DNA of 64,000 nt from Telmatactis stephensoni (Eukaryota > Cnidaria > Anthozoa > Actiniaria > Isophelliidae): NCBI GenBank assembly GCA_029948255.1, contig JALIZF010001873.1, positions 965,001 to 1,029,000 of the forward strand, written 5' to 3'. Each line of letters opens with the position of its first letter. The first letter of the stretch is position 1. Under the pieces are notes generated by a model that saw only the letters and a program-made list of their open reading frames with translations, was not told where the DNA came from and ran no database searches. Below, one piece after another: positions 1 to 64,000 of this stretch. The position numbers were made by a program, and so were the translations under genes.

Positions 1-167
1 GCTGGTCCTAATAAATAACTTATTGACCGAGCTTGTTCGGTTTGTTTGTTTTGCACGCAAAATAAAGAACTCAACCAAATGTCCTCCTATTCGGACCTGA
101 CGCTCGGTCAATAACATATAGGTATCCACCTTTTCTGAACAAATACGGAAAATGGTGTGTATTAAGC

Positions 168-312
168 AATTATTGGATGAGGTCGAGTAGGATATGGGGA
201 ATTATTAAGGCCGAGGTTTGTGTTATCTGCCGAAGCCTTCGGCTTCGGCAGATAACACAAACCTCGGCCTTAATAATTCCCCATATCCTACGAGAAACGA
301 ATTCAATAATTG
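168..312. repeat. Palindromic MITE-like hairpin
   Basis: Positions 187-237 and 241-291 are perfect 51 bp inverted arms separated by a 3 bp loop. A further CAATTATTG match is seen outside the arms. The transcript would fold into one long stem. The form is typical of MITE or foldback elements; no protein is encoded. Confidence 0.8.
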
Positions 313-313
313 T

Positions 314-1292
314 TTTATTATTTTTTGAAAATAATTCTTTCTCAGTTGTGCTTTGTTGACTAGAATACATGTTGTTGTTGTTGTTTTCCCGCTTTTGGCA
401 TGAATCGCATAAATTAGCGTGACGTCATACCGCAAGCTAATTTTCCATATTTGAGAAAATTGCGTCATAACTTCGAATAATGGTTTTCAACATTTTCATA
501 ACTCCAAATTTGGGCAGCAAGCCGGCGACTATGGTAATTTATCCGGTGGCTCTTAGCCAATCAAAACTCTTGAATTATTTTCAAAATATAATAATTGGTG
601 TTATTTATACAGGTAATTTTGTAAGCGCCATTCTTTTCGTGTGATATTTCAGTAAAAAAACTTTTTCAGAACTGAAGCCCTATTTGCATTAATGTAAGAT
701 AGTCATCTTAGCTTGGAACATTTGGCGAATGGATCTCACTCTTTCCTCGTACGTTTGTGCAACATTTCGCGGAGTTAGGGCAATTCATGCGGTGACTGTT
801 GGTGAACATGTTGCCCGGCAATCGCTCAAATAGTATTTCTACGTTGAACGCTGGTGCGATTAATTCCCTAAATTAAGTAATTAAGGGATTCTTTACAATT
901 TATGTTCCATTTGCAATTGTATTATTTAGTATGACTATTTGAGTGGACCGAGTGCCTGTAATTTATTAGCTGTATAGCTAAGTTCTCTTTCACTATAAGC
1001 AAATCATTTACGTACATTACAAATACTCATAATCACTACTCCGTATTGGTACTTAAGTTTTTCAAGTTTCTGAGGTCAGATATATCTGTATTCTGTAACC
1101 AAACACTAAAAATCTCTTCTAGTGGAGTTTCCATGCAAGCACTCAGAACACTGGAAGATCATCTTACCCTATTTTGCGATATTTTACGATGTTACCCTGA
1201 AAAGATCATTAATTAAAGCTTTCTTTCTTCATCTACAAGCTAGTCTCCCTCTTACCTCCACATAGGTGCGTATAGGACGCATACATAATAGT
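314..1292. other. AT-rich spacer, nothing recognised
   Basis: Reading both strands, I see no sustained open frame, RNA gene or tandem repeat here beyond a short GTT-rich run near 372-385. Confidence 0.5.
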
Positions 1293-1444
1293 TATACGAT
1301 GGTTTCGAGTGGAATACCGTGAAATATCCCACAAGTCACTTGTATTTTCTAGTATACACACGAGCTTTTAGGCGAGTGTGTATTCAAAGAAAATACAAGT
1401 GACGAGTGGGATATCCACAGTATGCCACGAGAAACTATTGTATA
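1293..1444. repeat. MITE-like inverted repeat, ~150 bp
   Basis: The left arm, starting ATACGATGGTTTCGAGTGG, is repeated with several mismatches in reverse complement at the right end, which finishes near CGAGAAACTATTGTAT. The arms are about 55 bp each and meet in an AAATACAAGTGAC-type stem. There is no coding capacity. Confidence 0.7.
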
Positions 1445-1844
1445 ACTATTGTATCCCACGCCAGAAAAAAATACAGCAAATTGGCGCAATGTATCATGGG
1501 AAGGATCAGTTGAATACCGCCGAATATACAACGGCTTTTCTGCTTTCTGATTGGCTGTATTTTTTCTGGTGTGAGATAAATAGTTATATGTGATCCTCGA
1601 AATTTTATAGACTTATGGATAAAATTTAAAGATAGTAGTGTTATGATACACTTTTCCAGTTTTAATTAGTTTTTGGTTTACCGCGTTAGTTTTAATAATT
1701 TGGTGGTTTATAGTCTTCAGTATGCTGTCATTTTGCTGACAAGAGTAATTTCAGTTTAGAATATCAAAGTATAGAATATCAAAGTAGGGAATTCCCCTTG
1801 GCTTTAAGAAACAATAGATTAACCTTGACATCTCTGGAATAATA

Positions 1845-2209
1845 GGGACCTTAAGCAACGAAGACGGCAACGAGGACGACGACGGCATAAGACAATGGCC
1901 TTAATTACAAAATACAATAAACGCACGTGCAAATGAGAAGGGCTGTAAGGAAATTAACCGTATTCTGCAAAACTACAACGTGAAAAGTCCAGATTTCACG
2001 CTGTGTAGAGAACGGGAACTTGAGGACGCAAACCAGTTTATTTTCCGTTCGCCCAGAAACTCTCTCTTTCATTTTCTTTCATTTCAAAACTCTGATCTGA
2101 ATGACAATTCAAATTAAATAAGCGAAAAAAATTGCAGTAAATATTGCGCTTGAATACTTTTTGACGTCCCGTTTTCCCTGCCGTCGTCGTCGTGGTTGCT
2201 TAAGGTCCC
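1845..2209. mobile_element. 365 bp MITE with GGGACCTTAAGCAACG ends and TA duplication
   Basis: The left end GGGACCTTAAGCAACGAAG and the right end GGTTGCTTAAGGTCCC are inverted copies. Both are followed inward by CGACGACGG-type runs. TA sits immediately outside each end (1843-1844 and 2210-2211), fitting a TA target duplication as in Tc1/mariner or similar superfamilies. The element is non-autonomous with no open frame; the superfamily is an inference. Confidence 0.8.
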
Positions 2210-2211
2210 TA

Positions 2212-5200
2212 ATATCCTAGCCGACAACATTTGGCCTCCGTTTCCCATGATTGGCAATGTTTCACGTGCAACCAATCACATTGGAAAAGGCGCCGTCCAA
2301 TCTGATTGTGTTTACCAAAACACCCATCCTTGCGGTTCATTGAGGCCTGTCTCACAGGACATTATAAAAGAGAGAGTTACTCAAATAGATAGACTTCCTT
2401 TTAGACCTAGAGCTAGATATGTGTACAAGTCCTTAGAGTATAATAAAACAAAGCCTACAGCGAAGGAACTGTCTCGTCGTAGAGTTAAAGGTTCATCGCC
2501 AGCTCTTGTATAGAACCTACACGTTTGGACCTAGCAGTCCCTCGTAACAGTAGAGCTAAAATGAAGTACAAGGGTCAAGAGTAATACTCAACTTATCATT
2601 CAAACTTAACGTAACATCAACGTATCATTACTGTGTTTTTACCTATTTTGCTTCTACTATTTTATACTTAACTTAGTTTAGGTTTAATTGATTTATCTAT
2701 GAATATAGTTCTACCATCTTTATTTATCATTTTAGGTTTTCACCCATTTGTAGAGTATATATAGTTTGAGTGCCACTTGAAAATTATCTCACGATAAAGG
2801 TGTCGTCCTCCTTAAATAAAATAGTATTAGACATGACAATCTACCGGCCTTCCTTTCACAAGACTCCGTAGCAACGTATTCGCAGACGCAGAATCGTTTT
2901 TATCACATTATTGGTTTGAGAAATGAAGCAAGCAAGCAAGCACTGCTAATGAACAGTTGCTGATTATCAGTCTGCGTATACGTCAATTCTGCTTCTGCTT
3001 CTGCTTTTGCCCTCTTGAAAACCCAGAAGAATCTCTGAACTTAATCCATGTCCATGAGAGGATTCAGGGGCCGGGGGAGGGGGTGTTTGAGCGGGGGTGT
3101 CTGGTAACTATCCAACACCCATTTTGCAGCAAACCAATAATAATCTTAAACCTTTCCCTTAAATAAATATCTATCGTTACAATCTTTTTGCAACATGTCT
3201 CTGTCACCCCTTCATTTCAGAATTCCTGGAACCGCCTTTGTAGTCGTTGATTCTCGATTAAAAGGTGCACTTTTCACCTTCTCATTTGAAAATCAGTCAC
3301 ACTAGAACACTTTATTCATTAGAACACTTTATTCATTAGAACACTTTATTCATTAGTATAAATCTCACCTCTTTCACTTTAATTCTCAGTGCACCTTATC
3401 ATATCATCACCCATACCCTGATATCACCCACTATACCTTTCCACTAGACCTTTCAAAACCTTTGAATAAAATTAGGTAATTACTCTGCTTATCTTGATTT
3501 TCCCGATCTCTTACTGCCTGTTATTATCGCCTCTAACGAATCTTCAGTTTACTAGAATTTGTCGGCTATCTATCTTTAATCCCCTTTTATTATTTTTGAT
3601 GGTTCTTCTTGATAGCTTAATCCCTTAGTTGTGTATATAAATAACTTAAATAGTGATGTTTACAGTATAGTATAAAAAGAAGATTGAATATAGTAATTCT
3701 TTGTCTTTTCTATTATTCTTTTTTTTATTTTCTAAAAGATATCAACATGTCAAGTTACCTGACACGACGGCCATTAAATTCTTACATTCATTGTTCGTAA
3801 TAAAAAGGCCGACTAAAAGGGATTAAGGCTTGTTTTTGTACTTTTAGGCATGGTGTCTGAGAGGTGGTTTTGAATTTGTCCTTGGAAATCTCCATTCTAT
3901 CAGCAGGAATCTTTGTGTTTTAACTACGCAAATAAAAGGCTTTTTTTTTTAATATAGGACAACCGCGCTGTGGTCTACATAGTAAAGGTCCCTCACCAAG
4001 CTTTTATTGTTATTCATTAAACTCTTAAATTCAAAAACAGTTCATCAAGGTTTGTGGTCTGGATGTACCTGTTACATAATTGTACCATTTACATGCTATT
4101 TACATGTCATAAACAGAACTTATTAAAATGGCTGGATTTAAAAGCCATTTTAGCCACGCAAATATACTTACTTTGTATCGAAATCATTATAAAAAATCCC
4201 TTTATACATTGAGCTTATAAACTAATCGACGTGATAAAGGATAAAGCCACGAGGATGCCTTTAAGACGTATCGCACATACAACATTATTTAACATGGGAC
4301 ATTACCATAAATGACCATTGTTATAAGTAAAATCATCAACCACAGTGCACTGCTTCGGTTTGTTCACTGCATAAGTGGCTAGAACCATTCAGTGTAGCAA
4401 ATATCTACGAACAGAGAGCCAAGAAAGGACTTTATCTATTTTTAACACCCTAGAGGACAGGTGATATTGAAACTGTACTGACATTGTTACCGATATCTTA
4501 AAATTTATTTGCCTGTGGTCAGATTAAATTAGCAGTATTTTGGCATACAAATTCTCGTTCTGCTCTACGTGTGTCTGACGAATAGAGAGGTAAGAAAGGA
4601 AAAATATAATTTTGTTAACATTTAGAGTACAGCTAACTGATTCAAACTGTTACTGATATCTTACCATTTTATCTGTGTATGGTTAAGTTATATTACTACT
4701 GATTTTGAATATGGTTTAACGGCGGTGTGTGCAGAATGACTTCTAGTTCCTTCACTAAACATATAATGGTGCACGTGGTCAAATCTGACGAATAGATAAA
4801 TAGATATAGGTAAAATCCCTTCTTTTGAGAAAAAACAAAAACAACAAAAACAGTTATAAATAAGAAAATAATAATAAGCGGAGCTAAAAATAAGACATCA
4901 AACAGAACAAACACTTAATGAAACAGAATACAAGTAGATAGATAGAGTGACTGTGTAAGACCCCTACTGTTTCAATCTATTGCGGGGTGCACTTTTGTTC
5001 AATTGAAACCTTCACTCCAACGAATCGAAAAGACAATGCGATGTTATTCAGAGTAAGTCAACAGTCTTGGTTTCAGGATCTTGGAATACCGTGGAGATTT
5101 TCGCAACAAAACTGCTGCAATCGACCCAACCAACTAATGTTGTATTGTATTACAAACAAAAACAAAAAAAGAGAGAGAAAAGAAAGAATTGAATATGAAA

Positions 5201-5298
5201 TCGCCCCTGAAAATCACTGAGTTGAAATCTCTGCACTACTGAAAGCAAAAACTTAAAACAAAATAAGGAAAGGAGATGGAATACAAATAGCAAAGCAT
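2212..5298. other. AT-rich spacer without recognisable gene
   Basis: An open frame at roughly 2196-2513 starts inside the preceding MITE, has a low-complexity basic C-terminus and matches no family I know, so I do not call it. A small direct triplication of an ATTAGAACACTTTATTC unit lies near 3300-3356. The rest is AT-rich with no splice-bounded coding segment. Confidence 0.45.
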
Positions 5299-5514
5299 TA
5301 AAAATAAAATAAAATAAAATAAAATAAAATAAAATAAAATAAAATAAAATAAAATAAAATAAAATAAAATAAAATAAAATAAAATAAAATAAAATAAAAT
5401 AAAATAAAATAAAATAAAATAAAATAAAATAAAATAAAATAAAATAAAATAAAATAAAATAAAATAAAATAAAATAAAATAAAATAAAATAAAATAAAAT
5501 AAAATAAAATAAAA
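5299..5514. repeat. (AAAAT)n microsatellite
   Basis: About 43 uninterrupted copies of the pentamer AAAAT. Because five is not a multiple of three, all three minus frames stay open and translate as a five-residue F/I/L/Y pattern. These are artefacts and not proteins. Confidence 0.97.
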
Positions 5515-6069
5515 TATGCCACATATATAGCCATATGTCTGTATGCCATGTTTCAAAATGATACAGTATTTACGGAAACTGTGTAATCGCCAACTTGAAT
5601 AATAATTTTTTAGAAGAAAAATAAATATCGCGACTCTAAAACATACTTCTTCTCTTTATGTGGTCTGTTAGACTGTGAAAAAAACATGTACACTCGTTAA
5701 TTGAATTATTCAGAAAAAAAAACTGAAGTAAAAGTAATCATTACGAATCTGTGATTTCTTGGATGTCGACGTCACAGGCGTCATAATGCACAAAGGTTAT
5801 TATATTTCGTGCTTTTAGGGTTCACTAATTATGAATTTGCCGGGTTTGCTGTACACCCGTTAGAAATTATCCATTGTGTTTTAGCGTTTGTTATCAATCG
5901 TAAAGCCGACCGTCTTCGCAAGAAAAAAGATTCAATTCGTAATTCGTATGCAAATAGATTCGTGATTCTGTCATTAGTTTATCCGACCATCTTTTTAATA
6001 CTTCCTGTTCGGTTCTTCTATTAACTAACAAAAGACTATCAAACAGCATGCGAGTCAGCTATATCACCC
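5515..6069. other. Spacer, nothing recognised
   Basis: AT-rich sequence with no convincing coding frame or repeat. Confidence 0.4.
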
Positions 6070-7330
6070 ATGGATGATGGCAGCGGTGGGATGCATTGCT
6101 TGCAACGAAGTAATGGCATTTTTATCGCTCAATATGTGTTGCTGTACGGTTTTTGTTGGTCATTCACTGGCAAACTTAGACGCTATAATTTCTAAAAGTA
6201 ATTCCCATGTGAATTCGCAGCTGGCAGCGGTGGGATGCGTTACGAAGCGATGCTCTTATCACCGCCCTTACAGAAGTCAGTGTATGGCTTCCTTTGGTCA
6301 TACAGTGACAATCTTAGCTTAGACGATGTAATTTCTAAATGTTATTTGAGAGCTTAAGCTTTAGGTACACGGGAAAGGGTAGACGTGGGAGAGGATCCCG
6401 CTGCCCGTCTTTTTCGCGCCCGGCGTTACGCATTTGGTAGTTAAACGTGAGCATGACTTTTCACGTCTACGGCAAACGCGAAATGACTCACTTTCTCGTT
6501 GAAACGGCAACGTAGACACAACAACAACAACAACAACAAAAACAACAACAACAACAACAACAGCAAAATAGGTCAACGTGACCCCCTCTGCCGTCTGCCG
6601 TTTCCTGTGTGTGTGAAGCTGAAGCGCTCTATTAACAAATGGTGGCAGCGGTGGGATGGTTTAAGTCCGACGACGCAATGTCAAATATTCCTATTGACCA
6701 ACATAAGTCAGTGTATGTCTTCTGTTGATCACATACTGGTAAACTAAGATGTTGTAGTTTTTTAAATGTTTATTAACAAATGGTGGCAGCGATGGTATGG
6801 TTTAAGTTCGACGACGCAATATCTATTTGAATTCTATCGCCCAAAATAAGTTAGTGTTTGGCTTCGTTGGTCATACCCTGGTAAACGTTTATGCTTTTAT
6901 TTCTAAATGGAATTAAAAAATGGTGGCCGCGGTGGCATGTTTTGAGTTCAGCAAAGCAATTACTTCTTTTATCCTCCGCTGTATGGTTGATCATAATATA
7001 ATCAGTCTTTACCTCATCAGACTAAAACTATTTCCAAGCAGTGTTTTTTTCCATAAGTTTAAAATATATCTATAAATCATAAATCCGGCTATTCCTGACG
7101 ACTGCTCCACTCAGACATTTTAAGAAATTATATTCTTATATAAGTCAGTGATATTTATTTTTTTATAAACCTTTAATAATAAAATATACAATCACTGCTA
7201 ATCTTAGTGGTTGAGCTGTCTAGCTATAAGTAAGCTAATGGTGACAGCGGTGGGATTAATTAGGTTTGATGAAAACGGTTTCTGATTTCCATCCATAGTA
7301 TGGGTCACCATATCAACTCTGTAAGACGAT
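6070..7330 (+). repeat. Degenerate tandem repeat, ~140-147 bp unit
   Basis: The anchor TGGCAGCGGTGGGATG or a close variant recurs at 6078, 6222, 6643, 6784, 6924 and 7242. Units also share a mid motif like AAGTCAGTGTATGGCTTC, a TTGGTCATAC motif and a TTTCTAAATG end. Spacing is 144, 141 and 140 bp between intact neighbours. The 421 bp gap between copies two and three contains a foreign insert of about 275 bp (near 6355-6632), and the last gap (318 bp) has lost its anchor. It looks like an old minisatellite, not a gene. Confidence 0.75.
6519..6563 (+). repeat. (AAC)n microsatellite
   Basis: A run of AAC triplets with one interruption, inside the insert that splits the ~140 bp tandem repeat. 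The insert starts and ends with GTAGACGTG- and CAACGTGACC-like sequence. Confidence 0.9.
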
Positions 7331-9826
7331 CCCGTATTTTTCTAAAGCTGGTTATTCTTTTTCAGACGATTATTTTCACAAAAGATTAAGGTAATATAGT
7401 ACTGCAAGGGCAGAAGAATTTTATTTGCTTTATTGAATTGAGCAATAAACTCTCATCAAAGAGGTTATGTTTTCCGCTTTTCAACGGTGTGCTTTCGTCG
7501 TGTCATCCTTTTATTATCTTTTATTAATTTCGTTTCTCATAATCTTTTTTTACTTTCTGAAGGATGATTCCCTTTCGAGGATGTTGTTGTCGTCTTTTGT
7601 CGATATCTCTTTTTTGTATATGCAAGAATAATGTCAAGCTTTGATCAAACACGTTACACGGAGATCTATAGTTCCATACAGACCCGAACTAAAGATATGT
7701 ACGAACAATGAAAAGGAGCAGTTATTTATTTACACTATGTATTGATCATGAAGATCATTTGGTCTTTATCAGTGCTTCAAGGAAGTAAAATGATGTGAGC
7801 GATACTGGCAGATAATATTTAGTTTGTTATCTCTACAGGACCTCAAACAAATCACTAAAAAATAAACGCATTGAGTATCCAGCATGCAATGCACTTTTCC
7901 TTCTTATTAAAAAAGTCAGTGATGTCTAAAGTAAAGTAAGTAGTATGAAAATTACCGGAAAGCACTCTAGGCTTATCACTTTGGAATGCTCCCACTCATT
8001 TCTATGAACTAATGAATTTGTTTATACGGAGCTTATCACAGCAAGCGTCCAGAAGTTTAATTTGGTTTCTTTGTGAGAAATATCTTGTCGACCATCTTGA
8101 TTACACACGAGCAGGCTAGGGAGTATACCTTATATGGCACAAGTCTGTTACATTGGTACTTATATTGTACGTAGTATAGCAGTTATTGCTTACAGGCATG
8201 GAGGGCACTAAAGGGCTCTGGTAATGGTAGGAGTCACAGATGCATTTCTCTGTACTTCAAAGCTTTGATGTACAGGTAAGATATAGGATACCATATCATT
8301 TGATCGTCTACAATATGGCAAATAGTGCACCCATAAGATAAGCTCAATGCAATCATATTCTACATGCAGCCACTCAGATCACATTAGTTATACAACAAAG
8401 TTGCAAGGAAAGAATTGAAAAAACTGAAGATCAAACGTACAGCCAAGCTGTATCTTTTAAGATTTTAGTTTGATATGTAATTGTTTTTGACTGCGAGTAG
8501 ATCAAAGATTAGTTCTAGAGCTTCAAGGTAAGTTGTATTAAGCCAGATTCAAAGAAATATCGTGGAAAGGAAGTGCAATCAGACTTCTTAACAAATGTAA
8601 AAAACAAAAAACAAAAAAATCAAGAGCACGCGTAAAGATCAAGAATTCGAAATACGATTTTGATCGCGAACTAGCTATACCACGCCAGGTTTGGGTTTCC
8701 GAGTGTAAGCGTAAAGCTGAATTTACGAATAGTCGAGCCTGGGCCGGATCGTAAACGGAATGTGTCGACGGATACTGTTCAATATCATGATTCATGTTGC
8801 ACCTGTTCTCTGAACTGAAAACCATTCAATGTATATTCGAATTCTGTATATTTACTAAGCAAATAGCAGCATTACTATTTATTATTGGTAATGCGTAATA
8901 CAGCAGTAATGCTGAAACGAGAAAACTTTATGTTTTAAACGTATTTGGAAGCAAAAAGAATAATTGAGTAATGTAGAAAATGTGATCATGCATGTGATCA
9001 TACTTAGGCTCTGAGGTAATCATTTATTCCAGATATTTTTACCATGCCTACCAACAAGTCGGTTCTTTGTAATGGGTCATAGCGACAACGCCTTCCCCAC
9101 TCTCCCCTCTCCCCTTAATTTCTTCTTGACAAACAACGCAACAAAGAAACAAAAGCAGTAATGATGTTTGCCGCCCCTTGCTACGTTCTGTCAAAGTCAA
9201 AACACCTTTTCCTCCTACCTCTTTGAAAGATGGTAAATAACAATTAACTTGTCAAACCCTTTGGATAAAGTACCCTATCAAGAGTGAATTAGCCTTTCTG
9301 ATGCGAAGTAAACATTCAACAGTATAAGTTTTTAATAGGGTAATAAATATGCAAAAAGACAATTATTGTTCTTTTATTTTTTCATATCGGTATCAATTGA
9401 TCAATACGTTCTTCCTACTCCAATGAATTATATTGGGATATTTGATTATGCTATTTAGCTACCCTCGATTTTTGAAAAGCTCTTTGGAGTATTTTCAACA
9501 TTTTGTTTGCACACTATTCTTTGCGTGTGTTTAGAAAAGCAACTTTTCAATTAGCCAAGTCTTCAATTATATTTCCTCTTGACGCGACGCTTCATATGAA
9601 ATGCTTTTAACTGACAAAAATTGCCTTCTAATTCACTATCTGATCATTACATCAACAAGCATTATCAGCTAACGTTGGCTGGGTTTTAAAGCTTTTTGTT
9701 GTTCTTACAAGCTGGGTAGCCAATTAGCAATGCTGGATCGTATTGAGCAGTAGGCTACATATCACCACCATAATACCTTTTGTAAGTATCTCTGTCGTTG
9801 GTTTCTTGAATATTTTATAGGGTCTA
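7331..9826. other. AT-rich intergenic sequence
   Basis: No recognisable gene, RNA or mobile element. A 95-codon minus frame at 8538-8825 has no known motif and no splice context, so it is not called. Confidence 0.45.
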
Positions 9827-9958
9827 CTCGTATGAAGACGAGCTGTTCCTGGTAGCCAGGGTAGCTCTTTGTATTTTCGTATTTTCAGAGTCCCCAGGGA
9901 AAAGAAAACGAAAGAGTTATCATATGGCTACAAGATAATAACTCGTCTATATGCTCAA
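9827..9958. repeat. Diverged MITE-like inverted repeat
   Basis: Imperfect arms: TACTCGTATGAAGACGAG on the left matches the complement of the ACTCGTCTATATG-type right end. The interior has the CAGGGAAAAGAAAACGAAAG signature also seen in the elements at 23580-23718 and, less closely, 16246-16362 and 39428-39545, suggesting one related family. Confidence 0.5.
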
Positions 9959-10687
9959 GGCCTTAATATGATATTCTACAAAAATCTACATGAGTAACGT
10001 TTGTAGGCTGTACTAATCACTTATATAAAGTTTTATCGCTCATTGACAAGGTTTATCTTGTTTTTGGCACGGAATTTAAAGAAAGCAAAGGCTTTTCAGT
10101 TTTTTTTAATTATTAGCTTATTCTATGCACAGTTGTTAAAAACTTGATACACAGAAGTTGCCTGAGGCTTCGCTTTTGGAAACAGAAGTTGGTAGCTGCT
10201 GTCTATTTCCTGCTGATTCTTTCTTTTTTTTTACATGAAAAAAATCGGAGACGATATTTAGTGAGTATACTATGCTCACAAATGGTTTGACTACCTCCAT
10301 GTCGATAGACCAACTCAAAGTTCGTGTAATATTGCATACACACCGGCAAAGAACGGTAATTTTCTCCAACAATGAAGCAAGACGTTTTTCGCAACTCATT
10401 TATCATTTGGTTTGGATTGGTGTTAGCATCTCACAGTGAGTGACCCATCGAAAAGAAAAATCTGCATTCGATCGTAACGACACGAAATCCCTTTTCCCCA
10501 ACCTCCCCTCCCCTCCCCTCCCATCCCCCAACCCCTTCCCCTGTCTCCATCACTACTACAACGTCGATTTGAATCTAACTTCCCAAACGACACCGAGAAA
10601 ACCATATTTTACTTTTTTGTATTACAGCGCCGAAAATCGTTGCATCGCGACAGTATTATTCCAACTTTCATTATAATTTGGTCTTTT
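9959..10687. other. Spacer, nothing recognised
   Basis: AT-rich, with a short C-rich CCCCTCCC run near 10501-10530. No gene found. Confidence 0.4.
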
Positions 10688-10789
10688 GTGATCCGTCAAT
10701 TATCCTTGGGGGCGGAGCTTATTTCAAATCAACCAATGATTGGACAAAATGACATAAGCTCCACCCCAAAGGATAATGGATGGATCAGA
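10688..10789. repeat. ~100 bp MITE-like inverted repeat
   Basis: TGATCCGTCAATTATCCTT and GGGGCGGAGCTTAT on the left pair with the complements ATAAGCTCCACCCC and AAGGATAATGGATGGATCA on the right. The arms are about 36 bp. The large TIR element beginning at 10791 abuts its right end. Confidence 0.7.
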
Positions 10790-10790
10790 A

Positions 10791-13188
10791 CACGGGCGAT
10801 AGGATAATAATCATCTGAAAATTTACTTAAATAAAAAGACAGTATTTATCAATTACCTTGAATTACTGTTATTTTGCCTTTTTGTATTCCTCCCAACGTT
10901 TTAGAAAGCCAAATAGTCTTTTACAAGGCCCGTAACTTCTTTAAAACTCCAACCGATGCGTTAGAAATCCGTACGGTTCAACTGTAGCCAACGGTCTGTT
11001 GACGCGAACATGATATCCCCTCGCCAGTAAACGCGGTTTAATCATTGACAAAGGAAGCCTGGAGATGTTAAGAGACCAGGGTAGGCAACAAGCCCCGGTT
11101 CCATTGTTCTCTCGTCTTCCAATTATCGTAGTTCGAAAGTGACATTTGTGGGGGACAGTGATGACAGATTTTGCCCCTTATACAAACAACCCCAGCGCTC
11201 ACTGAACTTTACGTGCATGCATGCCTGGCCAAAGTCTTGTCAGCACCACGGTAAAGCAAACACAGACTCATTCCTTGTCAAATAGTTTTTCCGATCATCG
11301 CGAAATAACGCTCATTTCATGTCAAATAGTTAGTTTCTCCGATCATCGCGAAATAACGGTCAAGAAAAATAATGGTTTAAACACGGTTTAAAGAAGAGTT
11401 TCAGTGGCTTTTTGTACCATTTAACCCCGGGGGGTACTTGACCAGGATTTGGGTGGGGATTTTCCGCTGGGATCCTAAAACGGTTACCCTGTTTTTGACA
11501 GAAAAACGCAAAATACCATACCCTGTTTATGACAAAGTATAATAATTGCAGAATGTAATGTACTTACACAATGGTGTTGCGCGAACTCGCTCCTCATCAA
11601 CCCAGACAAAACAAAGGTTTTGGCCGTTGGAGTACCACAGCGCCTGAAATCCCTGCCTCCATTCTCATTAACACTACTTGGTAAAGACATCGAAGTTGTC
11701 CCAGCAGCTAAAGATCTTGGAGTTATCATCGACAAATGTCTGAACTACAACGAACATGTAACTAAAACCGCATCAAGCTGTTTCTACAAACTTAGTAGAA
11801 TCAATAGAATTAAGCACCTATTAGACACTAAGACTTTGATACTGTTAATTAGTTCATTTATATTCTCTTCATTATTTTATTGTTCTACCGTATGGAGTAA
11901 CACTACGAAAGCAAACAAAAACAAGCTACAATTAGTACAAAATTACGCAGCAAGAATCGTCCTTGGTCTAAGGAAGTATGACCACATCTCTGAAGGACTC
12001 AAATCACTTAAATGGCTAAACATCCAAGAAAAACTGTATCTAAATGATTGCATTATGTTACACAAATGTGTCTATGGAAATGCACCGCGATACTTATCCA
12101 ACAAGTTTGTACGAAGGAACAAGATACACAAAAGAAATACCAGGCAAAACCAAGACCTCGATCTACCAGTTTGCAGATTAGCAACGGGCCAACGAGCATT
12201 CACATACAGAGGAGCTAAAATGTGGAATTCATTGCCAAATGAATTAAAGTCTACAGAGCAAATAAAGATTTTTAAGAAACGTCTTATTAATAATATCATA
12301 GTATCTCGTTAGTATGTATAATTTTCTCTTTTTATATTTATATTCGAAATTTTTAAGAACTGTACAGTATATTTAGTATATTAGTATATTGTTGCTGAAA
12401 AGCCTTTTTAAGGAGCACAATAAAGTTTGTATGTATGTATGTATGTATGTATTTGTTTCTAATGTAAATGAGTTTCATAACGAGTTTGATGCGATCGTGA
12501 TCGCAGACAGATCGTTGCCATTGTGGCTAGCTAACGACTAAGGTTGATGAGAAAGCTGCTACCCTGGAAATGACAAGAAGCTCAAAAAATTGCAAAAAGG
12601 ATACCCTGTTTATGACAGGGAACTCGAAAAACCATACCCTGTTCAGCGGATCATCCCCGTATAGTAAATATATGAGAGTACCCCCCCCCCCCCCCCTCGG
12701 GCATTTAACGTAATCTGTGTTTGCTTTACCGTGGTGCTGACAAGACTTTGGCCAGGCATGCATGCACGTAAAGTTCAGTGAGCGCTGGGGTTGTTTGTAT
12801 AAGGGGCAAAATCTGTCATCACTGTCCCCCACAAATGTCACTTTCGAACTACGAAAATCGTCAGACGAGAGAACAATGGAACCGGGGCTTGTTGCCTACC
12901 CTGGTCTCTTAACATCTCCAGGCTTCCTTGTCAATGATTAAACCGCGTTTACTGGCGAGGGGATATCATGTTCGCGTCAACAGACCGTTGGCTACAGTTG
13001 AACCGTACGGATTTCTAACGCATCGGTTGGAGTTTTAAAGAAGTTACGGGCCTTGTAAAAGACTATTTGGCTTTCTAAAACGTTGGGAGGAATACAAAAA
13101 GGCAAAATAACAGTAATTCAAGGTAATTGATAAATACTGTCTTTTTATTTAAGTAAGTTTTCAGATGATTATTATCCTATCGCCCGTG
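10791..13188. mobile_element. DNA transposon with ~475 bp terminal inverted repeats
   Basis: Positions 10791-11266 and 12714-13188 are near-identical inverted copies, beginning CACGGGCGATAGGATAATA and ending with its complement. ATCAGAA is directly repeated immediately outside both ends (10784-10790 and 13189-13195), giving a 7 bp target duplication. The interior holds two tandem copies of a ~40 bp GATCATCGCGAAATAACG segment (11279-11360), CCCCGGGGGGTACTT-type repeat sequence, a LINE fragment and a poly-C tract (12681-12696). No transposase is present, so it is non-autonomous. A 7-8 bp duplication with ends starting CA would suit P- or hAT-type superfamilies, but that is only a suggestion. 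Confidence 0.85.
11572..12312 (+). pseudogene. 5'-truncated LINE reverse transcriptase C-terminal part
   Basis: The open frame enters at WCCANSLLINPDKTKVLAVG, the segment that closes the palm region in jockey/CR1-type reverse transcriptases (compare the WC..N.L.LN..KT pattern). It then runs to a stop at 12312. Downstream are the usual family C-terminal features: LGVIID, YCSTVWSN, QLVQNYAARIV, LYLNDCIMLHK and the final RGAKMWNSLPNELK block. After the stop come an AATAAAG-type sequence and a TATG/GTAT simple repeat at about 12428-12451, which looks like the LINE 3' tail. The endonuclease and catalytic YADD region are missing, so this is a dead 5'-truncated copy inserted in the surrounding TIR element. 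Confidence 0.88.
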
Positions 13189-13195
13189 ATCAGAA

Positions 13196-15078
13196 AAGAT
13201 TTAAACCCTATTGACTTTGAAAAAATTACGGATCGATCGCAGGGACGATTTTCAATTTCGGGCTTATTTGTAGCACGTGCTTGTTCCCATAATCCTTTAC
13301 CGGTCCAGCTGTTGATATCCATAGACGACGTTAAAGAAAACAATTACTCGTATTCTTTGCAATAAATCAGAACTACTAAATAAGGAACCAGACTCAAAAT
13401 AAAGTGGGCAAACCAACCGTTTGTTCTATATGGTCATATATAGTAAAGTATTTTTTAGCTCTTGTTATCGTCACGTTTGCTGTTCAAAGGGAAGCTCCTC
13501 GAGTAGTAACTAATCGACATTTATATTCTTCTTAGTGACTGATACATACGAATTGCCAATTTATTATTATCATGATTTTATCATTTTTTTACGTCGATCA
13601 GCAGCCGACAGAGATAGATAGAGGTTCGTTCTTCGTGTCCCACAGTATTCGTTTTTGACTTCATTTATTATCAATAACACACTCAAATTCCTACCTCCCT
13701 GATAACCTATTCACACCTTTCAATACGCAATCAAGTGGATGCATAACGTTAGTTCGATTTTAAACCTTTGCAAACACATATTTCGAAATTAAAGCCTTTT
13801 GTTTTGAAGAAATGAAATCCCGGTTTTCAATGGACTATTTTTAATCACGTGCTCTTCCAATCACCGAAATATAATTTGAGTCTTGAAACTGATGATTTAA
13901 AATTCTGAGTTCCTTGTCCAAATATGAAACTCAATTCATTGCTTGGTGGTGCTGTGGTGGGTTTTGAAAACATTTTTTCTTGCATGTATGTTGTCTGTAG
14001 TATTTGGAGAGTCCGAATTATTAGCGTGTCTGGAGAGGAAAACTAACAAAAACATCTAGCTGTCTATGGGATGAATAATTGATCCAGGCTTGAGCTAACT
14101 GACTGTAGGCGAAAGTAATATATTTTCGTGCTACTTGACTTGCAAGGTAGCCGGCTTCATCGCCTATATATACACACGTACACATCACAAGTACTGTTGA
14201 ACACGGAAGTCTTTTCAACAAACACTAACTGGTTGCTTTAACCAGAATAACTTTTTGAATACGATTTCTTAAATCAGGTCAAATTCATACTACTTTGTTG
14301 CTAAAAGATATCAAGAAAATTCGAAGGTAAACGTTTGAAGTAAGTACCGAATATGCTTGTCTAATTTCATTTTAACTGACAAAAGATTTTTACCTAAAAC
14401 ACAGGTTCTCTGATGAAAGTTGGGCTGCATCAGTAATATATCTTCCTTTGTCTATTTTTAATTCCATGGTTCTGTTTTGTTTAGTCTTTTCCTCTGATTC
14501 CTCGTAAGGTCAGTTATTTTTGCTCTTAATTAACGACTCCAAGCTAATAATGATTTTGGCGTTGTTTGCTATACCGACTCAAAAAGTTTAAATTTTTGAA
14601 TATATTCTTATGTCTAAGTTTAAATGTTAATCATGAAAAAAAAACATAATTATGAAAAGAAACCATAATCGTTTTTTTTTTTTAAATTTGCACGAATTTG
14701 AAGCCAGCCCAAATTGCATTACTTATGTCGTTGGAGTTACTTTTATTATGCAGCGTTTCTCATATATAAGTTGAAAATGCGACACCCTTTAGCTAGTATG
14801 GGTTCTTGAGAGTTATAAACCAATAAGCCCTTCATTTACAGATGTGCTATAATAGAAATGGTGACACACAAACACTAGGTACAAAAATTAATAAAACGCG
14901 CGCATTATGTCAACAAACATGGCTGAATTTGTCAAATATATGAAGTAGTTAGCTTAATTTCATTTAATTCGGACAGGAATTTTAAAGATCAATGCAATAA
15001 AGTGTAGTAAAATAAGATGAAAATATTAGAATAAACTAAGAATATTAGAATACAATAAAAATATATAAAAAATAGAAT
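13196..15078. other. AT-rich intergenic sequence
   Basis: No recognisable gene or repeat. Short open frames at 13165-13365 and 14021-14221 carry no motifs and are probably chance. Confidence 0.45.
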
Positions 15079-15641
15079 AAAAAATAAAATGTTATAAAAA
15101 ATCAAACGAAATAAAAGAAAATGTTATAAAAATAAAATTTATCATAAAGTAAAATAAAATAGAATAAAATAAAATAAAAATTATCATAAAGTAAAATAAA
15201 ATAAAATAAAATAAAAATAAAGATAAAATAAAATAAAATAAAATAAAATAAAATAAAATAAAATAAAATAAAATAAAATAAAATAAAATAAAATAAAATA
15301 AAATAAAATAAATAAAATAAAATAAATAAAATAAAATAAAATAAAATAAAATAAAATAAAATAAAATAAAATAAAATAAAATAAAATAAAATAAAATAAA
15401 ATAAAATAAAATAAAATAATAAAATAAAATAAAATAAAATAAAATAAAATAAAATAAAATAAAATAAATAAATAAAATAAAATAAAATAAAATAAAATAA
15501 AATAAAATAAAATAAAATAAAATAAAATAAAATAAAATAAAATAAAATAAAATAAAATAAAATAAAATAAAATAAAATAAAATAAAATAAATAAAATAAA
15601 ATAAAATAAAATAAAATAAAATAAAATAAAATAAAATAAAA
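15079..15641. repeat. (ATAAA)n microsatellite block
   Basis: Pentamer array with occasional one-base slips (for example ATAAATAAAATAAA at 15308-15333 and 15470-15478). It is degenerate at its left edge (15004-15200). Confidence 0.97.
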
Positions 15642-16070
15642 ATGAAATGAAATGAAATGAAATGAAAGGAAATGAAAGGAAATGAAAGGAAATGAAAGGA
15701 AATGAAAGGAAATGAAAGGAAATGAAAGGAAATGAAAGGAAATGAAAGGAAATGAAAGGAAATGAAAGGAAATGAAAGGAAATGAAAGGAAATGAAAGGA
15801 AATGAAAGGAAATGAAAGGAAATGAAAGGAAATGAAAGGAAATGAAAGGAAATGAAAGGAAATGAAAGGAAATGAAAGGAAATGAAAGGAAATGAAAGGA
15901 AATGAAAGGAAATGAAAGGAAATGAAAGGAAATGAAAGGAAATGAAAGGAAATGAAAGGAAATGAAAGGAAATGAAAGGAAATGAAAGGAAATGAAAGGA
16001 AATGAAAGGAAATGAAAGGAAATGAAATGAAATGAAATGAAATGAAATGAAATGAAATGAAATGAAATAA
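15642..16070. repeat. (AAATGAAAGG)n decamer array bordered by (AAATG)n
   Basis: The repeat switches abruptly at 15642 from ATAAA to AAATG (four copies), then to about 36 copies of the decamer AAATGAAAGG, then back to AAATG pentamers at 16024-16066. The array evolved in steps: the pentamer mutated and a two-pentamer unit was then amplified. Three long minus-strand frames over it are repeat artefacts. Confidence 0.97.
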
Positions 16071-16245
16071 ACCATTGAGGGCTGAATGACCTATTATTTT
16101 TATTTTCACTGGTTTTACTAAACTTTAGCAATATCTATGCTTTATTGTGTTATTGTTTATACAAGTTTGCAATATGTATGGTTATTTGTTCATAACTATC
16201 TTTATTTTCGCTTGCTTTTATTAACCCTTTTCAATATGTAAAGTT

Positions 16246-16252
16246 TAAGGAG

Positions 16253-16291
<39 letters not shown>

Positions 16292-16362
16292 AATTCTTTT
16301 GTTTTCTTTTCTGTGGGGGCCAGAGAACAAAAGAAGTCGCCTCCATATAAGCAGCCCCTTAG
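16246..16362. mobile_element. MITE, family A copy 1
   Basis: The arms TAAGGAGCTGTTTATATGG and CCATATAAGCAGCCCCTTA are inverted. The interior contains GCCAGCCCGGTAAGCGGGC and TTTTGTTTTCTTTTC. A second copy lies at 39428-39545 with the same arms and interior, which shows a dispersed mobile family. Confidence 0.8.
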
Positions 16363-18825
16363 AAAGGTCCAGCAGTATCGTTTTTATAATATGATTTGTA
16401 TTTTCTATTGTACTATGTGTATTATTTTTTAGAGAGATTATAATTTTTATTGTCTAATATCCAGTACAATGTTCTCATAATACACAATTATTGCCCAGGA
16501 AGAATAATAGAATGGACATTGTAAGCAAAAACAATGAGTCTTCCGTGCAAGGCGGTGTAAGCGGCTGGTAAACCCAGTAATTAGCTGTATATTGTACCTC
16601 CTATTATCATTTTATTTGATTGTTATCCAGCAAGGGTCACCGCCTTCATATTAATCTTTTGGACTGATAAAGAAATGATTCGAACTTCTGATAGACTGCA
16701 GCTTTGTTTAGTTTAAAATTTGGTTTAGTATATTTGTACTTCTAGATGATTAGATACCTTTTTCAAAACGGTTGTCCTCGAGCCGGGCAAACGGAGCCAA
16801 CGCTACAGCCGGAAAAGGATCATGGGTACAGAAGCAAAACGTCACTCTCGTTTTGGTCTTGATTTTCAGTTTTCACACCCCCGAATGAAATCATTTTGTG
16901 GTGTAAGGACAAGGCAAGCTAGATCGTGGTAATTTCTACAATATCGATTTTTAGTGAGTCGCGTCTACTTTTTGCGGCCTACGAAAAAAGTACATCTCTT
17001 ATTGATTAATAGCAAGTTCAACATGCGGTTTGGAATCATAAATAGTTAAGAAAAATACTTAAAACGATAAAAAATACCAAATTCATTTTCATCTTTTTCC
17101 AATCCAAGCCTAAAGAAGAAATAAGATTAATTCATCGTTTGTCCATGCCTCGAAAAGAAAATGCAAGAAGAATTAGAACCAAGATATAAGCACTTCTTGT
17201 ATGGAGTTCTGTTCGATTCGAAGTAGTAGCAGGTAATTCTAGATCATGAATACATATACAGTATTCAGTATACAGTAATTCATTATTGTTCAAATAATAA
17301 TATATTGAAATCGAAGTCTCGTTGAAAAAAATGCTATATATGTAAATACTTTTGTAACATCTGTTAAGTTGAATTGCATTCCATTTTAAATCCGTGAATA
17401 ATCTCAATATATACATTATTATATACATGGCATTACAACAAATCCAGCCAATGTCAAGTACTTTACACTTCAAGCCAAACCCATAAAACTTAAACCTCTC
17501 AAAGGCTTTTTAAGTCTTCTCCCTACATCCACAAAGTCCCCTTAAAACTAAAGTTTGTCGAAATGTCAAAGGCACACGCTCTTGTACAAGGCCGGAAATT
17601 TAAGCTAATTAAAATGGGTCCATATATATTTGTACAAAGATTTAAAATGTAATTCAAAGACACAACAACCTAAGTAATGGCTCTAGTTCTTTGAAATTTG
17701 GAGCGGATCAGAAGGTAACATAAACTATACCACTTCTGACACCACGTTCAAATTCAAATTCAAAGCTCAAGTTTTTGTTAGTTTGAATTGTCACCATTGA
17801 ATACAACACTTGTGACGTATATACCTAATCAAAAAACCTCGTCCTATTGGTCAATATCAGAAATGTTGGCAATCTGCGATTGAGTGAAATTTTGGCGATG
17901 TTATTTTTCTGTATAAAAATAGGGGAAAACTATTTTAAATTTAATAGCATGGACTGTATTTCCATATTACTGCAACTGTTTTATTGGCTTTGAATATACA
18001 TGAAAATGTTTAGCTAGCAAATCACTCGTTTTCAGATCTCCAACAACGTAATTTGAAATATGCCGATTTCGTGCAATTGTATACGCGTACAGCTGCTTCA
18101 TGGAGATAAAGCTATGTTTATTTTATAGTATACATTTCCTTTCAATGATTTATCAGAATAAGTAAAATTAAATCAACAACACGCGTCCAGTAAAGCTGGC
18201 CCACCTCTGACACCATTTCGTGTCTTTCGTGCGCAGCTCCAAGTACATAAAGCACAATTTTTCATATGAAAACAATGTGAAGGAAACGTGATAATGATGC
18301 ACTAAATAATAACATTGTATAATTGTTTACTTTTGTCGGCTTTCAGAAACCTTCTCTGACACTCAGGATTGGTGCGCATGCGCGAATGTGGATACTCATT
18401 ACTCACCGTCAGATTAAAACAAAAGTGAATAAAATAAAACGTCATCCAATATTTTTTTAGCTGTAAGTCATTTAAGAGGTAATGTGATCCATTTTAGCTC
18501 TTCCTTCGGAGCCGTCATTGATTAAGAGGGATAGTCCAAATGCGATGGTATCTACTCATTTCTTAATTGAAAACTGGTGGCACTATACCTCTATATATTG
18601 AAACCCATCACCTGACTTTCAGCATCTCATATCTCATATATTGATTAATAAGGCCACAATATATCTGCGTTACCTTGATATATAGTATAATCCAGTTATA
18701 CGGAAGCCAGTTTCAACAGTTCACATTATTTTTTTATATCGTCTCTGTTCAGTGCAGATTCCTTTCAATTAATGCTTTAAATTTGAGGGCATTGCTTTTA
18801 TTTCCAAATGAACTTTCTTTCTTTC
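16363..18825. other. AT-rich intergenic sequence
   Basis: No sustained coding frame with recognisable motifs. The 113-codon minus frame at 17132-17473 is compositionally AT-driven (I, Y and N rich) with no domain I know. Confidence 0.45.
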
Positions 18826-19086
18826 TGTCTGTCTGTCTGTCTGTCTATCTTTCTTTCTTACTTTCTTTCTTTCTCTCTCTCTTTCTTTATTTCTTTCTTG
18901 CTTTCTTTCTCTCTTTCTCTCTTTCTCTCTTTCTCTCTTTCTCTCTTTCTCTCTTTCTCTCTTTCTCTCTTTCTCTCTTTCTCTCTTTCTCTCTTTCTCT
19001 CTTTCTCTCTTTCTCTCTTTCTCTCTTTCTCTCTTTCTCTCTTTCTCTCTTTCTCTCTTTCTCTCTTTCTCTCTTTCTCTCTTTCT
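18826..19086 (+). repeat. (TTTCTCTC)n pyrimidine microsatellite
   Basis: Starts with CTGT tetramers (18826-18847), passes through imperfect CTTT runs and becomes a regular 8 bp array from about 18905. It is a strand-asymmetric polypyrimidine tract able to form triplex DNA. The F/L/S-rich frames across it are artefacts. Confidence 0.95.
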
Positions 19087-21383
19087 TTTTTTCTTATTTT
19101 TGGTTTACTTTACAACTAACCTAAATACATGGCATACTCACCATAAAACTTTAAATGTAATCTTAAAACTACATTTGATGAAACTGAAACTTTTTTTTTT
19201 TTTAACTTTATGCTCTTAACACGCTGCAAAAATTGTGGTGATTAATCAAAGATAATCTGAAATTCACGCAGAAATCACTGGAAGGGATAAGTATTATTAC
19301 GTAGTGACTCGTCATTCTGGTTGCTTAGCAACATGATAAATAACATAATAAGGTTAGTTTGAATTGAAAATGCATTTACGTGCATTTGCTTTTTGGCAGA
19401 AAAATATGATAAATTATGATATTTTTTCTATATGCTAAAAGTATGTAATGACGTGCGGTAAGCGTCATTAGCTTCCACCAGAGTTGAAAACGTGTCGAGT
19501 GTAAAATCTAGAATGTTTGATATCTAAACTCAATGTCTGAACTTCCGACAAGCTACGGGGATCTGTTTGCTTTTGATCTCCTTCCTCTTGACAATGGAAA
19601 CACAAATCCGTCGTTTTATAATCAAAAGAAAGGGCATTGGGCCATTCTAACAAACTCACCAAATATCGAAGTTATTTGTGTGGGTTTCATTCACGATAAT
19701 ATATTTTTAGCAAATGAGATCATAAAGATTGGATTTTTTATCTTCCAATCAGTTTTGTATGGTCGAAATTTAGAATCGACCTAGCCATTAGTATTAAAAC
19801 AAACAATCTGAATTATGTGGTTTTGTACGGGCTTTTGTTTTTATGTTTAGGAAAAAACAAACAAAATCACTTAACATCTAATGAACAGGATGCAACAGAA
19901 AGTCAAACAAATATATTTAGCTGTGCCAAATGACTGATATAATGGCCGTGTGGGACATTGGTAAAACAATATATTGCTGCTAAACGGTTGGATTGCACCA
20001 AACCAAGTTGACATTCATATGACTTTATATCATGCAGGTATGGGAACAAACTTATTTTATGTTTCGTACGGACGACTTTTTAATCATCGTCAACGTCATA
20101 TTTCTACATTTTAGAATTTGTTTCATTCGCAATTTTTCTATAATATATTTCCTTTTTAGTTTTAGTTTTTGAAGTAAATTTAATGACTAAAAAATAATTT
20201 TAATCTAAGGCAACCTTTTTTGGAATTTATATAAGAAATATATTGTAGTGCTAGAATCTGTTGAGGTTGTCATAAAAATGAAAAACAACAAAGACGATAT
20301 ACAACTATAGGCTACTAGTAAACGAAAGAATGGCTGTAGGCATGAATTTGTAGGGAAATCTAATCATTAAAAAAGGAATCATTTATTGCGGCGAACGTAA
20401 AATAAATTATGGTAACTAAAGATACTTTTTTCATATTCACGGACATCTGCTTTTTTTAAATAATTGATGGTGACTGACACGACCAATCTATTAATTTTTA
20501 CTTGTAGCAGATTTTTTCAAAATGTTGATTCAGTTTTTCGGTTTTCGAGAGACGGAGAGTCTCAGTGTACTCTCTGTACGCATATGTTAACGATTACGGA
20601 GCAGTACTGGTCAGTGTTGCGATTCTTTTGAAAACGAAAGCAAAACAAAATAAGACAAAATCAAAAACAAAACAACGAGCAAGTAAAAACAATAGCAAAC
20701 ACAACAACAACAACAACAACAACCACTACAACAATTAATTACAACTTACAACGAGAAAAAAACAAGAAAAATATAAGTAATACCTCGACAACAAATTATT
20801 TGCAAGCCTTCATGAAAAGAGTATTTGTTATTGAGCATTATATGTCATTATCCGTAATTTGGCTTAAATTGTTGTTTGATAATCTCTGGTTTTAGGTCTC
20901 TCATTGTAGAGAATAAGCTCCGGTAATAGCAGGAAGTGAAGTATTCCTTCCTCATCAAAACTATATAGAGCATCTTGCATTGACATTTGTTATTACAGAG
21001 TCTGCCTTGGAGGCCTTAGCTTAGAATTTCTTGACATTAGTCAGGGCCAGACCCCCAGATAGTTCAAAATATAATAAATCTCTTTATGTCACAATACTAG
21101 TTTAGGTGAACCGAATGCTAATGTCTAACTGAAATTTTATAAAGAAATATAGAATAGCTACAATTGCTAGAGATGTAGAATCCGTACCGGGGGAATTAGG
21201 GAAAGAGGGTGTGGGGTGGTGGGTGTGTGTGTGTGGGGGGGGGGGGGGGGGGGGAAGGGGCTGGTAGCTCTATATGGGCTTAAGGTATAATTTTTAAATA
21301 TTATTTTACTGTAGAATCCTAAATGTAAATGATACATTAGAAAGGAGCTGTCCACTAATTGATGACTTAGTTCTCCATGTTGA
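19087..21383. other. AT-rich intergenic sequence
   Basis: No gene recognised. Contains an ACA/AAC-rich stretch (20700-20740) and a poly-G run near 21235-21254. Confidence 0.45.
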
Positions 21384-21657
21384 GCGGCGCTGCTGCAATG
21401 TTTTCTCGCTCTTGCAATGCAATTTTAGGAATTTTGTTGCGAGAGCGAATCGAAATTGCTGAGTGTATCATGTCTGGCAACATAGGCGGCAGCGATGTTC
21501 TCGCAACAAAAAATGCTGAAGGAAGTTCAAAAGTTCTGAACTTTCTCTACAACATTTTAAACATTGCACGCTCGGTACTGAATGTTACAGAGTGATGACA
21601 GACGCTGCAACAAAATCTAAAATTGCACTGCCGGCGCGAGAAAAAATTGCAGCGTGT
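21384..21657. repeat. ~275 bp MITE-like element
   Basis: GCTGCAATGTTTTCTCGC with GCAATTTTAGGAATTTTGTTG on the left is mirrored by CAACAAAATCTAAAATTGC with GCGAGAAAAAATTGCAGC on the right. This gives arms of about 55 bp with mismatches. Two short plus-strand frames across it are not supported as genes. Confidence 0.65.
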
Positions 21658-21810
21658 ATCGCCGGCTTTAGACCCCCGATTTCACGTACGCCTATCCCAA
21701 ACTTTGAGCAAGAAACACAGAAATCTAAAGCATTAATTTTGCTCATTTCAAAAATAAACTCAAAAAAGGGGCTTATTTATTTATCAAATTCATATGATGT
21801 AAGATTATGA

Positions 21811-23579
21811 TTCTTGTTTTACATTGAGTTAATTTGTACATTGTGCGCATGAGTATTTTATGTGCACGGGTATTAAGTAATGTTGAATGGTCTGTCTGTC
21901 CTATTACCCATAATGCAACATATGATTGACAGTTTATAATTAGAAATGCATTTGAGTAAACTTTTTATCCAAACTGTCATGTACCACTTGAGTGTGTCAT
22001 TTTTCCGACCCAACTGACAATTTAAATCTTTCAGCAAGATGAAATTCTATCTTTGCAGTTGTATAACTCGTCAGTTGTAGTTTGTTGTGTTTAGCTTGTT
22101 ACGTACACTGATATTATTATGTTGTTAATATCGCTTTTGCTTTTGTTTAACAATTGTTTTCCACTCGATTGAATTCGAGAAGGTTTCGTTTTGACTATCC
22201 ATTAACTAGGCAAACGCTTCGTATTACAGAGAATCGTTGAGAGCAGCAACACAAACACGAACACAACAAGTCTTGGTTTAGCTTGTCCCAAGGTAAGGTT
22301 AAAGACTAGTAGAAAGTTTGCTAATAGAAAGCTTAGAAAGCTTGCTAATCTCTCATCATTTGTTGGATCGCTAGTATGATAGTCACTGGAACAAGTGATT
22401 GAGTTACATACTCAAGCGAACATCACAGTCGGACTAAGTATTCCTTTGTTTGATTCTCACGACTCAAGTCTAATACTTTTAACCCTGAATCATAGAGTGT
22501 AGTCAGAATGCAGATAATATTGAGAGAGAAGTTGATTAATACCATCATTTTGCGAACCATCAATTCTAGTCATCTGTCCATTTATGGATTATCACCCACA
22601 AACCTAAAATGATCGATCTGCTAATTTGCTGTTGCGAGATTGTATGTGCCACTGTTTCTTTAGTGATTTAGAGTAATCTGATAAGCACAGATATCACGAG
22701 TTCCTACTCTAACATGCTATCTTGTTATAATGAATTCATATTCTCCCTTGTTTTGTGTTCCTTAACCCGTATTCATCTAGGAAGAGCTTAAGAGCTTTAA
22801 TCCCTCATTATACAATGTTCATGATGTGCCTTGGAAACATTACCATCAAAATCTACGGCGTTGTTTTGAAGTTGAATTTTTTTTAAATTATTGATATTGA
22901 ATTTCAGAAAAAATAATAGTTATGGAAATGAGGAAATTGTTGAACCAGAAAACAAAGCAATTACAAATTACCAAAAGGACGGCTTTTTCAAGCTCACTGG
23001 TTAAATTTAATTACCACGCTGTTTTCGCAGTTGGATAAAAAATCGTAAATATTGAATTTTAGACAAATAAATAGCGATGGAAATGAGAGCAAGTGCTGAA
23101 CGAGAAAACCCAACAAATTTACACGATATTTACATAATTTGGCACTACATATTTTGAATGACACTGTCAATTGGAATATGACACCCGTACAATATGACAA
23201 AATTGTACAATAACACGTGGGTGGAACGAAAGACCTTGGTTCCTAAGGTAACTAGCTATCACAGGTTATCAGAGAATTTTCTATGCCAAAATGACAGGGT
23301 TTTAATAGGTTGCTCTTCACATAATTCCTGTCATTCTTTGTCAGACATTTCTAGGAAGATAATGACATTCGGTAGTCTTATCAGTAGAAGGGAATGATGA
23401 GACGAATAAAAGCATCTTTACACCTGTGGCCCCGTGATCTCCTCCTCTCCCGACAACTTTTAGTTTGCATCTGCAGTGTATTTCAGTAAGAGTTAAGGCC
23501 TTAAGTCAAGGTAGCCCGAAGGCCGTAGCTCTGAGGGTCGTTTATAGGTTTATTGCTGACGTTCGAGGGACTTATTATT
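21811..23579. other. AT-rich intergenic sequence
   Basis: No recognisable gene or element on either strand. Confidence 0.45.
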
Positions 23580-23718
23580 TTATTGACCGTCCACATGATA
23601 GCGAGTTGTTGCTGGTAGCAAGGATAACGCTTTTGTTTTGTATCCCCCAGGGAAAAGAAAACAAAAGAGTTATTCCTGCTACCATCGACAACTAGCCTTC
23701 ATGTGAACGGCCCCTTAG
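23580..23718. repeat. MITE-like inverted repeat
   Basis: ACCGTCCACATGA, then GCTGGTAGCAAGGATAACG and CTTTTGTTTT on the left, pair with AACAAAAGAGTTATTCCTG and TCATGTGAACGGCC on the right. It shares the CAGGGAAAAGAAAACAAAAG core with the element at 9827-9958. Confidence 0.65.
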
Positions 23719-23875
23719 TTCGAATGTGAAATCCCAGTTAGAATTCGTAATGACCTGAGATATAAGCCATGTAAAGCCCTATTTGATAACAAAGAAAACC
23801 GTGTCAAATTTGAACTAATATCACAATTTCTTTCTACCTCATTTATGACCGTCAAGATTGTAGAGTAGGCTAAGG

Positions 23876-24200
23876 GTCTGTTTATACGAAGGCGAGTTTT
23901 CCCTAATAGTCGAGATAACTCTTTTGTTTTCTGATTTTGATATGCTCTTTCCAGCCATGGTAATTGTTTTTAAGTTTGGGAACTTTTGGAATTACATGAA
24001 AAAGCCGTTAGTATGAAATGACTGTAGCAATTCACAAATACGTCATTTACACGCATAAGATTGCAGAATACGTCTTGGTAACAGTCATATTCGGATTCAG
24101 CATGAAAAATTAGTTTAGAATAGTTGTGTTACCAGCCTCTACCCCAAAATGCCTTCTGCACTTTTTGCGATCGACTTTTTCAGTTTTGCGCCTTGTCTAT
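23876..24200 (+). repeat. Dispersed repeat, family B (long copy)
   Basis: Positions 23943-24025 match the reverse complement of 39570-39651 almost base for base (GGTAATTGTTTTTAAGTTTG and GAATTACATGAAAAAGCCG). A second matching block, TTTTTCAGTTTTGCGCCT, lies at about 24176-24193 here but directly adjoins the first block in the copy near 39550-39570. So about 150 bp is either inserted here or deleted there. Confidence 0.7.
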
Positions 24201-24636
24201 AATGCCAGTGAAGTCACCAACAACCCATTGTTCACATCTTTCCTTTCCACACATCAAACAATACAAGGATAGATTTCCTTTAAAAGTAGAGTCATTCCAG
24301 ATCAAAAAAGGTTTTCCCTTCGCCAAGTGAACCCTATCTTTAGACTCGGTAAAATGGACTGAATGTATATCGCCCCCTTCCCGGCTTGTAACTAGCTAGC
24401 TAGGTTCAAATCATTAAACGTTTGTTCAATTCCTTTCTGGACGTTTGTATGGATAAGGTGACGATACTTAATAAAAATTGTTGTCTACTTTGTGTGATAG
24501 TTATGTGTACTAAACAAGTAGAGGTGTCTACCTTATGTATTAGAGAGGTGTCTGTGTGTTATACATACTAAACAAGTAGAGGTGTTCACCTTACAGGGGT
24601 GTCTAATTTGTGTCGTCTTTTCACAGGCATCACATC

Positions 24637-25539
24637 ATGAATAATTCTAGTAAGGAGTCACTTATGCCTCTACCAGAGGTGATTGCTTGGTGCTTCGCCT
24701 ACGTAACAGTTGATGCTCTAATCCTGATTGGCAATGCAATAACACTGGCTGTCTTCTACACTAATAAAAGACTACTGCGCATACGTGCCAATTACTTCCT
24801 GGTCAACCTGGCCGTTGCTGACTTGCTTGTTGGTATAATAGCTGTGCCGATATTTACATATTACTTGGGATTGTCCGGTAAACATGGTAGGCGAGTCTGG
24901 ATACAATACCCTTACGACATTGCTAAAGTCTTGGACATTTTTATAGGGTGTGCCTCCATATTTACGCTTACTATTATTGCCATAGAGAGAGCGTTTTCTG
25001 TGTGTCTTCCTCATATTCATCGAGGCATTGGACGCAACGCTTATTTCTACATGATCTCTACAGTGTGGATTTTGTCTTTTCTCATGGCTGTCCTACGATT
25101 CTTATTCCTCCACCAATTAATCAGCTTCAATGTATTCTTCTATTTTTTAATTGTTTCATTTTGTGCTTCGCTGATCTTCATTTGCATCAGTTATCCAGTT
25201 ATTGGAATACGAATGAAGTTTCGGTTTGCTAACGTGGACCACCACAGGAAGACCAACGATCACGATCGTCGCCTCGCTCTAATGTTGTTTATTGTTACGA
25301 CAGTGTTCATCTTCACATGGCTTCCTTTTCATGTGTTAAACGTGGTTTCATTCTTCTGCACTTCATGTCGAAATATTCCTAATGAACTGTCTTATATCAT
25401 TAAGTTACTTCACTATGCCAACTCTTGCGTCAACCCCATCATCTACTCGTATCTTGTACCGGAATTTAAACGAACGGTTTACAAGATATTAAGTCGTAAA
25501 ACCAGTGGGGGAGGACAATATGCTACGTCTCTTACATAA
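24637..25539 (+). CDS. Orphan class A (rhodopsin-like) GPCR
   Basis: Predicted 300-residue seven-transmembrane receptor at the plasma membrane, coding region in one exon. Visible class A landmarks are GN at 32-33 in TM1, LAVADLL at 58-64 (D62) in TM2, D100 in TM3 at the site of the amine-binding aspartate, ERA at 117-119 replacing DRY, W144 in TM4, P187 in TM5, WLP at 228-230 in TM6 and NPIIY at 266-270 in TM7. The N-terminus MNNSS has two N-glycosylation sequons. I start at the ATG at 24637. The frame is open a little further upstream, but TTTTCACAG at 24618-24626 looks like a splice acceptor, so a 5' noncoding exon probably precedes it. The usual TM3/ECL2 cysteine pair is absent: position 93 is Y and the TM4-TM5 loop has no cysteine. 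The ligand is unknown; D100 suggests amine-like receptors but does not prove it. Confidence 0.9.
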   Translation: MNNSSKESLMPLPEVIAWCFAYVTVDALILIGNAITLAVFYTNKRLLRIRANYFLVNLAVADLLVGIIAVPIFTYYLGLSGKHGRRVWIQYPYDIAKVLDIFIGCASIFTLTIIAIERAFSVCLPHIHRGIGRNAYFYMISTVWILSFLMAVLRFLFLHQLISFNVFFYFLIVSFCASLIFICISYPVIGIRMKFRFANVDHHRKTNDHDRRLALMLFIVTTVFIFTWLPFHVLNVVSFFCTSCRNIPNELSYIIKLLHYANSCVNPIIYSYLVPEFKRTVYKILSRKTSGGGQYATSLT

Positions 25540-25671
25540 ACAACACTTTATTCTAAAGCATTAAATCGCTAAGACAGTTACATGCTGATCTGCAAAGAAC
25601 CCTTAAATATGAGTTAATATAAAGTTACATAGACTCCTCACTGAACTCATAACACTGCATGTAGCTATTTG

Positions 25672-25918
25672 CACAAACATTGACCCTTTGAAAAGCCGAG
25701 ACCGAAATGAACATTGGGAAATCTGCTGATTCGATGATTCAGTTCAAGAAGCACGTATTAAATAGCGACTGATTTTCGGTGTTCCAAACGCGATTATGGA
25801 GCGCATTCACAGATAAAACACATGAACATCCAATTGCTACTAGTGTGCCAGGAGTCGTTATATTTCAGTCTCGGCCTTTACAGCGGTTTCGATGATTTTG
25901 AAAGGGTCAATGTTTGTG
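25672..25918. mobile_element. 247 bp MITE with CACAAACATTGACCCTTT ends
   Basis: The left end CACAAACATTGACCCTTTGAA is repeated inverted at the right end (AAAGGGTCAATGTTTGTG). A second inner inverted block (GCCGAGACCGAAAT and ATTTCAGTCTCGGC) is also present. It lies about 130 bp downstream of the GPCR stop codon. Confidence 0.8.
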
Positions 25919-26866
25919 GAGAAAGCTGTATAAATATACGACTTATTTGAGAAAGGGTTGTCGTACGAGACTAGAGGCCTAACTAGGATGTGGGTCGATG
26001 TAAAACTACTCACTTGTTGTCATATATACCTAGCAGTTTTAAAGTACTTTCTACCCAGACTCCCTTTTAAGTGACTCGCACATTCTTTGGACTTTTTGCT
26101 CGACAAAAGGTTTGAAATAGTTATAATATATGCTGTTTGATAAAAACAGTAGACCTGTAATTATGTTACATCATAAATCAGTGTCATGTACATAACACAA
26201 CGATTTTACTTGGAGGTAACTTGAATGGTTTCACTTAACCCGTGAGACAACAATTCATATAGCTTACGCGTAAGTAAGAAAAAAAATAGGCAAGAAAAAA
26301 TGGGTCAGAACTTGAATGCGTTCGTACCCGGTCATATTGTCTTAATCTATAAGATCTTCCACGTAAGTTTTCAGGGTTTTTATTCCTGAGCTTTCGGACC
26401 TAAGCGGTCGACCATTGTCAGTGATAAGAATGATAGAATTTCTTACAACGCGATATTTAGATAATTACAAACGAACTACAACGTATGCAAAATATAGGAA
26501 ATTACAAAACCACTATATAAACGAGATAATAAATAAATAAAGAAAACAAAGCAAACAAGAACTGGGAATGAAGGAAATATAATGTAGACAGTCCAATCTA
26601 ATTAATTGTAAATAGTTTTCCGGAATCTTCATCTCACAGTCGGTTAAAATGTTCTCATTCCTACGGAAAAAACCATGATTCATCAATTGTTCTCTTTAGC
26701 CAGTGGTTTTGTGTGACAAAGGATTGTCGTTCTATCCCACAAGCAATCAGCTATAATTCTAACCTCTGATAAAAACGTATCAGGTGACTGGAAGATCTTA
26801 TGGATTAAGTTGGGAATGGGAAACAAGTCTCCAAATGTCTATCTATCCGGTGAAATATGCATTTTC
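25919..26866. other. Spacer, nothing recognised
   Basis: AT-rich sequence with no gene-like frame. Confidence 0.4.
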
Positions 26867-27825
26867 ACAGCCTAGTCCCCAGGCTATCCCGTCTCTCGTT
26901 TCAAAACGTGACGTCACAGAGTGACTCCAACGGGAACGCCTAGCGAATAATGCCAAAGTTCAAGATGGCGGACGCTAACTTAGAGACAAACTCGAGACAA
27001 ACGTGATGCTTTAGAAGACGCTGTTAACTTCACAGTTAAATGCTCCCGGATTTCACAAGACACCCTATATGTGAAATTAACTGAATTGAACTGCGTTCAA
27101 AACTCTAACGGTTGTGTGTTCGCATCGATCGAAGCAATACGATAAGTTGTGTTCGGTCTATTCGATTCTCCATTTCGAAGGTAAAATCTCTTAGTAATTA
27201 ACGGCTATCTATACCGCTAAAATTTCTGGTGAATTGAAATTGCTTTATTTACACAGACTACTATCACTAGTTGAGTTAAATCCACATATATTTATGCATT
27301 TGAAATAAAACAAATCTCCGTCAGATTCTCTGTAATAAATGTAATGTATCTGTCGATATTTATCAAGTTCCCTTTAGCCGCAACAGGGTTCGATTTAAAT
27401 TTTATTGTAAACAAACTTCACTCAGTTAGTTTTATAATCACTACTAAGACTGTGATTGTTTGAAAATGTAGTAGATTTGAATAAAATGTACTTGTAAGTA
27501 GTCTCTTGACTCTGAAATCCCCTTTACAGTCTATAATCTTCCTCTATGCTTTCTTAAAAACATATAAACTCGTAAAAATCCAATTTTTGGTCTATATTGG
27601 TGAATGTCGATACTCGTTCCACCGAAATTGTTGGAAAAACTTTAAAAATTCAAGTTGTTAAGTCTGCTAAAGGTCAGGGACACTGATGGTCAAATCAGGG
27701 ACACTTTTGGTCAAATCAGGGACACTTTTGGCATTATTCGCTAGGCGTTCTCTCGCGCTTACGCGCTCGCCCCAGGTCTCGCTCGCGCTTCGCGCTCGCA
27801 GAGGAACGCCTGGGTACTAGGCTGG
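26867..27825. mobile_element. ~960 bp non-autonomous element
   Basis: The ends AGCCTAGTCCCCAGGC and the complement of GCCTGGGTACTAGGCT are inverted. A second inverted pair is GAACGCCTAGCGAATAATGCC (26932) and GGCATTATTCGCTAGGCGTTC (27731). Between them are three direct copies of a GGTCAAATCAGGGACAC-type unit (27669-27728) and, near the right end, GCGCTTACGCGCTCGC-type GC-rich motifs. It has no protein. Confidence 0.7.
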
Positions 27826-27960
27826 CATTTTCACCGACTACGTTGAATCACTTCATCATAATGACAATAAACGGTCGACGTCGTTAATTTCTTCCACGTA
27901 CATCATACGGACTACTCTCGCGTACAATGATGTTCTAAACACTTTATCATAGCTATATAT

Positions 27961-28110
27961 AGAGTCGTTTTCGTATGAGTGGGAACACTGTACGGTTACG
28001 ATACGATACGTCGGTTACGGCATGAATTTCGTATGTTTTTATAGACATTACGGCACTGACACGGTCACGGTACGGCGCGGTAAGTTTCCCACTCATACGA
28101 AAACGACTCT
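27961..28110. mobile_element. 150 bp MITE, perfect AGAGTCGTTTTCGTATGAGT ends
   Basis: Inverted ends of about 27 bp (AGAGTCGTTTTCGTATGAGT through GGGAA and its exact complement) bracket a GC-richer core containing TACGGTTACGATACG. The flanks are AT-rich (ATAT on the left, ATAC on the right), so the target duplication is unclear. Confidence 0.85.
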
Positions 28111-28253
28111 ATACATATTCAGTTTCAGTTTCGTTGGTAGTAGAGTGGTTTTGCTTAACCTGTGAAATTAAGAGCTATCGCGTAATAGTCACAAACGAAA
28201 CAATGGGAATAAATAAAGTCTTCTAACGTCTATCAGTCTGATATATTATTTAT

Positions 28254-30600
28254 TACTTTGACTTACCATAACTCGGCTCGAATTTGTCGGATTTTCAAAA
28301 TTTAAACTTCAATGATTTGCAGACATGCATGCCATATATTGGACTGAAAATAAGACCAATACAAGTATTTTAACTGCGTTTTTCAAGTCATTCCTTTTTT
28401 CGCGAGTGATCTTCATATTTACGTGCCAAACGTTTATTTTGAAAACAAAAATCCTCTATTCCCAGTTGTCCCACAAGTGTGTATATATGAGAATACATCA
28501 TTAGCATAATCACTTTATCGCCAACCTGCGCCGTGGCAGGTTCTCGCTCTCCGTTATCCTTCGTTGAACGTCGAGAAGAACTAGCCCTCAGGCCGTTAAC
28601 TTGTGTACCATTGGTTTAGTCTTGTACTCTTTCTCTCTTTTCAATTTCTAGCTTGTTTCCAAATTTTGACAGATGTACTAACTTTGTTATTATTTTCCTA
28701 GATTGGCCAGCATTAGTCCGCATTTGACTTTTGGTCTCAGCCGCTCCATACGAACGCTCAAAGATATCCATTTTGGACATTTGGAAGCGAACCTCAGAAC
28801 CCCTATATCAACTGACTTGTAGAGGACGTTCAGTTATTCACGTAAGCACTGTAAGCACGCATGCATGTAGCGTTGCCTTTCGCCTCGAGTTTTCGAGTGG
28901 CGTAGTGACGAATGAGTTGTTGGCTTTTCGCCTCGAGTTTTTCGAGAGGCGTAGTAGGCGATCGTAAAGTGATATTTGGCCTTTTCGCCTCGTGTGGTTT
29001 GTTGGTTAAACCCTCGAGCGGCGTAGTAGGCGATTGTACAGTGATATTTGGCCTTTTCGCCTCGCGTGGTTTGTCGGTTAAACCCTCGAGCGGCGTAGTA
29101 GGCGATCGTAAAGTGATATTTGGCCTTTTCGCCTCGTGTGGTTTGTGGTTTGAACCCTCGAGCGGCGTAGTAGGCGATCGTAACGTGATATTTGCCTTTT
29201 TCGCCCCGTGTTTTGTTTGGCTTTAAAGTGATATTTTACTTGTAACTGCGTTTTATCTTTCTTGATCTTGATATCATTTATCATATCCTTTTTATTCAAT
29301 ACTCGGTTGTTTAAGGTTTCCAATCCTATTTGTTTTCTTTATAAAATGTTTTTATATTTCATATTTATAGTTTTTTATAGTTTTTCGCGTCTTTTTTAAT
29401 TATATTCAACTTTTTAAAATATTTTTTCTTCTTTGCCGTTTTGTTTTTCTTTTCTTTTCTTTAGTTACCCTTTTTATAATTAGGTTGGTTTGTTTCATTC
29501 CCTTTGTCCCCGTTTTGGTTCCCTATTCCCTTTATGCTTTATACAATGCCTCTTTGTTTCTTTTGAAATATTGGATGACCAATGTGCCCATTGTTTAAGA
29601 ATTCTATCTCTTGCGTCTCTTGTCTTCTTTTGTCCTTGAGCACGAGTTTCATAAGATGCAGCAATGTTATGCCCTGTGACCTTCCTGTGCTTTTTGGTTC
29701 CCGGTTTGTCGCATAAGTTTATAGCCCCTTTGATTTACTTTACCAGCTCCAAAGAAGGATTCAGTTCAGTGTTGGATTAGGCCCAAAGCGGAGTGACAAT
29801 TGATAGCATGATTTTGAAGATTCCCCGTTACGGAATGCGCAAACTTAAGGATTTGCATTGGAATTTGTCGAGTTATGTTTGTGTACCAAGTCCCATTATC
29901 TTAAGCATTGTTTATCTCGCCACTCGAGCTTTGTGGGATTTGGCGTGGACGTATATGTCTTTCATTGAGCTCGAGTGTTCCAGTTTTGTCGTTCCACTCT
30001 ATTTTCTTCGCCATTTTGGTTCTTTAGTTTTCCGAAATGTTTGGTGTGTCAGTTCATTTGCTGTCCATTTAGCTATGCCATAACTATGACAGTCTGAAAG
30101 GGATGCTAATATCCCTGTCGGATTACCGGCGCTCAGTCTGTCATCCCCTGGGTTCCTGGCTAGTGCTAGCGTGAAGTAATAGTGATTTTTGTTGCGAGTT
30201 TGCTTGTACTATCAAGTCGGTTCCCGGGGGATGACAGCCATTGTTTAATGTTCTCTTAGTGTCGCGTCGACCCCACGTTTTTGAGTTTGGGAATTTTGGT
30301 TTTGAGTTTGGGGTGTTGGTTTTGAGTTTGGGCGTCTTGGTTTTGTGTTTGGATGGTTTGTATCCCTGTATGCACGAAGCGTTTCCCTGTAGGCGGAGCC
30401 AGGTCTCTCCCATTCTCATATCACACACAGTGGGACCACTGAGAATAGGTTACTGTTTCTCGTCTTGTAGTCTTCTAATATATTTATCATGTAAACAGTC
30501 ATAAATAACAAAGCCAATATCGTTTCAAAAATATATATATATATATATAATTTGAACATCCGACGAATTCGAGCCGAGTTATGGTGAGTCAAAGTGATCC
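28254..30600. mobile_element. Possible 2.35 kb element with ~48 bp inverted ends
   Basis: CTTTGACTTACCATAACTCG and GCTCGAATTTGTCGGA at 28256-28291 recur as reverse complement near 30550-30595 with few mismatches. Inside are a 72 bp tandem repeat (28897-29226), a T-rich stretch, a local inverted pair CTGTCATCCCCTGGGTTCC and GGTTCCCGGGGGATGACAG (30138-30238), and an AT dinucleotide run (30531-30549). No transposase or retroelement protein was recognised, so it is either a non-autonomous element or two copies of a smaller repeat in opposite orientation. Confidence 0.5.
28897..29226 (+). repeat. 72 bp tandem repeat, ~4.4 copies
   Basis: The motif GTGATATTTGGCC recurs at 28969, 29041, 29113 and 29185, exactly 72 bp apart. 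Each unit contains TTTTCGCCTCG, AAACCCTCGAGCGG and CGTAGTAGGCGAT. Because 72 is divisible by three, one plus frame stays open with a 24-residue repeat (about 28912-29226). I see no start context, domain or splice support, so I treat it as a minisatellite. Confidence 0.85.
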
Positions 30601-31249
30601 AGATTTCTATAAATTTTGGCGCGTTTGCCCATGCAGTTCAAAATGGCGGACGAAAGCGTAAATTGGCTTATTGCTCTGCCTTGTGTTGAAAGGAGGTGTT
30701 TGGCGTTTATGTGTTAAGTGATATCTTGCCCTCCAGCCTTCATTTGACTATCACTGGCTTTCAAGTGACGTCACGGTAGCCATCTTCTATGAAATTCAGC
30801 ACAAGATTTGCCATTGCTCTGTTTTTTGGGCATTTAACATGACTGCCTTTCATCTATCGTTTCGTTCTGACTGGAGAATAGTTGAAACCTAGCAATAAAA
30901 ATAGTGTTACTCCTTGACGTGTCTCCGCATTTTGATTCGATATGACATCATCGTTGACCAATCAAAACACTGAGACAAGACACGGTACGGACTTCTTCAG
31001 AGTCATACAAAATTTCTATGCGCATGCCTTCTTAACTCTTGTTATTCACCCGGTAGCCATTCGTCCGGTAAGTACTTGGAGTATGCTAAGCCAATTGTAT
31101 GCAACACCATACATGTTTCAAACACCAAGTACTTAGCTTTCACCCTCTCGGTCATATTTTTTAATTTGAAATTTGATAGTCAATCTGAAAGAGGCTATCC
31201 ATGACGAATTTAAATACTGTCACGTGACCACCGAGCGGCCTTGATACGG
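30601..31249. other. Spacer left of the giant transposon
   Basis: No gene recognised. The segment ends in GATACGG followed by TTAA (31250-31253), the presumed target site of the next element. Confidence 0.4.
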
Positions 31250-31253
31250 TTAA

Positions 31254-33500
31254 CAATTCATGTTACGCTTACGCCAAATGCACATCTCCATACGTACCCT
31301 GCATAAGCATTATACCCCATGTGTACCCCTGTATACCCACGCATACCCTGTACACCCATGTATACACTGTATACCAGTGCATACCCTCTATACCCATGCA
31401 TACCCTGTACGTACACCAATGCATACCCTGTACACCCATGCATACCCTGTACACCCATGCATACCCTGTACACCCATGCATACCCTGTACACCCATGCAT
31501 ACCCTGTACACCCATGCATACCCTGTACACCAATGCATACCCTGTACACCCACGCATACCCTGTACACCCATGTACACACTGTATACCAGTGCATACCCT
31601 CTATACCCATGCATACCCTGTACGTACACCCACGCATACCCTGTACACCACGCATACCCTGTATATCTATGCATACCCTGTATACCAATGCATAACCTGT
31701 GCACCAATGCATACCCTGTACACCCATGCATACCCTGTACACCCATGCATACCCTGTATACCCATGCATGCCGTGTATACCCATGCATACCCTGTGTACC
31801 CATGCATACCCTGTATACCCATGCATACCCTGTACACCCATGCATACCCTGTATACCCATGCATACCCTGTATACCCATGCATACTCTGTACACCCATGC
31901 ATACCCTGTATACCCATGCATGCCGTGTATACCCATGCATACCCTGTACACCCTTGCATACCCTGTATACTGATGCATACCCTGTAGACCCATGCATACC
32001 CTGTATACCGATGCATACCCTGTACACCCATGTATACCCTGTACACCCATGCATACCCTGTACACCAATGCATACCCTGTACACCAATGCATACCCTGTA
32101 TACCCATCCATACCCTATACACCCATGGATACCCTGTACACCCACGCATACCCTGTATACCTATGTATACCCTGTACAACCATGCATACCCTGTACACCA
32201 ATGCATACCCTGTACACCAATGCATACCCTGTACACCCATGCATACCCTGTATACCCATGCATGCCGTGTATACCCATGCATACCCTGTACACCCATGCA
32301 TACCCTGTATACCAGTGCATACCCTCTATACTCATGCATACCTTGTACACCCATGCATACCCTGTATACCCATCCATACCCTGTACACCCATGCATACCC
32401 TGTACACCCATGCATACCCTGTACACCCATGCATACCCTGTACACCCACGCATACCCTGTATACCCAAGCATGCCGTGTATACCCATGCATACCCTGTGC
32501 ACCAAGGCATACCCTGTATACCCACGCATACACTGTATACCCCTGCATACCCTGAATACCTGTGCATACCCTGTACACCCATGCATACCCTGTATTCCCA
32601 TGCATGCCGTGTATACCCATGCATACCCTGTATTCTGATGCATAGCCTGTATACCCATGCATGCCGTGTATACCCATGCATACCCTGTACACCCACGCAT
32701 ACCCTGTATACCCAAGCATGCCGTGTATACCCATGCATACCCTGTGCACCAAGGCATACCCTGTATACCCACGCATACACTGTATACCCATACATACCCT
32801 GAATACCTGTGCATGCCCTGTACACCCATGCATACCCTGTATACCAATGTATGCCGTGTATACCCATGCGTACCCTGTACACCCATGTATACCCTGTATA
32901 CCCATGCATACCCATGCTTACCCTGTATACCCATGCTTATCCCTGTGTACCCATGCATACCCTGTATAGCCATGCATACTCTGTACACCCATGCATACCC
33001 TGTATACCCATGCATACCCTGTACACCCATGCATACCCTGCACACCCATGCTTACCCTGTATATCCATGCATACCCTGTACATCCATGCATACCCTGTAT
33101 ACCAGTGCATACCCTTTATACCCATGCATACCCTGTACACCCATGCATACCCTGTATACCCATTCATACCCTATACACCCATGCATACCCTGTACACCCA
33201 TGCATACACTGTATACCCATGCATACCCATGCATACCCCGTACACCCATGCATACCCTGTACACCCATGCATACCCTGTACACCCATGCATACCCTGTAC
33301 ACCCATGCATACCCTGTACACCCATGCATACCCTGTACACCAATGCATACCCTGTATACCGATGCATACCCTGTACACCCATGCTTACCCTGTGTACCCA
33401 TGCATACCCTGTATACCCACGCATACTCGGTACACCCATGGATACCCTGTATGCACATGCATACCCTGTACACCCATGCATACCCTGTACACCCATGCAT
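31254..33500 (+). repeat. Left terminal inverted repeat: 19 bp satellite array
   Basis: After ~75 bp of unique terminal sequence, the unit ATGCATACCCTGTAYACCC runs from about 31332 to 33498, roughly 114 units by length. Each unit holds the palindromes ATGCAT and GTATAC (or GTACAC). Variants such as ACGCATACC, CCAATGCATACC, CATGCCGTGTATACC and an inserted GTACGTACACC mark individual units and recur in order in the opposite arm. Nineteen is not a multiple of three, so frames on both strands stay open as 19-residue repeats; these are artefacts. Confidence 0.95.
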
Positions 33501-33673
33501 AGGCTTATATACCCATACATATTGAATTGTTTAAATCTGATAAGACATGATTGAACCATTCAAAAGGGATATTCTCAATTTTATTTTAATGCATGTTATC
33601 GAAGTTTACATATGACATTGCAAGCGGTTATTGGTAATCATTGTACATAATTTCTGAATTACTATTGCAAACT

Positions 33674-34300
33674 TTAATTACTAGATTTTTGAGGGAAAAT
33701 GTTTATGTTTAAAACTTGCCATTTAAAAGTCATGGTTGATATCGTTTTATTATTGTTATTTTTTGCTTTTGATTCAATGCTCTTCTTTTCTTTTTCTATG
33801 ATCAACAATGAATGTTTAAAAATAGGAAGGGAAGCTAAAATGGCAACACTATTTATGAAATCAACGATTGATAGATACCAATTCTTGCAAGTTATAACAT
33901 CACAAATCACTCCAGTTTTGCTTTTTGTGTGCGAAAGAATTGCATATAATATAAAGTACTCTAGTATGTTCATGTTTTTCTCTTTTGTCTTTTCGCCTTT
34001 TTCCTCTATAGAAAGCTTTGATCGCTTTGGCTTTATTGTAGATTTAATGTTATTTAGTCGTTTTCTTGATGTTCTTTTCTTTTTTCCCAGACTTGACAGC
34101 TCATTTCCACCACAACCGTTCTCAACACAATTTCTTGCACATTTGCATGTAGCCATGCACTTCCCATTTTTTTGTATACAAAGGCATCTGCTTTTGTAAG
34201 TACGTGTACTTTTTTTACCGTATTTCTTTTTTTCCCCACATCGGCATGGCTTCGATGGTATTTCTTTATAAGTAACTGAGGTCATCACTTTTGCCGTCAC
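33674..34300 (-). pseudogene. CXC (tesmin/TSO1-like) cysteine cluster remnant of the transposon protein
   Basis: The frame contains the spaced pattern CRCG, then KSRCLC, KCMATCKC, ARNC and NGCGG (roughly residues 18-65). This resembles CXC/CRC DNA-binding cysteine clusters and the cysteine clusters attached to several animal transposases. Downstream residues are lysine-rich, then hydrophobic and AT-driven, and probably not functional. It lies just after the OTU-like frame in the same direction but in a different phase, with an in-frame stop just upstream, so it was most likely the C-terminus of one long protein now broken by indels. Confidence 0.65.
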
Positions 34301-34356
34301 TTTTTCCTTAGGATTTTCATTAGGTTGCGTTTGTTTACAGTGGACATGTCACGGGA

Positions 34357-35016
34357 TTAAGTACATCGTAATGACCTGGTCCATTTGGATTGAAATGTAA
34401 TGTATTGACTCGATGGCTGTATCTGTTCAGGGGAAATAACGACGAATGGAGCCATATATAAAGGATTGAGTATAAACAACGGTATTTGTAAAGTATTAGC
34501 TATCGCTAACGGTATAAGGTCTCCGACAGCACCGGAAAATGTCCCCGACTCTCTAAACCGTTCCGCTTCTACAAATATATCTAGATAACTTGGAAGGAAG
34601 TTTTGATAAAACTCAATCCGGTCACCTTGTATTTCCTGCACAACCTTGTATCGTAAGTAACTGGCCATTTCATTTACACCGAAGGTTGTTTTAAACCCCA
34701 TGTCTTTAAGGTGTGCACTTAATGTATCATTGCTACTAAGCAAACTTGTTAAATGTGTGGCTACAGCTGTAAACAAGCAATTACCATCACCTTCAATTGT
34801 ACTTAATTCAAATCCCCATGCCGATGCTATACTTTGAATTCTTGTATCTATTTCCTCACATTCGGCTTGCGAGTCCTGCTGGCGATTGTCCTGGCTCGAT
34901 GCTTGCTGCGGTCGCTCAAAAATGGGCATGTCCCTGTAATTGAAGATTTTGCTACCCAATTTGCTATCGAGAAAAATAGCTAGCTTCAGCCGCTCAAGAG
35001 CATTGCGTATGATCAT
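34357..35016 (-). pseudogene. OTU-type cysteine protease domain of transposon protein
   Basis: The frame carries EGDGNCLFTAVA (D77, C80), the canonical OTU catalytic aspartate/cysteine block, followed by an OTU-like helical region and the FGAVGDLIPLA-like stretch (seen as FSGAVGDLIPLAIA). The catalytic histidine block GPGHYDV expected at the domain end is present at about 34365-34385 but in another reading frame, so a small indel separates the nucleophile from its histidine. OTU enzymes cleave ubiquitin-type modifiers. Fusion to a transposase suggests a role in protecting or processing the transposition complex, but that is speculation. This copy is inactive as written. Confidence 0.8.
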
Positions 35017-35024
35017 TAAATTAT

Positions 35025-36122
35025 CTATCTGTGATGCAAAAACAGAAGTGACTTTTTGGTCAATGTTTGTACCGCATGAAACAAATCTAACTTTACTTTG
35101 ACGTCGGGAAAAACACTAGAAAGTAGCTGTCGCCATTTACAGCAATTGCCAACATATATAACTGAAATTGGCTTCTTTCTTTCTTGTGAATATTGTGCAA
35201 GCGTTTCAAATAAGCATTTCACATCATCGAAACTTTCAGTCATTGTGAATTTCCATTCAATTACTTGGCCTTTCTCGTTCATTATACAAAATAGTGACGT
35301 GTACTGAGTTATCCAGGTTCCATCCTCTCTTTGAAAACCTATATTGGTTGCAGCTTTGAATGTGTGGTCACAGCTGATCCACTCTGGGGGTGGTATTGAG
35401 TTCCTAACTTTTTTGTAACGTCCTTCGTTTTTCAAAAATAATGCGAAATACACACTTTCAATGAAATCGTTGCTTGGAAAAGGAAGCGCATTTTTCTCTT
35501 TGAATAGTTTTAAACTGTCTATATTGTGTGGAGATTGTATTTCGTCCATCTTATCGGCCAAAAATCTCAAATACTTTGTTTCCAAAGTTTTCTCATAACC
35601 TTTCCTTATGATTTCCTCAACAGCCGATAAAGCTAATCCATGGTCAAGCATTTCTTCTATCTGTTTTTGGAGCTGTACAGTCATTCCAGACCTATACGAT
35701 AACACAAACGGCACGTGTCCCGGATAGAAATCCATTATTGTTTGTGTGCAGCATGACGATGGGATATTGTGCCCGTTGTCACATTTGTAAATTTTACTGA
35801 CAAAGAGCAATGGCCCTTCAGTATCGAGTATCAATCGAGGGTTATTCCTTTTAACTCTGCCGTTATTCCATTCCTCCTTTGATCCCCTCTGCAAATAAGA
35901 TGTGACTTTGTTGTCTAAACAAAGGTGACATTTCAGCTTCTTCTTGCCATGTCTGTAGCTTGACAGTTGCCCAATGGGATCAAAAAGTATGTATGGAAGC
36001 ATAACGTAGGAATCCTCGCTCTGTGGGTCCAGGGGAGCAGATGGAACAAAGATTGTTGGTAATTTGCCCTGGCATCTGATTAGACATGAGGTTCCATTTC
36101 TTCGTTTTCGTTGAGATACCAA
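35025..36122 (-). pseudogene. DDE-like transposase N-terminal two-thirds
   Basis: A 365-codon frame. An N-terminal zinc-binding pattern is visible (CHLC at 65-68, then C114 and CC at 124-125). A catalytic-core-like segment reads ISCDHTFK (D252), then VIYVGNCCKW (321-330), then VKLDLFHAVQ (343-352). The fold order resembles MULE/KDZ-type DDE transposases, in which an aspartate is expected where G325 stands. That change would inactivate the enzyme. The frame stops right after LDLFHAVQ, so the third acidic residue and insertion domain are missing. The OTU-like frame starts 8 bp further on in another phase, so an internal deletion or frameshift joins them. I infer a decayed autonomous copy; family naming is uncertain. 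Confidence 0.7.
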
Positions 36123-36549
36123 GACAAAGTTGATTCATTCGATTCCAAATTGAAGATAATCAGTGTAGTTGAGTTGAGATCCTCGATGAAAGTTAACCAC
36201 TAACTTTTCGAACTAAATGTAGACTTTGAGAATTCAATTCGTTGCGACTTCTAGCTTTCGAATTCATTTCTTTATTTGACGGTTACACGGTAAATTAATG
36301 ACGATAATAAGGCGTAGAATACAATGTGTAGACTATAATGGCGAAGTATAATGGTTCGAACTATGGAGAAATAAATGCCTAGAATTACCTTTTACACATT
36401 CATAAACAAGAAATATAAAAAAAAGGAAATACTTACAAGTTATTGTCGGAAGTACATCTTATCGTGTTACATTGTCGAACTCAACTGATTACTAATCTAT
36501 TCTAGGATGCTATAAATATGTTCCTGCTAAGGATCAAGGGTTGAGAGTA
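36123..36549. other. Transposon interior upstream of transposase
   Basis: AT-rich sequence between the transposase frame and the right satellite arm. It probably held the 5' region or promoter of the minus-strand transposon gene. No clear exon or promoter motif could be fixed. Confidence 0.4.
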
Positions 36550-38791
36550 ACAGGCATACAGGGTATGCATGGGTGTACAGGGTATGCATGGGTGTACAGG
36601 GTATGCATGGGTATACAGGGTATGCATCGGTATACAGGGTAGGCATGGGTATACACGGTATGCATCAGTATACAGGGCATGCATGGGTATACACGGCATG
36701 CATGGGTATACAGGGTATGCATGGGTGTACAGGGTATGCATGGGTGTACAGAGTATTCATGGGCATACAAGGTATGCACGGGTGTACAGGGTATGCGTGG
36801 GTGCACAAGGTATGCGTGGGTGTACAGAGTATGCATGGGTGTACAGAGTATGCATGGGTATACAGGGTTTGCATGGGTGTACAGGGTATGCATGCATGCG
36901 TGCAGGGTAAGCATGGTTATGCAGGGTATGCATAGGTATACAACGTGAGCATGGGTGTACAGGGCATGCATGGGTGTACAGAGTATGCATAGGTCCACAG
37001 GGTATGAATGGTTTTACAGGGTATGCATAGGTATACAGGGTATGCATGGGTGTACAGGGTATGTCTGGGAATACAGAGTATGAACGGCTATACAGGGTAT
37101 GCATAGGTATACAGGGTATTCATGGGCATACAGGGTATGCATGGGTGTACAGGGTATGTATTGGTGTACAGGGTATGCATGGGTATACAGGGTATGCATC
37201 GGTATACAGGGTATGCATCGGTATACAGGGTATGCATGGGTATACACGGTATGCATCAGTATACAGGGTATGCATGGGTATACACATCATGCATGGGTAT
37301 ACAGGCTATGCGTGGGTGTACAGGGTATGCACAGGTATTCAGGGTATGCATGGGTATACAGTGTATGCATGGGTATACACGGCATGCATCGGTATACAGG
37401 GTATGCATGTGTGTACAGGGTATGTATAGGTGCATTGGGTATGCATGGGTATACAGGGTATGCGTGGGTGTACAGGGTATGCATGGGTGTACAGGGTATG
37501 CACAGGTATTCAGGGTATGCATGCGTATACAGTGTATGCATCGGTATACAGGGTATTCCTTGGTGCACAGTGTATGCATGGGTATACACGGCATGCATGG
37601 GTATACAGGGTATGCATGGGTATACAGGGTATGCGTAGGTGTACAGGGTATGCACAGGTATTCAGGGTATGCATGGGTGTACAGGGTATGCATGGGTGTA
37701 CAGGGTATGCATTGGTATACAGGGTATGCATGGGTATACAGGGTAAGCATCGGTATACAGGGTATGCATTGGTATACACGGTATACATCAGTATACAGGG
37801 TATGCATGGGTATACAGGGATGTACTAGTATACAGGGTATGCGTGGGTATACAGGGTATGTTTGGGTGTACAGGGTATGCCTGGGTGTACAGGATATGCA
37901 TGGGTGTACAGGGTATGCATTGGTGCACAGGGTATGCATTGGTATACAGGGTATGCATGGGTGTACAGGGTATGCATTGGTGCACAGGGTATGCATTGGT
38001 ATGCAGGGTATGCATTGGTGCACAGGGTATGCATCGGTATACAGGGTATGCATGGGTCTACACGGTATGCATCAGTATACAGGGTATGCAAGGGTGTACA
38101 GGGTATGCATGGGTATACACGGCATGCATGGGTATACAGGGTATGCATGGGTGTACAGAGTATGCATGGGTATACAGGGTATGCATGGGTATACAGGGTA
38201 TGCATGGGTGTACAGGGTATGCATGGGTATACAGGGTATGCATGGGTACACAGGGTATGCATGGGTATACACGGCATGCATGGGTATACAGGGTATGCAT
38301 GGGTGTACAGGGTATGCATGGGTGTACAGGGTATGCATTGGTGCACAGGTTATGCATTGGTATACAGGGTATGCATAGATATACAGGGTATGCGTGGTGT
38401 ACAGGGTATGCGTGGGTGTACGTACAGGGTATGCATGGGTATAGAGGGTATGCATAGATATACAGTGTGTACATGGGTGTACAGGGTATGCGTGGGTGTA
38501 CAGGGTATGCATTGGTGTACAGGGTATGCATGGGTGTACAGGGTATGCATGGGTGTACAGGGTATGCATGGGTGTACAGGGTATGCATGGGTGTACAGGG
38601 TATGCATGGGTGTACAGGGTATGCATTGGTGTACGTACAGGGTATGCATGGGTATAGAGGGTATGCACTGGTATACAGTGTATACATGGGTGTACAGTGT
38701 ATGCGTGGGTATACAGGGGTACACATGGGGTATAATGCTTATGCAGGGTACGGATGGAGATGTACATTTGGCGTAAGCGTAACATGAATTT
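36550..38791 (-). repeat. Right terminal inverted repeat: 19 bp satellite array
   Basis: Reverse complement of the left arm. The outer part (about 38047-38787) reproduces the order of unit variants of 31258-31999 with only scattered differences, including the two inserted GTACGTAC units and the truncated GCGTGGTGTACAGG unit. The inner part is built of the same unit, but variant order no longer lines up, as expected if slippage and unequal exchange reshuffled the inner array independently. Confidence 0.95.
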
Positions 38792-38795
38792 TTAA

Positions 38796-39427
38796 CCCTT
38801 GATACCCAACCACTACTCGTTTTCAGTGCTCGCCTGTTAAAGTTTTACGTGCAGTTGTGACAGCTTGCTCGTTTTATTTCATGTGTCAGTCAAAGAAGAG
38901 ACACAACAGATAACATGTTGGTACCACTTCGTTAACTATAGGTGAAATTGTGTTATTGCTGCGAGTGAAGCGAGTAGCGACACTATTTGTGACTATGGAT
39001 TCCTGTGTTACGTACGACCGAGGTGGCCTAGGCCATTTGTTGGCTTACGATCTGGAAGTTTTGGCATGTAGGCAAGTAGGCATGTAGAGTGAACGATGTC
39101 TTGTGACATCATCGAAATATGCTTGAAATGATCGGAATGGGTGGTCAGCGGTAAATCACGATCGTTTGAAGTTAGAGTTGGTCTTGCTTGAGTTGTTTTC
39201 GAGCCAAGTTGTCATATATTGTTATTCATGCAAAATCCACTGCTTTATGTTCGTGAAAGTGTTCATCAAGGTTGCAAACTGTTTAGTGATCTTGCTCGGG
39301 GAAGACAATGCTCTTTTATGAGTTTTTCATCGCTGTTGTGTGCTCGCTGATGCTCGCATGAATCGAATCATGATCAAGACGATAAGTTGTATTCAATATT
39401 TTCCACTTCAAAGAGGTAAAATCTATT
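38796..39427. other. Spacer right of the giant transposon
   Basis: No gene-like frame. Adjacent to the TTAA at 38792-38795. Confidence 0.4.
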
Positions 39428-39545
39428 TTGGAGCTGTTTATATGGAGGCGAGCCAGACCGGTAAGCGGGCTGACTTTTGTTTTCTTTTTCCGGGGGGTCA
39501 CAGAACAAAAGAAGTCAGCTCGCCTACATATAAACAGCCTCTTTA
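39428..39545. mobile_element. MITE, family A copy 2
   Basis: Same inverted arms (GGAGCTGTTTATATGGAGG and the complement-like TACATATAAACAGCC) and the same interior GGTAAGCGGGCTGA and TTTTGTTTTCTTTTTC as the copy at 16246-16362. Confidence 0.8.
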
Positions 39546-39655
39546 GACTAGGCGCAAAACTGAAAAAGTACAGTCATTTCATACTAACGGCTTTTTCATG
39601 TAATTCCAAAAGTTTCCAAACTTAAAAACAATTACCATAACTGGAAAGAGCACAT
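39546..39655 (-). repeat. Dispersed repeat, family B (short copy)
   Basis: Reverse complement of 23943-24025 plus 24170-24195 with the intervening ~150 bp missing. It directly adjoins the family A MITE, which suggests both belong to one composite repeat. Confidence 0.7.
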
Positions 39656-40194
39656 GAAAATCAGTAACACTGTGAAGTTTGAAGGATATAAGTTGAAAAA
39701 TCAAGGAGATACGAATTTTCAAAAAACGAAATTTTGTATGAAAACACTTACAGTTATGCAAGAGATACAAACAAATTTCGATGTACATGAACCATGCATG
39801 CAAAACGCTAATTCTTTGTCAGATTCTCTGTATTACATTACAATGTCAAGGGGGGGGGGGGGGGGGCACCATCTTACCAAACGTCTACACAGGAAACCCA
39901 AGCTTTATAAGTCTGTACTATATATGTCTTTAGTACCACAGGGCCCACGTTTTTGTCAACAGTAGAAAATATTGACAGCAAAAATGCACTTAATTGCATA
40001 TGAATGAGGATCTGCTAGAAACTGAGTAGTAAATTGTATTCCGCAATCTAAAATACATTTGTTGCTTTGCGAGACAATAAAACGGTAACATTTTCTCAAC
40101 AAAAATGACAAGTTTATTAGATGCAGTATTTTACTACTCAATATATATGTAACATTTTTATTCTTCATCTTCTGGCCCCTAAGTCACAAAGTTC

Positions 40195-41290
40195 CATCCT
40201 ACGACAATGGCGTGTGGCAAACTCGTCAGCAACCGCCTCGCTCTAGCTTGATAGCATTTGAACAGTGCTGCGTTCCCTATGAATGAACATCATAGCTATG
40301 ACATTCATTCGGGTGTTTGTCATGGTTGACCTCAGATGTGGTTTCAAAAGGCGAAGCGTACTGATGGAGCGCTCACATGTGGCACTTGTTACAGGCAGTG
40401 TGGCAGCAAGTCGTGCTGATGTTCGGAAAGGCGGAACTACTGGCCATTTCGAGCGCCTGAGCGGCCATGTTGTAAAGTGCTTTTCTGGATCGTCCTGCCA
40501 CTTAAGACACCAAGCTTGCAGCTCCATGTCAACTGCAAACGAGCTGAGGATTTCAAGTTTTCATTATAAAAAGAAACGATGTCTCTTATATCATCGCTTC
40601 TCAAACAATTCTCATCTTTTGGTAACTCACTTGGTAGGAGAGCAATAAATTGACGGAGATGCAAGGAACTTTGAGACTTATCACTGAAGCGATCTAGCTT
40701 CTAGCTGTGTCTGAAGATGATCGAGAGGCGACACGGTGATGGTGCGGCGGTAGAACTCGCAAGCGTCATTGGCTTCTGGGTTTGCTCTGTGCTGCTCAGT
40801 GCCGTCTCCCTGTTCTTGGCATTTCCTCTGTAATGCCGATGTCACTCGCAAAACCAACAGCTGCGTCACAGATGCGTTTGTGGCAACTTTCTACTTCGTC
40901 TCTATTTTTCTTTACCTGCTTCTTGACAAGCTCAATCTCTTCGTGGGCCCGCACTGTCCATGTAGGTGCCTTGAAGCTTGACACTCAGAGCCTTTGTCAT
41001 CTGAAGAGGACCTCGCGAGTGAGCATCAACGCCACGATGAGAGGAAATCGAAGCAAAGAGTTGAACAGTAAATTTGCTTTCTGGATCGAGTTCTAAATCT
41101 TGTAAATGTGAGAGCGATACAATGAGTTTTTGTTGTATTTCTACGAAATCGTCAAGAGTATTTAAGCGTTGGTCTCTGATAAAATCAAGATGACTATGTA
41201 AAGTTGGACGACATTTTGCTCGAGCTAGAGCCGTTTCAAGAGAGTGGGTTTCCTGTGGCACCGGCGCGCACAATACATTGAGGCGCGGGA
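40195..41290 (-). pseudogene. hAT-family (zf-MYM/ribonuclease-H-like) transposase pseudogene
   Basis: Read in transcription order across at least three frames: an LSVKLQ..YMD and KNRDEV block (41000-40870), then EEMPRT and EQHRANPEAN (40820-40760), FYRRTITVSPLDHLQTQLEA (about 40755-40690), then the C-terminal dimerisation part with ELQAWCLKWQ, LPVTSATCERSISTLRLLK and LRSTMTNTRMN (40520-40290). This order and these motifs match hAT transposases with the hATC dimerisation domain. Frame changes and a stop within RRH*EQHR show that it is dead. No flanking inverted repeats or 8 bp duplication were identified. Confidence 0.82.
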
Positions 41291-41865
41291 ATTTTTATTG
41301 AAAGCGTTTTACTTCCGGTAATGCTTTTTTTTCTTTGCTCGTTCTGATAAGAAATCCTGAAAAAATTATAAAATCTTTTAATATTTGTTGTATCAAGCAC
41401 TAGTAAGCCAGTTTAAAAACATTTTAAATCGCTCGCAGCACTTTACTTTCTGTTTTCTCTAGTAAAACTAGAGGTAAATGTTCTAATATAATGTTCCGAC
41501 CTCAGGCAACAGTCAAACGATCATACTAGAACATTTAACAGTTAACTCGTTCCTCACGATCATTAACAAGATGGTACAATGTCCGTAACCATTGCTAAGA
41601 GTGTGTTAACTAAAGGCAAATGCTCTACTGAATTAACTCAGCCAATGACCGCGGTCATATGTTAGAACATGCATGTAACAACGAATTAAATAGAATTTAT
41701 ACTTCTGATTTTTAAGTGAACAATCCATATTAGGTCACACAAGATCTATATTAAGAGAGGTTGAACAAAAATAGCATGATAGTATATGCAACATAACCCT
41801 TGCTATGGTCTTATAAAGGTTAAATAGCTGCAATATTTTTTGGGATATAGACCATTTTCACACAG

Positions 41866-42244
41866 GGGCGTACAGGGGTGTCCACAGCAGGATTCACGGA
41901 AATTAAAAACGTCAAATCACGAAGGACAACTGTCTGATATATTTCAGAAGTTAAATAAAAGGAAAGACAACTAGAAAACTGCTCAATTATATGCTCACAG
42001 TACACCGTTCGTTACATTTTACCACGTCATGCATTCTTTTCGTTACATAAGGGCTTTGAGATTGAATAAAACTAAAAAGCGCAAAACTGGGACAATTTGA
42101 GTTACTTTTTCATTGATTCACGTAGAAAAAGACGACAGAATCCCGAATCTCGAACAATTATTTCTGTTTTTTTTTTCGATTCCCAAATCACGAAAAATGA
42201 AAATGCTTGATTACGCGTCACGTAAAAACCCTGTACGCCCCTAT
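41866..42244. repeat. Possible MITE with AGGGGCGTACAGGG ends
   Basis: CACAGGGGCGTACAGGGG near 41862 is mirrored by CCCTGTACGCCCCTATCC near 42229. The interior contains repeated TCACGAA-type motifs. No target duplication was resolved. Confidence 0.5.
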
Positions 42245-42644
42245 CCATACATTGCCTGTACCATTTGGCACATCAGCTTTCCATCAGTAGTTAAGTAAGA
42301 CCTTTGTCCTCACGGGAATCCACAGCTCAAAAAGACTATTGATTACATGTTTTTAACCTTTACTCTGACTATTAATAAGTCAAACTGCACGGCTTTGTGA
42401 ATGCTGGATGCTGATTGATTCACTGTCTTATGGTATATTGACTGCCTACTTGTGGGATTAATGACGTCACGAGGATGTGTTATTCTGAGTGTTTGTTTAG
42501 CTTGCATTTTAATAACTTTTGTGTGTGTTGGTATACCCGTCAAGCTTTAGGATCGGGAGTTCATAGTATGCCCAAAGCGTCTGCCCTGAGTCGGGAGACT
42601 GGACAAGTGGGAACGCAAGAAATATAGACTGGAATACAAGGCAG

Positions 42645-43655
42645 ACATGGCAGACAAGGCAGACGGGCAGACAGGGCAGACACGAATACAGGACAGACGG
42701 GCAGACAGGGCAGACACGAATACAGGACAGACGGGCATACAAGGCAGACACGAATACAGGGCAGACGGGCAGACAAGGCAGACACGAATACAAGGCAGAC
42801 AAGGGCAGACGGGAATACAGGGCAGACAAGGCAGACAAGGGCAGACGGGAATACAGGGCAGACAAGGCAGACAAGGGCAGACGGGAATACAGGGCAGACA
42901 AGGCAGACAAGGGCAGACGGGAATACAGGGCAGACAAGGCATGCAGGGCAGACAGGGCAGACAGGGAATACACGGGCATACAGGGCAGACAAGGGCAGAC
43001 GGGAATACAGGGCAGACGGGAATACAGGGCAGACAAGGCAGACAGGGCAGACGGGAATACAGGGCAGACGGGAATACAGGGCAGACAAGGCAGACAGGGA
43101 ATACAGGGCAGACAAGGCAGACAGGGCAGACAGGGCAGACAAGGCAGACAAGGCAGACAAGGCAGACAAGGCAGACAAGGCAGACAAGGCAGACAAGGCA
43201 GACAAGGCAGACAAGGCAGACAAGGCAGACAAGGCAGACAAGGCAGACAAGGCAGACGGGAATACAGGGCAGACAAGGCAGACGGGCATACAGGGCAGAC
43301 GGGCAGACAGGGCAGACAGGGCAGACAGGAATACAGGGCAGACGGGCATACAGGGCAGACAAGGCAGACAGGCAGACAGGCAGACAAGGCAGACAAGGCA
43401 GACAGGCAGACAAGGCAGACAAGGCAGACAGGCAGACAGGGCAGACGGGAATACAGGGCAGACGGGAATACAAGGCAGACGGGCATACAGGGCAGACACG
43501 AATACAGGGCAGACGGGCATACAAGGCAGACACGAATACAGGGCAGACAAGGCAGACAAGGGCAGACGGGAATACAGGGCAGACAGGAATACAGGACACA
43601 CAGGAATACAGGGCACACAGGAATACAGGGCACACAGGAATACAGGCAGGGCAGG
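42645..43655 (+). repeat. GGCAGACAA / GGGCAGACGGGAATACA minisatellite
   Basis: About 1 kb of units mixing a 9 bp element (GGCAGACAA, most regular at 43135-43255) with longer GGGCAGACGGGAATACA and GGCAGACACGAATACA forms. Strongly purine-rich on the plus strand. Four long overlapping frames on both strands (CLPCLPV- or GQTRQT-type repeats) arise from the repeat and lack any domain. Confidence 0.93.
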
Positions 43656-44483
43656 CAGATGTAATGCACTCGTTGTTTGATTCCTTATTAAAGCCCTTTC
43701 CGTATTGTGCGGATAACGTAGGAGTCCCACTTTTTGTTAAAACGTTAGCATTCACCCCGAACATTGGTAAAACAATAACAGGATGGAATGTATATTTTTA
43801 TTATTATTCTGGACTACCTTTTCAACTTTTCAAAAATTACTTGTTCAAGTATCATATAGAAATTGAGTTTTTTCTAAATTGTGACATATACGTCGTTGTA
43901 AAAACGGTCTTTATGAATTAAAGACACTCATAAATTCGGCACTATATATATTTACACTCGATTGTAGAAAAGCTGAATACATAAAACCAGCATTTATATC
44001 GGCGCCCGTTATAACATGGCCATTCAGCTATAGACTATTACAAATTTAAAAAGAGAAAATCTGTGTTCTACCACTGATTGTCACATGAAACGTAAATAGC
44101 GTGACCGCTGGAGATGTGAATTTAATCCTCTCGTGTTGAAAAATATCAAACTGGCGTTTGCTGCGCTCCAAGACGCAAGGGATTTTGATAGTTTTCTCAT
44201 AATTAAATGTAATCATAGCGAGTATAATAGGGTTTAGTTTGGTTGCATAAAATATGAATGCAAAAGGTAAAATTGCGCATAACGCTTGCTGGATTGCTTA
44301 GAATGTGTCGCACTTCTCACAAAGGAAACATAACACAAGGAAAGGCAATATATAGGGTTTTTTTTTTCTTTCTTTTTTTGGTCTAAACCGCGTCTTTTTT
44401 GAAATAAGTGTATACACTCCAAAGTCTTCTGATTGGAGAAATGTGTCGAGTCAACTTAGGCTGGCTGACGTACGCAATACATA
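43656..44483. other. AT-rich spacer downstream of the PHD gene
   Basis: Would contain the 3' untranslated region of the minus-strand gene ending at 44484. No other feature recognised. Confidence 0.4.
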
Positions 44484-47400
44484 TTATTTAGTACGGCAGA
44501 TCGGACACACATAAGTCGTCCATCCGTCCGCTTCGCACGTTATGTGAACCCATTGGGTACAAGACTTTTCCGTGCACTGCACCCATTCCCCGTGCGTTTT
44601 TTTCGTACACAGCGGGCAACGATCAGCATCTACATGCTTTCTTTTGCGACTTGAACCTACAATGAACACATTTATAAAACCAAAGTTAGTTCTGATCTGG
44701 TTTATAGGAAGCCTGTCCCCTCCTCTTTTTACATCTAATTGTATTCTTTTTCAATTCGTGACAGTGCACACACAAAGGGATTTCTACATATGTAACAAAA
44801 TTTAGCCAGTTAGATAGTAAGTGAACTTTCACCCGTGCATATCATGTGAGCATGCACAAAAATAGATCGAGCAAGGTTAACATCCAACCAAGAGACCATA
44901 ATACTATAAGAGAACTCAGTATTGATGTCTGTGCGTATTTCGTTGCGACTACTGCGCTGTTTTTAGTAACTTTGCCATCGTGCGCGCAAGGCTCTCAAAC
45001 AATAGAATTTGATTTTTGGCATGCACGCAGAAGGGGCCGTTTGCTTTCTGTTTCGCCGCGAACATCGCACAAACATCAATACTGAGTTTCACTCTTTTAT
45101 AGGACACATGCTCTTACATGCGTTATACTCACCAGGTCCGCGTGTGAATGACTCGTTTTGAGCACTTATCTTCGTGTCTGCAAAAACAACCATTAATAAA
45201 ATCGTAAGCAATTAAGGAGCATTCCATGACAATAATTTAACTGTTGTCTGGAATTACAGTGTTCTCATACTTACGCATACATTTCTAAAAGGTTTCGAAT
45301 TAGAAGTTGATTGATTTTATCACACTTTCATGAGGATTCATAAAAATAAAAATTAATATTATCTTACCAATTTCTTCCGTCTGGACTCCAATTTCTGTTT
45401 TGTCGGCGGCAGTCTCACTCGTGATTTCTGTCTGGACTTCCATTTCTCTTTTTTCAACGCCACTTTCAATTCCGATTTCTGTCTGGACTTCCATTTCTCT
45501 TTTTTCAACGCCACTTTCAATTCCGATTTCTGTCTGGACTTCCATTTCTCTTTTTTCAACGCCACTTTCAATTCCGATTTCTGTCTGGACTTCCATTTCT
45601 CTTTTTTCAACGCCACTTTCAATTCCGATTTCTGTCTGGACTTCCATTTCTCTTTTTTCAACGCCACTTTCAATTCCGATTTCTGTCTGGACTTCCATTT
45701 CTCTTTTTTCAACGCCACTTTCAATTCCGATCTCTGTTTGGACTTCCATTTCTCTTTTTTCAACGCCACTTTCAATTCCGATTTCTGTTTGGACTTCCAT
45801 CTCTTTTTTTTCGACGCCACTTTTACTTGTGATTTCTGTTTGGTTGGAAGCTGCAATTTGAAGATTTATTAAATTATTATACGTACCATGTATGTTATTA
45901 ATAGGATTTAATCATATGGCTTTCTCATTCAATTTGGAATAAATTTGAACTGCCTAAAGACTATTGCCTGAGAAATATTTGAAATCGATCCCACGAGACC
46001 AGTTCAAATTTATTCCAATTGCACCCAAAACGATATGATTTCCTATGCTTATAGCCGGGAAGAATGGCCAAAACACCTTGCAATTTTATATTGAAAAAGT
46101 TCCTTAAGCAACCTTAGTGATACTTATGCCACATTGGTACCTACTGGGCATGAGGACTCACAAGGGAATAAATCTTGCCAAAAAAATAGACGGCCATATT
46201 TTAAAATCCGTCCATCCATTTATACATAACTGGGCTCTGCTGAGTCCGTTCTTAACATTTTTTCTATATATGATATTACATTTAAAGCTTTACATACCAA
46301 GGTGTCCTGTTAATGAGGAGCTGTAGCAGCTTTTGTCAGAGTTGGCCACTGGAATTATAGATAATCATCATAAGTCATACAGTGTTTTTCAAATACTTGA
46401 TAAACTAATTATTCCGCGTTTAGTGAATTTGGGTTGTTCATGCTATTTTGTCAAGTCAAAAAGGGAATTTCTCGCTTTCATTCTCGGGAGAGTCTCTAAC
46501 CGGGGTACAAAACTTACTTGACTCGCTAATGACTGCAAGAGTGGCGGAACTGAGAGCTGTCCGTTTTACCAGCGTGCAACTCTTAATTGTTTTTTTCCCC
46601 TTTGAGGGTGAAAAGAAACGATCAGTGGTTTTTGGAGTTCCTGAATGAAAGGAAAATATGAATATAAAAATTATTATAAATACAACAGGTTTTCGAAAGA
46701 ATCGTCGTCATACGGTCGCAGCAATGACACTAGTGACTGGAACAACTCGATCACTCTCTACTTACCAATGTCAAGTTTTGCAACAGCAGAACGGACGGAA
46801 GAAGGTTCTAGTGAATAGGGGATCTGTTTTTCAATGCAATGATCCTTCAGCTTTTCCAACCTTACGGCCATCAAATTTTCACCTGTGCTGCTTGTAGCTC
46901 TCTCCGGACGCAGGAATTCTTCTATTTTCTATGCAGCAAAATAAAATTGCAATAATTGAGCACTTGCATCACAGCCGGAAATTGACATTAATAAAGAGGA
47001 ATTACTTTTGGTCGGCTACTACTAAGCAGTGATAAAGAGAAGTCAAGTCTGTTGGCATTAATTGTACTAGTCATGTGACAGATACAAAGAAAGCCTCATA
47101 TTAACGCTCACAAAAAAAGAAAAGAACAGTGAATAACTACCTTGCTATTTTCTACGACAATCGCAAAAAACTCCGATACCAACACATGCTCATTAACTTT
47201 CATCCGGGGAGGGGAAGACATGTACTCCATCATTTATGCGCATGACTCTGTGGCGATGCTCCGCCCAAAAGGGGTAGGGGGTAGGGGGTAGGGTTTGCAG
47301 GCTTGAGTTGTATACGAAAGGGTAGACAATTTGTATATAAAAGAGTAGGGAAAATGGGATCCGGGTGCACAAAAAAAGGAAAGGCTTTTGCCAACGAGAT

Positions 47401-50400
47401 TCATTAAAAAGAAGGTAGAAGTAGTAAACCTGGTACGTTTGCGCCAAGAATGAAGGTGGCCTTATTTAGACAAAATTCAGTTTATAAAAGAAAGTTCGGC
47501 GGAGTATTCCCGAAAAAAATTTTGCGGAGCTCTGTTAATTCTTCAAGGGGGATTTGCAAGCTATTTGAACTGAAGCTAGCCAAAGAATATGACCTATTTG
47601 TGGTTTGAATTAAAGTTTCGCGGTGAGTCTTACCTTCTTCGTTTCACCCCTCACTGCATCTACAAGTTGAGTCTCAAAGGCGGATATAGTTTCTTCCGCT
47701 TCTTCCAAAGACTTTGTTGTGGAGTTTGAACTGCTCGTCCCCGGAACTGCCAAACTTCCCTGGTGCTGATTCGCAAATGGCGCTATAGTATGCTTAAAAA
47801 ACGCAACCACCTCATCATCACTGACGCTTGATGTAAGTTCTTGCATCTGACAGTAAATTAAATATGATCAAAATTAGTAACATTGCAGTATTTACAATGT
47901 TTTAACGAAGTTGAGAACCATATATTAGAAAAAATGATAAACTGTTTAGATCTATGATTCGATATAGCTAGACTCTTTAGTGTTTTACTCTAAGTCGATT
48001 CGGAACACTACAGGCATGGCTTACCTTTCTGGCAACTAGCAGTCCGCAAGCCCACATCTTGGCAAATCGTGCGCTTATACCCAAATTGGAATTCACAACG
48101 GAAAGACACTCCTGATAAAACTCTTTACCAGGAGATGACAGTGCCCATTGACCAATGCGTATAACTTCTCCAATAACAGAGGAAACCAGGGGCAGAACAG
48201 CCTCGAAAGTTTGATTCCACTCGCTTTCTTGCCCTGCTGTCGTTATGCGCTCAGTCCTTTCAAAGGGGATTAGCAGCACTCTTGCAAGTAGCCTGTTATT
48301 AATATTTAGCAATAAGACTATAAGTTCGAGTTTTCTATGAGTTCATAGAATGTCAGCGAGGGACTTTGCGCCAAGTTGACTGTTTGACAAATAGAAACCG
48401 AGAGTGAGTAGCCTGATTGTTAAAATAATCACGAGTTTGACATCTCAGTCTGTTAGTTATGCGTTTACTCCTAGACATTTTATTCGTATGGTTTTACTAT
48501 ACAGTCACCTGGAAACCGCACTGTAAAAGGGTATTGAAGGGTAGACCGTATCCGTATGCATGAGATCATGGGGGGCCGATATTTTTCTAGCATTGCCCAA
48601 TGCAATATTCTAATGTATTGCAATAAAAAGCGGACGAGTACTTTACCTTTCCCTAACGGGTTTTTTAAGCCACTCCAAAACATGATCGTTGGCTGTAAAC
48701 AGCGGACAACTTTTGGGTCGCCAGCTTCCTGTGCAATTCATGCTCGACCCTGCATTAAAAAACATCTTTGCAGCGTCGCCAACCTCCTGAGGTCTAGTTG
48801 GGTCGTCCACAACGTAACCAAGGGTTGTCTGTGAAGCTACTCGAGAACTAACCTTTGAATCAATTAAAAAGAAGAAAACGTCAAACTTACTTAAAGGTTA
48901 GTAATCAATGCAATTTAAGATGTTTATACAACGAAAATACATTTGATTTAGTCAAACACTAGTCACAATTACAAATAGATATACATAGATAGTCTCCTTC
49001 GCAGCCGTTATTAGTCTAGTTCCCATTCCCCTACGGTCCACTCCCGCCACCAGTCTAATACATAGAGGGCCAAGTTAAAACGTCAGAATTCTATGTATTG
49101 CTTATCATATCATGATCAAAAAAATCAAGCGCCGTTGTGATTCAACTGTGATAAATTGAATAAGTATGCTCGTTTTTTTCAAAATTATCGGGTTGTTCAC
49201 TTTGCATGGTTGGATGTCCATTGCAACAACACCTAGCAAAGAGAAGTTATAGAACAAAAAACAATGCAAGTATGCTGTTTGTTACCTTTTCTGATATTGA
49301 TGAAAAGAAAAGACGTTTCCATCCTCCGGTAGCTGCAAGAGCCACTTTTGCTGCAGTGGACTTTCCACAGTCTTGTCCCCCAATAGCTATTGGTAGTGGG
49401 CAAGAACCAGCGATTTGTTGCCACTGTTAAAAATAAAAATACAAACTGAAAATAAATGAAGTCGATTCAAAATTTTCAACATCGTTTTCACAAATAGATT
49501 CAAGATTCAAAATTCTTTTATTAGGAAGAAGGAAAGAAAGAAAGAGGAAAGAAAGAAAGGAAAGAAGTAAAAAGAAAGAAAGAAAGAAAGAAAGAAAAAA
49601 AGAAATGAAACATTGCATATGTGGAAGGAAACAGAAGGAATTGTGTGGTATTCATTTCACGTGCTTTCAGTATTGAGCCGTACCCATTGTTTAGTAAAGT
49701 ACAATTTTGGAAATTAAAACCAGGTACATTGGCAAAGTTTTCCTCCTTCAACAAAGAACAGTGCTTTCTATTCTTCAGCTCACACACTTCAACTCCGGTT
49801 AATCTTCAAATTTTAATTCAGTGCTTCTGATTTATGTTATAATATGTAGCAGGTACTAAAAAATCCAACTCGACTCTCAAAGAGTATCCGTGGTGTGTGC
49901 TATGACAAATCATTCACTTACCACATCATAATTTGCAACCAAGGCACTCATTGTAACAGTGAAAAACGTTGCCATAAAGTTGTCATTGTTGTCTGTGTTC
50001 TCGGTATTTGTTATCGGTATTTGGTCATCCACAGCCGGCACATCGCTAAAAAGGACGTCGTAAGCCAGTCTTAAATCGATCTGGTTTTGCATTGCAGTCG
50101 ATAGTGTCCCTTTTAGCAAGTGACATATCAAGTCAAAATAGGTGGAGGTGAGAGGCATCTTTATTTGGGCAGCTCTGTCTTCATTGGCTAATTCGTCTGG
50201 AGAAGCTGGATCATTGACGAGATGGCTTATCCAGACGAACCCCAGATCCTCGGGGTCGACAAGCTCGCCTGATTCATCTATGGCCGTGTGGCGGTTGAGC
50301 GCCCATACTTTCCTCTTTGTGGCAGGGTGCTCATTGAGGCCGATGCAATAAACCGCCCTCGGGACCTCTGTTGGCATGTTTACCTCCCGTTCCATTTTGG

Positions 50401-53400
50401 ATAGAAGGGCATCCAGCATGTTGCCATTCATTTGCAGGGTCAGGCGTATTGCAAACGAGTCGTTGCTGCTGCCTCTATTCATCGCTGCAACAAACTCCTC
50501 AACTTTTGGCTTCCCCATTCGACTTTGAGGGTAGAAGAATCGTCTGAAAATGATTTATTATAAAAAAATACAAGTTACTGATTGCTGCGATATCGCCTCT
50601 CGGTAAATAGGCTGAGCTGGACCACCTGTATAAACAACAAATATTTGTTTAAAATAAAATAAATAAAAAATAAATTGCGTGACAAAAAAGGCCATATTCT
50701 TAAATACTTATGACTAAAAAGTCTCGATGTTCACTGGGAGAGGATTCCTCCATTTTCCTGCATAAATATTATGTTTGCAAGTGGTACTTCTATTCATTTT
50801 TCAAATTGTTAGAACGGAATGGTTAGAGCACAAACTTCTCTATCACGGTATTTTTTCAAATGACCTTAATTTACGTTAGGTAAAAAAAGGTAAAAAAGTT
50901 ACACAAATAATCAAGCTACTATGACGATATGTAAAGTGGAGATCTCCATACAACGAGCAAAATTTAATATACATTGAAACGGGCTTGTTTTTTGATCGAC
51001 TTCAGCTTTAGTTGACTAAAAATTTATAAATGAATCAATACTGTATAAGGCTCAAACTGAGACTTCAACATTGTAAAACAAAAACGAAAGATGAAAAAAG
51101 GGAAACCCTATTTAAGGTTTGAGAACCTAAACAATATATTTATTGTACATTTCTTTTTTCATTTTACTAGATGTACTGAATGTATAGCTATTTCCAAAAA
51201 GGTAGACGGGGCGAATGGCGAATGGCAATCGGCGATTGTTGATTGCACGACCGAAAGGAAATATAGGATAATAAGAATTGCTTCATTTTCATTACTTAGA
51301 TGCCCAAGCAATACCGGTTCCATGCGCTGACCACACTTTCGGTCGTCTGTGCGATCGCCAATCGCCGATAGCCATTCGCCGTTCGCCCTATCAACCGTTT
51401 TATAGCTATACCTTGTAAGCTTCTGAAAGGTGGGACTAATGCAATATTACAGCTGTAAAGGATGGCTTTAGGTGTAATTGACTTTTGTCTAGTTTCTTAT
51501 CTGCTGATATTTGACTTCGTTGTCATTCACAGTTTACGAAAAAACAATGCTTGAGAGAAAAGCGTTTCGGAACTACGGTAAAATATTCCGGCTTGGAGAT
51601 GATTCTGACTGAAAATAAAGTTACAAACAAATCTAATGACTAGCCGTTCGGCTAGCAGAAAGTGTATTTGAGAAAGTGAAGCGCTACGAGCTGTTTAAGT
51701 ATTATTCATAAGGTTTTGTTTATTGTTGTTCACTTTATAAAAATGAAAGGCAGCGGCGTTTGCAATTCCAAGACTTCAAACGTTCCTATATTTTAAAAAC
51801 TGGCGAACAGGTCAGTATTGTGAAATACAAATTATCTCGTTATCACGATATCAGATAAAAAACTAGACAAAGTCAATTAAAGTCGGCCTTCCTGGCTATA
51901 GTGCAATATTACAGCTAAAACAAGAGATTTATAGCTTGTCCGGTCTGCACACGAGTGCACAGCTGTAGGTCTGCCTGCTTCATGCCATACTGACGGATGG
52001 CTTTAGGTGTAATTGACTTTTGTCCGGTTTCTTATCTGATATCACGATGATGTCTATACTTTTAGACCTCGTTGTCATTCACAGTTTATGAAAAAACAAT
52101 GCTTGAGAGAAAAGCGTTTCGGAACTACGGTAAAATATTCTTGAAGAAGTATATGATTCTGACTGAAAATAAAGTTACCAAAAAAAAAAAAAAAAAAATG
52201 ACTAGCAGAAAGTGAAGTGCTGCAAGCTGTTTAAGTATTATTCAATAGGTTTTGTTTATTGTTGTTCACTTTATAAAAATGAAAGGCAGCGGCGTTTGCA
52301 ATTCCAAGACTTCAAACGTTCCTATATTTTAAAGACTGGCGAACAGGTCAGTATTGTGAAATACAAATTATCTCGTTATCACAATATCAGATAAAAAACT
52401 AGACAAAGTCAATTAAAGTCGGCTTTCCTGGCTACAGCCCTGTTTTTAATAGCATTAAGCATTCAGACCTACAACTACGTTTCTGTTTAAAACAAACAAA
52501 AAAGAAAGCATCGATGTTGGTCAATCTGAATCTGGTGAAATAAAACATAAATAAATTGCTTTTGTCTTCTTTGATCAAAATACGAAAAAGTAATTATACC
52601 TCAGTCAAGCATCATAACTCTTGTTTAGTTGTAACATTGCACTAGTCACACCTTTTAGTCGAGAAACTCAAAAGATATATACAAATGCAGTAAAATAGAA
52701 AAGAAATACAATATCAAAATAAAACGATATCTAATTTGTATCATGGACGTGTTTTGGTATTGTCCGCTTCCGTCCATCGTCCATAAATCAAGCATTTTTA
52801 GAACATGCCAAGGAGCTAGTTTTTTTGCAGACTGAGGACGGACCCCGACCGGGCATGGGATCCTGATCGAAAAACTCCTGCATGGCATCGACTGATAAGA
52901 TTGCAAATTTTGAACGCAGCTGGGCTGAAATCTGGAAAGTCCGGCAAATCAAGCCAACGCAAATCAAAGTGTAATTCATCAAAACTTATTGCGTGTGCGA
53001 ATGTACAGTTTTATCAGAGATTAGGGAGATTACATAATGGTTTCTGAGTAGGCGCCTACCCATAATTGGTTGCACGAGATACTATTTACCCTGGGCATTA
53101 ACTGAAAGGCCGTAGGCTATTGTTTATATACTTGTACTTGTTATGGCTTGCCTGTGGCTCCACGTGTACAAAGAACATTTCAGAATAAAGTATTGCCAAA
53201 AATATATTTGATTTGAATGTGAATCGACAAAAGGAATTGAATAAAATGAAGTATATATTACTAGAACCACTTTGCTGATTGTTAAAGTGGAAAATAATTA
53301 TTACTGAAAACTTTAGTTGATCAGGTATTAGAAAATGCGTCTATGATTTCCGTTTTTTGTTTAGCAGAATCAGTACGTAGTGCGCATTACACGCATAAAG

Positions 53401-53590
53401 AAATACGAACATAATATACCAACCTTTCGCTGCCATCTTGGTGTTTGGCCACCGCAAGATAACCGCTCATTTTTCCAGCCAAAACTGGCATCAACAGCTT
53501 AAAAGTACAATTTGAGAGGACTTGATAAGTACTGCCCCGTTTCGTAACGTAGCAGCCATCTCTTTCTTCGATTGCATTACATGCGTTCAT
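44484..53590 (-). CDS. Predicted P-loop NTPase with C-terminal PHD finger (11 exons)
   Basis: Coding exons on the minus strand: 53590-53424, 50543-49922, 49423-49286, 48828-48647, 48292-48025, 47846-47634, 46928-46766, 46640-46518, 45850-45368, 45177-45133, 44656-44484. All junctions are GT/AG, every phase agrees, and the sum is 2577 nt or 858 residues plus stop. Walker A is at 278-285 (GGQDCGKS), a Walker B-like GYVVDDP at 313-319, a sensor-like SCPLFTAND shortly after, and RVLLIPFERTER at the start of exon 5. This arrangement suggests a helicase-like or D5/DUF927-like ATPase; the exact family is unsure. Residues ~630-780 are eight 17-residue acidic repeats. The last 44 residues form a PHD-like zinc finger (C815, C818, C829, C834, H839, C842, C852, C855) ending three residues before the stop. 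I start at the ATG at 53590, which has A at -3; an upstream in-frame ATG is less likely. The long first intron holds a tandemly duplicated MITE. Confidence 0.78.
45425..45836 (-). repeat. 51 bp coding minisatellite
   Basis: About eight copies of a 51 bp unit encoding MEVQTEIGIESGVEKRE, near-identical at the DNA level except the outer copies, inside one exon of the PHD/NTPase gene. Unit length is a multiple of three, so copy-number change keeps the frame. The tract is acidic and probably an extended linker or helix. Confidence 0.92.
49527..49610. repeat. (GAAA)n microsatellite in intron
   Basis: GAAAGAAAG-type tract within the intron between the second and third coding exons of the PHD/NTPase gene. 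Confidence 0.9.
51201..51395. mobile_element. ~195 bp MITE in the first intron
   Basis: The left end GGGGCGAATGGCGAATGGCA and ATCGGCGATTG, with CACGACCGAAAG, is mirrored by CTTTCGGTCGTCTG and CAATCGCCGATAGCCATTCG on the right. The ends contain short GCGAATGGC direct repeats. Confidence 0.8.
51460..52436. mobile_element. Two tandem copies of a ~440 bp MITE
   Basis: Positions 51460-51900 and 51995-52436 are highly similar direct copies. Each begins GGCTTTAGGTGTAATTGAC and TTTTGTCTAGTTTCTTATCTG and ends with the imperfect complement (CAGATAAAAAACTAGACAAA and GTCAATTAAAGTCGGC). So each copy is itself a terminal-inverted-repeat element, and the 95 bp between contains diverged flank. The second copy has a 19 bp poly-A insertion near 52180. 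Confidence 0.82.
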
Positions 53591-53883
53591 TTTGGAGAAG
53601 ATGGTAGAAGAACAGAAGATAATAGAATGACGACTCAAAGCAAGTGATAACTCAAAGTACTCTCTTCAAGATCTTTTAATGTTTGATACTTGATATTACT
53701 CTAAATCGGCCCGTAATTGGAAGATCTGGACAGTCAAAAACATCTCATTCCCACGTCTCCGGTGCCGTATAGACAAAAATAATTAAACGATTAGCACCTA
53801 GTAACTGCAATCAACTAATATCTAGTAACTACAGTCAAACTGAGACTAGCTTTATATGCCTTGTCGTGTACTCGATCTCAGTC
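53591..53883. promoter_or_regulatory. Putative bidirectional promoter
   Basis: A 293 bp interval separates the start codon of the minus-strand NTPase/PHD gene (53590) from that of the plus-strand F-box gene (53884). Any promoters and 5' leaders of both must fit in or overlap it unless further 5' exons exist. No strong TATA element was fixed. Direct repeats of a CTAGTAACTGCAATCA / CTAGTAACTACAGTCA unit lie at about 53798-53838. Confidence 0.5.
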
Positions 53884-54711
53884 ATGAATGTATTCCTTCC
53901 GATTGAAATATGGCTTCAGATAATGGAGTTTCTGTCTTGGAGACAAAAGTTGGCACTGCGTCTGGTGTGCAAACAGTGGTATGCATTATTGTCGGACATC
54001 GCAGTGTTCAAAAAGTTAGACTTGGTCAATTCCGACATTGAGAGCAAAACACTGAGAAACCTTCTTCTGCTTTTCGGTCATAATGTGAAGCATCTGAATC
54101 TCTTCAATTGTTTCAATTCCTCTGACGATCTTTTCAAGCAAGTTGGAGAGAGAAGTAATTTGATTCAGCTGAGAAGTCTGTGCTTGTCATACACTAGCGT
54201 TGGAACTGACACTTTCACGGCAATTTTAAATGGCATACCAAACCTCCAAAACCTGGACATTAGAGGGACTGAATTGCATTATACTGCAGCAAGAGCTATA
54301 GCCGAGCAACCGCTCAAATTGCTCGCCCTTCCAGACGCCCATAGATGGCCTGATAAATGCGTTACATCTTTGTTTGAATCTCTGGAAACATTAACAACAC
54401 TCTTTGTTGGAAAAATGCTTTCTCTGGATAACCTGTTTTTGATTTTCAGTAACCGCTTATTACGCAACATCAAGACCCTTGCAATTGACTGTCTAGACGA
54501 CGAAGATATGGAAACCGTTTTAGAGCGAGTCGGTGATTGCCCTATAAAAGTAAAAGTACTTTGTTTGTGCAACAGTTATGTGGGATCAAAAACTAAACAA
54601 ATTTTAGCTTCACATCAAATTTCGTTATGCAAGGGCAACATACAAGCGCACTATCACACAAAGGAGGAGGACAAATTTTTATCGTCATGGTGGTCATCAG
54701 AGGACATATAA
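53884..54711 (+). CDS. F-box protein with leucine-rich region, single exon
   Basis: Predicted 275 residues. The N-terminus MNVFLPIEIWLQIMEF followed by LALRLVCKQWYALL (residues ~5-40) is a clear F-box, the SKP1-binding part of SCF ubiquitin ligases. The rest shows leucine-rich-repeat spacing (NLRNL-like LRNLLLLF, VKHLNLFNC, LRSLCLSYTSV, LQNLDIRGT, IKTLAIDCLDDED), so it should act as a substrate-recognition subunit. I start at the ATG at 53884; the frame is open a few codons upstream but without another ATG. It is divergent from the NTPase/PHD gene and convergent with the KDZ-like gene. It could be an ordinary host gene, an intronless retrocopy, or cargo of a larger element; the sequence does not decide. 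Confidence 0.88.
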   Translation: MNVFLPIEIWLQIMEFLSWRQKLALRLVCKQWYALLSDIAVFKKLDLVNSDIESKTLRNLLLLFGHNVKHLNLFNCFNSSDDLFKQVGERSNLIQLRSLCLSYTSVGTDTFTAILNGIPNLQNLDIRGTELHYTAARAIAEQPLKLLALPDAHRWPDKCVTSLFESLETLTTLFVGKMLSLDNLFLIFSNRLLRNIKTLAIDCLDDEDMETVLERVGDCPIKVKVLCLCNSYVGSKTKQILASHQISLCKGNIQAHYHTKEEDKFLSSWWSSEDI

Positions 54712-55377
54712 CGAGGGAGCTTTCAAGCCATTCACGTTTAGCTCGCAAACAAAGCACTATTGCCAAAATGGCATAGTTTAAACGGATCATTATTCACGAT
54801 CCGTTTAATTAAGATTTGAATAATGATTTATTTTCCCGCTACATTTTTTAACAAAAATTTCTTTTTTACAATTATTCATCAAATTTAGAATTACTATTGA
54901 CAAATGGCGATTTTGAAAAATGCAAGTGAAAAGATCGGTAACCGTACATGGAATAGATTTATGGTTGGTCAATAAGAAAAAAAAAGAAAAAGCATTTCTT
55001 TAAACAACAGACAGTCTTTATAAAAAAAACTGTTAACAATAATAAATAGTAAATCAGAATCAGTATTTAATATAGAAAAAACGTTTAATCTTAATCATAG
55101 CAATTTAATTATTAACAGTTTTCTATTTTCAATATTCATATATTTTTAAAATTGTTTGTAATCTATTATATATATATATATATGATTATGTAAATATTCT
55201 TGATATAATATTTTGGAAAAGATGGTGTAATTATTGGGTTCAATACTATATATACATATCATTGTATAAACGTTCATTATTACATTATTCAATTTTTCTT
55301 TTCAGTTTTGAGCTCTTCAACAATAAACCTTTTAGCTTAACTTGCATTATGACTTCATGAGCAAAACGAGTCCGTAC
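54712..55377. other. AT-rich convergent intergenic region
   Basis: Lies between the stops of the F-box gene (+) and the KDZ-like gene (-). Includes a short TA run (55171-55183), and AATAAA-like sequences on both strands could serve as polyadenylation signals. No coding sequence. Confidence 0.5.
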
Positions 55378-58300
55378 CTAGCTATCGCTAACGGTTTCTC
55401 TACCCATAGCCTTTGGAAGTACCGGATTACAATTATCGCGGTAACATTTTGCGGTGTACGCGTTTCTCCGTACGACCATTCGGTGATAGAAAAACAAAGA
55501 TCTGTTCTTGGGCATAGCACAGAAAATTTTTTTAAACCTCGCGGCCCAAACAAAGGTTTGCTCTGCAACAGGCGTGTTCAGTTGTGGAAACTTTTCCTTG
55601 AGAGGCTCAGCACTGTAGTTTTGTTTACAATGGCGTCCCTTGTGGTTTTTCATATGGAGCCTATCAATAACTTTTGTTATCTTAAGCCACATTTGGTCAA
55701 ATGGTGGTTCAAGCGGGAGTGGTTTTTTGGCCACTTTTAACCTATCTAGGTTGCACATGTTATCATATGACAACAAAAACTCTTCCCAGCCACTTTCAGG
55801 AATATCTTTTAACTTATCAAGAAGGAAGTCTAACGTGAGAATAAATACTTGTCCAGGGCCTTCAGACCTGTTATATAAAACAAACACGATAGACAATTAG
55901 CCAGGAGTGAAAAACAGTTTTGTATGTCAATTAGGTCGTAGTACACAAGTACACAACTCAGATTCCGTCCACACGTATTCGTTTTGAAATGAAAACGCAT
56001 AGAAGTATTTGCTTCCACACGAATCCAGTGACCGTTCTCGAATCGTTTTAGGGCCGTCCACATGAACATATTTTCTTTTGAAAACGAATACTTTTCGAAA
56101 ACACTAAACAATGGTGAACGCTTCATTGAACAACCATTTTCGAAAGTATATATGCGTTTTCGGATGTCCACACGAACTCGAGACGTATCCACTTTGGAGA
56201 GCGTTTTCAGCAGTAAATTGTTCGCGACACTTGAATTTCGTAATTTTTTAATCGAAATTCGCTAAATTAACATGTCACGAAAATTTCATGTCATAGCGTT
56301 CATAACTTACACATATAGAGGATTCCATTTATCGATATGACCTCCTCCTCTAACAAAATGGAAAAGTCCTCGGGACCACTTGCGAAGAGACTTTTGCTTG
56401 TCACCCGTCTCTTTGTTACAAGGAACACTTGATTCCTCGGGATCATCTACTATGCCACTGATTATGTCTTTATGGTTGATAAAGAATTTTTCAGTTCCTG
56501 CAAGATACACAAGCAAAGCATTTACCTTGTAATAATATATTGAATATTTTAGTTGCTATCGAAACCGTACCAGGATGTTAATAAAGTAATGAAGGGAAAT
56601 AAGGGTTTTTTGGTTCAGATTTGGAGGCCATACATTTAGAAATGAAACATATTGCAGAATGATATTGAAAGAAATTAAAGTTAAGCTTTTTTGGCTCTCG
56701 GCAATGGCCGTAACTGACTAAAAGAAGCTACAAATGCAGTAAACAAATAATGCGTCTGATCCTTCTTTTTAATTCTTATAAAAAATATATAATCTAACCT
56801 TGCTCCTTAGGAACGGTCGAATGAGTAGAGTTCGCCTCCGGTAACGCTGCAGCCACCTCGTCGATTTTCTCGACATCTTGCAAAGTCAGGCTTTTGGGCT
56901 CTTCTTCTATAAATAATACAATGAATATTTAGACGACCCGTTGATAAAACATATCGATCGGTAACTTATCAACCTTATTTGGTTCAAAACCATACAGACA
57001 AACACTCCCTTCTAGACATTTCGCTATTACCGAAAACGGAACAAATACGGCCTTAAACTCTAAATGCTATAATGCCAACACGAGGAACATAAAATTACTG
57101 AGATACTATTCCCCTATAAGCCTTTACCTTAATAACGTTTCATACCTCTATCTATACCAGAATCCTCTTCAATAATCTTTCATATTCAAAATTAAAATGC
57201 CCTGGAGAATACAAATACTATATTCTTAAATTGATGAACAATAGATACTCCAAAAGGATTGTGGTACAAAGAGAGGTATGAAACGTCATATTGCGTGCTA
57301 AAGGCTTATTGAGGAATCTTGCATGCATACCCGCGCTTTCCCGAAAGCTGCATTTACAATGATATTTTATGTCTGTGCAAACAATTACTGAAATTCTATA
57401 ATGCTGCTTCTGATATCAAGCCGTTTAGCTGACTTGAACACACGGGACTCTCGTGAGTAGGTGAACCCTCAAAAGGACTTGACAGTGAATTCGAGTTGCT
57501 TCATTTTTTAAATCCCGAACAAAGAAATGTTCATCATAATAATAATGTCATACAATAGTAAGATAACAGCGATATTTAAAACATATTTTGCATTACACTG
57601 CTTCTCTCAGTTATCAAGGAAACGAATGAAAATCTAGTTGGTTTGAACGTCGATTTGAACCTGGTGGTTTGTGCTTTTACAGAAAAAACATTTTTTTTTA
57701 TTGAGTAAAACCTGCCTAATTCTTACCATTTCGTATTAAAGTAAAGCGAGGAGCTAGAAACATTGCTTAGATTTGGTCAACATAATAATCCTTTATTTGT
57801 TTAAGCAGGTTGGATATCTGGCAGCTTTCGCTGATGTGGACCTGCTGCCCCTCACACTCACTACCACTACATTTCTTATTTTAGCACACAACACTCAACT
57901 CACATGTTGATTTTTATGGAGGGAGGAAAACCGGAGAACCCGGAGAAAAACCCTCGCGGCAAGGGAGAGAACAACACATCAAACAAACTCAATTCACATC
58001 TGGTCACAGCGACGCTCGAACCAGCGAACCCTTGACCGCTAGACCACAGTGGTGAAAGACGACGCGTTAACAGCGTACGCCACCCATGCCACCCCTTCAA
58101 AACTATATTCAAAGAACTCAAACCGTAAGTAAGACCCTATGATTATTCCTGAGAGGTAATTTCCAACGGATTTCCCTACCCAGATATTGTAAATGTTGAT
58201 TGCATAAGGTATTTCATCTTATCACATGTCACTAGAAGTCATGGCTTACGTGTGACCTACAGGCTAAGTACACGTGAACCAGATCGTGACTTCTTGACTG

Positions 58301-59134
58301 AGTCTATTCTTAGATCTAATGGGATCAACAGGATTATAACACTTAATACCAACCGGATCAAAACACTTAAGATTGTTGCTAGGTAACACTTATTTAAGAA
58401 CTTACTAACCGTCTGTTAAATTGGAAATGTTGCAGTAGTCACTAACGAATTTCCTCAAGTTAGTTGGGACCCCATGGCGTTTGGCTAGTTTTACATGATC
58501 AACACAAAAAGCGCTATTCTGTGACTCGGGCTCGCGAGTACACACGCGTGGATAGTTTACAGGGACTACGGTTGTACCACATGCTGGCGATTTAACGGGG
58601 TACATGCAGTGCGGATGACGAAGCTTCCATATTCCGTCCATAGATACAAAGTTCAAGCAACCTGAAACAAAATTATTTAAACCAACATATCACCCAAACT
58701 GATACTATAATACTAACTGTGACAAAAAAAATAAGAGACACGAAAAGGTACTTATGTAGTTAAAAATAATCTGAAACGAATTTGAGCTGCCCTAATAATT
58801 TAGTAGAAATATACGTACCCCTTTTCTTACACAACTCTGAGCAATCTTCAGGTTTATGTGAATAAAGTTCGCCTCTCCTCAGTGTATCAATATGGCACAT
58901 AAGTTCGTCGATGGACTGGTCTGTTTTGCCCTTAAATCTCCAGCTTATCTTTCTCTCTCGAAGTTCAGATTCGAGTTCAGACCAGTAAAACGCTTTAGAA
59001 GTTATGCGTCTATCCAGAACCAAACTAGTTTCCCCATAGCCTGTGGAAAAGGGAAGTATTAATCATATAGCGCTTACGTGGTATAATTTTGTGAAATGAT
59101 GTAAAAAAAGAAGCTTAACATGATACCACCGCGT

Positions 59135-59194
<60 letters not shown>

Positions 59195-59838
59195 AGAAGG
59201 AGAGTCAGTCAGTCAGAGTCAGTCACGTACGAAAAGTCATTTCTTGAGATTGAAAACATTCTTACTATAGTTGCAATTTTACCACTGTGTGAGAACCAAA
59301 ACAGGCAGCCGCTCGCGGTCACTGCAGCATGCGCGCGATCAAAGCATGCTAAAGTTATTTGCAATGCAGTAGAATATGCACACGTATTCAAATTCAACTC
59401 ACCCGAGGAGAGAGGGTGTTTCTGAAATCCAGCAACGTGGGCATTCCTTGTATCCTCTGTGCTTTCTTTGTAAGCTTCCGTAAAGCCTTCAAATGACACC
59501 CAAGAATGGTTACTGCAAGAAACAATATCGATCAGGGTTCTCTTATTTTGTACTAGAAACCAATTTTAAAACTTCCGTAAGCGTAAATAATAACAATAAA
59601 GAAAACAACAACAATAACAACAACAAATAACAAGAACAATGACAATAACAGTAACTAACAATAACAATAATAACAACAACAACAATAATACTAATAATAA
59701 TTAAAAATATTATTTTATAAATTATGGAAATAATTCTTTATTCATCATAAAACAATTGTAAACATAATAATATTAAAAAATACTGCATATTGGATCATTT
59801 AATTATCTATTTCTAAGTCATTGTTCCTAATATTTACA

Positions 59839-59886
<48 letters not shown>

Positions 59887-60765
59887 TAATAATAATAACA
59901 AATAATAATAATAACAAATAATAATAATAATAATAGTTTATTCGATCCAATCTTTGTGAATGACAAAAGGTCTATGATAAAACGAGATAGTCAATAAAAA
60001 AAATAAATCAAGATCAAACTAATAATAAGAATGTTGATCTGTTCTTCACTTATATAACGGGAATATCCAAAGGGTAATAGAAGAGTATTATGTTTTCAAT
60101 AGTACTACTTACGCAAAATAAACCTGGTAAGCACAAAGTCGTCGGTCGAACATCACTTTGTTTGTGACCGCCACGTAAGGCCTCGCTTCAGGGTAGAACG
60201 ATGTTCCTTCGTCTTCGTTGCCGAACTTTGCATATCCATAATTGATTTTGCAGGCCAGACAACGGAACGTTAACTTTAAACCGTACTTTGGGCCATTAGG
60301 GGCAAAAATTGACACGAGGCAAGGCTTGTTGTGCAACTGTAAACTTCCCGTGCAATTGAAACAACTATCTGTCGGCGGAGAAAGCACTTCCACGAAGTTG
60401 TTGAACAAATACTCAGGATTATGATTTGCAGTAGTCTCTTCGCTACCTGTATTTTTGGAAAACTCTAAAATACTTTCCAAATCACGGTCTGACAGATCAC
60501 TGGCCTGGACATGAAATCTTATTAGATTAAAAGACAGATCTTTGCCTAGTTGAGAAGGAAACGCAGAGGCCAGTGATCGTAAACGCTCGAGTCGGCCAGA
60601 CCCCAATTTTAAGGCCAGAAGAGCATATACTTCGGTCGAAGTAAAGTCGTCCATGTCTTCAAGGAGGAAGGCTTGAAGCATCTCTAAAGCCTCCTGTGCT
60701 TCCTTCCTCTTTCTCTTGTTTCTTGAGACGGCATTTAGACGGGACATGAACGCATCCTCCGCCAT
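55378..60765 (-). CDS. KDZ-type transposase-like protein with CxC5/CxC6-like zinc clusters (7 exons)
   Basis: Coding exons on the minus strand: 60765-60113, 59512-59403, 59040-58819, 58661-58410, 56906-56799, 56497-56311, 55867-55378. All have GT/AG borders and compatible phases, totalling 2022 nt or 673 residues plus stop. The first exon ends with a CxC5-like cluster (C135, C138, C169, C172). The fourth exon starts CLNFVSMDGIW with D337 and continues with a CxC6-like cysteine/histidine set (C347, C369, C381, H384). The sixth exon has FHFVRGGGHIDKWNPLY. The last exon has SYDNMCNL (D546), IDRLHMKNHKGRHC and PVAEQTFVW (E613), giving a D-D-E order as in Kyakuja-Dileera-Zisupton transposases. It is shorter than most of those, so it may be compact or domesticated. 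No break was seen. Recognition is from motifs only, and an extra 5' exon cannot be excluded. Confidence 0.72.
57888..58130 (-). mobile_element. SINE-like sequence in intron
   Basis: On the minus strand GTGGTCTAGCGGTCAAGG resembles a pol III A box and GGTTCGAGCGTC, a few bases on, a B box. The downstream part, seen on the plus strand as GGAGGAAAACCGGAGAACCC, is a motif I associate with widespread invertebrate short repeats. It lies within the intron between 58410 and 56906 of the KDZ-like gene. Its spacing is shorter than a true tRNA gene, and no cloverleaf is evident. Confidence 0.5.
59138..59186. repeat. (GA)n microsatellite
   Basis: About 24 GA dinucleotides in an intron of the KDZ-like gene. 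Confidence 0.95.
59598..59935. repeat. (AAC/AAT)n-rich tract
   Basis: Imperfect AAC triplets at 59598-59690 and a purer AAT run at about 59837-59887, with TAATAACAAA variants after it. It lies in the first intron of the KDZ-like gene. Confidence 0.85.
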
Positions 60766-60896
60766 ATTGAGACTCCTTCTGTGTGCCTACTAGCTTTAAT
60801 CTACTTATAGAGGAAAGTGTCAAGTGTCATGGGCAGACACTAGAGGCAGACGCTTTTGGCGTAATCCTATTTCTTGACTCATTTGCTTTTTATGTG

Positions 60897-61185
60897 CGTA
60901 GTCAACTTTAACGTGCGTAGTCACCTTCTACCTGCGTAGTTACCTTCCACGTGCGTATGTCACCTTTAACGTGCGTATTTACCATTAACATGTGTATGTC
61001 ACCATCCACGTGCGTAATTACCTTCCACTTACGTATGTCACCTTTAACGTACATAGTTACCTTCCACGTGCGTACCTATGTGACTTTTTAAGTGCGTAGT
61101 GACATTTAACGTGCGTATGTCACCTTTAACGTGCGCAGTTACATTTAACGTGTGTTTGTCTCCTTCCACGTGCGTGTTTCGCCCT
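60897..61185. repeat. ~20 bp degenerate tandem repeat 5' of the KDZ-like gene
   Basis: About 13 units of the type CACGTGCGTAGTTACCTTC, alternating with GTATGTCACCTTTAACGTGCG forms. Each has a CACGTG or AACGTG core followed by CGTA. It starts about 130 bp upstream of the predicted start codon. It could be a promoter-proximal minisatellite or a subterminal transposase-binding array. Confidence 0.8.
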
Positions 61186-62215
61186 TTTCTCTAATTTTTC
61201 CCTCATAATCGAATTTGAAAAAGCAAATTCGGTAAGTTTAGACTCCATGTGGGTCACTTGAGATGCCAGACAGCTCAAACTCAGCTCAAAACTGAGTCAT
61301 GACCTTTTATGAATTGTCAGTTAGAGTATCTTTGCTACAGCTGTCACACACATAATAGTGACGAGAGCTACCAGGTCGACGCATGCGTGTTGTTGATTAC
61401 TTTTTCCTGTGCAAGAGAGAAAAAATGTCATGAAACATATTCTGGAACTTTCCAAAATTTTGCTGAGGTCCTTTGTCCTTTGAAAACCTTTACTAGATCT
61501 ATCCACTGTTGTTTTATATAAAGGCGAGGGTTTGCATTGAAATTCAAGACCGAGGGCCGCAAAATTCAAAACCTTTCCCGGGTCTTCCCCCGAAATTCAA
61601 AACCTACATTAAACAATGGAAATAGGGTGTGGTTTGTTTTTAATTCTTGTTCAATCAACTCCGAAGGGGCCCTTCCTCCAACCAACCACCATAACTTGGC
61701 CTATATCTAAAATCTTAATTGTGAAGCGTCCTCCTTCATCAGCCATCTATTCAATTCCATCTATTCCCATTTCTTCCTACCATTTAATTTCCATCCATAT
61801 CGTAGTCTATCCATTTCATCCTATCCTGACTTTACTAGGTTTTCCCTAAACTGTTTTTGTCTATATGTTTTTATTGTGTTTTAAGTTGGACATCATTGTT
61901 CATGGAGCCTTGTTCCGTAGTAGAGGACCCTTCCACGCCCTCTATCTAAACCATGGCGTGGTACATGCATGCTTTGTAAAAAATAAAATGAAAAAAAAAA
62001 AAATACCCGTCCAATTATCTATTTCACCCTATCCTCATTCTATTCAGTCAATTCCGTTGGATCCTTGTGTAATCTTCCTTTCTGTGTAATCTTCCATCCA
62101 TTCCATATCATCTTATCTTTTATTTCCTACGTTCTTACTTCCTCAATCCATTCTGTCCAGTTCCTCTTATTCACTCATCTGTCTCTTTTCCATTTCTATA
62201 CTTTTACTTTTATAG
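61186..62215. other. Spacer between KDZ-like and stereocilin-like genes
   Basis: Pyrimidine-rich plus strand with many CCATCC/TCCATT motifs (61740-62200). It probably includes the 3' untranslated part of the minus-strand gene ending at 62216. A frame at 61321-61569 (-) is not supported. Confidence 0.45.
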
Positions 62216-63951
62216 TTACAAACCTGACACGTGTTCTTCGCCTTTCTTTCTTTCTAAGATTTCCTTGTTTTCTTTGGATAATTCACTCATTTGTTCAGCA
62301 GTAACAGTGGCAGCCTGCGACGAGTCAAACTGTCTCAACTGAGATGACTTAAAGCTCTGGAAATGAAAAAAAGTAATTTTTAGTGGTTAGGCGATGGCTA
62401 TGAACTGAACTAAACTGAACTGTACTGTTGTTTATTTCTCGTCTACTTGAGGCAAGCAATCACAACAACTATTGAACTCTTAAGTTGTGAGCCATTCACA
62501 CCCGTCAGAAGCACAACAAAACACTAAATTAAATGAAGATATTACAGGGGTGGATCCAGGAGTATTCTTCAGGAGGAGGTGCAGCATTATAGAAATCGTA
62601 AACCGTCTAGAAGACTCAAAGGATATTGTAGAAAAGTATCGAGAAGAAAAGTTTCTAAAGTCCTCTAAGAAGGGGTGACCCATCCCTAAATCCGTCCCTG
62701 TGTTAATCTTTTCTAGCTGTACGCTTGTGACTATCTCCGGCGTTGGAAACAAATCCTGTTATGAAGAAGTAAAGAAAACATCTCCAAAATGAGTTTAGAA
62801 TTACGCTGACAGTAGTAGAGTGTAAAAAAGATAACACTACCCGTCCGTCATATTTAATCCAATGGAAGCCAGACGATTGTTTTAATCAATGGACTACAAA
62901 GATTTAAGCTTTACGTGGTGTGAAAAAAGTATACGCAACGAATGAGAAAGTTGACAGAGATTAGCTTACAGCAAACAAACTTGGTGGAATGGTTTTGATT
63001 GCCTCAGGGGTTACCATGGCAACATGTTCAGTGGAAAGTGACTCTAACTCCGATGCATTAAATCCACCTGAAACAGAAAGAAATCAAAAGGAGATGATAA
63101 TAATGCTGCTGCTTTAGATTTAATCGTTTTCTATAGTTTTCAGTACTACCAGCGCGATGTTCTTTTCTTGTGTTGGGCTTTCAAGAGCGCAGTGCATCCT
63201 GACTTGCGGACAAAGTCCATCCAAAATGACATGGCGTTTATGATACTTTTTAGTTTTGCGTTGCGGTGTCAGTTTTGGTAATGACTGGTGGTATAGATTT
63301 TGGGCAAGTTTTTATGTCTCCCAGGCAGCACTAGCAGCTGAGAAGAAAAGAGGCTGTGTCTTGGGATTCCTGTGTTGCAAATTCGAATCCCTAGAAGGTT
63401 ACCCCTAGACACTTTTTCCGATGGAAATGGTTATATTTTATCCTTTAGGGTTTGCCACATCTGAAAATTTACTCATAAGAAGAGAGTCGAGAGTGGACTG
63501 ATACCTACCAATAATACTTCCGGCTTCTCTAAGTTGTGCAGGCGTCCATTTATCAGTTGCCTTCCCATAACCCTCTATAGCTTTGTCCTTCAATTTCTTC
63601 ATCTGTTCAACAGACCATCCTTTAAGACGACCCAGTGATCCTATACAGCTTCTACAAATGTACATTAAAAAAGTAAGAACCGCAATAACGTCCTCTTTCC
63701 ATGAGACGCTCCCTCCCTTATTCGACTAAACACAATATTCTGTACTTCGTATATAATTGACATTAAACACAAACCTTACGAATGTGTATTCAAGAAAAGA
63801 CTTACAAAAATGGTGAGTTGTCAATTGAGACGATATCATCTGTTGTCATGGCTACAGCAAAATTCTTGAGATTGGAGATTTCGTCATTGGTGAATTGATT
63901 TATGGCCGGCTTTTTCTTGAGATCCTTGATACGGGACAGTGCATTCTTTAA
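62216..63951 (-). CDS. Stereocilin/mesothelin/otoancorin-like protein, 3' exons (partial)
   Basis: Four exons read on the minus strand: 63951-63806, 63651-63509, 63067-62970, 62356-62216, with GT/AG junctions and matching phases. They give the last ~175 residues and a stop. The protein shows the helical solenoid pattern of the stereocilin/mesothelin family: SLGRLKGWSVEQMKKLKDKA, KWTPAQLREAGSIIG, FNASELESLSTEHVAMVTPE, IKTIPPSLFASFKSSQLRQF and DSSQAATVTAEQM. Vertebrate members are GPI-anchored or secreted surface proteins; cnidarians have related genes. There is no hydrophobic GPI tail after QMSELSKENKEILERKKGEE, so this isoform may end soluble or use another last exon. The first exon begins with an acceptor at 63952, so the gene continues beyond the window. 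A small inverted-repeat insert (62548-62703) lies in the last intron. Confidence 0.75.
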
Positions 63952-64000
63952 CTAAAAATACATGACAAGTGAAACATTATGGTTTATTGGTCAATAGCGC

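Follow-up and report, generated by a model that had tools for sequence, protein, structure and literature searches.

An OTU-bearing MULE-like transposon family with inverted arms of 19-bp satellite arrays in a cnidarian genome

In FB-NOF of Drosophila melanogaster a MULE-like gene is flanked by arms built of tandem units of 10, 20 and 31 bp. To our knowledge it carries no OTU domain, and it is likened to the family described here by description only. Tm1, a Mutator/Foldback family of root-knot nematodes, also resembles the present family in having foldback terminal inverted repeats (TIRs) in which a short unit, in most cases 14 bp, is repeated in tandem (with copy number unequal between the ends) outside a MULE transposase, and in having non-autonomous classes; Tm1 target-site duplications (TSDs) are 9 bp (PMC3169594). 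However, Tm1 has 1–9 consecutive units per TIR versus ∼7–273 here, and its transposase is Phantom-type with FLYWCH, an OTU domain not being mentioned in the part of that account drawn on (PMC3169594). Tetris of Drosophila virilis is a foldback element whose long TIRs contain tandem repeats; it has alleles that are one unit apart and TSDs of 8–10 bp, and is said to seed satellite arrays (PMC4079207). It differs in its ∼220-bp unit, and the part of the report drawn on gives no transposase as found; Tetris arrays also form longer satellite arrays (PMC4079207), and in the present genome an array without the terminus occurs at one locus (C574/C620).

Rehavkus-1_TC is MULE-like, with 164-bp tandem repeats in inverted termini and a 9-bp TSD, but in the sections drawn on, Rehavkus is given a PHD finger and no OTU domain, has arthropod and annelid hosts, and mostly carries 5 and 8 consecutive monomers (PMC10218199, PMC6446971). 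Galileo, a foldback element of the P superfamily, has long TIRs that are repetitive inside and reach 4.7 kb in one copy, with tandem repeats that contain transposase binding sites; it differs in its P-type transposase with a THAP domain and in the ∼140-bp units of the D. willistoni copy (PMC3688188, PMC4168063). MuDR-6_HM (MULE group 14, Cnidaria) is a cnidarian MULE with the table entry 'Ovarian Tumour Gene', and the present family shares this group trait, though the entry gives its TIR as 'none' with TSD not indicated (PMC6446971) and the two are compared by description only.

The locus studied here lies in a window of 64,000 nt, the whole stretch of DNA analysed, and is a foldback-type transposon of 7,550 bp at positions 31248–38797. 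The preliminary description recognised the transposon and placed it at 31254–38791; its limits are now set 6 bp farther out because most other copies have those bases too, and the outermost bases are GGTTAAC... at 31248 and ...TTAACC at 38797. Identical TSDs, CTTGATAC, flank it at 31240–31247 and 38798–38805 (neither stranded). Both inverted ends carry AATTCATGTTACGCTTACG, and ∼75 bp of unique terminus lies outside each array, as originally described. The left terminus, GGTTAACAATTCATGTTACG... (31248–31326, forward strand), is common to other copies genome-wide, and the right terminus (38719–38797, reverse strand) matches it at 80 of 83 bases. TRF finds 116.0 copies of the 19-bp unit CCCTGTATACCCATGCATA in the left arm (31327–33521, forward strand), where the commonest 7-mer recurs at a spacing of 19 in 58/82 gaps, and 113.4 inverted copies in the right arm (36556–38718, reverse strand), close to the earlier estimate of ∼114 per arm. 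The satellite share, put at sixty per cent, is 59% (4,457/7,550 bp). A TTAA duplication of the Kolobok or piggyBac type was prompted by TTAA beside AATTC on both sides in the window alone, and was ruled out by other copies, in which GGTTAA belongs to the element and TSDs of 8 bp lie beyond it.

The outer left arm (31255–31954, forward strand) is near-identical to the outer right arm, with 694 of 700 columns in agreement; identity then drops to 79–93% in the next blocks of 100 and to 71% in the block running out of the array. Off-register alignments reach 83.6–85.1%, near the in-register values past the outer 700 columns. The window arms are not a single long perfect palindrome, and the very large hairpin previously envisaged is supported as near-perfect for the outer 0.7 kb only.

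Had no other copy shared these termini, the preliminary description would have counted this against its reading; the same assembly contains 14 two-ended copies at 13 loci. Exact TSDs were found in 10 of the 14 (8 bp in nine, 9 bp in one), within the 8–11 bp range of MULE/IS256 elements, and among 182 mispaired (cross-paired) flanks the match never exceeded 4 bp. The copies with no exact TSD are C1231/C215, C441 and C416. The TSDs imply past mobility, and the suggestion that arrays are carried to new sites is borne out. Insertion occurs with 8-bp (once 9-bp) TSDs, and each TIR joins a tandem array to a short conserved terminus. Arrays were detected in 25/28 arms and range from ∼7 to 273 units, a ∼40-fold range in length; long tandem-repeat TIRs that vary among copies are the structural mark of foldback elements. 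The three arms without an array are all on copies that have no exact TSD (C1231, C215, C416). At the right end of C82 the array begins after only ∼19 bp of terminus, yet an 8-bp TSD is present, and the left end of C50, AGTTAAT, departs from the terminal motif. A search for an empty-site allele using the C664 flank (L015:500–805, of which the first ∼175 bases are a dispersed repeat) saw none among the 40 of 285 candidates scored.

Variation in array copy number, seen among copies, also extends to the locus itself. The window element's right arm and right flank are also present on a second contig, C563, and between these two haplotypes the right array has indels of 19, 19 and 38 bp, indicating that whole units are gained and lost. 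C563 starts within the left array, and its left piece gives no in-register alignment with that of the window (71%). Over bases 100–400 from the end, the two arms are 0.99 identical in the window copy, 0.997 in C246 and 0.896–0.94 in 8 other copies, with C82 left out and C1231, C215 and C416 giving no usable pair (0, 0 and 0.516). As the best match between different copies has a median of 0.907 (78 pairs), gene conversion between arms would be at best occasional.

The coding core specifies a MULE/IS256-like transposase that carries an OTU domain and is broken, all segments being on the reverse strand. A putative C-terminal transposase segment (33677–34300), cysteine-rich and CxC-like in our reading, is an open frame that has no match in the Pfam scan. 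At higher coordinates lie an OTU-like segment with GDGNCLF (34357–35016), frame-shifted ahead of a GPGHYD motif, that has a weak Pfam C65/OTU match under the cutoff, and a MULE-like DDE transposase segment (35025–36122; Pfam MULE E = 0.0075), the Pfam MULE scores falling under the curated cutoff. The latter places the family with Mutator/IS256 by its DDE catalytic domain of the RNase H-like kind. In the window copy the triad is incomplete: the second catalytic Asp is Gly (YVGNCC), and a ∼622-bp segment including the NERLHR (Glu) region is absent at 35050/35051 (no strand), though kept in C563 and in the C50 copy. C50 retains CDHTF, YVDNCC and NERLHR, with a frame break behind them. With so defective a core, the window copy cannot be autonomous and is taken to be a dead member.

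The OTU assignment made in the preliminary description gains profile and fold support from relatives. Their OTU region matches OTUD3 (E = 7.5e-8) in a profile search of solved structures, in which all 3 matches (OTUD3 and two others) fall on the OTU part and none is a transposase chain. A structural comparison of a relative, best covering 606–809 (OTU), points to an OTU fold among the families that it lists, others beyond them being possible. Pfam scans of the window segments and relatives gave no PHD match, and a search of viral contigs with the DDE segment gave 6 pattern matches and 0 relatives.

Fourteen related loci of this genome were examined. Eight of them carry long arrays built of other units, with a period of 9.5–10 bp or a multiple (10, 19, 20, 30). 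The other six have no long array on such a multiple; no array was found in the 1.6 kb upstream of C142, C62 and C385, the C1075 array is just 149 bp, the C1092 period is 82 bp and C401 has a 22-bp array between two frames. Three families, the only ones in which both ends and the TSD were read, resemble one another at the terminus, GGYT-R-A-TTCATG, and have 8-bp TSDs in common. F2 (C534) and F3 (C21) are each represented by one two-ended copy with an 8-bp TSD, and the right end of C21, GGTCAG, departs from the motif. In a second family inverted arrays flank its own core, with its own TSD. In F4 (C586, C185, C216), F5 (C427) and F6 (C202) an array was observed on just one side, and in C586 and C216 the distance between it and the frame is ∼2.6 kb. 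The families diverge to as low as 35% protein identity. On a tree of the related loci, drawn with a midpoint root for display and with 'no array seen' labels that rest on partial flanks, the array trait changes twice, and 500/500 shuffles are equally low, leaving a single origin of satellite arms undecided.

The preliminary description knew tandem repeats inside long TIRs from foldback elements and some MULEs, but no family with arms almost wholly of a 19-bp unit around an OTU-bearing transposase. The general kind is known from Tm1, Tetris, Galileo and Rehavkus-1_TC, and the parts of the literature drawn on describe both foldback elements whose TIRs are tandem repeats and a group of cnidarian MULEs with OTU; the spacing common to OTU-MULE families that have split appears to be new.

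Near-equal spacing with different repeats in related families suggests a function for the repeats within the element, rather than junk. The reading preferred here, at a probability of roughly 0.64, is a cut-and-paste transposon of the MULE/IS256 kind with OTU fused to the transposase, in which the arms would be helically phased docking arrays. Each unit, spanning one to three turns of the helix, would be a docking site for the DNA-binding part of the transposase, and the arms would offer many sites on one DNA face, helping synapsis and end recognition. Unit number would rise and fall by slippage or unequal exchange, with units now and then copied from arm to arm by gene conversion. Loss of coding sequence would leave non-autonomous copies, some of them little more than satellite, open to mobilisation in trans by a related transposase. 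A broader proposal, offered tentatively and at a little short of even odds, is that an old OTU-bearing MULE lineage requires such arrays in cis: spacing of 9.5–10 bp × 1, 2 or 3 and a terminal motif near GGYT-R-A-TTCATG persist to 35% protein identity, whereas each family has a unit sequence of its own in place of the old one, as if arrays co-evolve with the DNA-binding part of the transposase and each new family founds a new satellite.

The arrays may instead be passive, with slippage or unequal exchange building minisatellites in a free TIR interior, the transposase needing terminal bases only and the period reflecting the mutational process. This would suit the ∼40-fold length variation, the whole-unit changes, the three array-less arms and the TSD at the short C82 terminus, but those array-less arms belong to copies with no exact TSD, and near-equal spacing recurs at 8 of 14 related loci despite different unit sequences. 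Other tandem arrays in the genome also suit it: three exceed 400 bp elsewhere in the window (one with a 9-bp base), and C246 contains a nested 18/27-bp array (4214–5980 of L017). Against docking, repeats on a 9-bp base or with a period of 19 bp lie away from such elements at 42636–43638 and 60894–61175 of the window, or nested in one as in C246. Against passive growth, several further arrays close to these elements show other periods (4, 8, 17, 63, 153 and 172 bp). Passive growth is on balance unlikely, though it deserves serious weight.

Far less probable is movement by recombination, with the inverted arms acting chiefly as hairpins or ectopic recombination substrates rather than as ends acted on by a transposase. 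The 99% identity across 700 outer columns and the four copies with no exact TSD would fit, whereas cutting by a transposase is indicated by the conserved termini and by exact TSDs of 8 or 9 bp, and the inner arms are just ∼85% alike. That the arms are a misassembled fold is scarcely credible: although the evidence comes from assembled contigs, and C563 begins inside the left array with its left piece out of register, a second contig has the same right arm and flank, the 14 copies lie in different flanks, 10 with exact TSDs, and the second family repeats the arrangement around its own core.

The origin and spread of satellite DNAs is an old question, and here a single genome carries several related transposon families, each with short-period satellites of its own; in three families these occupy both arms at TSD-marked insertions. 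If the near-constant spacing reflects docking of the transposase, selection on a transposon end would make satellites that are then dropped around the genome. The OTU-transposase fusion raises the question of whether ubiquitin is cleaved by these transposons from proteins of their own or of the host. In the window copy, the coding region has a piece of another dispersed repeat (36062–36500, reverse strand) fused on at its 5′-end, and the full segment is 95–98% identical at 9 other loci.

The element occupies 31248-38797 (7,550 bp), limits adopted because most of the 37 matches to its 131-bp left end in the assembly (1,782 contigs totalling 483.5 Mb, with the window at C67:965001-1029000) start at GGTTAAC. 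This lies 7 bp to the left of the AATTC from which the preliminary description had drawn a unit of about 7.5 kb; its limits were moved, and the inverted ends with termini of about 75 bp were retained. CTTGATAC flanks the element on both sides, directly outside these positions. Approximately 75 bp of unique sequence, forming an inverted repeat between the two ends, precedes each array. A tandem-repeat scan of the window counted 116.0 copies of a 19-bp unit on the left (31327-33521) and 113.4 copies of the same unit, inverted, on the right (36556-38718), close to the 114 or so per arm originally estimated. The arms agree in 694 of 700 outer columns, and agreement falls to 79-93% per block over the rest.

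The core of the window copy, read in frame on the minus strand, includes a DDE (MULE/IS256-like catalytic) segment in a 365 aa frame and an OTU (ovarian-tumour-type) segment with a cysteine-rich tail. We take the core motifs to be a DDE triad and a CxC, names that are our own reading and not the label of a tool. Both segments are fused in a single protein in the relatives P0033 and P0035, and in the related locus C294 one open frame of 852 codons includes DDE and OTU (Pfam OTU score 19.4 bits, below the cutoff of 23.3), bearing out the OTU-bearing transposase first proposed. The window copy has Gly in place of the second catalytic Asp, a deletion at 35050 of ∼622 bp including the Glu region, which is retained in copies C563 and C50, and a frame broken ahead of the OTU motif GPGHYD. 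C563 shares the Gly and has frame breaks of its own, while C50 retains the triad motifs with a frame break behind them; no intact core was found among the core-bearing copies read (C67, C563, C50, C413 and C82). The segment 36062-36500 is a piece of another dispersed repeat, 95-98% identical over its full length at 9 other loci (e.g. C294:66793-67233 and C69:866410-866850), and the 5′-end of the window transposase frame has therefore been replaced in a fusion of two repeats.

Searching the host assembly with the terminus, as the preliminary description had advised, recovered 14 copies with both ends; these include C82, the right end of which was found by motif scan. C1231 and C215 are 99.8% identical including flanks, in opposite orientation, and are taken from their sequences for two haplotypes of one locus, which would leave 13 distinct loci. 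Exact target-site duplications (TSDs) are 8 bp in nine of the 14 copies and 9 bp in one (C1045), and none was found in C1231, C215, C441 (7 of 8 bases alike) or C416. As a control, each left flank was paired with the right flanks of the other copies, and none of the 182 pairings gave more than 4 bp. The copies range from 1,542 to 12,148 bp and from 16% to 93% satellite, the latter in C56. Arrays of ∼7 (C416) to 273 (C50) units were detected in 25 of 28 arms, and were absent from the right arms of C1231 and C416 and the left arm of C215. C72, C353, C246 and C416 are a non-autonomous group with a common but unrelated core that carries a 172-bp repeat. Single or worn ends of the family occur on C272, C185, C562, C563, C220, C280, C899, C132 and C143. 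In the C246 copy (L017 789-7834) a third end lies inside the element, at 4213; after it comes a 1.77-kb array of 18/27-bp units (GTAGTCTGG), and we read the whole as a nested or duplicated structure.

Arrays gain and lose whole units. C563 differs from the window by 3 substitutions in 1,407 bases of right flank. In the right arm there are 6 substitutions in 2,200 bases, and the indels measure 19, 19 and 38 bp, apart from one of 3 bp at the cut edge. A short left-array piece on C563, ending at the contig start, is out of register with the window left array (71%) and counts against a simple whole-unit picture. Over bases 100-400 the arms of C246 agree as closely as the outer arms of the window element, and those of 8 other copies do not. 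A 49-base pattern (2.6 satellite units) has 606 forward and 510 reverse genome matches (reversed control, 0). Among the 100 listed of these 1,116 matches, 14 of 16 contigs also have a terminus match, so that the arrays listed are mostly captive in elements. C574 and C620, which share 99.4% identity across 5.2 kb, carry a 90-copy array with no terminus recognised, and for one C272 satellite match the nearest terminus is 6.5 kb away.

A genome search with the C50 protein gave 80 matches, and flanks were inspected at 14 such loci outside the window family (only 1.6 kb upstream for C202, C142, C1075, C62 and C385). At 8 of the 14 there is an array that reaches 450 bp or more and has a base period of 9.5-10 bp; two further arrays of this period lie in the window away from such elements (42636-43638 and 60894-61175). 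C534 and C248 (19-bp unit CTACTGTAATCCCTGTTAT) and C294 (20-bp unit) have inverted arrays on both sides. Arrays were seen on one side in C586, C185 and C216 (10/19/29 periods; ∼2.6 kb from the frame in C586 and C216), C427 (10/20/30) and C202 (30 = 3 x 10). Spacing of the commonest 7-mer agrees: in two families it is mostly 19, in a third mostly 20, and in three others 9, 10 and multiples of these. The other six lack such an array: C142, C62 and C385 have none in 1.6 kb upstream, C1075 has 149 bp of a 9-bp unit in that interval, C1092 has 9-bp subunits within an 82-bp period, and in C401 a 22-bp array lies between two frames. In C401 (L047 2864-8022) this array separates a distant DDE-like frame of 863 codons from a cysteine-rich frame; the catalytic motifs of the DDE-like frame look replaced (GHFF, TPQCCK), and it is possibly a domesticated or decayed relative.

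Patterns from the C534 and C294 arrays have 661 and 664, and 238 and 267, genome matches, respectively (reversed controls, 0). The 8-bp TSD of C534 is CAATAACT; that of C21, which carries the array and terminus of C294, is CAGTTTGT. Termini are alike in the three families (GGTTAACAATTCATG, GGCTTGTACTTCATG and GGTTAGTATTTCATG), with deviating ends in C21 (right, GGTCAGTATTTCATG) and C50 (left, AGTTAATAATTCATG). Arrays are alike in spacing and unlike in sequence. A tree of 25 proteins, divided at its midpoint, has array bearers in both halves and does not settle one origin.

Insertion is accompanied by an 8-bp duplication, and the array units are inferred to be docking sites for the transposase. 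Indirect support comes from Galileo, in which tandem TIR repeats are bound by the THAP domain of its transposase (PMC3688188). The chief rival is that the arrays are passive. C82 (L026 748-4621) has a right unique terminus of ∼19 bp, then array, and an exact 8-bp TSD (GAACAATG), so an end can lack the greater part of the 75-bp terminus; this copy hints at a minimal end, and fits docking and passive arrays alike. Tandem-repeat TIRs around MULE or P transposases (PMC3169594, PMC10218199, PMC6446971, PMC3688188, PMC4168063) and an OTU-bearing cnidarian MULE group (PMC6446971, Table 1) are already described. Among open-licence papers, judged by the openings of their abstracts, no account was found of satellite-armed OTU MULEs or of an array period common to several families.

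Elsewhere in the window, a 1-kb array of ∼9/17-18 bp units (ACAGGGCAG) lies at 42636-43638. A scan of the window for the GGYT..TTCATG terminus motif found only the two ends of the element and none by this array, which could be an arm that strayed from some other family. A degenerate 19-bp array (GTGCGTAGTCACCTTTAAC; 14 copies, 39-bp dimer) at 60894-61175 has no recognised terminus. A 476-bp inverted repeat (10791-11266 and 12714-13188, 98.7% identical) encloses a plus-strand reverse-transcriptase-like fragment at 11533-12309, as we read the frame. The minus-strand open frame at 55381-55896 looks like part of a Kyakuja-Dileera-Zisupton type transposase. The intronless frame at 24607-25536, which we take to resemble a rhodopsin-type receptor, looks more clearly like a host gene than any other frame in the window.
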